The notes beneath the pieces are model-generated. The model was not told the DNA's origin and searched no databases. It was given only the letters and a program-made list of their open reading frames with translations. Shown one piece after another: positions 1 to 55,046 of a stretch of 55,046 bases of DNA. Numbering within the stretch: position 1 is the first letter of the stretch; each line of letters starts with the position of its first letter. Source of the DNA: Planctomycetaceae bacterium. GTDB taxonomy: Bacteria; Planctomycetota; Planctomycetia; Pirellulales; UBA1268. Location of the stretch: the NCBI GenBank assembly GCA_011523305.1, contig WTHB01000021.1, positions 67,656 to 122,701 of the forward strand. The letters are read 5' to 3'. Position numbers and translations under genes: made by a program.

Positions 1-49
1 GAGTCCACCCGGATTCGGAAGCGCTAACAGGATCGGTGTCGTCGAGACC

Positions 50-1294
50 TTACGCTACCCGGGCGATGACGCACTTGAGATACTCCCCCTCCAGGCAGTG
101 AAGGTTCACCGGGTGGTCGGCGGCAGCCCCACGACACTCAAGCAGTTGAAGCATCCGGCCACTGCGCTGGGCAACGCCGGAGAGCATCACCAGGAAGTCT
201 TCGCGGGCGATGGCTCCGGAACAGCTGCAGGTCACCAGCAGGCCACCAGGCTCCAGCAGATCGACTGCCAGTCGATTGATGCGGTGATAGGCTCGCAAGG
301 CATCGGCAGCGGTGGCCCGGCTGCGGGCGAACTTCGGCGGATCAAGCACCACCATACCGAACCGCTCTCCAGCAGCCTGCAGGGCTGCCAGCTTCTCGAA
401 CGCGTCGGCCTGTTCCACCGTCATGGTGGTGGCGGCATTGAGTTCGGCATTGGCCCGGGCAAGAGCCACCGCGCCGGGGCTTGAGTCGACCGACAGCACG
501 GCAGAGGCCTTTCCTGTGACTGCTGCTGCCACCCCGAAGCCACCGGAATAGCAGAACATGTCGAGCACTCGCCGCCCCCGGGCGTAGCGGGCCGCCGCCT
601 GCCGGTTGTCCCGCTGGTCGAGGTAGTAGCCTGTCTTCTGCCCTTCAGTCAGATCGACCCCAAACCGGAGCCCGTGTTCGGTCACGAAGACCGGCCCATC
701 CGGACGGGTGCCCCGCAGCAAACGATCGGGCAGGTGGAGCCCTTCCAGTTTGCCGAGACCACGTTCAGCACCACGCAGGACAATGCCCTGAGGCTTGATG
801 AGTCGCTCCAGCGTGTCACAGATTGGCTCCAGTCGCTCCGCCATCGCCAGGGCGGTCACCTGGATCGTCAGATACGCGCCATACCGGTCGATGATTAGCC
901 CGGACAGGTCGTCGCCCTCGCTGTTGACCAGCCGACAGCCCCCCTCTGGATTGTCGAGGCCCAACTGTTGACGGAGGGCGACCGCAGCGGCCAGCCGGAT
1001 TTCCCACAACGCATGATCAAGCAGCTGCTCGGCGTCAAATGTGTAGAGCCTCACCCGCAGTCGGCTGGAACTGTTCCAGAGGCCGCGGGCGATGAACTGA
1101 CCGTCGTGGGTCACCAAATCGACCACCTCACCATCGGCCGGACTGCCTTCGACTCGCTGGATGGCGGAGTCAAGCACCCAGGGATGGCGACCAAAGAACG
1201 GCCGGGCCCGCTTCGGTTTGACGAATACAGTCGCGACAGCCGCACCGCTTTCGGGGCCACCGTCAGCGGCATCCGCGGGAGTCTCGTCAGGCAT
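50..1294 (-). CDS. RlmI-like class I SAM-dependent rRNA (cytosine-C5) methyltransferase
   Basis: The product (414 aa) fits the RlmI/YccW family, which methylates a cytosine of 23S rRNA using S-adenosylmethionine. A PUA-like RNA-binding segment opens the protein (about residues 20-95, 'RPFFGRHPWVL'). The catalytic half shows 'QKTGYYLDQRDNR', the SAM-binding 'VLDMFCYSGGFG', the 'VVLDPPKF' motif and the Cys-containing 'TCSCSG' near the C terminus, all expected in this family. The reading frame is open further upstream, but that part runs through the end of the transporter gene; the ATG at 1294 gives the usual family length and overlaps the transporter stop by 8 bp. The overlap suggests translational coupling and co-transcription. 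The exact rRNA target is inferred from the family only. Confidence 0.9.
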   Translation of the reverse strand: MPDETPADAADGGPESGAAVATVFVKPKRARPFFGRHPWVLDSAIQRVEGSPADGEVVDLVTHDGQFIARGLWNSSSRLRVRLYTFDAEQLLDHALWEIRLAAAVALRQQLGLDNPEGGCRLVNSEGDDLSGLIIDRYGAYLTIQVTALAMAERLEPICDTLERLIKPQGIVLRGAERGLGKLEGLHLPDRLLRGTRPDGPVFVTEHGLRFGVDLTEGQKTGYYLDQRDNRQAAARYARGRRVLDMFCYSGGFGVAAAVTGKASAVLSVDSSPGAVALARANAELNAATTMTVEQADAFEKLAALQAAGERFGMVVLDPPKFARSRATAADALRAYHRINRLAVDLLEPGGLLVTCSCSGAIAREDFLVMLSGVAQRSGRMLQLLECRGAAADHPVNLHCLEGEYLKCVIARVA

Positions 1295-3842
1295 GGACGA
1301 CCTGCTTGGCAGGCTCCGGCAGGACGTGCGGCTGGGGCAGCGAGTCAGTCCCCGGGTCGGCTTTGACCCGGCGATGGTCCTTGGCAGTCTTCTTTTTTTC
1401 CAGCCGCAACACACTCCAGCCAAAGATGTCACCGAGTGGTCCAGCAAGGAGAGCGGGCAGCAGGACAAGATTCCCGACCAAGGCAACGGTCAGCATTGCC
1501 AACATCATGTGGCCAAACCGCTGCGTCGGGCCGAAGGGTGAAAGCGAAAAGACCGAGAGGCCGATGCCGATCACGCCCCAACTTTGGTACATCGCCCGGG
1601 CACAGCCCTTGTACGCGAGCATGGTGGCGGCCTTGCGATCGAGTCCTTCAGAAATGCCCCGGCGGAACCAGAGCATGAAGTGAACTACGTCATCCACGGT
1701 GACGCCGAGGGCCACGCTCGGGGCCATGACTGTGCCAATGTCGATCAACAGGTTCCCGGTGCCGAGGTTTTTGAGCAGTTCATTGCCCCAGCCCATGCCG
1801 CCGAAGACAACCACCGCAGGGAACGCGGCCGGCAACAGCAGCACCAGGCCCGCCGAAGCTGCTCGGCAGAGCAGCACCATCACCAGAACGATGATCGCGA
1901 AGTCGCTGATGAAGCCCACAATCAGGCCGTCCAGCAACGAGTGCTGCGCCTTGTAGACGAGTGGCACCAGACCGGTGTAATCGACGGCCACTCCCTCGAT
2001 GCCATCGCCCTCGTAGCGAGCAAGAATCGGGTCGATCTTCGACTGCAGATCACGTTTGAAGTCAGCGTAGTCGACTTCCTTGGTGGCACTGACACGGGCA
2101 CTGATCCGCCAGAGTTCCTGATCGCGAACGCCCTGCTCGTCCTCTACCGTTGCCTCGCGGAGATAATCACCATCGAGGAACTCATGACGGTGGGCCACCA
2201 GCCGCCGGTTTAGCACGCTGCGCCGGGTGCGGGCCGTCAGGCCAAAGACCCGACCGGCAGCACCGCCCAGGCCACTGCCGCCGACGTCGAGGCTGCGTCC
2301 AAAGGTGACGGTCGAGAGTGAGCTGCCGACCTCGTTGAGTTGGCCGATCTCACGCTGGATCTCATCGACGAGTTCCATGCGTTCGAGGAAGTTCAAATCG
2401 CACTGCTGCTGATCAACCCGAATGAGAATCTCCATCGGGACAAGCGGCCCCAGATTCTTTTCCAGCCAGCGATAGTCCTGCCGGATTCGGGCCTGCGGCG
2501 AGAACAGCCGCATGAGTTGCACGCTGCTTTCGACCTTAAACATGCCGTAGGCGAAGCCTGCCATCGTGAGCAGACAAACTGTGGCAACCGAGACATTGTG
2601 CCGGGTGATCCACTGCCCAACTCGCCACCAAGGGCTCTCTTCAATGGGCCGCCAGGAGTCTTCCTCGTCGTCTGCCGCCAAGGCCCCAAGCCGTAGTTTA
2701 GGGGGAAACAGTTCAAGGAATGCCGGCATCAGTGTCATCAGGATGACAAAGCTCACGACCACGCCAATGGCTGAAAAAATGCCAAACATCTTGATCGGCA
2801 CGAGTTCACTCACCGCCAGCGTGGCCAGACCGACCGCCGTGGTACCGGTGGCCAATGACAGCGGCAGCAAGGCGTGGTGAACAGATGCGCCCGCAGCGCC
2901 CTTGAGGACACCCGTCTCGGCAAGCTGGTCCCGATAGTAGTTGGCGAGGTGAATCGCCCCACTGGTGGTGGCAACGTAGACCAGCGACGGCATCGTCAGC
3001 AGGATCGCATCGACCGGATAGCCCGAGTACCAGACGATGGCCAGACTGGCAAACATGCTGTAGACGCCCGAGGCGAGCACCAGGCCGACCAGCACCTTGC
3101 TTTTCAGGCTCCACCAGCTGACGAAAAAGCCGACGACGAGTGACAGGCCAAAAAGCAGCGTCACACTGGTCTGGCCCGCGCGGTCGATCGAGACGTTGTC
3201 GACCGGAGGACCGCCCATGTGCAGCGTCTCTTCGGGAATGCCACACTCCGCAACGGCGACATCTTTGATGGTGTCAATTGCCCCGTGCAGATTCGCCCGA
3301 GCAGCATCTGAGAGCGTGAGGACAAGACAGGTCTGCAGGCTGTCGACATTCGCAACGACGGGTCGTTCCGCTTTCGGGGGAGTCGCGTCTGTTGCTGCGG
3401 CCGGATCGGTGTGCGGCGGATCACCGATCAAAGCGCCGGTGAGTCGATCGACCGCCTCCTCGGGATCGAGGTTGAGCGGCTCTTCGGTCATCTGCTCGAC
3501 TGCCCGTGGCCCGGTCTGGGCGGTCTTGAAGTAGATCGGCCGACCAATTCGCGAGGCCTCTTCCGGTGGCGGCAGCAGTTTGCGCGCCAGCAGTTCCAGC
3601 CGTGGGTCCGCCATCGTGCAGCCATCCCAGCTGACGAGGATGAACTCTTCGCCCTGAAAGTTCTGGCGGAAGAACCGATAGGTCTGGGTTTCTGGATACT
3701 CCAGCGGCAACCAGCCTTTGACGTCATTCCGGTTGTTGCCCTTCGCCTTGATGGCACCCACCACCACCATGGGCAGCAAGAAGACCAGAATGGCAAGAAT
3801 CCAGACGCTGTACCGCTCGTAAAAACCCGTTCGTTGGGACAT
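1287..3842 (-). CDS. MMPL/RND-superfamily transporter
   Basis: An 851-aa inner-membrane protein with the MMPL/RND layout. It has one N-terminal membrane helix (about residues 13-32), a large periplasmic loop, a block of five to six helices (about 225-385), a second single helix (about 415-435), another large periplasmic loop and a final helix block (about 640-820). The conserved 'GVTVDDVVHFMLWF' stretch in the second block resembles the proton-relay region of RND exporters. Planctomycete relatives are often annotated as efflux RND permease or hopanoid-type exporter; nothing here shows the substrate. The ATG at 3842 has an AGG-containing Shine-Dalgarno-like stretch just upstream. The gene overlaps the downstream methyltransferase, so the two are probably one transcript. 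Confidence 0.88.
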   Translation of the reverse strand: MSQRTGFYERYSVWILAILVFLLPMVVVGAIKAKGNNRNDVKGWLPLEYPETQTYRFFRQNFQGEEFILVSWDGCTMADPRLELLARKLLPPPEEASRIGRPIYFKTAQTGPRAVEQMTEEPLNLDPEEAVDRLTGALIGDPPHTDPAAATDATPPKAERPVVANVDSLQTCLVLTLSDAARANLHGAIDTIKDVAVAECGIPEETLHMGGPPVDNVSIDRAGQTSVTLLFGLSLVVGFFVSWWSLKSKVLVGLVLASGVYSMFASLAIVWYSGYPVDAILLTMPSLVYVATTSGAIHLANYYRDQLAETGVLKGAAGASVHHALLPLSLATGTTAVGLATLAVSELVPIKMFGIFSAIGVVVSFVILMTLMPAFLELFPPKLRLGALAADDEEDSWRPIEESPWWRVGQWITRHNVSVATVCLLTMAGFAYGMFKVESSVQLMRLFSPQARIRQDYRWLEKNLGPLVPMEILIRVDQQQCDLNFLERMELVDEIQREIGQLNEVGSSLSTVTFGRSLDVGGSGLGGAAGRVFGLTARTRRSVLNRRLVAHRHEFLDGDYLREATVEDEQGVRDQELWRISARVSATKEVDYADFKRDLQSKIDPILARYEGDGIEGVAVDYTGLVPLVYKAQHSLLDGLIVGFISDFAIIVLVMVLLCRAASAGLVLLLPAAFPAVVVFGGMGWGNELLKNLGTGNLLIDIGTVMAPSVALGVTVDDVVHFMLWFRRGISEGLDRKAATMLAYKGCARAMYQSWGVIGIGLSVFSLSPFGPTQRFGHMMLAMLTVALVGNLVLLPALLAGPLGDIFGWSVLRLEKKKTAKDHRRVKADPGTDSLPQPHVLPEPAKQVVHA

Positions 3843-4169
3843 GTCGCCTCGTGTCGAACCCTTGCAGGTCCGCTGCTGAAAGAACCGGACAGAACGCCGG
3901 TTGGGAATCGATGGCCCGGGGAGGAACTGCCTCCAATAGTTCGGCCTGTGAACGCCTCCGCGAGTGCTTCCGAGAGCATTCCGGAAGAGCTCTCGAAGCC
4001 TTGAAAATTACCGATCTTCAAACCCAGAGTCTATATCGTCGCAGCCTGAGACCGACCTTTTCTCCCGAACTCTCCGGGCGTAAACGTTGCCTCAGGAACG
4101 CTTCCTACCAGCCGCAGCCTTTCCCAAAACTGCGCACTTTTCCAGCGACCCCCTCACAGTGACTGATTT
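3843..4169. other. Intergenic stretch upstream of the MMPL gene
   Basis: About 330 bp between the CDGSH stop and the MMPL start, both on the minus strand. I see no convincing gene. The plus-strand frame open here has no family resemblance and low-complexity composition. It presumably carries the promoter of the MMPL-methyltransferase pair, but I cannot point to clear -35/-10 boxes. Confidence 0.5.
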
Positions 4170-4460
4170 TTAGTCGTCGTCCTTCGCTTGGGTGGCGGCA
4201 GTCTCGGTGGCCCGAAACTGCCGGTCTCGATGCGAGCCATCGCAGAACGGCCGGCAGCCTGAGTGACCACAGCGGCACAGGGCAACAGCACGCTTGTGAT
4301 CTGGCAGCCGGAAGGCCTGCCCGTGGTGGTCATTCACCTGCACCTCTGCTCGGATCTGTCCATCGGACTCCCGGGGCAGTTCGATCACCAGCGGACCGTC
4401 TTCGCGGCAGCGGATGGTCACCACAGGCTTCTTGGCAGCATCGGACAGCGGCAGGTTCAT
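4170..4460 (-). CDS. CDGSH-type iron-sulfur protein
   Basis: A small soluble protein (96 aa from the ATG at 4460). The single zinc-finger-like cluster site reads 'CRCGHSGCRPFCDGSH', which matches the CDGSH signature C-x-C-x(n)-P-x-C-D-G-S-H. The three Cys and one His ligate a [2Fe-2S] cluster in this family. The N-terminal half resembles the 'pure-ligand' beta segment seen before single CDGSH domains in bacteria. The start is chosen because its ATG overlaps the stop of the upstream lgt gene as ATGA, implying translational coupling. A longer frame (to 4520) exists but would run deep into lgt. Physiological role unknown; electron transfer or redox sensing is the family-level guess. Confidence 0.88.
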   Translation of the reverse strand: MNLPLSDAAKKPVVTIRCREDGPLVIELPRESDGQIRAEVQVNDHHGQAFRLPDHKRAVALCRCGHSGCRPFCDGSHRDRQFRATETAATQAKDDD

Positions 4461-5530
4461 TCGCTGGAACCTCCGAGGGTGGCGGCATGCCCCCGCACGG
4501 GCTGCCGCGACAGCCACCACCAGAGCAGGCCGGCAGCAGTCAGCATGACGAGGGAGATCAGCTGGGAGATCGACAGCGGCGTGCCAAGTGCCGGGGCTTC
4601 ATCGATGCGGATTGCCTCAAGCAGGATCCGGGAGATCGGGTGCAGGGTCAGCACCAGCGCAAAGACCTCGCCGTCGCGACGGGCAACCGGGGTGAAGGCG
4701 ACTGCCAGCCCCGCCAGGATTGCGGCATCAAGTGCTGCGTAGAGTTGCGCTGGATGAACAGGCAGACTTGGGTTGGCAACACCGCCTGCAGTTGGATGTG
4801 GCAGCAGGCCGCGGGCGACCTGATCAAACCAGGGGGGGCTCCCCGGTGGGAACTGCACCGCCCAGGGCAACTCACAGAGCCCACCGTAACAGCAGCCGTT
4901 GAGGAAGCAGCCAATCCGGCCGAGTGCCAGCCCGACCAACAGTCCCGGTGCGATGCAGTCAGCCAGTTGCAGTACCGAAAGCCCCCGCCGCCGAGCGAAC
5001 CACCAGGCTGCTACGGCGGCCGTGGGCAGGGCACCGAAGACGACCAGTCCGCCCGCAGCCAGGTTGAGCACCGCTGGAATCGCTGTGATCGGGCTCTGAC
5101 CCGGGAGAAAGAACCGATCGTGGTATTCGATGACGTAGAAAAGTCGCGCGCCGATGAGCCCTGCCACAAAGACTTCAAGGGCCAGGGCGATGATCGTGTC
5201 GGCATCGATGCCGACGCGGCGACCGCGGACGATTGAGAGCCAGGTGCCGACCACAGCCGCGGCCAACAGCATGGCGCCATAGCCCCGAATCGGGACACCC
5301 TGTCCATCATCGAGGGCCGGCAGGCCCCAGAGGATCAGCCCCCCACTGATGGCCAATGGGGCCAGCAACGAGGAAAGGCCGGCCAGACCTTGGCGGCGGC
5401 GGAGTGTCAGCCCAACGACGACAGCACCCGCCACGGCCCAGACGGCAAGCAGCAGTCCCCAGCCAAACAGCGGCACCGATGTCGCGCCCACGGTGATCCG
5501 TGCCGGAATGTGAAAGAGCGTGGTCAGCAC
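4457..5530 (-). CDS. lgt: Prolipoprotein diacylglyceryl transferase
   Basis: A 357-aa inner-membrane enzyme that transfers diacylglycerol from phosphatidylglycerol to the lipobox cysteine of prelipoproteins, the first step of lipoprotein maturation. About seven membrane helices are visible. The most diagnostic stretch is 'GRIGCFLNGCCYGG' at residues 204-217, followed by 'PVHPAQLYAAL' and a C-terminal 'SRILLEAIRIDE' carrying the family's Arg/Glu pair. Where the E. coli enzyme has its conserved His-Gly, this protein reads 'IRGYGAML' (about residue 81). It is somewhat longer than the roughly 290-aa proteobacterial enzyme. The start overlaps the end of panC by 7 bp and the stop overlaps the CDGSH start, so all are probably translated from one mRNA. 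Confidence 0.92.
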   Translation of the reverse strand: MLTTLFHIPARITVGATSVPLFGWGLLLAVWAVAGAVVVGLTLRRRQGLAGLSSLLAPLAISGGLILWGLPALDDGQGVPIRGYGAMLLAAAVVGTWLSIVRGRRVGIDADTIIALALEVFVAGLIGARLFYVIEYHDRFFLPGQSPITAIPAVLNLAAGGLVVFGALPTAAVAAWWFARRRGLSVLQLADCIAPGLLVGLALGRIGCFLNGCCYGGLCELPWAVQFPPGSPPWFDQVARGLLPHPTAGGVANPSLPVHPAQLYAALDAAILAGLAVAFTPVARRDGEVFALVLTLHPISRILLEAIRIDEAPALGTPLSISQLISLVMLTAAGLLWWWLSRQPVRGHAATLGGSSE

Positions 5531-6405
5531 GGGGACTGCGTCCGCGGTGGAAGGGAGAGATTGTCAATCAGGCGGGTCTCACCGAGGCGGCCGGCAATCA
5601 AGGCAATGGCAGCCGTGGTCTGATCGCTCGGAGCCAAGGGTTCAAGCGTATCGGCTGCCACGACGGTTGCGTAGTCAACGGCGATTGCGGCAGCCTCAAG
5701 GATCGCGGCCATGCGGTGCTCAATGTCCGAAATAGCGTGCCCCTGCTGCCAGTCACTCTGAGCCTGCTTGAGGGCGGTCGACAAGGCGGTCGCCTGCTGC
5801 CGCTGGGGAGCGGTGAGGTAGGCATTGCGAGAACTGAGCGCCAGCCCGTCGGTTTCCCGCACGGTCGGACAGACAACCACATCGATTGGCAGCCCAAGGT
5901 CGGCGACCATCCGTTTGACAACCAAGGTCTGCTGCCAATCCTTGGCGCCAAAATAAGCCGCGTCAGCAGGCACGCAGTGGAACAGTCGACAGACCACGGT
6001 GGCAACACCGGCAAAATGCCCCGGCCTCAGTTGGCCCTCGAACGGCTCGGCTGGTCCCGCCACCTCGACCCGGGTGGCATGATCCGGGGGATACATCTCG
6101 CTTACGTCTGGGGCGTAGATCCAGCGGACTGAATGCGGGGCAAGGCGTTTGCAGTCTGCTGCCAGATCTCGCGGGTAGCGATCGAAGTCTTCCTGCGGTC
6201 CAAACTGTATCGGATTGACGAAGATCGACACTGCCACGGCTGGGCAGTCGCTGGCAGCTCGCTCCACCAAACTGGTGTGACCGGCATGCAGGCTTCCCAT
6301 GGTCGGCACGAAGCCGACCCGCTCGCCAGCGGCCTGGGCGGCCCGCACCCGTTGCCGCATCTCGTCGCTCCGACGAATGATCGTCGGTGGTCGATCCCCC
6401 GTCAT
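5524..6405 (-). CDS. panC: Pantothenate synthetase (pantoate-beta-alanine ligase)
   Basis: A 293-aa cytoplasmic enzyme that joins pantoate and beta-alanine with ATP to give pantothenate, the coenzyme A precursor. It belongs to the nucleotidyltransferase HIGH superfamily. The signature 'PTMGSLHAGH' is at about residues 34-43, 'VSIFVNPIQFGPQEDFDRYPR' split around residue 66 gives the pantoate-binding region, and 'LALSSRNAYL' is the KMSK-loop equivalent. Length is normal for the family. Its ATG at 6405 overlaps the stop of the upstream folK fusion as ATGA, which is strong evidence of coupled translation. No panB or panD is seen in the window. Confidence 0.95.
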   Translation of the reverse strand: MTGDRPPTIIRRSDEMRQRVRAAQAAGERVGFVPTMGSLHAGHTSLVERAASDCPAVAVSIFVNPIQFGPQEDFDRYPRDLAADCKRLAPHSVRWIYAPDVSEMYPPDHATRVEVAGPAEPFEGQLRPGHFAGVATVVCRLFHCVPADAAYFGAKDWQQTLVVKRMVADLGLPIDVVVCPTVRETDGLALSSRNAYLTAPQRQQATALSTALKQAQSDWQQGHAISDIEHRMAAILEAAAIAVDYATVVAADTLEPLAPSDQTTAAIALIAGRLGETRLIDNLSLPPRTQSPC

Positions 6406-7544
6406 GCGATCGCCTCAACAGCAGCAACCGCATCGAGGACTGCCCGGCCGAGATCATCGGCAGCGAGGTGAATCACTGCCTTGGGCCGAGGGCAGCAGCC
6501 TCCGCCGTGCAAAAGGCATTCAGCCATGGCCTCTTGGAGGCCCATGAGGGCAGCCACGCCACGCTTGCCCCCGGCGGCGGCCTGGGTCGCGACCAGATCG
6601 GCAAAGACATCACTGCTGTCAGTTGCATGGGAGCGGTAAGCCATCCGCTCAACGAGCGTCTGCTGCCGCACCTCGAGAAACAGGACAACGTGCGGGCAGA
6701 CTGTCTCGTGGCTCACCTGCTCAAAGGCCGAAAGGAACGATTCCCTTTCCGCCGGAGGAAGCCACGCGTCAGCGGCCAGCCGCACACCTTCCAGCCAATA
6801 GTCGGCCACGGTTCCGTGCGGATCATCAGGCCACTGTGACTCGCGGAGCGGCGCGGCATAAGCCTCCACACGCTCACGCCAAGCACGACTCGTAGCGGGT
6901 GGTTCTGCCTGGTGGGCCGTGGCAGGACTGCAGCCAGGCAGAGCAGTCGGGGCGTGGAGCAGCCGGGCCAGCGTCACATCTGCGACCGCTGCCGCAACTT
7001 CGGCCGCACCACTGCCGGGCACGCCGACAACGGCCACATGCAGATGACGCTGGGAGATATTTTCCAAGAGTTCTCTCAGAGTGCAGCCGGCAACAGGATG
7101 CCGCAGGTCGGCAGCAATCTCAGTGGCAGGTTCCAGCACGAACCGCCGGGTCGTCATTCGGGGGTGAGGTACTTGAAGCCGCTCGGTCGTGATGACCTGC
7201 TCGTCATACATCAGCAGATCAAGGTCGATCGTCCGGGGCCCCCAGCGGGTGTGCCGTTCACGGTGGAGTGTGTTTTCAACCGCCGCCAGCATGTCGAGCA
7301 TTTCTTCTGGGGCAAAGCTGGTTTCGACCAGGCAGGCCGCGTTGAGAAAGGGCGGCTGTCCGGGTGGCCCACCGATCGGTTGCGTCTCCACAAATCGACT
7401 CACCTGGAGCATCTCCACACCCGGCATGAACCGCAGCATGTCGATTGCCTGGTCGAGTTGCTCCCGGCGGCTTCCCACGTTCGCGCCGCAGCCAATCAGG
7501 CACCGCGAGGGTCGCACAACGCTTTCGGTTTCAGGAACCATCAC
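6402..7544 (-). CDS. folK: HPPK (FolK) fused to a C-terminal deoxynucleoside-kinase-like domain
   Basis: A 380-aa two-domain protein. Residues about 13-162 are 6-hydroxymethyl-7,8-dihydropterin pyrophosphokinase, the folate-pathway enzyme: 'GCGANVGSR' at 18-26, 'RWGPRTIDLDLLMYD' at 100-114 with the metal-binding D-L-D, and 'HPRMTTRRFVL' at 127-137. Residues about 167-380 resemble the deoxynucleoside/thymidylate kinase P-loop fold, with a start 'VAVVGVPGSGAAEV' and a later 'PHVVLFLEV' strand. The P-loop-like stretch has Ala-Ala where Lys-(Ser/Thr) is expected, so kinase activity of this half is doubtful. An ordinary HPPK is about 160 aa. It is the first gene of the folK-panC-lgt-CDGSH operon. 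ATG at 7544 or the next codon at 7541 are equally possible. Confidence 0.88.
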   Translation of the reverse strand: MMVPETESVVRPSRCLIGCGANVGSRREQLDQAIDMLRFMPGVEMLQVSRFVETQPIGGPPGQPPFLNAACLVETSFAPEEMLDMLAAVENTLHRERHTRWGPRTIDLDLLMYDEQVITTERLQVPHPRMTTRRFVLEPATEIAADLRHPVAGCTLRELLENISQRHLHVAVVGVPGSGAAEVAAAVADVTLARLLHAPTALPGCSPATAHQAEPPATSRAWRERVEAYAAPLRESQWPDDPHGTVADYWLEGVRLAADAWLPPAERESFLSAFEQVSHETVCPHVVLFLEVRQQTLVERMAYRSHATDSSDVFADLVATQAAAGGKRGVAALMGLQEAMAECLLHGGGCCPRPKAVIHLAADDLGRAVLDAVAAVEAIA

Positions 7545-8430
7545 GCATCCTCGCGGTGGACTGAACGCAGTTGAGCAGAATCCTGTGGGCGACCGGCCCG
7601 CAGTCGTCCGGCCCTGGCTGGCTGGACGCCCTGCTCATGTCGCCGTCAGCGTGCGTTCATGCGGTCAACGACAGCGTGGCCCATTCTATGGGGTCGACCC
7701 GGCGGAAAAGCAAGCAGGGCCGGGATGGCCCGTTCTGCCCTCATGCCCCTTCGGCAAACGATTTCGAAGGCGGGGGGGACATCCAAGCCACGGCGATTGC
7801 CGTCGACTGTCGATCCCTCACGTCGCCGCCCCCCGAAAGCCTTCAAACTTGCGTCTTCGAAATCGTGTGTTCGGAAACACGTCTGTGCACGTGCTGGTAT
7901 CGCGTCACCAATCACCGCAGCGATGCGGCCGTGAACCTGCTGATTTCCCTGCAGCATGGCCACCAGCATCGAGCGGTGCCAGAATCGATCACGCGTTTCC
8001 CTAACGTTGTGTCAAGCGAACCTGAGTGATCGATGACTGAGGCTGCATTCTGTGAAGCCACAGCATTCTGTCAAGCATGATGGCTGTGGTCCGCGAGAAG
8101 ACTTTGCGAGGCTTTAAAAAACACGGATGCCGCACCCTTGGAAATTTTGTTGTGCACGCTGCGGAGATAGGCTGTTCACTGTGGTGTGACGCAGAAACTA
8201 CAGCATGGATGCTGGTGGGGCAGGTGAGTGCGTGCGGGCACTTTCGTTGGTGCACCGATTGTCGATAGCCGTCGCCCGCCCCGCCGCTGGTGCCGTCGCA
8301 TGCACACGCCCTCCTGGTCGCCGGAGCGGCTGTTTGTCGGGGAAAACTCGGTGTCTCCAGCAGAAGCGGCAGGCTCGTGGCGAGGATGCTCACCGAGCGT
8401 TAGGAGTGGTTTGAGAAACCCGATATACTC
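7545..8430. other. Long stretch without a convincing gene
   Basis: Almost 0.9 kb between the divergent folK and DUF2617 genes. Frames of 60-150 codons are open on both strands, but none has family resemblance, a good ribosome binding site or protein-like composition. Two visible structures: a 14-nt imperfect direct repeat 'GCATTCTGTSAAGC' at about 8045-8058 and 8063-8076, and an inverted repeat with 7-bp arms (8058-8064 and 8083-8089). It must contain the folK operon promoter. It may hide an RNA gene or a decayed gene, which I cannot resolve by eye. Confidence 0.5.
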
Positions 8431-8486
8431 CGACATCCGTTCCCCACCAGAGCCGTTCGGCAGGGAACGGGTTGGTCGTGTGGAGG
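8424..8486 (+). promoter_or_regulatory. 5' leader of the DUF2617 gene: -10-like box, hairpin and Shine-Dalgarno
   Basis: TATACT at 8424-8429 resembles a sigma70 -10 box, though I see no good -35 element. Directly after the transcription start this would imply comes a perfect 8-bp inverted repeat, CCGTTCCC (8437-8444) and GGGAACGG (8463-8470), with an 18-nt loop. The GGAGG at 8482-8486 is 9 nt before a GTG and decides the start of the next gene. The hairpin ends 11 nt before the Shine-Dalgarno. Confidence 0.45.
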
Positions 8487-8495
8487 TTCGCCTTC

Positions 8496-9035
8496 GTGAT
8501 TTCAGCCCGCCCCAGCGTCACCGGACTGGTTTTCCAACTGTACGGGCGGTCCCTTCACCCGGAATTGTTTCAGCAGCACGCGGTTCGGCGAGTCGAACGT
8601 GGGGCGTTTCAGGCCGAGGTTGTGATCACCGAAAGCGGGCATGTCGTCTGCTGGCGAGGGGAAGGGCTGACGCTGAGTGAGGTGGCCACATCGGCCGCGG
8701 CCCCGCTGCCGATGAAGCGACGGCTGCTGTCGCACCCGATTCGGGGCGAACGGAGCGATTCACTGGAGTGCACCAGCGGTGTCTGCTACGAGACCGCTTT
8801 CCAGTTGGAACGGGTCCAGCCCGACGTTTTTTGGACGTTTCAGCAGGAACTCTGCGACGATGGCATGACCCACGGGCTGTTCCACCGATTTGCTACCGGG
8901 GGCAGGCTGGCCGTTGGTGCCGTCAGTTGGGTCAACGTCGAGACTCGGACGAAAAGCCTGATCGTCCAGGCCTTCCACACGTTCCCCGATGACTTTGCGA
9001 TCGTGAAGAGCCAGTCGATTTTCCAGATTCCCTGA
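8496..9035 (+). CDS. DUF2617 family protein
   Basis: A 179-aa protein matching DUF2617, a family of unknown function found mainly in planctomycetes and actinobacteria. Typical stretches are 'FQLYGRSLHPELF' near the N terminus, 'AEVVITESGHVVCW' in the middle and 'HTFPDDFAIVKSQSIFQ' at the C terminus. It has no signal peptide or membrane helix, so it is probably cytoplasmic. I chose the GTG at 8496 because of the GGAGG 9 nt upstream; starts at 8472 (TTG) or 8478 (GTG) would lie before or across that site. A response regulator follows 54 bp downstream on the same strand. Confidence 0.85.
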   Translation: MISARPSVTGLVFQLYGRSLHPELFQQHAVRRVERGAFQAEVVITESGHVVCWRGEGLTLSEVATSAAAPLPMKRRLLSHPIRGERSDSLECTSGVCYETAFQLERVQPDVFWTFQQELCDDGMTHGLFHRFATGGRLAVGAVSWVNVETRTKSLIVQAFHTFPDDFAIVKSQSIFQIP

Positions 9036-9089
9036 AATTCCCGGTTCAGCCCCCTGCGACCGGCTGAGGGGCCGTGTAAACTGCTGCCC

Positions 9090-9554
9090 ATGTCGAATAC
9101 CGCCACCAGCCGCATTCTGATCGCTGACGACAACGAGCCCAATCGGGAGCTGCTCGAGGTCTATCTTGCCGAGCTCGACTGCGAGATTGCGACAGCCGTC
9201 GATGGACGCGATACCCTCGAGAAAGTCACCTCGTTTCAGCCAGATGTGATTCTTCTCGACATCATGATGCCGAAGCTGTCGGGCTTCGAGGTCTGCCAGC
9301 AACTGAAGGCCTCTCCCGAGACGCGGCAGATCATGGTTTTGATGGTGACGGCTCTCGGTGAACTCGGCGATATCGAACGGGCAGTTGAGGCCGGTACCGA
9401 CGACTTTCTGTCGAAGCCGGTCAACCGCGTTGAATTGGTCAAGCGGGTTGAGAACATGCTCAAACTGCGGCATGTCAGTGACGAGCTTGAACGCCTGCGA
9501 AACTACATCAGCAGCATGGACGACGACCTGCCACCCCGACAGGTTGATCGCTAG
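9090..9554 (+). CDS. Single-domain response regulator
   Basis: A 154-aa CheY-like receiver protein. The acidic pair is D13/D14 ('IADDNEPNR'), the phosphoacceptor is D57 in 'VILLDIMMPKLSG', the switch Thr is T87 ('LMVTALGE') and the conserved Lys is K109 ('DFLSKPV'). All residues for phosphorylation are intact. There is no output domain; the last 25 residues form a short charged helix. The sequence around the acidic pair and D57 is of the DivK/PleD type, so it may relay phosphate or act by protein-protein contact. No histidine kinase is in the window, so the partner is unknown. Confidence 0.93.
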   Translation: MSNTATSRILIADDNEPNRELLEVYLAELDCEIATAVDGRDTLEKVTSFQPDVILLDIMMPKLSGFEVCQQLKASPETRQIMVLMVTALGELGDIERAVEAGTDDFLSKPVNRVELVKRVENMLKLRHVSDELERLRNYISSMDDDLPPRQVDR

Positions 9555-9616
9555 CCACGGCGAGGCTGCCCCTGCTGACACGAGGGCTGCTCAGCATGCA
9601 GTGACGGGCGGTGTGG

Positions 9617-10495
9617 CTAGGACCGAGTCATGCCGACCTGCTCCAGCACCCGAATCGCGGCGGGTGATTTGTTGAGCACGTAGAGGTGGAGACCGGGTAC
9701 CCCTTCGGCAATCAACTCTTCAGCCTGCCGCGAGGCATATTCAACCCCGGCTTCAAACTGAGCGGCTGGATCGTCGCCGGCGGCCTCGAACGCCTTGATG
9801 AAGGCCTCCGGCAGTTCTGCCTTACAAAGGCTGGCAATTCGCTGAATCTGCTTGAAGTTCGTCACCGGCATCAGGCCCGGCACAAGTGGCGTGTCGATCC
9901 CGATGGCGGTGCAGCGATCCCGAAAGCGGAAAAAATCAGCGTTGTTGTAGAAGAGTTGCGTCACCACCACGTCGCCGCCGGCGGCACACTTTTGCTTGAG
10001 AAACTCAAGGTCGGCCTCAGGGCTGACCGCTTCCTGGTGAGTTTCGGGATACCCCGCCACCAGGATGTTGAACTGAGGGAACTCGGTGCGAATCAGGGTC
10101 ACCAACTCAGAGGCATAGCGAAGCCCGTCAGCCACCGGCGTGAATGCGGCTTCGCCTTGAGGTGGATCGCCCCGCAGGGCGACAATCGCGGAAACCCCCC
10201 GCTGGTCTGCTTCGCGGAGGTATTCCCGCAACTGATCAACCGTGCTGCCAACACAGGTGAGATGGCTGGCAACAGCCACGGCAGGATGTCGACCACGGAC
10301 GCCATCGAGAACCTCCAGCGTTTTGGCTTGGGTTGAGCCGCCCGCACCGTAGGTGCAGGTGATCAGGGCCGGTTCGAAGCCCACCAGTTCATCGACCGTC
10401 TGCCAGAGCATCGCCTCAGACTCAGGTGTTTTGGGCGGAAACAGTTCGAAGGACAGCCCGAACGAGTCATTTTCGTAGGTGGTGCGAAGCGACAC
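9617..10495 (-). CDS. metF: Methylenetetrahydrofolate reductase
   Basis: A 292-aa cytoplasmic flavoenzyme that reduces 5,10-methylene- to 5-methyl-tetrahydrofolate for methionine synthesis. The N-terminal 'LSFELFPPKTPESEAML' carries the catalytic Glu of the TIM-barrel fold, 'ALITCTYGAGGS' and 'AIVALRGDPP' are the folate/FAD-binding strands, and 'VVTQLFYNNADFFRF' and 'PGLMPVTNF' complete the family pattern. Start is GTG at 10495, which places the catalytic Glu at the usual distance from the N terminus. It is convergent with the response regulator gene, with 62 bp between. The leader (10496-10655) contains an inverted repeat CAAACG-CAT-CGTTTG at 10596-10610; I cannot recognise a SAM or SAH riboswitch there. 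Confidence 0.94.
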   Translation of the reverse strand: MSLRTTYENDSFGLSFELFPPKTPESEAMLWQTVDELVGFEPALITCTYGAGGSTQAKTLEVLDGVRGRHPAVAVASHLTCVGSTVDQLREYLREADQRGVSAIVALRGDPPQGEAAFTPVADGLRYASELVTLIRTEFPQFNILVAGYPETHQEAVSPEADLEFLKQKCAAGGDVVVTQLFYNNADFFRFRDRCTAIGIDTPLVPGLMPVTNFKQIQRIASLCKAELPEAFIKAFEAAGDDPAAQFEAGVEYASRQAEELIAEGVPGLHLYVLNKSPAAIRVLEQVGMTRS

Positions 10496-10655
10496 GTGAC
10501 ATTCTCTCGGCGGACAGCGGGGTGTTTGGGGGGCACCGAATAGCCCTCCAACACGGAAACCGACTACACCCCCCTATCCTAACAAAACACGGCCCCAAAC
10601 GCATCGTTTGCGAGCCATGCAGGCCGCTCAAACACCGGCTGCCAGGGCTGATGCG

Positions 10656-11951
10656 TCACCCGTCCGATGAGCCTGCCAACTCTGCAACAGCCCGGAGGAG
10701 TTCCCGGTCGGCTGGGTTGAACGGCACCCCCCGGCGGTCCATCATGCGGCTCACCGCCGTTGCCACAGGCTCGATGCCGGCGGGGCCATCCAGGGTTGGA
10801 TCACCCAACTGGGTCGTAAACGCCTCCACATGGTTGGGGACCTGTCCTCCCAGGAGGGTTGCTGGCCCGATCAGACTGCCGCAGGAGAGCGCTGTCTGAA
10901 TGGCCGTTTTTGTGAAGTCCCCAATCAGACTACCAAAGAACTGCAGGCCGGTGTCACGGCTGGCACCGGCGGACTCCCACAGCCGGATTGAGCCGTAACT
11001 GAACTTCAGGTTGCCGGTGATGGTTCCGGCAGCAAGGTTGACCCAACTACCGAGATGGCTGTGGCCGAGGAAGCCTCCGTGGGCCTTGTTGGAAAACGGC
11101 TCAATCACCGTGGCCGCGATCTCACCCCCCAAGCGGCAATCGTGTCCGGCCACCGTGCCGGAACCAATCCAACTGTGCGGATGCACCCTGGTACGCCTGC
11201 CGATCCGAACAGGACCATCAAAACAGCAGAAGGGACCGACCTCCGCTGTGGCATCAATGAGTACCGGCCCCCCCCGAATCGTAACCGTCTCGGCTACCAT
11301 CGCTGCCAGTGCGGGCGTGTCGGTCTGTTCCACGAACAGTCCCGGCTGTTGTTCGGCATACCGGCCTGTCTCGAGTGCCACCACCAGCATATCCTCCAGG
11401 CTGGCCTCATGGGCGGTAAGAAGATCTTGTGGTGACTCAAGCAGCGGCAGCGTGGCGTCGAGGTAGGGAAGGGTCGCCACAGTGGTGAATGCATCAAAGG
11501 GTTGTGCCCCAGCAAGGACCGCATTGACGATTTCCGCGGCATCACCTGTGCCAGTGGCGTCGCGGTGAACCAGGGCGGCGGCAAGGGCATCTTCAGCGGT
11601 GACGAGTCCCGGTTGGCCGGCTTCGACCAGGGACCGCAGGGTCATCAGGGCGGGCCGACTTGGGATTAGCCGCGCGTTGACCAGCAGCATCAACCGGCCA
11701 TGCTCTGAGGAAGACAGGCTGGCACGCTGCGGCAGCAGCGGTCCGCCCCAGTGGGGCACCCGTTTGGCCCCGAGGGCCGCCAGGTAGGTCTGCAGGTGGG
11801 GCCGAAGGACGCGTTGCACCTGGCCCAGATGGCTCAGGAACTCAATGAGCGTCCCCGCACCGATGGTGAGGTCGCAGGCCGGCCGCGCCAGGGTAAGCGG
11901 GCCGAGGGCTGACACGGCGGTGTCTTCACAGACAAAAACGTCCATAGACAA
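10656..11951 (-). CDS. GlmU-like putative sugar nucleotidyltransferase with left-handed beta-helix
   Basis: A 431-aa protein of the alternative GlmU-like family (N-terminal nucleotidyltransferase-like region plus acyltransferase-type beta-helix). The start 'LGPLTLARPACDLTIGAG' corresponds to the family's 'PLT.TRP..D' opening. From about residue 240 hexapeptide-type repeats are visible: 'GPFCCFDGPVRIGRRTRV', 'HPHSWIGSGTVAGHDCRL', 'GGFLGHSHLGSWVNLAAG'. In relatives this is thought to transfer a nucleotidyl group to a sugar phosphate and acetylate it for cell-envelope glycan precursors; that is a family inference, and the first half lacks an obvious canonical GxGTRM loop. It lies upstream of metF on the same strand, but the 160-bp gap argues against tight coupling. 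Confidence 0.82.
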   Translation of the reverse strand: MSMDVFVCEDTAVSALGPLTLARPACDLTIGAGTLIEFLSHLGQVQRVLRPHLQTYLAALGAKRVPHWGGPLLPQRASLSSSEHGRLMLLVNARLIPSRPALMTLRSLVEAGQPGLVTAEDALAAALVHRDATGTGDAAEIVNAVLAGAQPFDAFTTVATLPYLDATLPLLESPQDLLTAHEASLEDMLVVALETGRYAEQQPGLFVEQTDTPALAAMVAETVTIRGGPVLIDATAEVGPFCCFDGPVRIGRRTRVHPHSWIGSGTVAGHDCRLGGEIAATVIEPFSNKAHGGFLGHSHLGSWVNLAAGTITGNLKFSYGSIRLWESAGASRDTGLQFFGSLIGDFTKTAIQTALSCGSLIGPATLLGGQVPNHVEAFTTQLGDPTLDGPAGIEPVATAVSRMMDRRGVPFNPADRELLRAVAELAGSSDG

Positions 11952-12030
11952 ACCCTAGCAAAGGTCTTCGCCCGCCAGCGAGGCCACTGCTGGCAAAACA
12001 GCCGCCCGTGGCGTAATCTTCGGGAACTCA

Positions 12031-12113
12031 GCCGGAGTGGCGGAATGGCAGACGCGACGGATTCAAAATCCGTTGCCCGCAAGGGCGTGTGGGTTCAAGT
12101 CCCACCTCCGGCA
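12031..12113 (+). tRNA. tRNA-Leu(CAA)
   Basis: An 83-nt cloverleaf with a long variable arm, as expected for a class II tRNA. The acceptor GCCGGAG (12031-12037) pairs with CTCCGGC (12106-12112) and the discriminator is A at 12113. The anticodon stem is ACGGA/TCCGT around the loop TTCAAAA, giving anticodon CAA (reads UUG). The T arm is GTGGG-TTCAAGT-CCCAC. CCA is not encoded. Confidence 0.95.
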
Positions 12114-12133
12114 TTTGTTTTCTGGGGTTTTCA

Positions 12134-12188
12134 GTCCTCGGGAGTCGAACCCTTTCCGAGGACAACGTCGTGTACCCATTCTGCACCC
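12134..12188 (+). promoter_or_regulatory. Hairpin and paired heptamers downstream of tRNA-Leu
   Basis: Just after the tRNA lies a perfect 8-bp inverted repeat, GTCCTCGG (12134-12141) and CCGAGGAC (12156-12163). It is followed by two near-identical heptamers, TGTACCC (12171-12177) and TGCACCC (12182-12188), separated by four bases. The same heptamer-4 nt-heptamer spacing occurs downstream of tRNA-Arg at 49 kb. The pattern resembles arm-type binding sites of tyrosine integrases; no second att copy was found here. Confidence 0.4.
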
Positions 12189-12298
12189 ATAACCCTTGGG
12201 TCAGGGGCGATGGGTTGGCGTGGTTCTTGAAGGAGATCCCAATCCTTGCCGCCTTGTCTGCGAGAAGTTTCAGGTCTCCAGAAAGTCCTCATCAAACA

Positions 12299-12679
12299 AT
12301 GTCACATTCTGAAACTTTGCCTGAAACGAAATTGACGTACAAACCGGAGAATTCCTTTCGCGACGTGATTTCGCTCCAGGCGATTGTGGTGACACTCACA
12401 GTCGGTCTACTTGCTTACATCCAGAGAGCCCCAGTGTTCACCCTCAAGGTCGAAGCGGGATTCTTGCTCTTGGTCATGGGGCCACTAAGTGGTCTGTGGC
12501 GAATCAGTCACGCTGTCAACCAGACTGCAGATGGTGAAGCTCATCTCTACACGCCCGCCGTCAGAAAGTATTCCACGCAGGTGATGTTGGTGAGCCTTTT
12601 GCTGGTTGGCGGTGCATCTGTGTTTTATTGGGCCCACCTCCTTCCCGGCCAAGAAACTCCTGCAGCCGTGGCCCCCTAA
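12299..12679 (+). CDS. Small membrane protein of unknown function
   Basis: A 126-aa product from the ATG at 12299 with two or three predicted membrane segments (about residues 22-38, 47-62 and 90-108) and short polar ends. I do not recognise a family. The composition is less GC-rich than neighbours, and it sits directly behind a tRNA gene, a common place for acquired DNA. No strong Shine-Dalgarno is visible before the ATG. The frame is open upstream to 12089, but that part overlaps the heptamer region and is not protein-like. Confidence 0.55.
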   Translation: MSHSETLPETKLTYKPENSFRDVISLQAIVVTLTVGLLAYIQRAPVFTLKVEAGFLLLVMGPLSGLWRISHAVNQTADGEAHLYTPAVRKYSTQVMLVSLLLVGGASVFYWAHLLPGQETPAAVAP

Positions 12680-13064
12680 GCTCCGAGAATATGTAGGCCT
12701 CGTCGCACAGATTTCCAAGCAAGAGGTTATTGCACCAATCGATGGAGAGCACGAACATCGGTCAAAATGGCTGCAGGACAATTTTCGAACTGGTATGCCG
12801 TGGCGACTCACTTCATTGGGGTCACGACGATTCTCAAACTGCCGGCAAGATGCCCGGTCATCACTATGCTCATGATTCATGACGCCTGAAGAGACTGTGC
12901 TACCTGGAAGGAGATGTGACTTCATGCTGCTTCAGGTCCTGAGCGAAGTTCAGGAGAAGTTCAGGGGCGAACGGGGAGTGTGGATGTACAATGCCCCGCC
13001 CCAAGCATTTTTGGCCTGCGTCCCTTTCGTATTCGACTGGCCACTGAGCGACGCCCTGCGGGGT
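12680..13064. other. Gene-poor stretch between converging genes
   Basis: About 385 bp between the small membrane protein gene (plus) and the end of the cytochrome gene (minus). Short frames are open on both strands, but none has recognisable sequence or a ribosome binding site. I see no strong terminator hairpin with a T-run. Confidence 0.5.
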
Positions 13065-16000
13065 TTACCGCTTGCGGATCTTGATCACGTATCGCATCAG
13101 GTCGTTGAACTCCTGGCGATTCTTTAACTGTGCTACGAGGTGCTCTGGCATCAGCGAGACGGGTGATTCAAAAAACTCGTCCAGGTCGTCCTTGCGGAAG
13201 GCAAGCGGTGTCGATTCGGCCGGATTGCGGATGACAATCTCGTCGTCAGTTTCCGACACGCGGATGCCCGTGTGCTGTTTGCCCTCGGCTGTGATGACGG
13301 TGACCTGGGCATAGGCCTTGTCGATCACCTTTGACGGATAGAGCACCGACTCAATCACCTGTTCCGGCGAAACCTTTGTGGTGAGTTCCTGCAGGGCAGG
13401 GGCCAGCCGAAGGCTACCGGCCGGCGGGTTATGACAGGTCGCACAGGCAGCTGCCGACGTGGAGAAAAGATCTTTGCCGCGTTTGGCGTTGCCCTTCCGC
13501 ATCGCAACCTGAGCCAGCTGGTGCAGCGGAGTTGCCAGCAGTTCTTTTTCGAGTGCTAGGTTCGCGATTGCTTCCTGCTCACCTGCCGCAGCGGCGACAA
13601 GGGCGGGCTCGAGGGGATGGGCTGCCAGCAGGTCGGCTGGTTTCCAGAACGTGGTCTGGCTGCGGGTTGCCTCCCGCACGCGTGCGACTGTCTCAGGCCT
13701 GACAGCCGCCGCCTGATTGCCCCAGGTGTTCCGCACGAAGGTGAGCACCGCAGCCAGTTCCTCATCAGTCAGCAGGTTACGGAAGGCGGTCATCGGGGGC
13801 ACGCCACGGGCAGGGTCGTAGGTTTTGCCATGCACGACCAGTGGTCCCCACATGCCGTGGAGGGTTGCCTTGATGAGCCGCTCTTCACTGCCACCGACCC
13901 AGGGGCTGTTGACCAGCGAAGGATAGATGACGCCGTTGCCCTTGCCGGTAGTCAGATGACAGGTGCCACAGTGGGCCTCTCGCTGGTAGACCTTCGACCC
14001 CAGCTCGTAGGCGGCATGATCTGCCTTCGCGAGATGGGCAGGCGGAGCAAAGGCCACGATCTCATGCTCAACCGGTGCTGCAAACCCACTCGCGCCGGTG
14101 GCATCAACGGTGTGCCAGAAGTGAGCGACCGTTTTGGCCGCGATCACGGCATGTTTGACCTTCGATGCGAGAAGCTGCTGCAACAGGTCTTCGTTCCGGA
14201 CGTGGTGCTGCTGATGTAGCCAGAGTGCCTCAAGGAGATGATGGGCTTCGGTTTCATTGTTGGGGTCAAAGTCAGCCATCCATGTTTGTGTGGCCGCGAT
14301 GACTGCCTCGGAGTCACGGTTGCTGAGTTCCACGCGGGTGCGGTGCCGGACTCCATCGATCGGATGCTCGAGGTTTTTCAGCAGCGCCTCAAGCGGCTCG
14401 CCAGCGATTTTAACCGGAGACTGCAGCGGCCGATCTTTGGCGGTGAGCCGGTAGATGCGTCCGTGAGTATGGTCGCGGTTGGGATCACGAATGTTGTGCT
14501 GCATGTGGCCAATGATCACGTTCTGCCAGTCAGCCACGTAGAGTGCGCCATCCTCACCGACGATCGCATCCGTCGCCCGGAAGTTGGGGTCCTTGCTGTC
14601 GAGCAGGGGCTTGACTGGCGTCCCCCAGACTTCACCGAACGCCCGCGAGGCAGTCACGTGGCCAGCGCTCGTATTGATTTTGATCGAGAAGGACGCAACG
14701 ACGTCCGTGCCGTGAAAGAATTCAATCGTGCCGTTATTGAACCGGTCTTCAAATCCCGGTCGATTCCAGACTCGGAGTTCACTCACCGGAAGGGCCGCCT
14801 TGAAGTCACCCCGCATCCAGGGGTTCTGCTGCTTCTTGGTATGGGCAAAATTTCCTTTGTTGCCATCGACGAGCAGGTGGACGGGAAACTCGCCGGTGTG
14901 ATAGTTACTCGACTGCTGCAAGGCAGCCGTATCAGCAATGTTCTTGCCGTCACTGATGACTTCGACCTCGGCGATGTTCATCTGCTGAACGCCGTTAACG
15001 CTCAGTTTGAACCCGGTCGCCGCGACCTGGTCGAGTTTCGGGAATGTGATCGTGATCAGTCTGCCGTCTGGTGAGATCTCAAGCCCTTCCTGAGAGCGGT
15101 GGTTGACCGCGTCCTCAGTGCTCGCACCGTCGCGGTCGAGGTCGTACTGCTTCACGCCGAGAAACCCGATCGAATTGCAGATCAGGAAGTCTTGCTGCAG
15201 ATCGTCAGGGAAGTGGCCCGAAGAAAGAATCTCACAGGCCGGCACCGGCCGGAACTCTTTCTCTAGCAGTTTGTGCATCTTGAATCCGCTGCCTTCCGGT
15301 CGTACCTGATAGGCCCGGCCACTGGTGCCATCAGTGGCGTAGCAGTAACCCCATCGGTCAAAACTGGTGCCGTGCGGATTGGGGCTGTTCGCTGCATGCG
15401 GGGTAATGGCAAAGGTTCGCGGGTCAAAGCGATACATGCCCGAATCACCGATTTGGAGGTTGTGCTTCCATGGCATTTCATGGTTGTTGACGAGGAATAT
15501 GCCACTTTGCCAGTAGATGCCCCCATCGGGGCCGTAGATCAGATTGTTCGCGGCATGGTGGGTGTCGGCGGTTCCCAGACCCTGTAGCAGGATGGTGCGA
15601 ACGTCAGCCACGTCATCGCCATCGGTGTCCTTCAGGAAGAGCAGGTCAGGGCCTGAGGTGACGACAACACCCCCGCCCCAGAATTCAAACCCGAGCGGAT
15701 TGTGAACCTGGGCGAAGATCTTTCGACGGTCGGCCACGCCGTCATGATCGTCGTCCTCGAGGATGACGAGGGCATCGTCCATCTCCTGAAGCGGTTCCCA
15801 CTTCGGGTAGGTGTTCCAGCAGGCTGCCCAGAGTCGGCCCTTGCCGTCGACCTGGAGTTGGACGGGGTTGGCAAAGCCTTCAAACATTTCCTCGGATGCA
15901 AAAACGTTCAGTTCAAACCCTTCGGGCACCATGATGTTCTTGGCACTTTCCTCGGGGCTGAGGTAGGTGACACTGCCCTCTTTGGCGGCACTGGAACTGG

Positions 16001-17000
16001 CACTGCCCCCGCCGACATTGGAGATCACCTTTACCGGTGGCGGCACGGTGCTGTCATCCGGCTGAATCGTGCGGCCTGCAGCCGCCGCCCAGATGACCGG
16101 ATCACGGTTCGCTGTCATCACGTCGAGCATCACCAGTTCGTGCTTCAGCACCTCAGCGTTGCTCTGGCCGTCAACAAAAGTCAGTTTTGAGCGGCTGCCC
16201 CAGATGTCATTGCCATCGGTCGCACGGTAGCGATGGTGCCAGTGCCAGTTTTTGTCTTGAACGGCGGCGAAGAGGCTTTGCAGGTCCGCCTGAGCCGGCG
16301 GTTGCTTGCCCAGCAGCGCTGCGGCAATGATCTCCGCGAGTTGCCAATAGCCGGTCGCGTTGAGGTGGATGCCATTGAGGGTAAGCGGTTCGCTGGCTGA
16401 CGTGAATCGCTGGCGGGTGGGCGTGTAGAGATCGACGAAAGCTGCCTGGCACTGTTCGGCCGCCTGCTGTGTCGCCTTGGTATAGGCCGCCACGTTGGCG
16501 TTCAGTTCCACCCCGTCGGGAAGATTGCGGCTGCCGGTCGACTCGTAGGCAATCGGGCTGAACAGAACAAAGCGGGCATCGACACCCTGCTGCTTCCGCA
16601 AACCGCGGTACTTCTCGACCAGTTTCACCAGTTCCTGCTGATAGGATCCAGCAGCTTTTGGGCCAGCAAACGACTCGTTGTAGCCGTACATGATGAAGAT
16701 GACATCGGGGGCAACATGCTGCAGGTAGGCCTCATCATTGGTGAACCCGCTGCTGCGGGGCTTCTTGCTAACGGTGTCACCGGAAACGCTGAGGTTGCGA
16801 AACCGCACGTCGAGGCCTTGCAGGTGGTGCTGGAGCACTGTTTCGACCCAGGGTTCATGCTGCATCCGGTCGGCCAGGCCGTTGCCATAGATGGCAACTG
16901 TGTCGCCCTGCTGAAAGCGAAACGGCTCGGTGGCAGCAGCCATGGCCGGAAGGCCGCAGCCGACAAGCAGGAGAACCAAAACGAGGAGTTGGCGGGGCAT
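13065..17000 (-). CDS. PVC-type SGNH/beta-propeller/cytochrome c fusion protein
   Basis: A 1,311-aa exported protein. The N terminus is a signal sequence containing a lipobox-like 'LVGC' (C15), so it may be a lipoprotein. About residues 28-235 form an SGNH-hydrolase fold, but the nucleophile motif reads '[10 protein letters not shown]' (no Ser) and the last block 'NGIHLN' has Asn for Asp. Next comes the planctomycete 'membrane-bound dehydrogenase' beta-propeller with NHL-like strands, interrupted by a discoidin-like (F5/8 C) segment (about 660-780). A HEAT-like helical part and two haem c motifs follow, CGTCH (about residue 1008) and CATCH (about 1188). The ATG at 17000 begins the signal peptide. 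It is third in a same-strand cluster after PSCyt1/DUF1549 and DUF1501 genes; electron transfer during extracellular sugar oxidation is the usual inference. Confidence 0.85.
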
Positions 17001-17258
17001 GATCACGGCACGATCCTTTGTGAGCGGTTTGGTTGGGGATGGAGCGGCTTCTCGGCAAGCCACCGGGCGGGCTCAGCAGTTCGGGCGGCACCTGGTATTG
17101 CGGTGCTATTGCGTTCCGGCAGGCCGGACGGGCGCGGCACGATTCGGCACTCATCAATTGTAGAACACGGTTCTTCCTTACAGCCGAGCCGTTGTGCGCG
17201 AGGCCGCTGGGTTCGAAAACCCCTTCAAACCTCGGCAAAACCCAGGGGAGGACTGCCC

Positions 17259-18701
17259 CTAGCCGAGCAGGGCCTGCACCGGCTGTGCCGGTTCGACACC
17301 GGTGAGCCTGGTGTCGAGGCCTTGGTAGGGAACCGTAAACCGGTTGTGATCGATCCCTAACAGGTGCAGCATCGTGGCGTGCAGGTCACGAACGTGCACC
17401 ACATCCTCAATGGCGTGGTACCCGAACTCATCGGTCGCTCCGTGGGTGATGCCCCCTTTGATGCCGCCGCCAGCCAGCACCATGCTGAAGCCCTTGATGT
17501 GATGGTCCCGGCCGATGCCTTTTTTCTGTCCCTGTCCCATCGGTGTCCGGCCGAACTCACCGCCGATCACCACGAGAGTTTCGTTGAGCAAGCCCCGGCG
17601 TTCCAAATCGAGCACCAGCCCTGCGGCCGCTCGATCGGTGGGCGGACAGATCTCGTCCATGAAGGGCTCAATGCCGCCGTGATGATCCCAGTCACTGTGG
17701 TAGAGATGCACAAACCGGACGCCCCGCTCAACGAGCCGCCGGGCCATCAGGCAGTTGGTACCGACGGTTGTCTTTCCAGGCTCTGCGCCGTAGAGGGCCA
17801 GCGTCTCAGCGGTTTCCCCAGAAAGATCGGCCAACTGCGGCACACTGGTCTGCATACGGAAGGCGAGTTCATATTGGCGGATGCGGGTGGCCACGTCAGG
17901 ATCACGAAGGCTTTTCAGCCGATGGTGCTCGAGGGCGGCCACTGTTTCGATCAGATCGTGCTGATGGGCTGCCGTGACACCGGGAGGATTGCCAACGTAG
18001 TGCACCGGGGAGCCACTCGTCGCGAACTCAACGCCTTGGAACTGACCGGGGAGAAACCCCGAGTGCCACTGCCGGGCAGCAATGGGCTGCGGGTTACGAC
18101 CCATCTTGCTGGTCATCACGACGAAGCCGGGGAGATCGTCCGCCTCACAGCCCAGCCCATAGGTCACCCATGCCCCCATGCTTGGGCGTCCTGAAAGCGC
18201 TGTGCCGCAATTCATGAAGGTATGAGCCGGGTCGTGGTTGATCTGTTCGGTCACCATGCTGCGGACAATCGCATAGCGGTCAGCCAGGCTGCCGAGACGA
18301 GGGAAGTAATCGCTGACCTCGGCCCCACATTCGCCGTACCGCTGAAAGGGCTTCCGCGGACCAAGACAGAGCAACTCTTTCCCCTGCAACTGGGCAATCG
18401 GCTGGCCAGCCGTCACACTTTCAGGCATCGGTTTGCCATCCAGTTCCGCAAGCAGCGGCTTGTGGTCGAAGGTCTCCAAATGGCTTGGCCCCCCGGCCAG
18501 ACAAAGGAAGATCACTGCCTTGGCCCGCGGAGCATGGTGCAGCGGGTTGATAGCCCCGGACGGGCCTGACATGGCAGCTGGGCGACCGGTCGTGGCAGCC
18601 AAGGCGTCGCGGGCCAGCAGCCCGGAGAGGGCGGCCCCGCCGAGGTTCAGGCCACTGCGGGCCAGGAACGTCCGTCGCTGGATCTGGAGATTGGGCTGCA
18701 T
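17259..18701 (-). CDS. DUF1501 family protein with Tat signal
   Basis: A 480-aa protein of DUF1501, a sulfatase-like alkaline-phosphatase-superfamily group expanded in planctomycetes and paired with DUF1549/DUF1553 cytochromes. The N terminus 'QRRTFLARSGLNLGGAAL' is a twin-arginine signal, so it is probably folded in the cytoplasm and exported. 'FLCLAGGPSHLETFDHKP' is the family start. 'VIGGEFGRTPMGQG', 'GRDHHIKGFSMVLAGGG' and 'VRDLHATMLHLLGID' are its C-terminal conserved blocks. The biochemical function is not established. It lies 75 bp downstream of its PSCyt1 partner and upstream of the propeller-cytochrome gene. Confidence 0.92.
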   Translation of the reverse strand: MQPNLQIQRRTFLARSGLNLGGAALSGLLARDALAATTGRPAAMSGPSGAINPLHHAPRAKAVIFLCLAGGPSHLETFDHKPLLAELDGKPMPESVTAGQPIAQLQGKELLCLGPRKPFQRYGECGAEVSDYFPRLGSLADRYAIVRSMVTEQINHDPAHTFMNCGTALSGRPSMGAWVTYGLGCEADDLPGFVVMTSKMGRNPQPIAARQWHSGFLPGQFQGVEFATSGSPVHYVGNPPGVTAAHQHDLIETVAALEHHRLKSLRDPDVATRIRQYELAFRMQTSVPQLADLSGETAETLALYGAEPGKTTVGTNCLMARRLVERGVRFVHLYHSDWDHHGGIEPFMDEICPPTDRAAAGLVLDLERRGLLNETLVVIGGEFGRTPMGQGQKKGIGRDHHIKGFSMVLAGGGIKGGITHGATDEFGYHAIEDVVHVRDLHATMLHLLGIDHNRFTVPYQGLDTRLTGVEPAQPVQALLG

Positions 18702-18776
18702 CGTTTCTCGCTGTTCTGCTCGTGTGAGGCTGTCTGTGTGGAGTCGTCTGTGGTTGGCGGGGTGACAGGCGTGGGG

Positions 18777-21311
18777 TCAGTAGCGACCGATGGCTTCCCG
18801 CAGGTTCAGCACGGCCCGGGCGGTGGCTGTCCAGGCAGCCAGTTCGGTGGGGTCGAGTGTTTCATCCCGAGATGCGATGCCGACCTGGAGCAACGCAGTA
18901 GCTGCCTCGGGGTCGGCGTGATAGTCCTGCCGCCGCCGGTGCAGCAGGTCGCCCAGCAGGGCCTGCTCGGTCGCATCGGGTGGACGGGAAACGGCCAGCC
19001 TCCAAAGTCTGGTGAGCCGGGTGGTGTCGTCGGCGTTTTCGGCTAGCACCCGCTCGGCAAGTTTGCGGGCGGCTTCCACAAACGTCGGGTCATTGAGCAG
19101 CACCAGTGCCGCTTTGGGCGTGTTGGACCGCATCCGCACTGCCGTGCATTCCTCCCGTGTCGGCGCGTCGAAGGCCAGCAACTGAGGGTGCAGGAACATC
19201 CGCTGCCAGTGCACGTAGAGGCCCCGTCGCCACTGCTGCTGGTTGTTGTCCTGCTTGTAGGTTCGTTTGGGAAAGTTCAGGTGCTGGTAATAGCCGGCCG
19301 GCTGGTATGGATGCACACTCAAGCCCCCGAGTTGTTCAACCAACAGGCCACTCGCTGCCAGCGTGGCATCGCGGACGCCCTCAGCCGGATATCGCCACCG
19401 GCCCTGACGAGCCAGCAGGCGATTATCAGGATCGTGGGCCAGCAGTTCGGTGGAGACGTTCGAGGTCATCCGGTAGGCCTCGCTGGTGACGATTGCGCGG
19501 ATCAACTGCCGGAGATCCCAGCCTTGGTCAACCAGTTCCAATGCCAAGCGGTCGAGCAGTTCCGGATGGTCAGGCGGCTCTCCCTGACCGCCAAAGTCAT
19601 CTGCGGATCGACAGAGCCCGGCTCCAAAGAACAACGCCCAGATCCGATTGGCCGTCACCCGGGCGGTCAACTCACCGATGCCACCCTCTGCCACCGGCGT
19701 CACCAGCCAGCGGGCCAAGTCGGCCCGGTTGGCTCGGCCGGCTGTCTTCAGCTCGCCGAGAAATGCCGGAATGGCCGGCTCGACCACTGGCCCATTCTCA
19801 TTCATCCAGTCGCCCCGGGGTAGCACCCGTACCGTTCTCGGCTCGGCCAGTTGCCGGGTCACCATCAGCCGCCGGGTGAGCCCCTCCCGCTGCTTTTCCA
19901 ATGCGGCCAGTTGCTTGCGATCCTTGGTGACAGATGCTGGTTCTGGTGGCGAGGCAGCCGCCTCGGATGCAGTTGCACTGGCTTCCGAGCCCTTCGCTGC
20001 CAAGGGTTGTGGACGGGGTGGAAGCCGTTGTCGGATCGTGCTGATTTCGGCATCAATCGCCGCCGCCCGCTCGCGGTCGAACGGACCAATCACTGACTGC
20101 TCGGGCGCGCGAGTCGTCGGAAGCTTGTTGGGGGCACCACCAAACCCTGCCTTGCCCATGTGCTTCTCATCGTCAATGTCTGCGAAGAAGGCGCCGAGGG
20201 CGTAGAAGTCATGGCTCGTGTATGGGTCGTACTTATGGTCATGACACTGCGCGCAGCCGACCGTGGCCCCGAGCCAGACTCCGGAAACGTTGCGGATGCG
20301 ATCAGCCTGATAGATTGCCCGGTACTCCTTGACTTGCAGTCCACCTTCATGGGTCGTCTGGAGCAGGCGGTTGTAGGCGGCAGCCAGCACGCGATCATCC
20401 GGGTGTTCATCCGCTGCCGGCTCGATCAGGTCGCCGGCCAGTTGCAGCAACGTGAACCGGTCAAACGGGAGGTTGTCATGGAAGGCGTCGATGACCCAGT
20501 CACGGTATGGTGAGGCGTTGTGTGTCTGATCGCCGTGATAGCCGACGGTGTCGGCGTAGCGGACCAGATCGAGCCACCAGGCGGCCATTCGCTCCGCATG
20601 CCGGGGAGATGTCAGCAGTCGATCGACCAGCTGCTCGTAGCGGTCAGCAGTAATGTCGGCGAGATAGGCATCAACCTCTTCCGGTGTCGGCGGCAGTCCG
20701 GTCAGATCGAAGGTGACCCGCCGCACAAGGGTGATCGGGTCGGTTGCCGCTGCTGGTCCCAATCCTTCTGCCGCAAGGTCGGCGAGAATGAACCGGTCGA
20801 TCCAGTTTTTTGACCACCGTTCGTCAGTTCCCTTCGGTAGCGGGTGCCGCTGGGGTGGTACGTAGGCCCAGTGCGGCTGGTAGGCGGCTCCCTCTGCGAT
20901 CCAGCGGGTGAGCAAGTCTTTCTGCGCGGCAGTGAGCACATGGTTGCTCTCTGGCGGCGGCATGATGAGATCCGGATCGGTCTCGTTGATGCGAGCGACC
21001 AGTTCACTCTCTGCCGGGCTTCCCGGCACGATCGCCCGCAGCCCGCTGTCCAAGTCAGCAACGGCGGCAGGCTGTTCATCGAGCCGCAGGCCCGCCTGGC
21101 GGTCATGCTCATCCGGTCCGTGGCAGGCAATGCAGTTGTGCGACAGGATCGGACGGATGTCGTGGTTGAAAGAGATCGCCGTCGGCTGAGCCCCGTTCGC
21201 CACGCCAGACCAGATAGCAACGAAAGCCATGGGCAGCCAGAACAGCCAGCCATGGCGAGGGGGGAATCGGCTGGGGCCAGGCCGGAGGGAAAAACTGCGG
21301 CAACAAATCAT
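18777..21311 (-). CDS. PSCyt1/DUF1549/DUF1553 extracellular cytochrome protein
   Basis: An exported protein of about 844 aa. After the signal peptide ('WLFWLPMAFVAIWSGVANGA') comes the planctomycete-type cytochrome c domain with haem motif CIACH in 'ILSHNCIACHGPDEHDR'. DUF1549 follows ('FDLTGLPPTPEEVDAYL', 'HAERMAAWWLDLVRYADT', 'VGCAQCHDHKYDP', which holds a second CxxCH), then a charged linker (about 390-470) and DUF1553 ('NRIWALFFGAGLCRS', 'VRDATLAASGLL', 'REECTAVRMRSNTPKAAL'). The reading frame is open to 21386; I chose ATG 21311 because it puts the hydrophobic core at normal signal-peptide distance. No start has a good Shine-Dalgarno, so the start is uncertain. First gene of the cluster with DUF1501 and the propeller-cytochrome. 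Confidence 0.88.
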   Translation of the reverse strand: MICCRSFSLRPGPSRFPPRHGWLFWLPMAFVAIWSGVANGAQPTAISFNHDIRPILSHNCIACHGPDEHDRQAGLRLDEQPAAVADLDSGLRAIVPGSPAESELVARINETDPDLIMPPPESNHVLTAAQKDLLTRWIAEGAAYQPHWAYVPPQRHPLPKGTDERWSKNWIDRFILADLAAEGLGPAAATDPITLVRRVTFDLTGLPPTPEEVDAYLADITADRYEQLVDRLLTSPRHAERMAAWWLDLVRYADTVGYHGDQTHNASPYRDWVIDAFHDNLPFDRFTLLQLAGDLIEPAADEHPDDRVLAAAYNRLLQTTHEGGLQVKEYRAIYQADRIRNVSGVWLGATVGCAQCHDHKYDPYTSHDFYALGAFFADIDDEKHMGKAGFGGAPNKLPTTRAPEQSVIGPFDRERAAAIDAEISTIRQRLPPRPQPLAAKGSEASATASEAAASPPEPASVTKDRKQLAALEKQREGLTRRLMVTRQLAEPRTVRVLPRGDWMNENGPVVEPAIPAFLGELKTAGRANRADLARWLVTPVAEGGIGELTARVTANRIWALFFGAGLCRSADDFGGQGEPPDHPELLDRLALELVDQGWDLRQLIRAIVTSEAYRMTSNVSTELLAHDPDNRLLARQGRWRYPAEGVRDATLAASGLLVEQLGGLSVHPYQPAGYYQHLNFPKRTYKQDNNQQQWRRGLYVHWQRMFLHPQLLAFDAPTREECTAVRMRSNTPKAALVLLNDPTFVEAARKLAERVLAENADDTTRLTRLWRLAVSRPPDATEQALLGDLLHRRRQDYHADPEAATALLQVGIASRDETLDPTELAAWTATARAVLNLREAIGRY

Positions 21312-21414
21312 GGGACTGTCTGTTCGCAGGTCGGGGCTCTTTTCGCCCATCAGGAATGTTCGGTTGGGGCTAGCTTGCTTGAACATCGTAATGTCGGGCG
21401 GCGGCCCTGCTTAT

Positions 21415-21428
21415 TAACTGATCAGTTA
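21415..21428. promoter_or_regulatory. Perfect 14-bp palindrome in a divergent promoter region
   Basis: TAACTGATCAGTTA is a perfect palindrome in the 240-bp AT-richer gap between the divergent PSCyt1 and ppdK genes. A TATAAA overlaps its right edge. Size, symmetry and place suit an operator for a dimeric regulator controlling either gene; no experiment or second copy supports this. Confidence 0.4.
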
Positions 21429-21627
21429 TAAAATGAGCTTTGCTGGACTTACGGACGAGAAAAATGGCGGTTGACGCTTTTGCCCACCGGGGCCCGCGAG
21501 GCTGCTGGGGCTCGTTGACGCCCCCTCGTTTCGCCCGTAGATTCTCATTCCGAAGACAGAAAAGCATCGTCGTGCAGCCCAGTTTCTGCACGGCTCCCCC
21601 CCCGACCAGGAAAGGTTCCGACACCCG

Positions 21628-24408
21628 ATGGCCAAGAAGCTCGCAAAGAAGAAGTCCGCTAAGAAAAATACTGCTCGAAAGGCAGGCGGATCAAAGAATT
21701 CGGGCCGGATGATCTATTTTTTTGGTCAGTCGAAGTGCGACGGTGACGGCACGATGCGGGACCTGCTCGGCGGCAAGGGCGCCAATCTTGCCCAGATGAC
21801 CAAAATTGGCCTGCCGGTCCCCCCGGGCTTTACGATCACAACCCAAGTCTGCATCGATTATTACACGAATGGCAGCAAATTTCCTGCGGGCCTGGAAGAC
21901 CAAATCGCCAAGTACCTCAAGGCGACCGAGAAGGAAACCGGCAAGAAGTTCGGTGATCCGTCCAACGCCCTGCTGCTGAGTGTCCGCTCCGGTGCCCGCG
22001 ACAGTATGCCGGGCATGATGGACACCATCCTCAACCTCGGTCTCAACGACGAAACCGTGGTGGGCCTTGCTGAGGCGACCGGCAACGCCCGCTTTGCCTA
22101 TGACTCGTACCGCCGCTTCATTCAGATGTACGGAGACGTGGTGATGGGCGTGCAGAAACGGCACGAAAACGAGCACGAGCCGTTTGACGAAGTGATGGAC
22201 GGCCTCAAACATCAGCTTGGCATTGAGAACGACACCGATCTCTCAGAAGAAGCGCTCCGCGAACTCATCAAGCGGTACTTCCGTTTGATCAAGGAGCGAA
22301 CCGGCAAGAACTTCCCGCAGGATCCCTTCAAGCAACTGATCGGTGCGGTGGGTGCGGTCTTCGGTAGCTGGATGAACGAGCGAGCGATTCTCTACCGTCG
22401 CAAGTACAAGATTCCGGATGAGTGGGGCACCGCCGTCAACGTGCAGAGTATGGTCTTCGGCAACATGGGCGATGACTGCGGCACCGGAGTGGCCTTCACC
22501 CGTGACCCGGCGACAGGCGAGGACATCTTCTACGGTGAATACCTCGTCAATGCCCAGGGCGAAGACGTCGTGGCGGGCGTTCGCACGCCGCTGCCCGTGA
22601 CTGAAATGGCCCACGACCCAGTCTTTGCCAACACCTACAAGCAGTTGGAAAAGGTGCGGGAACGGCTGGAGAAGAAGTTTGGCGATGTCCAAGACTTCGA
22701 GTTCACAATCGAAAAGAAAAAGCTCTACATGCTGCAGACCCGGAACGGCAAACGGACGGCACTGGCCTATGTCAAAATTGCCCACGACATGGTCAAGCAG
22801 AAGCTGATGAAGCCTGCTCATGCCATCAAGAGCGCCGACCCTGACGCTCTGTCGCAGTTGCTCGCCCCGATTTTTGATCACAAGGCCTACGCCGCCGCCA
22901 AGAAAGAAGGCCGTCTGCTGACTGCTGGGCTGCCGGCTGGCCCGGGTGCTGCCGCTGGCCAGTTGGTTTTCACAGCTGCCAAGGCCGAGGCCCTTGCGGA
23001 AGCAGGTGAACGCGTGGTGCTGGCACGCATTGAGACCAGCCCCGAGGATCTGCGGGGCATGATTGCCGCTGAGGGCATTCTCACCAGCCGTGGTGGTGTC
23101 TCCAGTCATGCCGCCCTGGTTGCTCGCCAGATGGGCAAGGTCTGCGTGGCCGGAGCTGGTGAAATCGTGATCGACTACGCCAAGGGAACGCTTACTTGTG
23201 GTGGCCACACGCTGAAGGAAGGCGATGCCATTTCCATCAATGGCAGTAACGGCGAGGTCTTCGCCGGCAGCATTGAAACCGCTGACAGCGAGCTGAAGCA
23301 GGTACTGGTCAGCAAGACAATGAAGCCGAAGAACTCGGAGGTGTTCCAGTACTACGACTTCATCATGAAGTTGGCCGACAAGCATCGCAAACTCGGGCTG
23401 CGGACCAACGCCGACACGCCCGAACAGGTCAAGCAGGCGATCGCCTTTGGTGCTGAGGGCATTGGCCTGACGCGGACCGAGCACATGTTCTTCGAAGGCG
23501 ACCGGATCGACGCGATGCGAGAGATGATTCTCGCCGAGACGGAAGAGGCTCGTCGGGCGGCGCTCGACAAATTGTTGCCGTACCAGCGGGATGACTTTGA
23601 GGGCATCTTCCGTGCCCTTGAGGGGCGACCGGCAACCATCCGGCTGCTCGATCCGCCACTCCATGAGTTCGTGCCGCATGACGAGAAATCGCAGGCCGCC
23701 CTCGCCAAGAAGTTGAAGCTGAAGCCCGATGTGGTGGCCAAGCGGGTTGCCTCGCTCCACGAATTCAACCCTATGCTGGGTCATCGGGGCTGCCGGCTCG
23801 GCATCAGTTATCCGGAAATCTCAGCCATGCAGGCTCGGGCGATCTTCGAAGCCGCCGCCAAGGTCCAGAAGGCGGGCATCAAGGTTCATCCTGAGATCAT
23901 GGTGCCGCTGGTGGGCTTCAAGAAGGAACTCGATAACCAGGTTGCCCTGGTGCACGAGGTTGCCAAGCAGGTCCAGAAGGAAACCGGCCAGAAGATCAAG
24001 TATCTCGTCGGCACGATGATCGAAATTCCCCGCGGTGCCCTCACGGCGGATGAGATTGCCGAGACGGCTGAGTTCTTCTCCTTTGGTACGAACGATCTCA
24101 CCCAAACGACCCTCGGCATGAGCCGGGACGACATGGGATCGTTCCTGGCGAAGTACACCGAAGAAGGCATTTTCAAGGCAAATCCGTTTGCGTCGATCGA
24201 TGTCTCCGGCGTGGGGCAACTGATGAAAATTGCCGTCAAGAAGGGACGGAGCACCCGCGAAAAGATCAAGCTCGGCATCTGTGGCGAGCATGGCGGTGAT
24301 CCGCACTCGGTTCACTTCTGCCACGAGATCGGTCTCGATTACGTGAGCTGCTCACCCTTCCGTGTACCGGTCGCACGGCTCGCCGCAGCTCAGGCTGCCC
24401 TGAAGTAA
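21628..24408 (+). CDS. ppdK: Pyruvate, phosphate dikinase
   Basis: A 926-aa cytoplasmic enzyme interconverting pyruvate + ATP + Pi and PEP + AMP + PPi. The ATP-grasp domain opens with '[20 protein letters not shown]' and contains '[20 protein letters not shown]'. The phosphohistidine domain has '[18 protein letters not shown]' with the catalytic His. The PEP/pyruvate TIM barrel shows '[14 protein letters not shown]', '[13 protein letters not shown]' and '[10 protein letters not shown]' with the catalytic Cys. An unusual Lys/Ala-rich extension of about 27 residues precedes the normal start ('MIYFFGQSK', M28). An internal start there (21709) lacks a ribosome site, whereas 21628 has AGGAAAGG upstream. 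An SLC13 transporter gene follows 42 bp later. Confidence 0.96.
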
Positions 24409-24450
24409 CCTGCTGACGTCGGCCCAGCCGACGCACCTTCAGGTGTTAGT

Positions 24451-25881
24451 ATGGAACTCAGTTACGAAGCCACCGCCCTGGCCTGGATTCTGGCCGGGGT
24501 GGTGGTGCTCTGGGTCACCGAGGCACTGCCCCTGCCCGTCTCCGCATTGCTGGCGGCAGTGGCCTGTGTGATCGGTGGCGTGGCTCCGGCGGCTGATGTC
24601 TTTCGACCCTTCTCGCAGCCGTTGGTGTTCTTGTTCATCGGCTCTTTCATTCTGGCGGAGGCAATCCGCATCCATTTGCTTGATCGGCGGTTGGCGTTTG
24701 CCGTGCTTGCGCTGCCCGTAGTCGGCGAGTCGCCGCTGCGGATCATGCTGGCGGTGGCGGCCATCTCGGGGGTGGTGAGTGGTTTTATCTCCAACACCGC
24801 CACCACGGCGATGATGGTGGCAATCGTGGTGGGCATGCTCGATGCTGTCACAGAAGCCGGCAATCGTTCCGGCCACCGGCCGGCTCCGGCATTTGCCACT
24901 GGGCTGCTTCTCTGCGTTGCTTTTGCCGCGTCGATCGGTGGTTTGGCAACGCCGATTGGCACGCCGCCCAATGTGATTGGGCTCGCCTTCATCGACCAGC
25001 AACTCAACGTGCAGATCAGTTTTTTCGAGTGGTGCCTCGTCGGTGGCCCGGTTGCCCTCTGTCTGATCAGCGTTGCCACCCTACTGCTGGCGGCGGCCTT
25101 TCCGGCCGGCGTTCCTCGGATCGAAGGCATGACCCGTCTGGTCGCTGACCAGCGCCGTCAGCTTGGAGCCTGGACAGTGGCGCAGCGTTCGACGGCCGCG
25201 GCGTTTGCCGTCACCGTGGTGCTCTGGGTGACGCCGGGGCTGTTGGCTCTTTTGCTTGGGGCGAAGCATCCGCTCTGCCAGTGGTTTCGGGGGCACATTC
25301 CCGAAGGTGTGGCGGCCATCCTCGGTGCGATTCTCTTGTTTGTCCTGCCGGGAAACCGGGTGGCTGGTGACAGTCGTCGCCCCCGTGTGCTCACCTGGCA
25401 GCAGGCCGCCGGGATCGACTGGGGCATCATTCTGCTCTACGGCGGTGGCATGGCACTCGGCTCACTCGCCTTTCAGACGGGCCTGGCCGAAGCGATTGGT
25501 ACTGGGTTGACCAGCTGGTTGCCGACGGGGAGTGGCACCTGGCTGCTTGTTGCTGCGGCCTCGATCGTCGCTGTGTTCACCAGTGAATTCACCAGCAATA
25601 CGGCCAGCGCCAACATGGTGGTGCCGGTCGCCATCGCCCTGGCCATTGCCGCCGGTGGTGACCCCCTTGCGACAGCCATCGCGGCCACACTCGCCGCCAG
25701 CCTCGGCTTCATGATGCCGGTCAGCACCCCCTGCAACGCCATCGTCTACGGCACTGGCCGCGTCCCGTTGCGGGCGATGATGAAGGCTGGGGTGCTGCTC
25801 GATGTGGTCGGTGCGGCGGTCATCACCGCCATTGTCCTGACACTGGCACCACGGGTCTTTGGGGTTCACGTCCCTGGGTAG
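24451..25881 (+). CDS. SLC13/DASS-family anion transporter
   Basis: A 476-aa inner-membrane protein with about 11-12 hydrophobic helices. Both substrate/sodium motifs of the divalent-anion:Na+ symporter family are present: 'GFISNTATTAMM' (about 111-122) with 'SIGGLATPIGTPPN', and the second repeat 'TSNTASANMVVPV' (about 380) with 'MPVSTPCNAIVYGTG'. Relatives carry dicarboxylates (succinate, malate), citrate or sulfate with sodium. Being 42 bp behind ppdK fits a C4-acid or pyruvate/PEP carbon context, though this is only inference. The 3' end overlaps the end of a convergent small gene by 16 bp. Confidence 0.9.
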   Translation: MELSYEATALAWILAGVVVLWVTEALPLPVSALLAAVACVIGGVAPAADVFRPFSQPLVFLFIGSFILAEAIRIHLLDRRLAFAVLALPVVGESPLRIMLAVAAISGVVSGFISNTATTAMMVAIVVGMLDAVTEAGNRSGHRPAPAFATGLLLCVAFAASIGGLATPIGTPPNVIGLAFIDQQLNVQISFFEWCLVGGPVALCLISVATLLLAAAFPAGVPRIEGMTRLVADQRRQLGAWTVAQRSTAAAFAVTVVLWVTPGLLALLLGAKHPLCQWFRGHIPEGVAAILGAILLFVLPGNRVAGDSRRPRVLTWQQAAGIDWGIILLYGGGMALGSLAFQTGLAEAIGTGLTSWLPTGSGTWLLVAAASIVAVFTSEFTSNTASANMVVPVAIALAIAAGGDPLATAIAATLAASLGFMMPVSTPCNAIVYGTGRVPLRAMMKAGVLLDVVGAAVITAIVLTLAPRVFGVHVPG

Positions 25882-26276
25882 AGCGGCATGCCGCAGTGGT
25901 GGCAGTGCGGCACTGACAGCGGCCGGGGCGAGGGCATGAAGCCCTTCCGCCAGCCATGGAACCGTGGGAATGCCGGTGGCAGGTCGATGCAGTGTTCGCG
26001 GGCCTCTTGCCGAGCCTGCAGTTGGCCACAAGGGTCGGCATGAAAGAGCGTGGGCGGCGGACAGCAGGGGCGGTTGCAGCAGGGATTGGCAACATTGCCA
26101 TGCCAGGGCGGCTGACGATCAGCCTGGCAGTCGCAGGCAGCGGGCCTTACCACTGATGGCACGACCACTTCTCCGGCAGTCCCAGTCGTAGCACCAAAAA
26201 CACCAGCAACAGCCACAAACGCGGGAAACCAGATCCACGCGTGGCGGTAGCGGTGGGCACATGGCGTTGTATTCAT
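25866..26276 (-). CDS. Small secreted Cys/His/Pro-rich protein of unknown function
   Basis: A 136-aa product from the ATG at 26276, which has GGAG 5-8 nt upstream. A membrane/signal segment at about residues 12-33 ('WIWFPAFVAVAGVFGATTG') is followed by a Cys-rich region: 'ACDCQADRQ', 'NPCCNRPCCPPP' and 'HCHHCGMPLY', eleven Cys after the signal. Clustered Cys and His suggest metal binding or disulfides after export. I recognise no family. It converges on and slightly overlaps the SLC13 gene end. The longer frame to 26603 is arginine/proline-rich and looks non-coding. Confidence 0.6.
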   Translation of the reverse strand: MNTTPCAHRYRHAWIWFPAFVAVAGVFGATTGTAGEVVVPSVVRPAACDCQADRQPPWHGNVANPCCNRPCCPPPTLFHADPCGQLQARQEAREHCIDLPPAFPRFHGWRKGFMPSPRPLSVPHCHHCGMPLYPGT

Positions 26277-26607
26277 CGCTCCATCACTCCATCCGGCCTC
26301 GAGGGGCTGGCCGGGCGACACCTGCCCTGAGCCGACACTGGTTGCTCCCACTGTTCGTGTCACCGGGAGCGCCAAGGCAGCCCGAGACGTTGGCCGCCTG
26401 CCATCGATGGGGATCGGCGCTGGCTGAGGCGGGCGTGAGTGACGCTGTGAAAGGTTGCCCCATGGCGGTTGAACCGAACGAATCGGTCGATTCCGGCGTA
26501 TGGGTGGTGCAAGTCGTGCGACTAGGGGCTTTTCAACGGAAGAATCCCGAGTGTCCAGTTGTTTTTGGGAGGCGGCCCAGTGCCGTTGCTTCAATTGCAA
26601 CAAACGC

Positions 26608-26635
26608 TTGACAACAGAAAAACAACCGCTACACT
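26608..26635 (+). promoter_or_regulatory. Sigma70-type promoter of the DUF1559 gene
   Basis: A perfect -35 TTGACA (26608-26613), a 16-bp spacer and TACACT (26630-26635) as -10 box. This is the best consensus promoter in the window. Predicted transcription start is near 26642, giving a leader of about 115 nt before the ATG at 26756. Confidence 0.65.
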
Positions 26636-26647
26636 AACGCAAGTGAG

Positions 26648-26659
26648 TTGCATATGCAA
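26648..26659. promoter_or_regulatory. 12-bp palindrome at the start of the DUF1559 leader
   Basis: TTGCATATGCAA is a perfect palindrome a few bases after the predicted transcription start. In this position a bound dimeric protein could block initiation; a short RNA hairpin is also possible. Purely positional inference. Confidence 0.4.
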
Positions 26660-26755
26660 TTTTGTTGCGTGACTTTCGGCCGGGAGACGGGCATACTGTC
26701 TTCGGGCAAGGATTTTTTCCATCGCTTATCTACTTTTTTTAAAGGACCACCTGCC

Positions 26756-27724
26756 ATGAAAACTTCGTCCATGAGCCGAACTCAACAGCCACGGCTCTCA
26801 CGCTATCCGGCCTTCACCCTCATCGAGTTGCTCGTAGTGATTGCCATCATTGGTGTACTTGTTGGCCTGTTGCTACCAGCCGTACAGCAGGCTCGTGAAG
26901 CAGCACGACGTTCTGCCTGTTCAAACAATATGAAGCAGATTGGGCTCGCTCTTCATAACTATGCTCATTCAAATCGCGAAAGACTTCCGACTGGATGGGT
27001 GGGTGAGCTCGATAGTGGGCATGTTCATGGTGATGAGGGGCCTGGTTGGGGCTGGGCTACCCAGATTCTTCCTTTCATGGAAGAAAATGGTGTTTACGAT
27101 AGCATTGATTTTGCTGAAGCAGTTGGGCACGCAAACAATGCAAATGCGAGAGTATCAGTACTTGCTCCATTCATCTGCCCTTCAGATGCATACGGCACGG
27201 AAAGACTTTTTTACCCGGGAGATGACGGCGTCGGTGCAAATGACGAAGAAGACAACCCTGATGCTGCACCAGGGTCGGTCCAGTATGCTCGTAGCAACTA
27301 TCCGGGCATGTTCGGATCGGAACACATAGCGCACGGTGGCCACGGTGGTGGCCTCGAGGCTGACGACGGTGACGGAACATTTTTCGCAGACGCAGCCCTT
27401 AATAACGGAGTCTACTTTCGTCACTTTACGGATGGTTTGAGCAAAACCATCGCTGTCGCTGAGCGAGACAGCCGAATGGGAGGTAGCCTTTGGATAGGAA
27501 TGCCCGAGGGTAAGTGCGCTGCAATGTCTCGTGTTGTTGGAATTGGTGAGCATATGTTCAACGAGGCTGACCCCCACTTTGAAGACTTCTATAGTTCACA
27601 CCCAAATGGAATGAATGCAGTCTTTGCAGACGGCCATGTTGCCTTTCTCTCAAGTTCCATGAATGAGACGACCTTTCAGGGATTGAGTACGCGATCAGGT
27701 GCTGAAGTAACACCTGGCTTCTGA
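26756..27724 (+). CDS. DUF1559 pseudopilin-like protein
   Basis: A 322-aa protein of the large planctomycete DUF1559 family. The N terminus is a type IV prepilin/pseudopilin cleavage-methylation segment 'AFTLIELLVVIAIIGVL' (about residues 19-35), followed by the DUF1559 hallmark 'LLPAVQQAREAARRSAC' and 'NMKQIGLALHNY'. The C-terminal 'GMNAVFADGHVAFLSS' is also family-typical. Processing by a prepilin peptidase and extracellular or envelope location are expected; the function is unknown. I chose the ATG at 26756 (AAAGGA about 11 nt upstream), which puts the Phe-Thr-Leu-Ile-Glu motif at the usual distance from the start. Its codons are clearly more AT-rich than those of ppdK or the SLC13 gene. 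Confidence 0.93.
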   Translation: MKTSSMSRTQQPRLSRYPAFTLIELLVVIAIIGVLVGLLLPAVQQAREAARRSACSNNMKQIGLALHNYAHSNRERLPTGWVGELDSGHVHGDEGPGWGWATQILPFMEENGVYDSIDFAEAVGHANNANARVSVLAPFICPSDAYGTERLFYPGDDGVGANDEEDNPDAAPGSVQYARSNYPGMFGSEHIAHGGHGGGLEADDGDGTFFADAALNNGVYFRHFTDGLSKTIAVAERDSRMGGSLWIGMPEGKCAAMSRVVGIGEHMFNEADPHFEDFYSSHPNGMNAVFADGHVAFLSSSMNETTFQGLSTRSGAEVTPGF

Positions 27725-27742
27725 TTTTCAGAGTCAGGCTGT

Positions 27743-27804
27743 CTGGTCCCTCGGGCGAAATTGGCAAGGCTTCAAACACCTGCCATTTCGTCTGGAGGGA
27801 TCAG
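27743..27804 (+). terminator. Long intergenic hairpin, possible terminator or RNA element
   Basis: CTGGTCCCTC (27743-27752) pairs with GAGGGATCAG (27795-27804; one G-U), and inside it CGAAATTGGCA (27756-27766) pairs with TGCCATTTCG (27781-27790; one bulge) around a 14-nt loop. This makes about 20 base pairs in the 118-bp gap between the DUF1559 and LarA-like genes. A T-rich run comes about 21 nt later (27826-27832), further than in a standard Rho-independent terminator, so other roles (attenuation, mRNA stabiliser, processing) are open. Confidence 0.55.
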
Positions 27805-27842
27805 GCTTTAAACTGCAAGCAGAAATTTTTTTCTCTGCTGCA

Positions 27843-29099
27843 GTGAAACTTGTGAGCATCGAACTTGACTACGCAGCTGCCAGCCCGCTGATTCTTGATC
27901 CGCGTCGTTGTCGTTTGGTGGCCAACCTGGAGGGCCCTGCAGGTCTGTCTCTCGCGGAATCTCAAAAGGCACTCACTCAAGCAATTACGACTCCGCTTAG
28001 CGGTCCACCGCTCGCAAAGCACGTTGTCCCTGGAGATCGCGTTACGGTCGCAATTCCTGGCCTACTCCTGGGTATGGTCAAGGGCCTTGATGGTCTCATT
28101 CAGCAGGTATGCGACTGCCTTCAGGCCAGTGGTGTTGATCGTGGAGATATTTCACTGCTGATTTCTCCATCGCTGAATTTGTACAACGAGCAGTTGTGCT
28201 CACAGCAGCCGTTGGGTTCAGTGAATGATGACGGCAGGCATTCAGTTCACTTTTGTGCTGCTGAGGGCGAGGAAACTGCTTATCTGCTGGCGGATGACGA
28301 TGGCGAACCACTTCATTTAGCCCGACAACTTGTTGATGCAGATGTCGTCGTTGCCGTTGAATCCTACTGTTGCGATGCGGCATTTAGCGGTCGTTCACCC
28401 GCAGGTGAACTTTGGCCTAGCTTTGGCCGGCTTGATCGTCAGCAAAGTCTCACGCGTTCGCTTCTCCGTAGCTGTCGTTCATCCCGTTATGCTTGGAGAG
28501 CACTCGCAGAGAAAGTCACTTTCCAGCTCGGTATTCTCGCCTCATTGCGATTGGTCCCAGGCCGTGACAATACACTCGCGGGCATCAGCTTCGGTTTTCC
28601 GAAAGAAGCCCTTGGTGCAGCTCGCCAAGGAGCGCATTCCTGGCGCCCTTCTTCTGCATTGAGTGGCCTTACGATCGCTGGTATATCCCGCCCCAACTGC
28701 GACTTTGCTGCAGTCACGAGTGCTGTTGCAGCAGCTGCGCGAACAACGAGTAGTGGAGGCACGATCTGTATCGCTTCAAACCTAACCAAAGGGCCGGGCC
28801 TCGTGTTTACACGCTGGCGGCAAGGTGCAAATCTCAAAATGCTACTGCGTGAAGCTGTGCATTCGGGAGATCCTGCGATCGTTCGGGAGGCACTACAGAC
28901 CAAGCTTTTTGCCCAAGCTCTCGGTGATCGCCGACTTGTGCTCCTTTCGGGACTCGATCAAGACCTTGTCGAGGATCTCGACATCGGCCACGCAAGTAGT
29001 CCAGAAGCTATTGACCGGCTGATGCACCAGGCGGGCTCCGTCACGCTCCTCCACGAGGCTGATCGTCTCTGCCCGAAGCGGGCAGATGGCGAGGCCTAA
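27843..29099 (+). CDS. LarA-like (DUF2088) protein, probably catalytically inactive
   Basis: A 418-aa protein resembling the lactate racemase LarA fold. The N-terminal domain matches in 'PLSGPPLAKHVVPGDRVTVA' (about residues 52-71), where LarA has 'PPL..LVKPGDKV', and in 'GEPLHLARQLVDADVVVAV', where LarA has its 'GTPV.....V..ADL.I' strand. The following motif, where active LarA carries a metal-binding His and the Lys bearing the nickel-pincer cofactor, reads 'ESYCCDAAFSGRSPAGELWP', with neither His nor Lys. The earlier metal-ligand His-Asp is also absent ('SVHFCAAEG'). The start is GTG at 27843 with no clear Shine-Dalgarno. It may be a degenerate racemase or a new family member with another role. 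Confidence 0.65.
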   Translation: MKLVSIELDYAAASPLILDPRRCRLVANLEGPAGLSLAESQKALTQAITTPLSGPPLAKHVVPGDRVTVAIPGLLLGMVKGLDGLIQQVCDCLQASGVDRGDISLLISPSLNLYNEQLCSQQPLGSVNDDGRHSVHFCAAEGEETAYLLADDDGEPLHLARQLVDADVVVAVESYCCDAAFSGRSPAGELWPSFGRLDRQQSLTRSLLRSCRSSRYAWRALAEKVTFQLGILASLRLVPGRDNTLAGISFGFPKEALGAARQGAHSWRPSSALSGLTIAGISRPNCDFAAVTSAVAAAARTTSSGGTICIASNLTKGPGLVFTRWRQGANLKMLLREAVHSGDPAIVREALQTKLFAQALGDRRLVLLSGLDQDLVEDLDIGHASSPEAIDRLMHQAGSVTLLHEADRLCPKRADGEA

Positions 29100-29125
29100 G
29101 GGACTGCCCAGTACCGGAGCCAGTG

Positions 29126-29148
29126 CCGAAATCAGCACCGAAATCAGC
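29126..29148. repeat. Tandem 12-nt duplication
   Basis: CCGAAATCAGCA at 29126-29137 is repeated without the last base at 29138-29148. It lies in the 44-bp gap between two convergent genes and covers the stop codon region of the signal-peptidase-like gene. Probably a simple slippage product. Confidence 0.6.
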
Positions 29149-30295
29149 GTTGGAACCCTGAGCAGTCGAGCACTTCGCCGACGATCGCTGTCAGTGGCAG
29201 CCCGCCCCAGTGTCGGCTGTCTCGGCTGGCCGCCGGGCAATCACCCAGCACAACCACCTGCCCCTGTGGCACTGACCAGCGGCGCTGGCCGGCAGGCGGC
29301 AGCCAGTGGACATCCCTCCAGACGACCAGCCTGTGGACGGTAAGGGTCGCTGCAGGGGAAGAGTTGTGGTCAGACGGAAAGTCAGCCTCTGGTAGCCCGG
29401 CAACTGCCAGCGTCAACGGAAATACCGACGGGGCGGCAGCCGCTGGGCTGAATGCCTGCCAAGCGGCCGGGGCCCCTGGCGGCAGGGCCGATCGGGCGGT
29501 CCCAGCAAGCCATGCGGCAAGCAGGTGGTCTGTTTCCATGTTCTGTGCGAGTGGCCACGCTGCGGCAACAAACTGCCCGTCGAGTCGTCCGGCGACAAGG
29601 GCGACCAGACCGCTACCTCGCACCACCATCTGAGCAGCCTGGGGACCGCAGCGGAGCGACAGCACGGCCTTGTCGTCGTCGAGCTCACTCACTGCGATCA
29701 CCGCCGCCAGCCCAACATCCCTGACCGGCTCCAGCCGACGGCGTTCGTCAGCAAGCCAGGGTGAGTCGTCGTAGATCACCGGCGTGCCGTGCGGCTGCCG
29801 GGTTACCTGCTGCGGCTCAATGGTCAACTCACCAAAGCCGGTCACTTTTGCCGCCTGCCAGTTCCAGGTGTCCCCCGCCATTCTCCAGCCGGATGGATTC
29901 TTGCACCGGAGAGCCGTTGCGTCGCCAATCACGGTTGCCAGTTCGGCAAGCACCTGCGGCGACTTCAACAGACGCGTGCCATCGGCGGTCAGGTCTCCTG
30001 CCTGGCAGGCAAGATGTTCACCGGGGAACCCGAGCACTCGCTTGACGACCTGCGGGCCCTTATCGAGTTGGCAGATCACCCGGTCATACCGGCGTGGGGG
30101 TGTTGCACACGGTCTCCACCGAACCACGTCACCATCCCGCAGTGCGGGGGCCATCGACTGGCCCACGACTCGGGCAAATCGGCAGGTGGCGTCATGCTCC
30201 AGGCAGCCTGCCAGCAACACGGCTGCAGCCAGCGAGGGGGTGATTCGCCCAGCCGCTCTCACCACACACTCCTGTTGAGCAAGACAACTGCCCAT
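29144..30295 (-). CDS. Signal-peptidase-I-like lipoprotein with a large insertion
   Basis: A 383-aa protein with the ordered motifs of S26 signal peptidases. Box B is 'VVGQSMAPALRDGDVV' with nucleophile S47, box D is 'VVKRVLGFPGE' with general-base K85, and box E is 'VVLGDCPAASRDSRHWGG' near the C terminus (about residue 350). The N-terminal hydrophobic segment ends in a canonical lipobox 'LAGC' (C31), so the protein is probably lipid-anchored rather than held by a normal membrane helix. Between boxes D and E about 230 residues of unrecognised, Ala-rich sequence are inserted, including 'GSGLVALVAGRLDGQFVAA'. Typical enzymes of the family run 180-320 aa. It ends the operon of the TolQ/ExbD-like genes (46-bp gap). 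Substrate unknown. Confidence 0.78.
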   Translation of the reverse strand: MGSCLAQQECVVRAAGRITPSLAAAVLLAGCLEHDATCRFARVVGQSMAPALRDGDVVRWRPCATPPRRYDRVICQLDKGPQVVKRVLGFPGEHLACQAGDLTADGTRLLKSPQVLAELATVIGDATALRCKNPSGWRMAGDTWNWQAAKVTGFGELTIEPQQVTRQPHGTPVIYDDSPWLADERRRLEPVRDVGLAAVIAVSELDDDKAVLSLRCGPQAAQMVVRGSGLVALVAGRLDGQFVAAAWPLAQNMETDHLLAAWLAGTARSALPPGAPAAWQAFSPAAAAPSVFPLTLAVAGLPEADFPSDHNSSPAATLTVHRLVVWRDVHWLPPAGQRRWSVPQGQVVVLGDCPAASRDSRHWGGLPLTAIVGEVLDCSGFQR

Positions 30296-30341
30296 GCAGA
30301 CGAGGCAAAGCCCCGCAGGCCATCTGCCACGTACCTTTCGA

Positions 30342-31484
30342 TCAGTCCAGCACGCCCTTGACCGGCCCTGGCTTCCGCCGTGGGGGAGGATTTTTTGGTG
30401 GCGGCGGTTTCACACCGATCTGGTAGCCACTGAATAAAACGTGATGGTAACTGCCGGGATCGCTCGGCTGCCACCCAGCGTAATAACCCGCCTTATCCGT
30501 AACCTTGCGGATCGCCATGTAGGCTTCGAATGAGTTTGGTTCAACGAGGTAGTTGAGATACCACTTGCCCTGATTGTTTCTCAGAACGGTCTGAAAAATC
30601 CCACGGACAGCTTTCTCGGGCTCCTCGCCACACTCCTCGGTGGGCTCAAGCTGCACATTGATCCGTCTACCGTCTTTTCGCAGAGTGATATCAAAATACT
30701 GATTTTTAGCCGGATCGCTATTGAAGTCGGCAATCATTTGGTCCGCTTTTTTCGCGTCAGCAATGTAGTTGCCTTCACCTACCTGGATGCCATTTTTTTC
30801 AATCAGAAACTTCAGGCGATTTTTGATGGCGGTCTCAAGACCCTTGCCAGGATCAACAAACGGAATGATCTTGCCGTCTCGTACGAGCACTTTTCGCTCT
30901 TGCAACAGTTGGTTTCCCTTGTTGTCTCGGGGAACGTCCTTGGGGGTTGGCGGACGAACTTCCTTGGGTGGCGGCGGCTTCGGGATCGGCGTGTCCTCGA
31001 GTTTCGCGATAATATCTTCCTTGGCGACGATGTATTTCTTTTCTTTTTCTTCCAGTTCCGCCAGTTGCCGCAGGAGTTGCTGCCGGAGTTCTTCAGCGGC
31101 CAGTTTCTTTTCCTCAGCCTCTTTTTCCTTGGCTGTTACGATCATCATGTCCTGCTTCGCCTTTTCCTCGGCGGCAGACAGCTCTTCTCGCAGGGACGCC
31201 AGCAATTTGTCTGGGTCAATCTTGTCGCGATCCTCTTCAACCTGAATCGCCTGCTGCAACGCTTCCAGTTCTGCCTTGGCAGCCGCAGCTTGTTGATCGA
31301 TCTTCTGCTGCTCGTTGGGGTCGATCTTCTGAATCATCTCTTCCATCCGCCTGGCCGCTTCTTGACTGGAGATCTGCACGGCAACCAGCACGATGACAAG
31401 AATGCCGACCACATTGGTCAGGGCATCGAGGAGGGAGTCCATGTTGCCGCCAGTTGCGGATGTCTTGCTTCGGCGCCGTGCCAT
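30342..31484 (-). CDS. ExbD/TolR-like protein with long coiled-coil periplasmic part (second copy)
   Basis: A 380-aa single-span protein. The membrane helix 'SLLDALTNVVGILVIVLVAV' (about residues 17-36) has an Asp (D20) where ExbD/TolR carry the proton-path Asp. After it come about 130 residues of highly charged heptad sequence rich in Glu, Lys, Gln and Ala, a Pro-rich linker ('PIPKPPPPKEVRPPTPKD'), a globular C-terminal domain of about 170 residues that I do not recognise, and a Pro-rich tail. ExbD/TolR are about 140 aa, so this is much larger. It follows the first ExbD-like gene by 47 bp. A TolR/MotB-like stator role with the TolQ-like protein is inferred from order and helix pattern. Confidence 0.75.
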   Translation of the reverse strand: MARRRSKTSATGGNMDSLLDALTNVVGILVIVLVAVQISSQEAARRMEEMIQKIDPNEQQKIDQQAAAAKAELEALQQAIQVEEDRDKIDPDKLLASLREELSAAEEKAKQDMMIVTAKEKEAEEKKLAAEELRQQLLRQLAELEEKEKKYIVAKEDIIAKLEDTPIPKPPPPKEVRPPTPKDVPRDNKGNQLLQERKVLVRDGKIIPFVDPGKGLETAIKNRLKFLIEKNGIQVGEGNYIADAKKADQMIADFNSDPAKNQYFDITLRKDGRRINVQLEPTEECGEEPEKAVRGIFQTVLRNNQGKWYLNYLVEPNSFEAYMAIRKVTDKAGYYAGWQPSDPGSYHHVLFSGYQIGVKPPPPKNPPPRRKPGPVKGVLD

Positions 31485-31531
31485 TGTTTCCTCTCCGCTC
31501 TGTTGAATCTTGTCGTGGGTCAGCCCGCTGC

Positions 31532-32428
31532 CTAATCGAGCACAATTTTTCCTTCACCGGGCAGCGGGGCCTTCCCGGTCAGCCCGTCGAGCACCGGGGC
31601 GCCGTTGGGCAGCATGCCAATGACGAGTTTCTTCTCGTTGGCTCGTTCAAACTGATTGACTGCATTTTTGACGCCACGGTAGGCGTTGATGGCATCCGGC
31701 CGAATCAGGAATGTCACAATCGTGTCCCGACGATTGCGGAGAAGCCCCGTTTGGCCAGCGTGTGTCAGCACGTAGTCCAAAAGTTTTTTGAAGTCGGCGT
31801 TGTTGCCAATGTTTGCCAGCGGAATCTGCCGGGGCTTTTCATCCCCAAATAGGTTCTTGTAATCGAGTTTGTTCGGCAATAAGACAAGGGCGGAATTAGT
31901 GACCTCTGCAAAGAACGGCCGCCGTACGCCGCTCCGGCCCTTGTTCTCGTAAAGAATCGAAATGGACTGATCTGGCTTTTCTTTTCGTTTCTCGATTTCG
32001 CCCTCGATCCGCTGGATCTCTTTAACGATCTGCTGGATCCCCATCTCGCGTTCCTTGACCTTGGCTAGGTCTTCCTTGTCCGGAGGTGGAGGCGGGGGCG
32101 GGATTTGGCGGAGCCGCTCACGGGCTTCCTGCTGCTGTTGCAGGGCCTCGGCTAGTTGCTGTTCAGCTCGCTCGATACGCTTGTCGCCGGCGATGCTCTG
32201 CCGCTTGAGCTTCTCAAGCTCCTTCTTCAGTTCCGCTACCGTCTGTAGGTCTTGCTGGGTCTGCTTCTGGACGGCCTCGCGCTTTGCCTGTTCGGCAATC
32301 GGCTTGGTGTCGACCTGCTCGAGCACCACCGCCGTAATGATCAGGATCAGATTGCCGATCACGCAGGCAAGAATGTCGAGAAAAGGGAAGAGGGAAACTT
32401 CCTGTTTCTTCTTCTCTTTACGAGCCAT
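31532..32428 (-). CDS. ExbD/TolR-like protein with coiled coil (first copy)
   Basis: A 298-aa single-span protein from the ATG at 32428. The start 'MARKEKKKQEVSLFPFLDIL' leads into a helix at about residues 13-36; D18 in 'PFLDILACVIGN' aligns with the conserved Asp of TolR/ExbD. A coiled coil rich in Lys/Glu/Gln spans about 45-115, then a run of seven prolines, a second short coil, and a C-terminal domain of about 140 residues ('RSGVRRPFFAEVTNSALVL' to the end). It sits 72 bp behind the TolQ-like gene and 47 bp before the second ExbD-like gene. Two non-identical ExbD-like partners for one channel protein is reminiscent of heteromeric stators. Confidence 0.78.
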   Translation of the reverse strand: MARKEKKKQEVSLFPFLDILACVIGNLILIITAVVLEQVDTKPIAEQAKREAVQKQTQQDLQTVAELKKELEKLKRQSIAGDKRIERAEQQLAEALQQQQEARERLRQIPPPPPPPDKEDLAKVKEREMGIQQIVKEIQRIEGEIEKRKEKPDQSISILYENKGRSGVRRPFFAEVTNSALVLLPNKLDYKNLFGDEKPRQIPLANIGNNADFKKLLDYVLTHAGQTGLLRNRRDTIVTFLIRPDAINAYRGVKNAVNQFERANEKKLVIGMLPNGAPVLDGLTGKAPLPGEGKIVLD

Positions 32429-32500
32429 GGCGTTTACTTCCAGTGTCGGGCTGGCTGCTGCCACCCCCGACGCATTTCCTGGGAAAGAGCTGCAGGGCGG

Positions 32501-34111
32501 TTACGACCGATAGCGGATGTTGGAGTTTTCCTCCGGTTTTGCCTTTTTGCTACCGCCACGGCTGAACCAGCCGCGAGACTTTGTCTCGACAGTGAGGGTC
32601 TGTCCGTTGAGACGCTCAATGGTATCGGCGAGCCCGGCTAGGCTCTGCTGCAAGGAGCCGGTGTACTCCTGCACATTGCTGGCCGCTTCGGTCATCAACT
32701 CAGCGGCCCGGCCCCGTGCTTCTTGTGCGGTTGAGGCCATGGCGACGATTTCGTCCCGCGTTGACTGCACCATCTGGCCGAGTTGCTCCACCTGGCCCGC
32801 ATTCTTTTCGTAGAGCCGATCATGGACATTGCTCCAGCCTTCTTCTACCTTGGCAGCAAGTTTTTCGCCCATGCCGTCTAGTTGGCCGACGAAATTCGAC
32901 AGTGACTGCTCGGTCTGGGCAATCCGCTCGGTCTGTTTCTCGTCGATCTTCTTCCAGGAATCATACAAATCGGCTGATACGCTTTTGCCGAGTGTCTTGA
33001 GTTGGGCGCCCCAGCCCTCAAGTTCCGCTCGATGAGCCTTCAGGGCGGCGTTGACAACCTCCTGCATGTCGACGCGGCTGGCCGTCGGCATTGGCTGGTC
33101 AGGCCCACCCCGGCCATCTTCCAGCCGTCGCAGCAGGTATTCGTTGGTGTATTCATCAACCTCGCCGATCACATCACCTTCCAGTTTCTGGAGGGCACTG
33201 ACGGGGAAGGTGAGGATCATTGCCATCGCCAGGGCGACCAGCGTCGTGTCGAACGAAGTGCCCAGACCGCCGGTGATGTTCTTGAGGCCAGACTTGAGCG
33301 ACTCCATATCGCTGGAACTGCTCAGTGTGTCGGTAAACCCGCCGACGGCGGAACTCACCCCGATCACCGTGCCGAGAAACCCAAGGATCGGAATCGCCCA
33401 GATGAAGACGTGGAACATCGTGTAACTGGAGTCGACGCTTCCGGCGTCGAGATCAGACTGGCTGGAGAGCATCGTGGCTGTGTCGGCGGCGCTCTTTCGC
33501 ACCCGAAAGTGCTCCAGGCCGCGGACACAGCGGGTGACCAAGAAACTCCCAACCGCACTCTTGGGGAGTTCGCTGATGTAGGCCAGGAACTTGTCGATGT
33601 TCCGAACCGTAATTTTCTCACCAATGTCACTAGGCAGCACATCAAACAGCATTGCCCGCTGCTGCCGCCGGATCTTGAAGAGTTTGCCGACCAGCATGCT
33701 GGCGGCCCAGCAGAACAGGAAGACCTCTGTGTACGGCACCCACATGCCGGTCGCCATCGAAGCGGTCTCACCACCAAAGAACAGCCGCCCCAGGTAGGAA
33801 CGGTCATCTTTCGGGCCAGCAAACGGAAGCAGGAGCAGGTAGAAGACAACGGTGGCTGCCAGGCCCACGAGAATATAGAGCCCGACACTGACATTTGTGT
33901 TTGCCGTGACCGAGAGCACCTTTGAGCGAGCGGCTGCCGACTCGCCCGCACCGTCTGTTCCGGCAGCCTCTCCTGCGGCAAGCGGTGGTGGGGAAGGCCG
34001 CTGCACCGTGATCGATCCGCGGCAGTGCGGACAGCGAGCGGTACTGCCGACAAGCTCATCGCGAACCTTGAGGCTCTTCTGGCAGTGTGGGCAAGGCATA
34101 TTGAAATACAT
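32501..34111 (-). CDS. MotA/TolQ/ExbB-type channel protein with zinc ribbon and long cytoplasmic tail
   Basis: A 536-aa membrane protein. Residues 7-30 form a zinc ribbon (C7-x2-C10 and C27-x2-C30, 'MPCPHCQ' and 'ARCPHCRG'). Four helices follow at about 81-101, 125-145, 228-252 and 283-303. The last two carry the family pattern 'IPILGFLGTVIGVSSAVGGF' and 'LGTSFDTTLVALAMAMILTF', as in MotA/TolQ/ExbB proton channels. The last 225 residues are cytoplasmic and largely helical with heptad character and a tail ending '..KKAKPEENSNIRYRS'. Shine-Dalgarno AGGGA about 10 nt before ATG 34111 (ATG 34099 is possible). First gene of the four-gene operon; it probably uses ion flow to drive motion or force on periplasmic partners. 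Confidence 0.85.
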   Translation of the reverse strand: MYFNMPCPHCQKSLKVRDELVGSTARCPHCRGSITVQRPSPPPLAAGEAAGTDGAGESAAARSKVLSVTANTNVSVGLYILVGLAATVVFYLLLLPFAGPKDDRSYLGRLFFGGETASMATGMWVPYTEVFLFCWAASMLVGKLFKIRRQQRAMLFDVLPSDIGEKITVRNIDKFLAYISELPKSAVGSFLVTRCVRGLEHFRVRKSAADTATMLSSQSDLDAGSVDSSYTMFHVFIWAIPILGFLGTVIGVSSAVGGFTDTLSSSSDMESLKSGLKNITGGLGTSFDTTLVALAMAMILTFPVSALQKLEGDVIGEVDEYTNEYLLRRLEDGRGGPDQPMPTASRVDMQEVVNAALKAHRAELEGWGAQLKTLGKSVSADLYDSWKKIDEKQTERIAQTEQSLSNFVGQLDGMGEKLAAKVEEGWSNVHDRLYEKNAGQVEQLGQMVQSTRDEIVAMASTAQEARGRAAELMTEAASNVQEYTGSLQQSLAGLADTIERLNGQTLTVETKSRGWFSRGGSKKAKPEENSNIRYRS

Positions 34112-34302
34112 AGCGACGACTTCCCTGGACGAACTCCGGACGGAACAAAGAACGGACGCAAACCTGTGAGGGAGAGCGGCTTGACTGGCTATGGCGACTG
34201 CCCCAGGCTGGCCTGGTTTTGGCCGCCCTCTCCCACTGCCGGCTACTCAGCCTATCTCGGCTGAAACAACAAGGCAACTTCCCCAGGGGGGAGTGCTGGC
34301 CC

Positions 34303-35445
34303 TTACGATTTTCCGACGTTCACCCACTGGTGGCTCTGGGCGCTGGCCAGCACTGCATCGCAGACCTGCTGGGTTTCCAGGGCGTCGCGGAAGGTGGGCC
34401 GGCAGGGCTCGCCCTTGGCGTAGGCCGCGAGAAAATCGGCGACGTGATGAACAAATGAGTGCTCGTAGCCAATCGCGAGTCCCGGCACCCACCAGTTGGC
34501 CATGTAGGGATGGTCACCGTCGGTGATATGCACGCTCTTCCAGCCGCGTTCGGGGCCTTCGTCGCTGTAGTCAAAAATTTCGAGCCGGTGGAGATCGTGC
34601 AGATCCCACTTCAGGCTCATGTTCTCACCGTTGATCTCAAAGGTGTAGAGCGCCTTGTGGCCCCGGGCATACCGGGTGCTTTCGAAGAGGCCCAGGGAAC
34701 CATTCTGGAAATGGCAGAGGAATGAGCAGGCGTCATCAATCTCGACCTTTTCCTTTTTGCCAGTCAGTTGGTGTGTCCGCTCTTTGACAAACGTTTCTGT
34801 CATCGCCGTCACATCGCTGACCGATCCATTGAGCCAGATCGCAGTGTCGATGCAGTGGGCCAGCAGGTCACCGGTCACGCCGCTGCCCGCCGCCTTGGCG
34901 TCGAGCCGCCAGAGAGCCGCGCCGCCCTGAGGCAGGTCAGCGTTAATGGTCCAGTCTTGGAGGAAGTTCGCCCGGTAGTGAAACACCCGGCCAAGCCGGC
35001 CGGAGTCGATCAGGTGCTTGGCGAAGGTGACGGCTGGAATCCTTCGGTAGTTGTACCAGACGGTATTGGGTACGCCGGCCGCCTCGACGGCTTCGCACAT
35101 CCGTTCGCCTTCGGCCGTGTCCATCGAGAGCGGCTTCTCGCAGAGAATGGCCTTGCCATGCTTGGCGGCCTCAATGGCGATATCGGCATGCAGGTTGTTC
35201 GGGGTGCAGATATCGATCGCGTCGATGTCGTCGGCGGCCACCAGCTTTCGCCAGTCGGTTTCCACCCGCTTGTACCCCCAGCGGTCAGCAAAGGCCTGGG
35301 CTTTTTCGCTATCCCGCGCACTGACCGCCTGCAGCACCGGCAGGTATTCCAGATCAAAAAAATCCTTTACCCGGTTGTAGCCATTGGAGTGGGCCCGGCC
35401 CATGAAGCCGTAGCCGATCATGCCGATGCGGAGCGGTTTTGCCAT
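34303..35445 (-). CDS. Gfo/Idh/MocA family oxidoreductase
   Basis: A 380-aa NAD(P)-dependent sugar or inositol dehydrogenase-like protein. The Rossmann motif is '[16 protein letters not shown]' at the N terminus; '[17 protein letters not shown]' carries the conserved Glu-Lys-Pro, and '[19 protein letters not shown]' the catalytic Asp/His region. No signal peptide, so it is cytoplasmic. It lies 24 bp downstream of a sugar isomerase/epimerase-like gene on the same strand, a pairing common in planctomycetes for sugar or polyol breakdown. Substrate not predictable. Confidence 0.93.
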
Positions 35446-35469
35446 CAGGGAGTCCTTTCGTAACTCAGG

Positions 35470-36501
35470 TCAGTTCCAGCCGTGGGCGTCCCGCACGGCA
35501 ATCATCGTTTTGAGGATCGTGTTCCAGGTGGCGGGGTTCTCCAGCGTGGCGTTGGGGAACATGCAGCCATCCCAGCAGATGTGCTCAATGCAGCGGGCCG
35601 AGGCATCTTCCAGCCAATAGCCCGAACATTTCACGATGTCGAGTTTGCCGTTCGGGTCATCGGCCGGGCAGTGCTTGCCGGTCTTGTCATGCGAGCCGGC
35701 GCCGTGCACCTCGCCATCGTTCTGGGCCACATGAAAGTCGATCGTCCAGGGACGCAGCTGGTCGGTCATCTGCTTGTAGGCCGCCCAGAACTCATCCTCT
35801 GAGTACCCCGGTTGCACCAACGCGTGCTCGGGTGCGTTGTAGCCCAGAAGGTACAGGTAGGTGTGGGCCAGGTCAGCCTGGAAGCCGAGCGTCTCCGGCA
35901 TACCGACCCCTTCGAGCACATCGAGCATGTCCTTCCAGGAGTGCATGCCAGCCCAGCAGATCTCTCCCTCCGCGGCGAGCCGCTGGCCGTGGTCGGCAGC
36001 GATCGTAGCCGCCTCCTTGAAGGTTTGAACAATCTTGCCAGTGTTCGCTTTGGTGTCTTCCCGCCAGGTCGCCACTCCGAACTCAGCGGAGTCAATGCGA
36101 ATCACGCCGTACTTCCGCACGCCATGCTCTTCAAAGACACGCGCAATTCGGCAGGCCATCTTCACGGCCGAGAGAAACTTCTCGCGGGCAGCCGCGTCGC
36201 CCATTGCGGAGTCCCCAACCGTGCCTGGCCAGACCGGGGCGACCAGCGAGCCGACGGCAAAGCCATGGCCGGCAATCAGATCGGCGATTGACCGCAGCTC
36301 GTCGTCAGTCGCCTCTGGATTGGTGTGTGGCAGAAACAAGAAGTAATCGATGCCGTCAAACTTCTGGCCATCCACCTCGGCGGCGGCGGTCAGTTCGAGC
36401 ATGCGTTCCAGTGAGATCGGCGGCTCCTGGCCTTCATCGGTGCCCTTGCCCACGAGACCGGGCCACATGGCGTTGTGGAGTTTGGGGCTGGTATGTGGCA
36501 T
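35470..36501 (-). CDS. Sugar isomerase/epimerase-like TIM-barrel protein
   Basis: A 343-aa protein of the xylose-isomerase-like (AP endonuclease family 2) TIM-barrel group. Visible metal/sugar-site strands include '[15 protein letters not shown]', '[15 protein letters not shown]' and '[16 protein letters not shown]', with Glu, His and Asp in the places used for the divalent metal. The ATG at 36501 has GAAGGAAG just upstream and starts '[18 protein letters not shown]'; the longer frame to 36573 lacks such a site. Operon with the Gfo/Idh/MocA gene. Exact reaction unknown. Confidence 0.85.
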
Positions 36502-36896
36502 TTCGTTCTTCCTTCTCGCTGTGGGCTGAGCCGATGGATGCGTGACTGTGTACAGGGTGTGAGGCCGGATCATACCGCAAAGCCACCGGCGAACGGAGGC
36601 CTGCGCCCGCGGTCATCTCTTGGGAGCCCTGCCACGCATGGTGCCGTATGATCACCGATGGATTACCCCGCGGGACCACTGTTGTATGACCGCACCCTGA
36701 GGACCGCAACCAACGTTGCGGAGCATTCACGATCCAAGACGCTGTCCAGTCACTCCTGCGGGATGTGCCTGACTGGTTTCAAGCCGACGCGCGACCGCCA
36801 TCCGTTATTCTGCTCATTTCCCGCTGGAGCCATAATGCAGGCTCAATCGGCGACATGCCTGCTGGCAGATCCCTGCCAAAACGTGCCTCCCCCAAA
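36502..36896. other. Divergent intergenic region
   Basis: About 395 bp between the isomerase-like gene (minus) and the HAD gene (plus). No convincing gene: the frame extending the HAD gene upstream (from 36765) is not family-like. It should hold both promoters, but I cannot identify clear boxes. Confidence 0.5.
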
Positions 36897-37574
36897 ATGA
36901 CGCCTGAATTCCGCAAGCAATTGTCGACAGCAGTTTCTGCCGTGGTTTTTGATCTGGACGGCTTGCTGGTCAACACGGAAGAGCTCTATCAAGACGTCGG
37001 TTCGGAGTTGCTGCGGCGGCGAGGCAAGGTCTTCACTGCCAATCTGCTCGACGCCATGATGGGCCGCCCGCAGCAGGTCGCCCTCCAAATCATGATCGAC
37101 TGGCACGAACTCGACGCGACGGTCGAGACATTGGCTGCTGAAACAGCGGAGATCTTCCAGGGGCTGCTCCCGACTCGCTTAGCGGCGATGCCCGGGGCGG
37201 TCGATCTCGTTGGGCTGCTCTCCCGTCGCGGGCTGCCCCAGGGTGTCGCGACCAGCAGCGGTCCCGCGTTCGCTCACGATGTGCTCGCACGGGTGGGCCT
37301 GCTCGACTGCTTTGACTTCGTGCTGACCGCGGCTGACGTCACCCAGGGCAAGCCCCATCCGGAAATCTATGAAACGGCTGCCGCGCGAGCTGGCGTGTCG
37401 CCAGCCCAGATGCTCGTCTGCGAAGACTCCCAGAATGGCTGCCGGGCGGCCGTCGCTGCCGGTGCGGTCGTCGTGGCCGTGCCGGGGGGGCACAGTCACC
37501 GCCACGACTTCGCGGGCGCAGCCTTGATCGCCGACTCACTGGCCGATCCGCGGATTCACGCCCTGCTGGACTGA
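36897..37574 (+). CDS. HAD-superfamily hydrolase (beta-phosphoglucomutase/phosphatase type)
   Basis: A 225-aa cytoplasmic HAD-IA protein. Motif I is 'VVFDLDGLLVNTEELY' with both catalytic Asp, motif II is 'GVATSSGPAFAHDVL', motif III is 'KPHPEIYETAAARAG' and motif IV is 'VCEDSQNGCRAAVAAG'. The cap domain between motifs I and II is of the small helical type seen in beta-phosphoglucomutases and sugar-phosphate phosphatases. The ATG at 36897 precedes 'MTPEFRKQLS' and gives the usual distance to motif I. Convergent with the alpha-2-macroglobulin-like gene, with only 12 bp between stops. Confidence 0.92.
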   Translation: MTPEFRKQLSTAVSAVVFDLDGLLVNTEELYQDVGSELLRRRGKVFTANLLDAMMGRPQQVALQIMIDWHELDATVETLAAETAEIFQGLLPTRLAAMPGAVDLVGLLSRRGLPQGVATSSGPAFAHDVLARVGLLDCFDFVLTAADVTQGKPHPEIYETAAARAGVSPAQMLVCEDSQNGCRAAVAAGAVVVAVPGGHSHRHDFAGAALIADSLADPRIHALLD

Positions 37575-37586
37575 CCTGCCCTGCCG

Positions 37587-40500
37587 CTAGCGACTTGTGA
37601 CGGGAAGGCTTTGCGATCGGGCGGAAAACTCCGGTGCGTACCGGCTGCGAATCGTGGCAAAGCCGCTGGAGGCCTCGCCGCGGTGTGCGACGCGGAGGGA
37701 ATACTCAAAGACGTGGGTGCCGGGTGGCAGTCGTTCAAAGAACAGCTGCGTGCTGGCATCCCGGGTCACCTGGTACCAGCCCACACCATCGCTCCACTTC
37801 CAGCCCGAGAGCACATCGACCGGCTCCGTCAGGCTCGGGCGATGGTCGGCCAGTTCGAGGAACTCATAAGCCCGGTCGCTGGTCACCACCAGCCGCACCA
37901 CCAGTTCGTCACCCACCTCCACCGCTGTGGTGGCCGGCACCGGCTCAAGCACCGGCCCCGCCTTGGTGAAGGTCTTTTTGAACAGGGCTTTGGTGACCGC
38001 CAATTCTTTTCGGCCTGCTGCCTCAACGTTTTCGATCGCATCAAGGTACTGCCAGTGGACACCACCAAAGGCCAGCCCACCACCCGCTGGCTTGGCAAAG
38101 GTCACCTCGCCCATGGCGGGCCCGATCTCCCGCCGCACGAAGCGGGTCTCGAAAAAGCCAGTGCCCACTTCGGACTCGCTTGCCCCAGCCTCCCCTGGCT
38201 TGATCGATTCACCGCCGACGGTGACCGCCATCAGGCTTTTGTCACCGAGCAGATCACGGCCCCGACCCAGCAGGACACCGACGGCATTGGCGGTGGCCTG
38301 ATTCCCTGACCAACGGCTGGTGCGTTTCTGTTGGACGAGCCATGCCTTCATCGCCTCAACCGATGCGGCATCACCAGCCACCTCATCAAACGCCTCGATC
38401 AGGACCGACTGGGTTTCGATCGGTGCCGTCAGCCAACTCCACCAGCCGGGATGCCGCTGCCGCCACCACATACCCTGCCAGTTGTCCTCGCCTCGATCGG
38501 CGGTCTGCTCACCCCGGGGGCCACCCACCGCCCGCTGCCGCAGGCTTTCGATGATCGACAAGGCGGTCTCGCGTTCACTGTTGCGAGCGAGCGCGAGGGC
38601 CAGTTGTCCTTGGCTGCGGTTGTGCGAGAGCTCTGTCCAGCTTTTCCGGCCGACCTTAACACACCAGGCATGGGCGGCGGCGGCCGGTCCCTGAGGCGGT
38701 ACATCCTTAAGGAAGAAACTTCGGGCATAGAGGGCAAAGACCCCCAGTGAGGTGAGCACAGGCTCTTCTGCGAGGGCATTGTTGCCGGCTTTGCGGGCCC
38801 GCTCCGCTCGCCGTTCAAACAGTTCCTTCTCTTCAATCAGCCGCTGATCGATCCAGGGTATCGCGGCTAAGGCGGGGGTCACGTCAATCTTTACACCACT
38901 AGCCCGTAGCCGTCCGAAGCCAGCCGTAATCGAGAGCGTGATTGAATCGCACGATCGGCCACCGGGGAACCAGGGCCAGCCCCCGTCAGGGTTCCGCAGT
39001 CTGTTTAGGCGAGCGATCGCCGCGGCAATTTCGTTTTCCACCCGCGTCTTGTCGAAAAGCAGGGCGATGCGGGCCCGGGCTTCACGTTCGTCGGTCGCCT
39101 CACGGAACCAGGGGGTTTCCGCGAGCAGGGTTTGGACGAGGTCGCTGTTCTTCTCCAGCGGGCTTTCCAGGGCGTCGGTGCCCCGCCACTGGTCGAACAC
39201 CTGGGCAATCCGCGGGTCAGCGGCGACCAGGTGTCGGGCGTAGGCGTTGGCATAGAGCCGTTGGAACAGTGTGTCGATGCTTTCGCATCCATCTTCCATC
39301 AGGTAAGGCAGGGCCATCACCGCATACCAGGCCGGGTTGGAGACTGCCTGTACGACGAGCGACTGGTTTTCGATCGTTGCCTCTGCCTGCTGTGCCATGG
39401 CAGCGAGTTTCTCAAGACGGACGTGGCGGGTTTCGCCGCCACGAACGGTTACGGGAATCGTCTCGGTCACCAGCACCTTGCGGGGTAGGACGGGCAGCAG
39501 GGCTTCTTCGCCGTCGCTCAGCGGTCGGGCCGAGCCTGTCGTGGAGCCGGTCGCCAGATAGCGGAGCACATCGGTGCCGTCGGCAACTCGAATCGTGAAG
39601 AAGACAGCCTCGCTTGCCCCCGCCGCGAGGTCGAAGGTTCGCTCAGCCGGGCCGTCAAGGAGTGACTCACGAGAATCATTGCTGCGGGCGTCAAACAGAG
39701 CCAGCCGCACGCGGCCGGTGAGCCGGCCGGTGGAAGCGTTGCTTACTTTGACAGGGAACTGCACCACGTCGCCCTCGCGAAGGAACCGCGGTGGCTGGGG
39801 CTCAACCATCAGATCCTTGGCCGTCACACAGGTGTCAAACAGCGTGCCGCTGCGGAGCTGCTCATCATGGGCAACTGCCTTGAATTGCCAGGTGGTCAGC
39901 GTGTCGGGCAGCGTGAACTCGAGTGTCACGGCGCCGTTGGCGTCCGAGACCAGCGTCGGCAGAAAGAAGGCTGTCTCGGCGAGGTTGCGACGCGGGGGCG
40001 GGGCGGTTGCCACAGTGGGATCGGCACCGTCGGCCAGTTTGTCGGCGGCCACCTCTGGCTCACTCGTGGCTTTTGCCGACTGTTTCATCATGGCCTCAGA
40101 AGCTATCGCATCTGCTGCCATCGTGGCGTTCTCCATCGCCATTCCCTCGGCCATCGCGGGGGCCGTCATCGCGGCCATTGGCACCATGCCGCCCCGGCGC
40201 ATCCGTCCGCCCAGCATGCCACCGAAGCCGCCCTGCAGCGGGGAACCAAACGGAGCCCGGAGACGGTGGTAGGAAATCGAGACTCTCTCAAACCGCCGCC
40301 CCCATGACCCCAAGATTGGCTGCAACGGCTCCGCATCATTCGTGAACCAAAGCTGCTGCGAACTCGACTCGCCAGCGAAAAGCCCAAGAAAGCCCTGCGG
40401 CCAAGCATGCGAGGCAAGCGCATCGAGGGACTGGTCGTAGAGGGTTGCCGCCATTTCAGCGACAGTGGCTGCTGATGGTCCTGCCAACGGATCGGCGACG

Positions 40501-43500
40501 GTGCGGATGGTCGCCCGCCAGATCTCTTGTGCGGCAGGTTCCAGTTTCCGCGTGAACCGTTCCCAGGTGACGGAAAGTTGTTTGTTGGTCCACGGCACGG
40601 TGAATGTCTGCGAATCATGGTGGAGCCGACCATCCCGCACCATCCAGGCTCGTACGGTCACGCCGCCACGATGGGCGTCGGTCAGCTTCAAGCGAATGGG
40701 CGTCTGGGTTCGGTTGGGTTCGGTCCAGAACCGCTTGATCACGCGGCCCGCCTTGACCAGTTCAACCAGCATTCGCCCCTGCTCGTAGCCCGTGCCGACA
40801 AGGGCCACGAGTTCACTGTCCACGTCGACCGTTGTTTTTTCCGCCCGCAGGGCAAAAGCCCGCTTGATGCCATAGGTGCTTGCAGCCGGGTCGACGACCT
40901 CAATCAGTCGGGTGGCCTGGACCGCAGGGCGAGCCTCGTCACCTGTTACCTCAAAGATTGCCCGGTAGATGCCTGCTGACAGGTTCACTGTCGCGACCGC
41001 CTTGCCGGTGGCGGCGTCGGTCGTGTCGTCGGCCGCAAACACCTCCTCTCCCTCTGCCCAGGTCTCGGGGTTCGCGGGATCAGGTTCCCTCACCGCAGGA
41101 TCATTGACGGGGCTCCCTTTCCGGAACGCGGGGTAGGGTCCCGGACCGTTGGAGAAATCACCGCGGCTCACCTCTGGTGGCTGGACAAGCCGAACGACCC
41201 GAAGCCGCCCGGTTACTCCTCGCGGCGCTCCGTCGAGCGAGGTCGTTGTGATGGTCAGCGGCACCGCCGCCGGGTTGCCGTTGTGAGATGCCTGCCAGGC
41301 AGCCACCTCAACCGTGGCCTCAACATCGGTGTAGCCTGCCGCAACGCGGCGATTGGCCGAACGAGTCTCGCCTGCGGTGTCCGTGACATCGGCGGTCACC
41401 GCATACGTAAAAACCGGCAGCGAGGCTTGTGGCACGCTGCGGTCAGGCACCGCCGGGAATTGAATGGTGAAACTGCCGTCACCATCCGTGGTGGCCGTGC
41501 CCCGGGCAATCCGCCGGCTGCCACTGTCGAAGGGGAGCCAGGGGTAGACCCAGCGGCACCAGATCGGAAACCGCATCTGCCGTTCAACCCGCCAGACCAC
41601 CTTTGCCCCGGCGACTGCCAGCCCGGTGTAGCTGGTGGCCGTCCCTGGAAGACGGACGTCTCGGTTGAGTTGCACTGATTCGGTGGGAGCAGCCAATTCA
41701 ACCTTGAACTTCGGCCGCTTGTATTCCTCCACACGAATCGCGGTCGACCCTGATCCACCGCTGCCTCGAGCCTGAACCGACCAGCCACCGGGCAGAGCCC
41801 CTGTTGGGATCGGGAAGCTGCCTTGGAACGAGCCAAATCGATTGGTCGTGGCAGCAAGCTTTGCCACCTCACGACGATTGGCATCTCGGAGGACGACCTC
41901 GACGCGGCCTGCCTCGATCGCCCGGGCACTGCGGCCATCGGCTGCCCGCTCAAGGAGCACCCCCTTGAACTGGACGAGTTGCCCGGGCCGGTAGATGCCG
42001 CGATCACTCATCAAGACAATCGAGCGTTGGGCCCGCGATTGGTGGCGGTGATGCCAGTAGTTCTGCGGTTCACTGAGGATCGTCTGGCTGTGACCGGCGA
42101 TGCTGGCCGTGGCGACGAGGACCGCCAGACGGCCTGTGGTGGCGGCGAGTTCATAGCGGCCCTCGGCATTGGTCTGCGTGCTACCGGCCGGCTCGAACCG
42201 GGGTGGCCGATTACCGTCCGCTGGCTGCTGCCAGACGGTGACGGTTGCTCCCGCAACTGGCTCACCGCTCCCACTTTCGACCACATAGCCCGTGTGCTGG
42301 GCTTGCGGCTGCGAATGATTGGTCGTGTTAACCAGAGCCAGCCGGCTGACCCAGATGAGCGCGGTCGCAACCACGTTATCCTTGTCGCCAAAATCGTCAC
42401 GGTGGCTGGCGAGCAGCCAGTATGCTCCCGGCTCCAGTGCGGTCGCATCCAAGGCGGTGGCGACCGGAATCTGATGCATCGCTTGTCGGTAATCAGTCGT
42501 TGCCGGCAGGTCAGCGACAAAGGTTTTGACAGCCGGCAACGCCAGAAGTGCCCGGCGTTCCTCGGCATCCAGCCAGTTGCCCGCAGGTTTGCCCGCGGCC
42601 AGCCGGCCTTCCCAGTCGGCCCGTGCCAGCCGCAGATGGACCCGGGTGAGGTTGCGGTAGGTAACGGTGACAGTCGGCCAAGGCGCCGCCCAGGCCCGCT
42701 CGGTCTCGAGCGCGATTTCTTTGGATTCAATTTTTTTGATGAGGTTTCGGCACGCCTTCCCACCAACGCTATTCGGGTGGGCTTTGCTCCCTGCCAGGGC
42801 GATGGCTCTTGCCTCAGCCGGATCGTCCTCCCGCAGGCTGGATGCCAGGCGAAACCGCGCTTGAGATGACAGAGAATGATCTGCTGCCTGTTCAATGAAC
42901 CCCTTCAGTGCGGCTTGGAGGGCTTCCTTTGGCTGGGCGGTGGCATCGGCAACAGCAACGCCGCCGGCCCAGAGCAGCCGATCGAGATCAGCGGCCAGAA
43001 ATGCGGTGCGGTCGGCGTCGTCGGCATGAAAAGCCAACAGGGCTTGATAAAGACCGGCCACAGCCAGCAGGGGTGACTCGGTATCGCTGACAGTCTCACC
43101 GCCATTTGGGCCGGCCGGCTTCCATCGGCGAAAGGCCTCAACGTCCTGGAGTGCTGGGCTTGATGCCTCAAGTTCAAACGCATCCTCAGGCTCAGCAAAT
43201 CCACGTTCCCCCATCACGTAAAAAGCGATGGCATCATGAACCACCACGTCCCAGATGGTGGGGCGATAGGCGGCTCCCATGCTGCCTGGTTCAACCAGCA
43301 TCACCCAGTCATCGACAGGCAGTTTTTTCAGGCCAGCCTCATCAGCGAGCGCTACTGCAAACTGATGCTGAATTTCATCCACAATTTGTCGGAGATCCCA
43401 CGAAGCCATCTCCGTAAGGTCACGGTCGCTGTCTTCAGCAGCCTGGCTTGTCCGCTGGGAGAACCGCCAGCGGTTGGCTTGAAAAAAGCCCCATGTCCAG

Positions 43501-43892
43501 TTGGCACGAATGGCTTCGAGCACGCTGCGGGTTGGAGCGGCAGCTGCCTTCGTCGCAGCAGCAAGGTCGATCAGCCGCTGCGGGTCATCGCCGGGCCGGT
43601 CGGCATTAGTCACCAGGACCCGCGTGGCAATCGCGCGGCCCACTTCATCCCAGGCTTCTTCGGTGGCTGCCGCCTGCTCGACGCTGGTGAGGAGTTCTCC
43701 GGCTGTCTTAGGCTTTCCCTCGCGGAGCGCCTTTTCGATTCGCTTCCAAATCTCTTGACGGGGAACCTGCAACTGAGCAGCAGAGGCCTGGGCCGGCAGG
43801 CTGATAAGGCTCCATAGGCAGGCAGTGAGGCCGCACAAAAATAGGCGGTAAGCAACGGCGTTCTGCCGACAGTGAAAGGGAGTAAGTGGCAT
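37587..43892 (-). CDS. Giant alpha-2-macroglobulin-like (MG-domain) exported protein
   Basis: A 2,101-aa exported protein from the ATG at 43892 (GAGGG 10-14 nt upstream), with a signal peptide ending near 'LPAQASAAQ'. The middle shows macroglobulin MG2-type beta segments ('IVLMSDRGIYRPGQLVQFKG', 'GSFQGSFPIPTGALPGGWSV'), then a Met/Ala/Gly-rich stretch at about residues 1229-1271 in the place of the bait region. The family block 'AFFLPTLVSDANGAVTLEF' and 'LPDTLTTWQFKAVAHD' follows, and a helical thioester-type domain. The thioester motif CxEQ is missing: 'DGCESIDTLFQRLYANAYAR' has C1536 but no Gln at the required place. Bacterial relatives trap proteases in the periplasm; without the thioester it could only trap by conformational change or has another role. 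Confidence 0.87.
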   Translation of the reverse strand: MPLTPFHCRQNAVAYRLFLCGLTACLWSLISLPAQASAAQLQVPRQEIWKRIEKALREGKPKTAGELLTSVEQAAATEEAWDEVGRAIATRVLVTNADRPGDDPQRLIDLAAATKAAAAPTRSVLEAIRANWTWGFFQANRWRFSQRTSQAAEDSDRDLTEMASWDLRQIVDEIQHQFAVALADEAGLKKLPVDDWVMLVEPGSMGAAYRPTIWDVVVHDAIAFYVMGERGFAEPEDAFELEASSPALQDVEAFRRWKPAGPNGGETVSDTESPLLAVAGLYQALLAFHADDADRTAFLAADLDRLLWAGGVAVADATAQPKEALQAALKGFIEQAADHSLSSQARFRLASSLREDDPAEARAIALAGSKAHPNSVGGKACRNLIKKIESKEIALETERAWAAPWPTVTVTYRNLTRVHLRLARADWEGRLAAGKPAGNWLDAEERRALLALPAVKTFVADLPATTDYRQAMHQIPVATALDATALEPGAYWLLASHRDDFGDKDNVVATALIWVSRLALVNTTNHSQPQAQHTGYVVESGSGEPVAGATVTVWQQPADGNRPPRFEPAGSTQTNAEGRYELAATTGRLAVLVATASIAGHSQTILSEPQNYWHHRHQSRAQRSIVLMSDRGIYRPGQLVQFKGVLLERAADGRSARAIEAGRVEVVLRDANRREVAKLAATTNRFGSFQGSFPIPTGALPGGWSVQARGSGGSGSTAIRVEEYKRPKFKVELAAPTESVQLNRDVRLPGTATSYTGLAVAGAKVVWRVERQMRFPIWCRWVYPWLPFDSGSRRIARGTATTDGDGSFTIQFPAVPDRSVPQASLPVFTYAVTADVTDTAGETRSANRRVAAGYTDVEATVEVAAWQASHNGNPAAVPLTITTTSLDGAPRGVTGRLRVVRLVQPPEVSRGDFSNGPGPYPAFRKGSPVNDPAVREPDPANPETWAEGEEVFAADDTTDAATGKAVATVNLSAGIYRAIFEVTGDEARPAVQATRLIEVVDPAASTYGIKRAFALRAEKTTVDVDSELVALVGTGYEQGRMLVELVKAGRVIKRFWTEPNRTQTPIRLKLTDAHRGGVTVRAWMVRDGRLHHDSQTFTVPWTNKQLSVTWERFTRKLEPAAQEIWRATIRTVADPLAGPSAATVAEMAATLYDQSLDALASHAWPQGFLGLFAGESSSQQLWFTNDAEPLQPILGSWGRRFERVSISYHRLRAPFGSPLQGGFGGMLGGRMRRGGMVPMAAMTAPAMAEGMAMENATMAADAIASEAMMKQSAKATSEPEVAADKLADGADPTVATAPPPRRNLAETAFFLPTLVSDANGAVTLEFTLPDTLTTWQFKAVAHDEQLRSGTLFDTCVTAKDLMVEPQPPRFLREGDVVQFPVKVSNASTGRLTGRVRLALFDARSNDSRESLLDGPAERTFDLAAGASEAVFFTIRVADGTDVLRYLATGSTTGSARPLSDGEEALLPVLPRKVLVTETIPVTVRGGETRHVRLEKLAAMAQQAEATIENQSLVVQAVSNPAWYAVMALPYLMEDGCESIDTLFQRLYANAYARHLVAADPRIAQVFDQWRGTDALESPLEKNSDLVQTLLAETPWFREATDEREARARIALLFDKTRVENEIAAAIARLNRLRNPDGGWPWFPGGRSCDSITLSITAGFGRLRASGVKIDVTPALAAIPWIDQRLIEEKELFERRAERARKAGNNALAEEPVLTSLGVFALYARSFFLKDVPPQGPAAAAHAWCVKVGRKSWTELSHNRSQGQLALALARNSERETALSIIESLRQRAVGGPRGEQTADRGEDNWQGMWWRQRHPGWWSWLTAPIETQSVLIEAFDEVAGDAASVEAMKAWLVQQKRTSRWSGNQATANAVGVLLGRGRDLLGDKSLMAVTVGGESIKPGEAGASESEVGTGFFETRFVRREIGPAMGEVTFAKPAGGGLAFGGVHWQYLDAIENVEAAGRKELAVTKALFKKTFTKAGPVLEPVPATTAVEVGDELVVRLVVTSDRAYEFLELADHRPSLTEPVDVLSGWKWSDGVGWYQVTRDASTQLFFERLPPGTHVFEYSLRVAHRGEASSGFATIRSRYAPEFSARSQSLPVTSR

Positions 43893-43991
43893 CGTTGAAG
43901 GCCCTCGTTTGAGAAAACGCCGTTGGGGTGAGTGAATCCAGAAAAACAGTGTCAAAACGCCTCTATTCATCCGGATAACGCTGCCGATTGT

Positions 43992-44020
43992 TTGCCGTTA
44001 CAGAAAAAGTGGTTAATAAT
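43992..44020 (+). promoter_or_regulatory. Putative promoter of the second PSCyt1 cassette
   Basis: TTGCCG (43992-43997), 17-bp spacer, AATAAT (44015-44020), in an AT-rich pocket of the divergent 250-bp gap. Directly after it lies an AGAGGAGG (44021-44028), a strong Shine-Dalgarno-like string with no start codon at a usable distance. Moderate to low confidence. Confidence 0.4.
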
Positions 44021-44143
44021 AGAGGAGGTTTTAAAAGTTCCCGCCGATCGATCCCTGGCTCTTCAGGGGGTCCGCGCTTCTGGGCCGGCTGCCTCGAAGC
44101 GGCGACGTGGGTGTTCCCAACCAGACTCTTAGGAGTTTCGTCC

Positions 44144-47100
44144 ATGGAACCCTCGCCTTTGCGGCCGTGGTCCCGTCTCCCTCGCTGGCTCAGTTGGTGT
44201 ATTGCAGGCGGCAGCGTTGCCGTCTGTCAACTTGGTCTGCCCATCGCTGTACCCGCGGCTGACGCCCCGCTCTCGTACAACGAGCACATTCGCCCGATTC
44301 TTGTCGAGAACTGCTTCTCCTGTCACGGGGCTGACTCCGCGAGCCGTGAGGCTGACCTGCGGCTTGACCGGCGGGATGACGCCATTGAATACGGGGCCAT
44401 TGTGCCGGGTGACCCCGACTCGACGGTGATGCTCGACCGGGTCTATGCCGACGACCCTGATGAGGTGATGCCGCCGCCAGAAACCAAGAAGACACTTTCG
44501 GCTGAACAAAAAGCGTTGCTGACTCGCTGGGTCAAAGAGGGGGCAGAGTACGAGCCTCATTGGTCATTCATTCCACCAACGCGGCCGCCACTGCCAGAAG
44601 TGCAAAAGACCGATTGGGTTCGCAATCCGATTGACCAATTTATCCTCGCCCGGCTTGAAACTGATGGCCTTGCCCCAGCCGTTGAAGCTGACCGTCGGAC
44701 GCTTGCCCGCCGGGTTGCCTATGACCTGACCGGCCTTCCGCCTGATCCGGCGTTGGTTGAGGCCTTTGTGCTTGATCCGCATTCCGATGCCTATGAGCGG
44801 CTGGTCGATACGCTGCTGGCGAGCCTCGAGTGGGGTGAGCACCGTGGCCGGCACTGGCTCGACTATGCCCGCTATGCCGACACTCACGGCATCCACTTCG
44901 ACAACTACCGCGAGATGTGGACCTACCGACAGTGGGTGATCAACGCCTTCAACCGCAACATGCCCTTCGACGACTTCACGATTCTGCAACTCGCCGGGGA
45001 TCTGGTGGCAGACCATGGCCCCAATGCCACCCCTGATCAGATCCTCGACAACAAAATTGCCAGTGGCTTCAACCGCTGCAACATGACCACCAACGAAGGG
45101 GGCATCATCGATGAAGAGTACCTGGTGCTCTATGCCCGGGACCGGACGGAGACGACTGCTCAGGTCTTCATGGGCCTAACGGCCGGCTGTGCGGTCTGCC
45201 ACGACCACAAGTTTGATCCGCTTTCCCAGCAGGAGTTCTATGAACTCTCAGCCTTCTTCAATAATACGACCCAGCGGGCGAGAGACGGCAATGTCTTCAA
45301 TACCCCGCCGATTCTGCCGGTACCGTTGGCGGCTGACCGTCCTCGATTTCGCGAGTTGCAGCGGGAACTGCCAGCAGCGAGACAAGCGGTTGCCGAACGC
45401 AAGCGAACCGCGCGGCCTGACTTCGAGACCTGGGTCACGAAGGCAACTATGGCCGACATCGCCACTGCCCTGCCGCAGGATACGCCACTGGTGCATTTGG
45501 ACCTTTCCAAGGGGGAAGGAGCCGCGACAAAGGCGAGTCTGCTCGGTAAGCAGGCCGACCTGCCGCTTACCTCCACCACAACGTGGCAGGCCGGCCCAAG
45601 CGGCAAGCCCGCCGCGTTGCTCGACGGCCGAGCCTTGGAGTTACCGGGGCAGGCGGACCTTGAGCACAACCAGCCCTTCAGCGTGAGTTGTTGGGTCAAA
45701 CTGCCTGCCGTCGATTCCATGTATGCACTCGTGTCCAAGATGGACGAGGGTCAGGCCCACCGGGGCTGGGATGTCTGGGTCGAAGGCCGCCGCGTTGGCA
45801 TGCACCTGATTCATTCCTGGCCGGAGAACGCCGTCAAGGTCGTTGCGCGTGACCAACTCAAGGCTGACACCTGGACCCTGGTGACGGTCACCTATGACGG
45901 CTCAGGCACCGCCGCAGGTGTGACGATCTATTACGACGGCAAGCCGCAAACCAAGCCACGGATCGCCAATAATAAATTCAAGAAGGACACCATTCGCACG
46001 GATGTGCCGCTGGTTGTCGGTGGCCGCTCAACCGGGGCAGACGCTCACGCCGTTGGCTTGACTGATCTCACCATCTGGGGCCGGAGCCTGGCGGCCGCAG
46101 AGGTCGAGGGCCTTTCTCGCGCAGACGCTATCGCTGCTATCGTCGCCCTGCCTGCCGATCAGCGGGTAGCGGCGGCCAAGGGACTCTATGACTGGTGGCT
46201 GGCGAGCTTTGACGATGCGTTCAAGCAGGCGGTGGCTCTGGAGACAAAACTCGTCGCGGAAGAGGCGGTGATTATGAGGCGAGGAACCATCGCCCATGTG
46301 ATGCAGGAAAAGCCGGAGACGCCCAAGGCGTACATTCTTGATCGGGGTGAATATGACAGGCGACTCGACGAGGTCGGCCCCGACACGCCCGAAATGCTGC
46401 CGGCCTTCCCTGAGGCACTGCCCCGCAATCGGCTGGGGTTAGCCCAGTGGCTGTTGCTGCAGGATCATCCGCTGACAACACGGGTCACAGTCAACCGGTT
46501 CTGGCAGGAGGTCTTTGGTACCGGGCTCGTTCGCACCAGCGGCGACTTCGGCATCACAGGCGAACTGCCCAGTCATCCTGAACTGCTCGATTGGCTTGCT
46601 GTTGAGTTCCGAGAAAGCGGTTGGGATGTGAAGCGGCTTTTCAGGCTGTTTGTTACCAGCGCTGCCTATCGTCAGGCGCCGGCAACAACCCCTGAAAAAC
46701 TCACCAAAGATCGCGACAACCGGCTGCTCTCCCGGGGCCCTCGGTATCGCATGGATGCCGAGATGGTCCGTGACACCGCCTTGGCAGCAAGTGGCCTGCT
46801 GGTCCGTAAAATTGGTGGGCCGAGCGTGAAGCCTTATCAGCCATCAGGGGTCTGGTCGGCCGTTGCAATGCCACAGAGTGACACAAAAAAATACACCGCC
46901 AGCAAAGGGGCCGATCTGTATCGAAGAAGCATGTATTGGTTCTGGAAGCGATCTGCCCCGCCGACCTCGATGGACATTTTGAATGCTCCCTCCCGGGAGG
47001 TCTGCACTGTCCAGCGGGAACGGACCAACACACCGTTGCAGGCCCTTGTCACCCTCAACGATCCACAGTTTGTCGAAGCGGCCCGCGTTCTTGCCGATGA

Positions 47101-47371
47101 GGCCCTGTTCATTGGTGGTGAGAGTGACGACGCGCGGGTTGACTTCATTACCAGCCGGCTGATCGCACGGTCACTGACTCTGGCTGAGAAGACAATAGTC
47201 AAGAAGTCCCTGGCAGAACTTACGACTTGGTACAAGGCTCACCCAGACGATGCCAAGGCCGTGATTACCGTGGGGGAATCGGCACCCCGGCATGATGATG
47301 CCGTGCTGTTGGCCAGTTGGACGATGCTGACCAATGAACTGATGAACCTCGATGAAGTCCTCTGCAAATAG
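44144..47371 (+). CDS. PSCyt1/DUF1549/LamG/DUF1553 extracellular cytochrome protein
   Basis: A 1,075-aa exported protein. The signal peptide covers about residues 10-39. The PSCyt1 haem motif is C57-FS-C60-H61 in 'ILVENCFSCHGADSASREAD', and DUF1549 follows ('YDLTGLPPDPALVEAF', 'GRHWLDYARYADTHGIH', 'AGCAVCHDHKFDPLS' with another CxxCH). A LamG/concanavalin-like carbohydrate-binding insert is visible at about 445-670 ('FSVSCWVKL', 'LVTVTYDGSG', 'LTDLTIWGRSL'). DUF1553 closes the protein ('RFWQEVFGTGLVRTSGDFG', 'TNTPLQALVTLNDPQFVEAA'). AGGAG lies 9 nt before the ATG, and a DUF1501 gene follows 21 bp later. The LamG domain is absent from the cassette at 18.8 kb. Role inferred: extracellular polysaccharide oxidation or electron transfer. 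Confidence 0.92.
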   Translation: MEPSPLRPWSRLPRWLSWCIAGGSVAVCQLGLPIAVPAADAPLSYNEHIRPILVENCFSCHGADSASREADLRLDRRDDAIEYGAIVPGDPDSTVMLDRVYADDPDEVMPPPETKKTLSAEQKALLTRWVKEGAEYEPHWSFIPPTRPPLPEVQKTDWVRNPIDQFILARLETDGLAPAVEADRRTLARRVAYDLTGLPPDPALVEAFVLDPHSDAYERLVDTLLASLEWGEHRGRHWLDYARYADTHGIHFDNYREMWTYRQWVINAFNRNMPFDDFTILQLAGDLVADHGPNATPDQILDNKIASGFNRCNMTTNEGGIIDEEYLVLYARDRTETTAQVFMGLTAGCAVCHDHKFDPLSQQEFYELSAFFNNTTQRARDGNVFNTPPILPVPLAADRPRFRELQRELPAARQAVAERKRTARPDFETWVTKATMADIATALPQDTPLVHLDLSKGEGAATKASLLGKQADLPLTSTTTWQAGPSGKPAALLDGRALELPGQADLEHNQPFSVSCWVKLPAVDSMYALVSKMDEGQAHRGWDVWVEGRRVGMHLIHSWPENAVKVVARDQLKADTWTLVTVTYDGSGTAAGVTIYYDGKPQTKPRIANNKFKKDTIRTDVPLVVGGRSTGADAHAVGLTDLTIWGRSLAAAEVEGLSRADAIAAIVALPADQRVAAAKGLYDWWLASFDDAFKQAVALETKLVAEEAVIMRRGTIAHVMQEKPETPKAYILDRGEYDRRLDEVGPDTPEMLPAFPEALPRNRLGLAQWLLLQDHPLTTRVTVNRFWQEVFGTGLVRTSGDFGITGELPSHPELLDWLAVEFRESGWDVKRLFRLFVTSAAYRQAPATTPEKLTKDRDNRLLSRGPRYRMDAEMVRDTALAASGLLVRKIGGPSVKPYQPSGVWSAVAMPQSDTKKYTASKGADLYRRSMYWFWKRSAPPTSMDILNAPSREVCTVQRERTNTPLQALVTLNDPQFVEAARVLADEALFIGGESDDARVDFITSRLIARSLTLAEKTIVKKSLAELTTWYKAHPDDAKAVITVGESAPRHDDAVLLASWTMLTNELMNLDEVLCK

Positions 47372-47392
47372 CGCAGTGCAGGAAAAGATTCT

Positions 47393-48889
47393 ATGAATCC
47401 CCCAATTCGCTCACCACTGGATGAACTCGGCCTGAACCTTACCCGGCGGCGATTCTTCGAACAGGGGAGCCACTTGCTCGGCGGTGCGGCGCTGGCCTCC
47501 CTACTGCCCAGCGGCCACGCGCAAGCCGCGGTGCCTGCCGCCAACGCCGACGCCGGCTTGACAAAGGTGCCTGGTGCTATCGGCCCTCACTTTGCGCCGA
47601 AGGCCAAGCATGTGATCTACCTGCACATGGTCGGCGGACCGCCGCAGCAGGACATGTTCGACTACAAGCCACAGATGAACGATTGGTACGACAAGGATTT
47701 GCCGGAGAGCATTCGCAATGGTCAGCGGCTAACGACCATGACCTCGGGCCAGAAGCGGTTTCCAATCGCACCGTCCAAGTTTAAGTTCACCCAGCACGGA
47801 GAGTGCGGCATGTGGGTGACTGAATTGTTGCCTTGGACGGCCAAAATGGTCGACGACATGTGCTTTATTCGCAGCATGCACACCGAGGCGATCAACCATG
47901 AGCCGGCGATTACCTATATGCAGACTGGGAATCAGATCACCGGCCGGCCCTGTCTTGGATCGTGGACCAGTTACGGACTCGGCAGCCTGAATGATGACCT
48001 CCCAGCGTTCGTGGTGCTGGTCGCCAAATCGACGAAACCGGCCCAGGCCCAGGCGATCGGTGCCAGGCTTTGGTCGAGTGGCTACCTGCCGGGTGAATAC
48101 GCCGGTGTGAGTTTTCGTTCAAGCGGCGATCCAATTCTCTATCTTACCAATCCGCCGGGCGTGCCCGATGCTGTGCGTCGCCAGACGCTCGACGGCCTGC
48201 AGGCGCTCAACCAGCGGACGTTTGAGCAGATTGGTGATCCGGAGATTCGCACCCGGATCGCCCAGTACGAGATGGCCTATCGGATGCAGACCAGTGTGCC
48301 GGAGTTGACCGATCTTTCGAGTGAGTCAGCCAGCACGTTGGCCCTCTATGGAGATCAGGTCACCGATCCGGGCTCGTTTGCCAATTCCGTCCTGATGGCG
48401 CGGCGGATGGTGGAGCGGGGCGTACGATTCGTGCAGCTCTATCTCAACCATTGGGACACCCACGGAGACGTCGCTGGCCGGCTGCCCAATGGCTGCCGCG
48501 ACATCGACCAGGCCTGCTACGGGCTGGTGCAGGACCTCAAGGCCCGCGGCCTGCTTGACGACACGCTGATTATCTGGGGCGGCGAGTTCGGCCGCACGGT
48601 CTACTCGCAGGGAGGCCTGTCGAAGCAGAACTATGGCCGCGATCATCACCCGCGGTGCTTCACCATGTGGATGTGTGGCGGTGGTGCCCGGCCGGGACAG
48701 ATTTATGGCGAGACCGACGACTTCTCCTACAACATTGTCAAAGACCCGGTGCACATCCGTGACTTCCATGCCACAGCGTTGCATCTCCTAGGCTTCGACC
48801 ATGAGCGGTTCACCTATCGGCACCTTGGGCTCGATCAGAAATTGACTGGCGTCGAGCACGCTCGGGTGATTTCTGACCTGATCGCCTAA
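47393..48889 (+). CDS. DUF1501 family protein with Tat signal (second copy)
   Basis: A 498-aa partner of the preceding cytochrome gene. The N terminus '[20 protein letters not shown]' is a twin-arginine signal. Family blocks: '[20 protein letters not shown]', '[19 protein letters not shown]', '[16 protein letters not shown]', '[17 protein letters not shown]' and '[15 protein letters not shown]'. It resembles the copy at 17.3-18.7 kb in order of motifs, but the two clearly diverge, so the two cassettes are old paralogs rather than a recent duplication. Biochemical function is unknown for the family. Confidence 0.92.
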
Positions 48890-48990
48890 CGGCTTTGTGA
48901 CGCCACGCGGCTGCCAGCTTGGTTGCTTGTGCCGCGAGGTATGCTGGTCGTATCATCGATGAAGGTCGACCACGTCAGTCCTTCTTCAAC

Positions 48991-49063
48991 GCCCTCGTAG
49001 CTCAGGGGATAGAGCACCGCTTTCCTAAAGCGGGTGTCGCAGGTTCGAATCCTGCCGGGGGTA
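48991..49063 (+). tRNA. tRNA-Arg(CCT)
   Basis: A 73-nt cloverleaf. Acceptor GCCCTCG (48991-48997) pairs with CGGGGGT (49056-49062) with G-U pairs, and the discriminator is A at 49063. The anticodon arm CCGCT-TTCCTAA-AGCGG gives anticodon CCT (reads AGG). The T arm is GCAGG-TTCGAAT-CCTGC. CCA is not encoded. The 3' end is repeated at 50965-50984, marking it as an integration site. Confidence 0.95.
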
Positions 49064-49067
49064 GTTT
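49048..49067 (+). repeat. Left att-like repeat (tRNA-Arg 3' end)
   Basis: AATCCTGCCGGGGGTAGTTT. It covers the 3' half of the T arm and the acceptor strand of tRNA-Arg(CCT) and four bases beyond. Eighteen of twenty positions match 50965-50984. Confidence 0.65.
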
Positions 49068-49100
49068 CTTTTCGACAGGTCTAGTGGTTTTTGGAGGTTT

Positions 49101-49127
49101 GCACACATCTGTGTGCGATTTGTGTGC
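49101..49127. repeat. Heptamer array, left arm-type sites
   Basis: Three copies of TGTGTGC: inverted at 49101-49107, direct at 49110-49116 and 49121-49127. The inverted and first direct copies form a perfect GCACACA-TC-TGTGTGC palindrome. The two direct copies are exactly repeated at 50826-50843. Confidence 0.6.
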
Positions 49128-49381
49128 TTTGCTGGTTTGTCGGAGCAGAGTTCAGCCTCTTTGGTTCTGGACCATCTTTGATGCGCCAAGCTACCTGGCA
49201 GCAAAGGCTGGTGGTCAGCGGTTGGGGGTGTCTTAGCCAATCAAACAAGATCCAAGAATCCAGCCCACCAAGAAGAGAGGGCTAATTTCGACGAATTCTA
49301 ATTTTTTCGACAAGCCGCCGCTTGATGTCCTAACCTGAATATTCTTGGCGACCCGCTCTATTACCGAAAGGCCGACTCTTC

Positions 49382-49828
49382 ATGCGTGCCAAAATGAAGT
49401 GTTCCCATTGCGGAGCCGAAATGTCAAATCTCAATATGTCTTGGGGTTGGAAGCAATTGCTGATCGTAATCCCGATCATGTTGCTGGGGTTTTATCCACT
49501 CGCGAGACTGACTCTTCTCCAAGGTGACATAAGCAAAGACCTGACCATAAGTGGAGTGCAAAAACGACTGACTGATCGCAGCCTCGAGATTATCGGCCTG
49601 ATCACCAACACTGGGAGCCACACATGGTCTAGCGTGACGATTGAAGCTGAGTTCTTCGACAGTTCTGGTGCGTTTATTGATGAGGCTTCCGAGTACCTTC
49701 GGGTCGATATCGCCGCAAATGCTAAAGAGCATTTCAAGGTGACCATCGATAGCCCCGCTGAAGCATTAACCGCACCCGAAACTAAAATGGTTGTTAAGGT
49801 CGGAGGTGGTCATGCATCACCGTTTTGA
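49382..49828 (+). CDS. FxLYD-type protein with zinc ribbon and membrane anchor
   Basis: A 148-aa product. A short N-terminal zinc-ribbon knuckle (C8-x2-C11 in 'MKCSHCGAEMSN') is followed by one membrane helix (about residues 25-43, 'LLIVIPIMLLGFYPLARL') and an extracytoplasmic domain of about 95 residues. This domain ('EIIGLITNTGSHTWSSVTI', 'EFFDSSGAFI') matches the FxLYD pattern of small Ig-like beta domains. Start may be 49382 or the ATG four codons later (49394). It is the first gene inside the tRNA-Arg-associated element, and its 3' end overlaps the opposite-strand gene remnant by 12 bp. Function unknown. Confidence 0.7.
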   Translation: MRAKMKCSHCGAEMSNLNMSWGWKQLLIVIPIMLLGFYPLARLTLLQGDISKDLTISGVQKRLTDRSLEIIGLITNTGSHTWSSVTIEAEFFDSSGAFIDEASEYLRVDIAANAKEHFKVTIDSPAEALTAPETKMVVKVGGGHASPF

Positions 49829-50097
49829 TCGCGATTTCGGTGCCGCAGAGGCGATAGCCCAGTGAACGGTCTCGTTGATTCTCTCGTAGTTGGGTTGGCT
49901 GGCTTTCATACTCTCAATGAAGGCCACCACATTCTCGCTAACCGTTGGGTCAGCGATCGATTTAGTGGTGCCTTCATCGGCTGATCCTCGGGCAAGCGTT
50001 TCCGTCTTTCACGCCATTCAGCAAGTACCTCATCCTGCTTGAGTCTGGAAGCAGGGGAGCCAAACTTGCGCGACGATACGTCATGTTCGTCAATCAA
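49817..50097 (-). pseudogene. Small gene interrupted by a frameshift
   Basis: Two protein-like frames join near 49980. The first, from a TTG at 50097, reads '..SPASRLKQDEVLAEWRERR' and continues sensibly to 'LPEDQ'. The second picks up in another frame as 'ADEGTTKSIADPTVSENVV' and ends '..HWAIASAAPKSRSKR' at 49817. One missing or extra base, or a -1 ribosomal shift, would give a single protein of about 93 aa. No family is recognised. It lies downstream of the helix-turn-helix gene on the same strand, and its end overlaps the FxLYD gene. Confidence 0.45.
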
Positions 50098-50247
50098 AAC
50101 CTAGCCCAAGCCACAAGGCTTGTACAAATGCATTTGCGGCAGAATGCCGCTAGATTGTCGTGTGCTTGCTTCTTTGCAATCTCAAGGATTTGGTGATTCC
50201 GCTTGGCTATTCCGGCATGTGTCGTTTTTGGTTGATACTTTGTTTTT

Positions 50248-50565
50248 TTATTGGCGGCTTGGACTGATCCGAAGACCAAGGCTTGCCCACGTATTCGAAA
50301 TTTTTTTGTGAAGGATGTTTTTGGTGTGTTCTGGGGCATAGCCCAGCAGTTCAGCCAACTCTGGCACAGTGAACCTCTTTGAGCGTGCTAGTTCAAGGAG
50401 TGCGTTTCTGTTCGGGTCGTAAGGAAGATTGCTCGCCTTGCAGACTCTTTTGATTGTGGACTCTGAAACAGAAAACATTTCAGCCGATTCCTTCAAGGAA
50501 TAAACATTAGCCCTCGCCATCAGGCAAATGCTTTCGTCACGTTCAGCAATATTGTGATTCATCAT
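50248..50565 (-). CDS. Small helix-turn-helix protein
   Basis: A 105-aa protein with a clear GAGAGGA Shine-Dalgarno 5 nt before the ATG at 50565. Residues about 22-45 ('YSLKESAEMFSVSESTIKRV') look like a helix-turn-helix, and a second such unit is possible at about 63-85 ('FTVPELAELLGYAPEHTKNI'). Small size and two DNA-binding units suit a transcription regulator or excisionase-like factor of the surrounding element; this is inference. I cannot name a family. Confidence 0.65.
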   Translation of the reverse strand: MMNHNIAERDESICLMARANVYSLKESAEMFSVSESTIKRVCKASNLPYDPNRNALLELARSKRFTVPELAELLGYAPEHTKNILHKKISNTWASLGLRISPSRQ

Positions 50566-50964
50566 TGGTGTCCTCTCTGCCTACCTCTGCCGTCGGGCTG
50601 AACTAAAAGAGTACGATTTGCCCATCGTCAACAAAATATCCTTGAGAAAATCCTTGCTCACCCAAGCCCTTGACAGAGATGCACGGACCACCCGCCGCTT
50701 TCGTGCCACGTTGGGGCAAAATGCAGTGAAGATAAAACCCCCCCCTTCATAAGACGAAGGGTGATTTTGGTTGGGCTGGTCGCTGAAAGGGCGAGAGAAC
50801 GCAACTGGTGGCTTCGCTTCAAGCGTGTGTGCGATTTGTGTGCAAATGGTTCTGGATGGATTCGCTGTTTTTGCTGTTGGACAGATAAAACAAGGGCGAA
50901 ACACAAGATCTTGAGCAGATCACGTTGTTGACCACTACACTTTGAAAGGCCGTTGAGTAGTGCC
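50566..50964. other. Gene-poor right part of the tRNA-Arg element
   Basis: About 400 bp with frames open on both strands (for example around 50590-50750) that look partly protein-like but have no start with a ribosome site and no recognisable family. It contains the right heptamer pair at 50826-50843. Possibly decayed coding sequence. Confidence 0.4.
50826..50843. repeat. Heptamer pair, right arm-type sites
   Basis: TGTGTGC at 50826-50832 and 50837-50843, identical over 18 nt to 49110-49127. It lies 122 bp inside the right att-like repeat, while the left copy lies 43 bp inside the left repeat. Confidence 0.6.
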
Positions 50965-50984
50965 AACCCTGACGGGGGTAGTTT
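50965..50984 (+). repeat. Right att-like repeat
   Basis: AACCCTGACGGGGGTAGTTT, matching the tRNA-Arg 3' end (49048-49067) at 18 of 20 positions, including an unbroken 12-mer CGGGGGTAGTTT. The rest of the tRNA is not duplicated. The next 210 bp up to the sulfatase start contain no gene I can support. Confidence 0.65.
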
Positions 50985-51195
50985 TTGATGGCTCCCCGTC
51001 CTCAGGTCGCTGTGACCAGAAACAAGACGCCTCTGACATGGACCATGTTTGGGAACCGGCTCCACCCATGCCTGTTCAGGGCCGCACGGGGATGCGTGGC
51101 TCCGGTCCACAACACGAGTCAAACACCGCGGGGAGAGACAGGGGAACCCCTGCTTGGCCCCATCGCTAGAACGTAATCGCTAGAAAGTGAAATCC

Positions 51196-52623
51196 ATGTC
51201 CCACGTGCGAACGCTCGTTGTCACGACGCTCTGTGCTTTCTTCCTGCCCGCGGCCATGCTCCCGAGCCAAGCGGCGGAGGTCCGCAAGCCGAATATCCTC
51301 TTCATCATGGTCGATGACCTCGGGAAGGACTGGGTCAGTTGCTATGGAGCGGATGACATCGGGACGCCGAACATTGACGCCCTCGCCGAAGGTGGGATGA
51401 CGTTTCACAACGCCTATTCGATGGGATCATGCTCACAGTCGCGGACAACGCTGCTGACAGGCAAATATCCCTATCGCACCGGGTGGGTCAGTCATTGGGA
51501 TGTGCCTCGCTGGGGAGTTGGGTATTTCGATTGGAAGAAGACGGAAAACACGACATTCGCACGGCTCATGAAAGACCTGGGCTATGCGACCTGTGCGGCA
51601 GGAAAGTGGCAGATCAATGATTTCCGGGTGGAGCCAGATGCCTTGCGGAAGCATGGCTTCGACGACTGGGCGATGTGGACCGGCTTCGAGACCAGCAATC
51701 CACCGAGCGATAAGCGGTATCAGGACCCTTACATCAACACGCCGGAAGCGGGCAGCCGAACCTATGCCGGACAATTTGGCCCCGATATCTACACTGACCG
51801 GTTGATTGGGTTCATGCGGGCTCATCACAACGAGCCAATGATGCTTTACTATCCGATGCCGCTGTTGCATGGCCCATGGGTGGCCACGCCGGACGAACCA
51901 GATGCGAGGAGCCGCCTCGATCGTCACAAGGCCATGGTCCGGTACGTCGACAAAATGGTTGGCCAGTTGGTGGACACGCTGGACGAGCTGGGTATTCGTG
52001 ACCGCACCATTGTCTTCCTGGCCAGCGACAATGGGACCGATGCGAAGATCACCGGTTCACTGAATCGACAGGCGGTCAAGGGAGCAAAGGGCTCCCAGAG
52101 CGAGGCCGGTGTTTGCGGGCCTTTTCTCGTCAACTGCCCGGGGCTTGTACCTGCCGGAGTGGAAACGGATGCCCTCACCGATTTGTCCGATATGTTGCCG
52201 ACGTTTGTTGAACTCGGTGGCGGCAAGGTGCCCGACAATCTGATTGTCGATGGAGTGTCGCTTGCTCCGCTCATCCTCGGGAAGGAGCAGGATTCTTCGC
52301 GTGAGTGGATCATGTCACTGAGTTTTGGGGCTGGAACGTTGGACGCACAAGGCGTTCGGCCGCGTCGAGATTTCGGACCGCGGGTGATTCGTGACAAGCG
52401 GTACAAGGCGTGGGTCTCCAGCAACAAAAAGATCGATCGGTTGCACGATTTGGAAGAAGATCCTCTGGAAAAAGCGAATCTGCTTGGCAGTACGGAACAG
52501 GAGCACCAGCAGGCCCTCGCAAGGTTCGAGCAGATCGTCGACTCGCTTCCCGAAAAAGATGGTCGTCCGCGGTACGAGCCAAGGGCACCAAATCCATGGG
52601 ACAGACAGATGGCGAACCATTAA
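51196..52623 (+). CDS. Sulfatase (arylsulfatase family), exported
   Basis: A 475-aa exported sulfatase that would hydrolyse sulfate esters, probably of polysaccharides. A signal peptide ends near 'LPSQAAE'. The metal-site start 'KPNILFIMVDDLGKDWV' has the Asp pair. The formylglycine motif is C79-S-Q-S-R in 'GSCSQSRTTLLTGKYPYRTG', with Gln in place of the usual Pro/Ala. 'AAGKWQIND' carries the Lys of the 'GKWH' motif (Gln for His), and 'FLASDNGTDAKI' supplies the second Asp/Asn. The ATG at 51196 is preferred over the GTG at 51187 because of signal-peptide length. It begins just outside the tRNA-Arg element. Confidence 0.9.
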   Translation: MSHVRTLVVTTLCAFFLPAAMLPSQAAEVRKPNILFIMVDDLGKDWVSCYGADDIGTPNIDALAEGGMTFHNAYSMGSCSQSRTTLLTGKYPYRTGWVSHWDVPRWGVGYFDWKKTENTTFARLMKDLGYATCAAGKWQINDFRVEPDALRKHGFDDWAMWTGFETSNPPSDKRYQDPYINTPEAGSRTYAGQFGPDIYTDRLIGFMRAHHNEPMMLYYPMPLLHGPWVATPDEPDARSRLDRHKAMVRYVDKMVGQLVDTLDELGIRDRTIVFLASDNGTDAKITGSLNRQAVKGAKGSQSEAGVCGPFLVNCPGLVPAGVETDALTDLSDMLPTFVELGGGKVPDNLIVDGVSLAPLILGKEQDSSREWIMSLSFGAGTLDAQGVRPRRDFGPRVIRDKRYKAWVSSNKKIDRLHDLEEDPLEKANLLGSTEQEHQQALARFEQIVDSLPEKDGRPRYEPRAPNPWDRQMANH

Positions 52624-52750
52624 AGAGGCTGCAGCGATTCTCGTGAAAGTTGCGGGCGACGTTCAGTCCAGAGATACTGCTCCCAGTCGGTGATGGTCTT
52701 CTCTTGGCTGGGAAAATTTCGTCCTTCCTCAAACAGTTGGCAGGCAAGTC

Positions 52751-53035
52751 ATGCACGTCAATTGCAAGAAGCTGAAGCAATCATTGGGGTTGCTGAACGT
52801 TGCAGTGCTCATCGCAGCAACTGGGTATCTTCCCCGGTCCAACAGTGATGGTTACTTTTGGTCAAATGAGTTCGAGCGATGGATCAATCGCTATACCCAT
52901 AAACTCCCTTATGGAAATATTTTGCTCGTCTGCAGCATCTCACTGGTTGTCACAGTTGCAATTTATGTTTTGATCGACGCGATGGACTCCCCGAATGACG
53001 AGACGAAGAAGTCCGACGGGAATGCCTCGGGCTGA
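52751..53035 (+). CDS. Small membrane protein of unknown function
   Basis: A 94-aa product with hydrophobic segments at about residues 10-27 and 54-76 and a charged C-terminal tail ('DSPNDETKKSDGNASG'). It has an AGGCAAG-type weak ribosome site before the ATG. No family recognised. It is the first of a run of small membrane proteins on the same strand with lower GC content than neighbouring chromosome. Confidence 0.5.
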   Translation: MHVNCKKLKQSLGLLNVAVLIAATGYLPRSNSDGYFWSNEFERWINRYTHKLPYGNILLVCSISLVVTVAIYVLIDAMDSPNDETKKSDGNASG

Positions 53036-53134
53036 ATGCCCCTCTGGTAACAAGATCATGTGGCGTGTGTTTCGGTCATGAACGGCTTGTCGAAGTGGCT
53101 GAAGCCATTCAGGTGACTGTAAAGGAGACGCAAG

Positions 53135-53458
53135 ATGGCTCTTGGTGCCCGCACACGAACAGCAACGTCTCTTGCGTTGGCAACCATCATTTTTTCGGTT
53201 TGCGTGTGGGTGTGGATTCTTTCCCGGCCAGAGGGAACGTTTCATGATCAGGGTGGATTGGCCATCACACTGATCTATTTCCCGGCCACATTTTGTGTCT
53301 GGCTGGTGTGTGGGCTGCTGTCGGCTGCTGTGATTGGTTGGGGGAAGATTGATACTGCAGAAGGAAACGATGCCATTCGCAAGAGGTTCCGCTTGGCTAC
53401 GATCGGTCTCTTTGTTGTGGGCTTTTGCTTGAGCGCAGGCACGCTCTTCCTGAGGTGA
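53135..53458 (+). CDS. Three-helix membrane protein of unknown function
   Basis: A 107-aa protein with three membrane segments at about residues 11-30, 44-68 and 86-105, connected by short polar loops. AAGGAG lies 8 nt before the ATG, which makes this a confident gene call even though I recognise no family. The next gene starts 7 bp after the stop, with its Shine-Dalgarno overlapping this stop, so both are probably co-translated. Confidence 0.65.
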   Translation: MALGARTRTATSLALATIIFSVCVWVWILSRPEGTFHDQGGLAITLIYFPATFCVWLVCGLLSAAVIGWGKIDTAEGNDAIRKRFRLATIGLFVVGFCLSAGTLFLR

Positions 53459-53465
53459 AAAATCG

Positions 53466-53690
53466 ATGAACCCAAACAGTGTTCCCAATCAAATCCGTGC
53501 TGCGAATCGGCAAGCGTGGGAAGAGATGTCGGCTGCATCGAGGCTCGGAACTGTGGGTTTGACTGTTGCAAGCCTGAGTGCGTCGGCGCTAACTTTCTAC
53601 GAATTCTGCTTCGGATCGCATTTGGTTGCAGGTGTTTTCTTGATTGCAGCGACCTTCCCTTTTGGGTTTTTGCTTTTCCGAGACTGTTGA
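53466..53690 (+). CDS. Two-helix small membrane protein
   Basis: A 74-aa product with a polar N terminus ('NQIRAANRQAWEEM') and hydrophobic segments at about 27-44 and 50-70. GAGGTGA, overlapping the previous stop codon, serves as ribosome site. Likely an operon partner of the three-helix protein; function unknown. Confidence 0.6.
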   Translation: MNPNSVPNQIRAANRQAWEEMSAASRLGTVGLTVASLSASALTFYEFCFGSHLVAGVFLIAATFPFGFLLFRDC

Positions 53691-53887
53691 ATTCACCGTA
53701 CGGAGAGGCGATCACTACAGTTCAAGAGTTCACTGACCGCCCGATGTCACCTTGTCAGGAATATCCACGGTCACGCTAGACTGTGATCGGAAGACACTGA
53801 AGCGAACCTTGCCTAAGGTTGTGCGCGAGTTTTGCTGGCGTGGCGTTCGTCGCGAGCACAACGCCTTGATTTTTCTGGGGTGCAAAC

Positions 53888-54598
53888 ATGGAAACCTATA
53901 TCGGAATAGGTGTTCTCAGCTGTTTTGTCCTGATTTTTATCGTTGCGATCGTGGCTGGTAAGCGACGTGCCCGGGCCATGAAGGCCTTTGCCGAATCGAT
54001 AGGCTTTTCGTACATGCCGCATGCGGAAGACGACGAGGAATTCCTGCGTCCATTCAGCCGCCTGCCGCTTTTCTCACTCGGACGTGAACGGGACGTGTGG
54101 AACATAATGACTGGGAAGGTCGACGACTATCGTGTCGCGATCCTTGATTTTCGATATAGCCACAACACTGCGGGTAGACAAACTATCGGTGAGGTGTTGA
54201 CCCAAACGGTCGTTGTCCTTGACTTACCGCAGCAAGACATACCAACGTTCTCACTTCGCCCACACCGTCGTAAAGACGAAGTCGGCAAAAATCTTTTTTC
54301 CGCATTAATACCCGGGCTTGCCGAGCTGACGCCGGAGGATATCGACTTTCCCGCCCATCCAGTATTTTCAGACTACTATCTCCTCCACGGAACGCGAAAA
54401 AACGAGGCGGCAGTCCGTAGCCTCTTTCGCGACGATGTCATTGAGTACTTTGAGAACCATAAGGGACTCTGTGCTGACGGAGCAGGCACCCTGATTGCGT
54501 GTTACACGCGAGGCAAGGAGCTTTCGCCCCAAAACGCCATGCCACTTCTTGACCAAGCCGTTGAAGTAAGCAAGCTTCTGTGCGCTGCGAACGGATAG
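53888..54598 (+). CDS. Membrane-anchored protein of unknown function
   Basis: A 236-aa protein with an N-terminal membrane helix (about residues 4-23), a basic stop-transfer stretch and a soluble cytoplasmic domain. Distinct stretches are 'AFAESIGFSYMPHAEDDEEF', 'LFSLGRERDVWNIMTG' and 'VAILDFRYSHNTAG'. The layout recalls a scattered group of bacterial proteins of unknown function with one helix and a compact alpha/beta domain, but I cannot assign a named family. Ribosome site GGGGTG about 6 nt before the ATG. Confidence 0.65.
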   Translation: METYIGIGVLSCFVLIFIVAIVAGKRRARAMKAFAESIGFSYMPHAEDDEEFLRPFSRLPLFSLGRERDVWNIMTGKVDDYRVAILDFRYSHNTAGRQTIGEVLTQTVVVLDLPQQDIPTFSLRPHRRKDEVGKNLFSALIPGLAELTPEDIDFPAHPVFSDYYLLHGTRKNEAAVRSLFRDDVIEYFENHKGLCADGAGTLIACYTRGKELSPQNAMPLLDQAVEVSKLLCAANG

Positions 54599-54636
54599 TT
54601 TTGGCCACAGGCGTTAGCCTGCTGGGCCAGCAGCCG

Positions 54637-54876
54637 TCAGGGGCTGTTGGGGGCGTCAGCGACCACTGCGCGGACGATCACCTTCACCAGTGGTGAGACC
54701 AGCACAATGGTCGGCCAGGCGATCACCCACGAGACTGCCCAGGCCTTCAGCCACGCCAGCACCAAGTCTGGGCTGATGCCGCGGTGCAGCAGCGTGATAA
54801 CGAGTGACATCAGGCCCGACATGAGCACGGACATCACGAACGAAAAGACCAGGCCGGCATAGCGTGAGGGCAGCAT
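54637..54876 (-). CDS. DUF2798 family membrane protein
   Basis: A 79-aa protein with two membrane helices (about 7-29 and 45-67). It starts 'RYAGLVFSFVMSVLMSGLMS', the hallmark of DUF2798, a small membrane family of unknown function. GAGAGA precedes the ATG at 54876. It lies 26 bp downstream of the desaturase gene on the same strand, so probably the same transcript. Confidence 0.8.
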   Translation of the reverse strand: MLPSRYAGLVFSFVMSVLMSGLMSLVITLLHRGISPDLVLAWLKAWAVSWVIAWPTIVLVSPLVKVIVRAVVADAPNSP

Positions 54877-54902
54877 GTCTCTCTGCAGTCTGGCTGGCTC
54901 CG

Positions 54903-55046
54903 TTAACTTCTGGCGGCCTTTCCCTGGCGATCATGCCGAGGCTGAATGACGTTGGTGGCGAGGCCCACGCTCTTGAGCAGCAGAATGAAGTAGTAGGTCA
55001 CGTCAAATTCCCACCAGCGATGCTGCACGCTGGCACTCGCTGGGTC
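54903..55046 (-). CDS. Acyl-CoA/fatty-acid desaturase, C-terminal fragment (cut by window edge)
   Basis: The last 47 residues of a gene entering from beyond the window. 'QHRWWEFDVTYYFILLLKSV' followed by 'GLATNVIQPR' matches the end of membrane delta-9-type acyl-CoA desaturases, where a 'WWE.D.TY' segment follows the last His box. These diiron enzymes introduce a double bond into membrane fatty acids. The fragment is too short for more detail. Confidence 0.75.
   Translation of the reverse strand, partial: DPASASVQHRWWEFDVTYYFILLLKSVGLATNVIQPRHDRQGKAARS

What the first reader, a model, noticed from the sequence alone, without database searches (positions are those of the whole stretch)
29144..34111. 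Four-gene TolQ/ExbD/ExbD/signal-peptidase-like operon: a possible undescribed ion-driven envelope machine
Seen: a MotA/TolQ/ExbB-type channel with N-terminal zinc ribbon and a 225-residue helical cytoplasmic tail, two different single-span proteins keeping the channel-facing Asp (D18, D20) but with long coiled-coil and proline-rich periplasmic parts, and a lipobox-bearing S26 peptidase-like protein, all on one strand with gaps of 72, 47 and 46 bp. Known: TolQR, ExbBD, MotAB and Zorya ZorAB couple ion flow to force. Inference: the peptidase-like lipoprotein may be a substrate or effector of the stator. No TonB, TolA, PG-binding OmpA domain or nuclease partner is present, so it is none of the standard systems.
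Basis: partly seen in the sequence, partly recalled or inferred. Interest (0 to 1): 0.65.

Follow-up and report, generated by a model that had tools for sequence, protein, structure and literature searches.

The report
Three-gene ion-driven motor, unlike-paired axle
A planctomycete carries a self-contained three-gene set that looks like an ion-powered rotary motor of the TolQR/ExbBD kind whose central axle is built from two different proteins, and in most relatives only one of the two keeps the ion-carrying residue; the neighbouring peptidase gene turns out not to be part of it.

Summary
The four genes, their order, gaps (72, 47, 46 bp), zinc ribbon, D18/D20 and S26 motifs are all present. The unit, however, is three genes, not four. 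MotA-ExbDa-ExbDb occurs in this order in every complete set found (75 window-type loci in Planctomycetota and Verrucomicrobiota/Kiritimatiellae, 21 loci of a sister type). Outside the window's genus it is never beside the S26 gene. In other genera S26 sits directly between the same oxidoreductase and LarA-like genes without the trio, and three species carry the trio at a separate place. No fourth gene travels with it. The S26 protein is a signal-peptidase-I relative with its Ser/Lys dyad intact. The two axle proteins are diverged paralogues (profile E 2e-20). ExbDb ends in a domain whose best structural match is ExbD. ExbDb keeps D16 and D20 in every readable relative, whereas ExbDa carries Ser (61 loci) or Ala (25) at the Asp site; only the window's clade (and one distant locus) has Asp there. 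Best reading: a stand-alone 5:2-type ion-driven motor with a mixed, asymmetric axle and long periplasmic coiled coils; load unknown. AglRQS and a PVC tolQ/paired-tolR locus are precedents, so: new variant of a known kind. Motor function is inferred, not shown.

The parts
32501..34111 (-). MotA/TolQ/ExbB-type channel protein (536 aa): N-terminal zinc ribbon C7xxC10...C27xxC30, TM channel core about residues 76-307, helical C-terminal tail about 330-510
   Evidence: PF01618 30.5 bits, cut-off 22.9; Thr248 and Thr290 align with the same threonines of the genome's own ExbBs; Cys and pore residues invariant in 16 relatives
31532..32428 (-). ExbDa, first axle protein (298 aa): one N-terminal TM helix with LFPFLDILAC (D18), coiled coil about 42-149, C-terminal folded domain about 170-288
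   Evidence: Pfam ExbD E 0.005, sub-threshold; paralogue of ExbDb, hhalign E 2e-20
30342..31484 (-). ExbDb, second axle protein (380 aa): one N-terminal TM helix with D16-S-L-L-D20, coiled coil about 56-164, proline linker, ExbD/TolR-like domain about 193-356, proline-rich C-terminus
   Evidence: best structural match ExbD 8pek Z 7.2, TolR 5by4 third at Z 6.4; D16 and D20 invariant in 77 sequences
29144..30295 (-). Signal peptidase I-like (S26) protein with predicted lipobox; neighbour, judged NOT part of the machine
   Evidence: PF10502 E 9.5e-18; Ser47, Lys85 and the GDxPxxSRDSRxxG box conserved; gene order oxidoreductase-S26-LarA without the trio in other genera
34303..35445 (-). Gfo/Idh/MocA oxidoreductase, upstream flank of the trio (191 bp from MotA)
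   Evidence: PF01408, PF22725; directly followed by S26 in trio-less genera
27843..29099 (+). LarA-like protein, convergent, downstream flank, conserved neighbour of S26
   Evidence: PF09861 at 23.0 bits, cut-off 23.3

Best explanation
MotA-ExbDa-ExbDb is a self-contained, three-gene member of the 5:2 ion-driven motor superfamily. By analogy, five copies of the channel protein form a ring in the inner membrane around one ExbDa and one ExbDb helix (a mixed axle). Ions entering from the periplasm neutralise the carboxylates of the axle (D20, with D16 one turn away, on ExbDb; in this clade also D18 on ExbDa) opposite the pore threonines T248/T290, and drive stepwise rotation of ring against axle. 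Long periplasmic coiled coils carry the torque or tension to the end domains (ExbD/TolR-like in ExbDb), which probably engage peptidoglycan or an envelope partner. The zinc ribbon and helical tail on the cytoplasmic side are probably where the ring is anchored or regulated. Shown: gene set, order, conservation, paralogy of the axle proteins, pore residues, the Asp pattern, the end-domain resemblance of ExbDb. Inferred: stoichiometry, mixed axle, ion flow, rotation. Unknown: ion and load. The peptidase is an older, unrelated neighbour.
For: Same order MotA-ExbDa-ExbDb, same strand, in all 96 complete sets read (75 window-type, 21 sister-type). In Gimesia, where ExbDb lies alone, MotA-ExbDa are still present and adjacent elsewhere in the same genomes. 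MotA_ExbB above cut-off; T248 and T290 align with ExbB threonines and are invariant. ExbDa and ExbDb are paralogues over their whole length with the Asp columns aligned. ExbDb C-terminal domain: among 998 aligned chains ExbD ranks first (Z 7.2, 87 of 98 aa) and TolR third (Z 6.4, 95 of 105 aa). ExbDb D16/D20 invariant. No conserved fourth gene. Mechanism of the superfamily: PMC9389320.
Against: ExbD homology by sequence alone is not significant: Pfam sub-threshold, hhalign against planctomycete ExbD E 0.023 and 0.18. The structural Z scores are in a range that unrelated folds also reach, and the second-ranked hit is unrelated. No complex was modelled, so one each of ExbDa and ExbDb in one ring is a guess from co-conservation; two homodimeric motors sharing a channel are possible. 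No transducer (TonB/TolA/vWA) was found with the set. A second ExbDa-ExbDb pair without a MotA beside it exists in this genus.
Confidence: 0.62

Rival explanations
1. Two separate homodimeric motors (MotA5-ExbDa2 and MotA5-ExbDb2) share one channel protein, giving switchable tasks, as is still open for AglRQ and AglRS.
For: One channel with two D-type partners is also the AglRQS arrangement, where hetero- versus homodimers are unresolved (PMC9389320). A second ExbDa-ExbDb pair without a MotA beside it exists in the genus.
Against: In 86 of 102 non-redundant loci ExbDa has Ser or Ala at the ion site, and in 81 of these no acid within 25 residues of the motif, so an ExbDa homodimer could not work by the known mechanism. 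ExbDa and ExbDb co-occur even when the operon is split.
Confidence: 0.18
2. A Zorya-like anti-phage stator: long-tailed channel plus axle that activates a cytoplasmic effector on infection.
For: PADLOC ZorA profiles match the channel protein weakly (best E 1.4e-7, 28.6 bits), and the tail is long and helical.
Against: The match extends into coiled coil, which scores with many models; a ZorA model even matches the ExbDb coiled coil. No PADLOC hit among nine neighbouring genes. No conserved fourth gene in other genomes. ExbDa matches ZorB only at E 0.36 and ExbDb not at all.
Confidence: 0.05
3. The reader's four-gene machine, with the S26 lipoprotein as substrate or effector of the stator.
For: Adjacent, same strand, short gap in the sister genomes whose contigs reach it. 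The lipobox of S26 is seen in the same genus that has the trio beside it and not in the other genera aligned.
Against: S26 lies between the same flanking genes without the trio in other genera, and the trio lives without S26 beside it in all other genera; both are present but unlinked in G026, G082 and G090.
Confidence: 0.08
4. A gated ion channel or envelope sensor rather than a force-producing motor: the zinc ribbon or tail opens or closes ion flow, with no transmission of work.
For: No known transducer or load gene is nearby, and most relatives lack one of the two axle carboxylates.
Against: Pore threonines and ExbDb Asp are kept, and long coiled coils ending in an ExbD/TolR-like domain fit force transmission better than sensing.
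Confidence: 0.12

Closest known systems
Myxococcus AglRQS gliding motor
   Same: One MotA/TolQ-type channel with two different MotB/TolR-type partners.
   Different: AglQ and AglS are both predicted to keep the Asp (PMC9389320); here most relatives keep it only in ExbDb. Long coiled coils, zinc ribbon and long channel tail here; no Glt partners seen nearby.
PVC TPR-tolQ-paired tolR-vWA loci (PMC12204202)
   Same: TolQ-like gene plus a pair of unlike TolR-like genes in Planctomycetes and Verrucomicrobia.
   Different: The window trio has no TPR or vWA neighbour. The genome has what looks like the published kind (TPR, ExbB, two short ExbDs; no vWA seen beside it) at another place, contig C46.
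TolQR / ExbBD
   Same: Channel family, pore threonines, P-x-x-D helix motif in ExbDa (FPFLD versus TPxID), ExbD/TolR-like end domain of ExbDb.
   Different: Two unlike D-proteins 2-3 times longer, zinc ribbon, long helical tail, no TonB/TolA beside it; below the Pfam ExbD cut-off.
Zorya ZorAB
   Same: MotA-type channel with a long helical cytoplasmic tail.
   Different: No effector genes; different partner proteins; only weak, largely coiled-coil profile matches.
Broad planctomycete MotA-ExbDa-ExbDb trio (own contig C104)
   Same: Same three-gene order, same DSFLD motif in ExbDb; clear distant paralogue of the window set.
   Different: No zinc ribbon; ExbDa 600-900 aa with Ala at the Asp site; found in nearly every genome of the order examined.

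Membership tests
5:2 ion-driven motors (MotAB/TolQR/ExbBD superfamily) | MotA/TolQ/ExbB channel domain | tested here: met
   PF01618 30.5 bits against a cut-off of 22.9
5:2 ion-driven motors (MotAB/TolQR/ExbBD superfamily) | Pore-lining threonines in TM3 and TM4 of the channel | tested here: met
   T248 and T290 align with ExbB of the same genome and are invariant in relatives
5:2 ion-driven motors (MotAB/TolQR/ExbBD superfamily) | Single-span partner with a membrane carboxylate | tested here: met
   D20 of ExbDb invariant; D18 of ExbDa in the window clade and one distant locus only
5:2 ion-driven motors (MotAB/TolQR/ExbBD superfamily) | Five channel copies around two axle helices | not testable with these tools
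   No complex prediction is offered
ExbD/TolR family (PF02472) | Score above the family cut-off | tested here: not met
   ExbDa 17.3 bits against 25.4; ExbDb no hit
ExbD/TolR family (PF02472) | ExbD/TolR-type periplasmic domain fold | tested here: inconclusive
   ExbDb: ExbD Z 7.2 (rank 1) and TolR Z 6.4 (rank 3), but unrelated folds reach 6.5; ExbDa swamped by coiled coil
AglRQS | One channel plus two unlike D-type partners | tested here: met
   Gene order in all complete loci
AglRQS | Glt/AglZ partners of the gliding complex | not tested
   Not searched genome-wide; none among annotated window neighbours
Zorya | ZorC/D or ZorE effector genes beside ZorAB | tested here: not met
   No PADLOC hit among nine neighbouring genes; no conserved fourth gene
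PVC vWA force-transducer loci (PMC12204202) | TPR gene upstream and vWA transducer downstream | tested here: not met
   In the window the flanks are oxidoreductase, S26 and LarA; the flank genes examined elsewhere were neither
Signal peptidase I (S26), for gene 4 | Catalytic Ser/Lys dyad and conserved boxes | tested here: met
   S47, K85 and GDxPxxSRDSRxxG conserved

The most novel reading that the evidence does not exclude
A natural rotary-type motor with an asymmetric axle: one subunit (ExbDb) holds all the ion-carrying carboxylates (D16 and D20), the other (ExbDa) is neutral (Ser or Ala), so ions would drive only half of the usual two-stroke cycle; the window's clade has gained (or kept) an Asp on the second subunit, giving a natural comparison of one- and two-sided axles.
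Probability: 0.35. Interest if true: 0.72.

Novelty: new variant of a known kind. Interest (0 to 1): 0.5.

Why it matters
In current models of 5:2 motors two identical axle helices take turns carrying the ion. A conserved planctomycete and verrucomicrobial family in which the axle seems to be two unlike paralogues, usually only one with the carboxylate, would test whether both strokes are needed. It also adds an envelope machine of unknown load in bacteria with an unusual envelope, and shows how a neighbouring peptidase can be mistaken for a part.

Tried and rejected
Four-gene operon: rejected by gene order in other genera. Zorya: weak, largely coiled-coil matches only, no effectors. PDB sequence searches with all three alignments returned no stator proteins among the rows shown, mostly coiled coils. 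Foldseek against PDB gave no significant hit for either axle protein; the VIA second look helped only ExbDb, ExbDa being swamped by coiled coil. hhalign of either axle protein against planctomycete ExbD was weak. The promoter scan found nothing and terminator-like sites are not informative here. My first gene calls with a longest-ORF rule mis-framed several GC-rich loci; a codon-usage caller fixed most but failed on low-GC loci, so trio genes were finally taken from profile searches of stop-to-stop frames. The residue pattern first left four ExbDb sequences unread; inspection shows three have D-x-x-x-D and one is truncated.

Full report
WHAT IS THERE. The window is part of a planctomycete draft genome (3.49 Mb, 195 contigs, window = contig C83:67656-122701). 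On the minus strand lie MotA-like 34111-32501, ExbDa 32428-31532, ExbDb 31484-30342 and an S26-like gene 30295-29144, with gaps of 72, 47 and 46 bp. Upstream on the same strand are a Gfo/Idh/MocA oxidoreductase (191 bp away) and a xylose-isomerase-like TIM-barrel protein; a LarA-like gene converges from the other side.

THE UNIT IS THREE GENES. In sister species of the genus the order is isomerase - oxidoreductase - [MotA-ExbDa-ExbDb] - S26 - LarA (convergent) wherever contigs reach. In other genera (for example L102, L108, L111, L112, L117, L118, L121, L122, L123, L125) the oxidoreductase is followed directly by S26 and, where covered, LarA, with no trio in between. G082, G090 and G026 have both, at separate places. 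Thus S26 belongs to the older neighbourhood and the trio sits between two of its genes. Where the trio occurs elsewhere its flanks vary: transporters, GxGYxYP hydrolase, BNR_4, PSCyt proteins, sulfatase, histidine kinase. Clustering of flanking frames around the trio found no fourth gene shared beyond close relatives, apart from large families common in planctomycetes at varying positions, and S26 relatives only in the window's genus (plus an unlinked one at the far end of L043). The S26 protein is a plausible signal peptidase I, with Ser47, Lys85 and the C-terminal box conserved; its lipobox is seen only in the window's genus among the sequences aligned.

DISTRIBUTION. A scan of one genome per species with the ExbDb alignment found 123 relatives; the best 80 are nearly all from Planctomycetota, with a few from Verrucomicrobiota and Kiritimatiellae. 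All 75 complete window-type sets and all 21 complete sets of a broader sister type keep the order MotA-ExbDa-ExbDb on one strand (L181 is listed there as an exception only because its stop-to-stop frames overlap). In Gimesia genomes ExbDb lies alone, but MotA-ExbDa sit side by side at another place in the same genomes, which argues for a functional set of three. The window type is patchy: full-length ExbDb in about 15 of 195 phylum genomes sampled. The sister type (own contig C104; no zinc ribbon; ExbDa about 600-900 aa) is found in nearly all genomes of the order examined. The genome also holds ordinary ExbB/ExbD genes on C46 and C194.

THE CHANNEL. MotA scores above the Pfam cut-off. Its LGTV and TTLVAL segments align with those of the genome's own ExbBs, placing T248 and T290 at the pore-threonine positions. 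Four cysteines of an N-terminal ribbon are invariant in 16 close relatives; the ribbon was read in 65 window-type entries and in no sister-type entry (duplicates included).

THE AXLE PROTEINS. Both have one N-terminal membrane helix, a long coiled coil, and a folded C-terminal domain (models: mean pLDDT 81.7 and 79.3). Profile comparison shows they are paralogues nearly end to end (99.3%, E 2e-20) with the Asp columns aligned. Sequence comparison to ordinary ExbD is weak. The ExbDb end domain's best structural match is the ExbD periplasmic domain (Z 7.2, 3.9 A, 87 aligned), with TolR third (Z 6.4, 4.4 A, 95 aligned) among 998 chains; this is suggestive, not proof, since the second hit is unrelated.

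THE ASPARTATE PATTERN. ExbDb has D-x-x-x-D (D16, D20) in every sequence that reaches this region, in both types. ExbDa, at the position homologous to D20, has Ser in 61 window-type loci, Ala in all 25 sister-type loci, and Asp in 16, counted without known duplicates. Fifteen of the 16 are the window and its close kin; the other is L047, a divergent set. In 81 of the 86 Ser/Ala sequences no acidic residue was found within 25 residues of the motif start. On the channel tree the Asp-bearing clade lies inside the Ser-bearing family (12-row group 89/99, including one Ser member, L097), so Asp was most simply gained there, though several deep branches are unresolved and long-branch warnings apply.

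MECHANISM (INFERRED). The parts fit a 5:2-type motor: a pentameric ring driven past an axle by ion binding to the axle carboxylate (as proposed from structures of MotAB and kin, PMC9389320). The consistent pairing of two paralogues, one usually without carboxylate, suggests a mixed, asymmetric axle. The coiled coils (about 110 residues each) could transmit torque or tension across part of the periplasm to the end domains. What is moved is unknown.

KNOWN RELATIVES. AglRQS is the nearest functional precedent; its two partners are both described as keeping the Asp, and hetero- versus homodimers are unresolved (PMC9389320). [quoted passage not shown] the TPR-ExbB-ExbD-ExbD cluster on contig C46 resembles that, although no vWA was seen there, and the window trio does not. 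I found no description of this trio or of the Asp asymmetry in the literature held, which lacks most subscription papers and preprints.

LIMITS. Most genomes are draft MAGs; contig ends cut some sets. Functional statements rest on homology; no complex was modelled.

Noticed in passing
L090:134-2349 (own contig C40) and L091:983-3215: A second ExbDa-ExbDb pair; in sister genome G004 it follows an aspartokinase/ACT-like frame and has no MotA beside it, so this genus seems to carry an extra axle pair without its own channel.
   Followed up: partly
L035:5756-10403 (own contig C104) and L048-L073: A broader MotA-ExbDa-ExbDb trio in nearly every genome of the order examined, ExbDa 600-900 aa with Ala at the Asp site; a conserved 110-130 aa protein without Pfam match is often encoded divergently upstream.
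   Followed up: partly
L144, L156, L163, L170, L172 with L240, L236, L241: In Gimesia-like genomes the operon is split: ExbDb alone at one place; MotA-ExbDa together elsewhere (checked in the three genomes of L144, L156, L170).
   Followed up: yes
L206:6958-13094 (own contig C46): TPR-like gene, ExbB and two short ExbDs, resembling the published PVC tolQ/paired-tolR class; no vWA gene seen beside it.
   Followed up: partly
window 29144-30295 and its relatives (alignment A9): The S26 protein has a lipobox in the window's genus but none in the other genera aligned; the domain has a large insert between the Lys box and the C-terminal box.
   Followed up: partly
L175:11143-17289: In eight Mariniblastus-like loci a protein of about 2,040 aa without Pfam match (checked in L175) follows the trio by about 200 bp on the same strand.
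   Followed up: partly
window 37587-43970: Large bacterial alpha-2-macroglobulin-type protein (2127 aa; MG2, A2M, bMG10 domains).
   Followed up: no
window 26648-27724: DUF1559 protein with an N-terminal methylation motif (pseudopilin-like).
   Followed up: no

Follow-up and report, generated by a model that had tools for sequence, protein, structure and literature searches.

The analyzed window, a stretch of 55,046 nucleotides, is part of contig C83 and ends where this contig ends; the assembly (G000) is 95% complete and consists of 195 contigs. Its source is a planctomycete, to judge from the DUF1501 gene and from relatives with named records. Near the end of the window, an element of 1917 bp, counted from core to core copy, lies behind a tRNA-Arg(CCT) gene (Rfam tRNA, 64.3 bits). 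The features of the locus are:

47393-48889, + strand: DUF1501 gene, left chromosomal flank; in G001, G002, G006, and G008 a relative of it precedes the same tRNA
48991-49063, + strand: tRNA-Arg(CCT), the integration target; core and attL are formed by the final ~13 nt of the gene (49051-49063)
49101-49127, + strand: left arm site GCACACA-TC-TGTGTGC-GATT-TGTGTGC, starting 37 nt after the core
49382-49828, + strand: cargo gene for a 148-aa protein with an FxLYD domain (NF038353, 37.2 bits, above the cut-off)
50248-50565, - strand: gene for a 105-aa helix-turn-helix (HTH) protein, HTH_17-like (26.7 bits, just missing the Pfam cut-off of 27)
50688-50745, + strand: conserved 59-position box, also present at right ends of other integrase-free elements
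50743-50761, + strand: short stem-loop CCCTTC/GAAGGG just after the box, a possible terminator; folding of the window sequence is not significant
50826-50843, + strand: right arm site TGTGTGC-GATT-TGTGTGC; 124 nt separate its end from the core copy
50960-50984, + strand: attR, the displaced copy of the tRNA 3' end (21/25), with the core copy at 50968-50980
51187-52623, + strand: sulfatase gene beyond attR, read as the right flank

The tRNA 3' end (49043-49067) is repeated at 50960-50984 with 21 of 25 identical positions. The runner-up site in the remaining 5.9 kb reached 15/25, and 21 was not reached in any of 300 shuffles. A sequence-only reading of this DNA had given the duplication as 18/20 nt, which by eye is correct for 49048-49067 versus 50965-50984. 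No such 3' duplication was found in the window for the tRNA-Leu gene (12031-12113; best other site 16/22). The G+C content is 49% inside the element versus 60% to the left and 55% to the right. The identical 18-mers of paired TGTGTGC heptamers noticed inside both ends are likewise real. They share the sequence TGTGTGCGATTTGTGTGC and occupy 49110-49127 and 50826-50843; a search of the assembly of 3,493,343 bases that tolerated one mismatch returned these two places only (backwards control: zero). The claim of a complete arm-site architecture holds for both arm pairs and missed one part of it: the left arm combines an inverted repeat with a third heptamer 11 nt further along, and the inverted copy, GCACACA at 49101-49107, had been overlooked. 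Integration of the element at tRNA-Arg(CCT) is near certain.

The element had been described as integrase-less and coding only for small proteins, and this was confirmed. Two of its reading frames look like genuine genes. The 148-aa protein has a zinc-ribbon-like start and one membrane segment (both judged by eye). The 105-aa HTH protein, which has no relative in the 71 other genomes of the family (72 in total), may act as a regulator or a directionality factor. Between the two genes, 49828-50250 holds short doubtful frames only. Profile searches of the four longer frames revealed neither an integrase or recombinase nor a remnant of one, and the frames of the element did not match TV-Pol or integrase/resolvase. 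An autonomous element was rejected; as the window element codes for no recombinase, integration as well as excision would require one in trans. The DNA of the element had no relatives among plasmid and phage records. To the right of the element, the gene at 53888-54598 (236-aa protein) has a 54% relative in G006:C111, and less than 2 kb from that relative lies a gene that by eye resembles another some 6.4 kb past the array exit in G008:C141. Because of this resemblance, position 50984 can tentatively be read as an array exit as well.

The same tRNA site was then inspected in genomes of the same genus, including G001 (Planctomycetaceae isolate Plancto9) and G006 (Pirellulales isolate BS30m-G48). 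The assemblies of the relatives are mostly MAG-like and fragmented, and contigs often stop within arrays. A whole or partial tRNA-Arg(CCT) gene was present in 6 of the 10 same-genus genomes, the contig of G002 stopping inside the tRNA. In all five genomes with sequence past the tRNA, the window included, the site was occupied by an arm-bearing element with its arm site 36-37 nt from the core, and no empty site was found. G006 and G008 have one element type in common, and G001 has a different one. Further junctions with the same core, lacking an adjoining full tRNA, were found in G001:C205 (three), C235 (two), and C364 (two), in G002:C428, G002:C482, and G008:C141, and at one inner position of G009:C92. 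In G008:C141, an open frame at the array exit (L102:1-298) resembles a tyrosine recombinase C-terminus by eye and had no profile match.

The junctions are in tandem in G001, G002, and G009, delimiting elements of 0.6-9.6 kb with differing cargo. Related genomes carry different cassettes at the same site, also in tandem. Six elements are complete, with lengths taken from the junction positions: the window element (1917 bp), one in G009 (9563 bp), and four in G001, namely in C235 (2201 bp), C205 (3424 and 612 bp), and C364 (2988 bp). Their cargo, named by eye, includes a sulfatase in C235, a 460-aa protein and a 362-aa metallopeptidase-like protein in C205, and an 825-aa protein in C364; G002:C428 begins with what by eye are metal efflux genes. 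No recombinase was seen among the listed reading frames of the six complete elements. The overall picture is typical of the tRNA-targeted gene cassettes known from additive islands (PMC7771536, PMC4119200, PMC10872708).

The layout of the ends is fixed. A 7-mer inverted repeat plus a third direct copy, located 30-45 nt past the core and containing no more than one mismatch in total, was found in 9 of 14 left ends (six of them perfect) and was lacking in the other five, versus 4 of 60,000 random windows, none of them perfect, from the same contigs with runs of N excluded. The 14 left ends are not independent, as G006 is nearly identical to G008 and two of the G001 ends are nearly identical to each other. 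Two further ends were excluded from this count, G001:C235 at 4360, with only 44 nt of sequence, and G008:C141 at 72, which has no arms and was read as an array exit; inclusion of the latter would give 9/15. Across elements, the distance from the core to the start of the left arm site is 33-37 nt. At three right ends (the window and two others), the arm pair stops exactly 124 nt short of the core, and at four others, some of which are degenerate, it stops 112-137 nt short; the right arm strings were chosen by eye. The uniqueness of the 18-mer, the arm layout in comparison with random windows, the right arm distances, and the shuffles together refute the notion of chance repeats beside an ordinary tRNA, which has nothing but the imperfect tRNA copy (21/25) in its favour and retains a negligible probability.

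In phage lambda, Int binds arm sites on either side of the core. The lambda-type layout proposed for the window element, with a core flanked by arms, is well supported: other elements behind tRNA-Arg(CCT) show it again with equal spacing although they carry different cargo. In the mechanism that we propose, a circular form would have been recombined with the tRNA gene at the core, i.e., the copy of the tRNA 3' end, by a tyrosine recombinase, which would bind the TGTGTGC arms 37 nt away on one side of the core and 124 nt away on the other. Elements of this kind with different cargo stack behind the same tRNA in the genus. The heptamers could also be iteron-like sites for a replication initiator or an HTH regulator instead of recombinase arms. 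Iteron copies are about one helical turn apart, as are the TGTGTGC copies with their spacing of 11 nt, and HTH proteins are encoded in the window element and in other elements. However, iterons would not account for the constant spacing to either side of the att core, for the matching of the two ends in three elements, or for the same layout at the tyrosine recombinase elements of G001 and G006, and this explanation appears improbable. It had also been stated that conservation of the repeats separately from the cargo would speak against a mobile element. Such separate conservation is partly what was observed, but it is also expected from cargo turnover inside fixed ends.

In contrast to their positions, the sequences of the arms differ between elements. 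TGTGTGC is the arm motif of the window element, the second element of G009, and G002:C482; the other motifs are GGATACA (G006 and G008), GTGTGGC and TTGGGCC (both G001), TTGTGGG (G009), and GTGCGGA (G002). The left arm agrees with the right arm at 18/18, 17/18, and 15/18 positions in three of the six complete elements, each value being the top of its row. In the other three, the two arms agree at 13, 11, and 12 positions, which is within the background of 11-15 between different elements; the maximum of 15 stems from the left arm of G009 and the right arm of the window, which have like motifs. A comparison of related left ends from G009 and G001 revealed 30/34 identical positions before the arms and 20/34 within them, the three arm copies having changed together. 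The G001 arm motif has a fourth copy, TGTGTGGCAA, which the G009 element retains despite its three changed main arms (L033:12001-12171, L036:3371-3541), as if arms had been exchanged. Element-specific arm motifs at fixed positions would probably govern the pairing of recombinases with elements.

A second shared feature is the box of 59 positions. It precedes four integrase-free right ends (the window, one in G001, and two in G009), and weaker copies are present in G001:C205 and C364. Outside the genus, only marginal matches were obtained, in G013 and G042 (E 0.006-0.009); with 76 candidates scored per genome, this is weak evidence of absence. When the box region was folded as DNA, the window copy gave no significant result (z +1.2), and one of seven copies reached z -3.8. 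Among the boxes compared (window:50688-50745 and the L099/L100 boxes), two copies have GCA...TGC in place of GCG...CGC, possibly a paired change in an inverted repeat. As to the role of the box, an origin or a terminator are guesses. The box also occurs beside a broken polymerase gene at a tRNA-Val gene in G005 (isolate bin121s). At this locus (L039:6621-8466, G005:C160), the broken gene is TV-Pol-like, the tRNA is tRNA-Val(GAC), and the orientation of the box relative to the tRNA is reversed. The adjacency of gene, box, and tRNA-Val(GAC) suggests that related elements target a second tRNA, too.

At tRNA-Arg(CCT), the elements of G001 and G006 contain genes for a tyrosine recombinase, an HTH protein, and a polymerase-like protein of ~420 aa. 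The two recombinases (~410-430 aa) are 31% identical to each other and match the integrase profile phrog_1, and the G001 enzyme also matches Phage_int_SAM_5. Only the start of the G008 element is available; over 126 aa it encodes a sequence that shares 96% identity with the first G006 protein. The polymerase-like protein resembles phrog_4756 (E 3e-10) and proteins of very large phages, and it yielded no Pfam match above the cut-off and no PDB sequence match. Structure models were poor, with a pLDDT of 47 for this protein and 60 for the recombinase. R211, D238, and D368 are invariant in all three full sequences, and by eye RxxxK is present in two of the three and KxxxK in the third. In the portion of Iyer 2008 at hand (PMC2579912), the marks of TV-Pol are a hairpin Arg, two palm Asp residues, and RxxxK in the fingers. 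Because R211, D238, and D368 fit this description, the protein is called TV-Pol-like here, a family assignment made by motifs only. It was found in 4 of the 72 family genomes, in one of them broken. In G064:C2, from another genus of the family, a recombinase, an HTH, and a TV-Pol-like gene (L059:13478-17733) adjoin what looks like a degenerate tRNA-Val 3'-end copy. The G064 record CAMDDJ010000002.1 (L118) is titled Candidatus Kuenenia, yet its assembly groups in the family of the window, and the label may be wrong.

The sequence-only reading had proposed a satellite mobilised by an integrase encoded elsewhere. The integrase elements at the same tRNA in G006 and G001 are consistent with this proposal, but they have other arm motifs, and their integrase family is absent from the genome of the window, as is the polymerase. 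This genome contains four PF00589 matches, which by eye are two Xer-like proteins, one protein on a phage-like contig, and one of 579 aa. Integrases next to the same heptamers had been suggested as a check, and the outcome was negative: in the stretches read around the four genes, no TGTGTGC arm pair was seen beyond two matches with three mismatches. One region of the same genome (L129, G000:C87:14000-33500) combines phage-like gene content with a tyrosine recombinase of its own. The exact pattern TGTGTGCNNNNTGTGTGC occurs at six places in the 72 family genomes: two in the window, two at element ends (G009 and G002), and two in G013, which are surrounded by ordinary genes or fall within them and give the impression of chance matches. 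No helper with TGTGTGC arms was found in the 72 family genomes or in viral contigs. The viral contigs yielded one weak integrase match, no arm or box patterns, and no polymerase-like protein.

The missing TGTGTGC helper, the absence of the genus integrase from G000, the unmatched ends of three of the six complete elements, and the five of 14 left ends without the arm layout count against a cassette mobilised in trans; neither an empty site nor a circular form was seen. The main rival explanation is that an autonomous recombinase-plus-polymerase element integrated at this tRNA and lost its recombinase by deletion, as in CIMEs. The ends would then be fossils, and the element would no longer be mobilised, unless a new neighbour did so in cis. 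The degenerate or unmatched ends of some array elements, the polymerase pseudogene with the same box at tRNA-Val in G005, and the short doubtful frames in 49828-50250 would fit such a remnant, as would a window genome in which no helper was found. In contrast, the arms of the window element are perfect (18/18), the profile searches of its four longer frames detected no trace of a recombinase, and the end layout, in some cases with the box, is common to several integrase-free elements of different cargo, which independent deletions would hardly yield. A dead remnant is possible but less likely than a mobilisable cassette.

The reading that we prefer, with moderate confidence, is that of a non-autonomous tRNA-targeted gene cassette of the additive-island or CIME-like kind, which needs a recombinase in trans. 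That the element is a non-autonomous cassette and one of a genus-wide set with conserved end geometry is likely. As the elements possess recognition sites that match and mostly lack a recombinase gene of their own, their movement probably depends on borrowed enzymes, and on balance we infer that the window element is still mobile by means of a recombinase acting in trans. A more far-reaching and rather doubtful version is a genus-wide cassette system at tRNA-Arg(CCT), with integrase-free units defined only by a core at the tRNA end, arms at fixed distances, and in part the box, in which the arm motif would be an exchangeable address that chooses among several recombinases and the box might be an origin used by a helper TV-Pol.

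tRNA-anchored cassette arrays carry adaptive genes in several aquatic bacterial groups. Among the cargo genes of this genus are those for a sulfatase, a metallopeptidase-like protein, and metal efflux. Ends that keep their geometry while the arm motif changes make arm-site specificity and the pairing of helper and cassette directly testable.

Among known systems, the additive flexible genomic islands are the closest. According to the accessible parts of the respective articles (PMC4119200, PMC7771536, PMC10872708), these are tRNA-targeted cassette arrays of Alteromonas, Ca. Actinomarinales, and Ca. Methylopumilus, with islands of 330 bp-42 kb behind tRNA-Lys in Methylopumilus. As far as these parts describe them, they have in common with the elements described here the tRNA target, the tRNA 3'-end repeats at the cassette ends, tandem additions, and variable adaptive cargo; the window element, too, has been inserted at a tRNA and is bounded on its distal side by a direct repeat of the tRNA 3' end. 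They differ, as described there, from the elements of this genus with their fixed-position, element-specific arm sites and shared box, and no description of such features was found for additive islands in the available portion of the open-licence literature. CIMEs, in the section available (PMC7563491), keep att sites without recombination genes, stand in tandem with integrase-bearing elements, and derive from conjugative or mobilizable elements. The window element likewise has its att sites and no recombination genes. Unlike expected for a conjugative or mobilizable origin in that account, no relaxase or conjugation gene was found here in profile searches that covered part of the genes. TV-Pol genes near lambda-type integrases are reported in the consulted part of Iyer 2008 (PMC2579912), with planctomycetes among the holders and members from Rhodopirellula and Gemmata in the alignment. 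The pairing of a tyrosine recombinase with the ~420-aa polymerase-like protein in G001, G006, and G064 resembles the elements in that part of the source, whereas the window element has neither gene. Tycheposons, in the excerpt consulted (PMC10872708), are tRNA-bounded cargo elements of 4-200 kb with a tyrosine recombinase; the window element is tRNA-bounded and carries cargo as well, but with 1.9 kb and no recombinase found it was not assigned to them. Integron cassettes and CALINs are, in the part of the source used (PMC11389934), arrays of one- or few-gene units without an integrase of their own. On that description, the arrays at tRNA-Arg(CCT) are similar in being integrase-free rows of small gene units and different in using a tRNA 3' end, accompanied by arm sites, for integration. 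In summary, the window element and its relatives belong with additive-island cassettes and CIMEs and form a variant of these, distinguished by arms that are specific to each element and fixed in position and by the box that they share.
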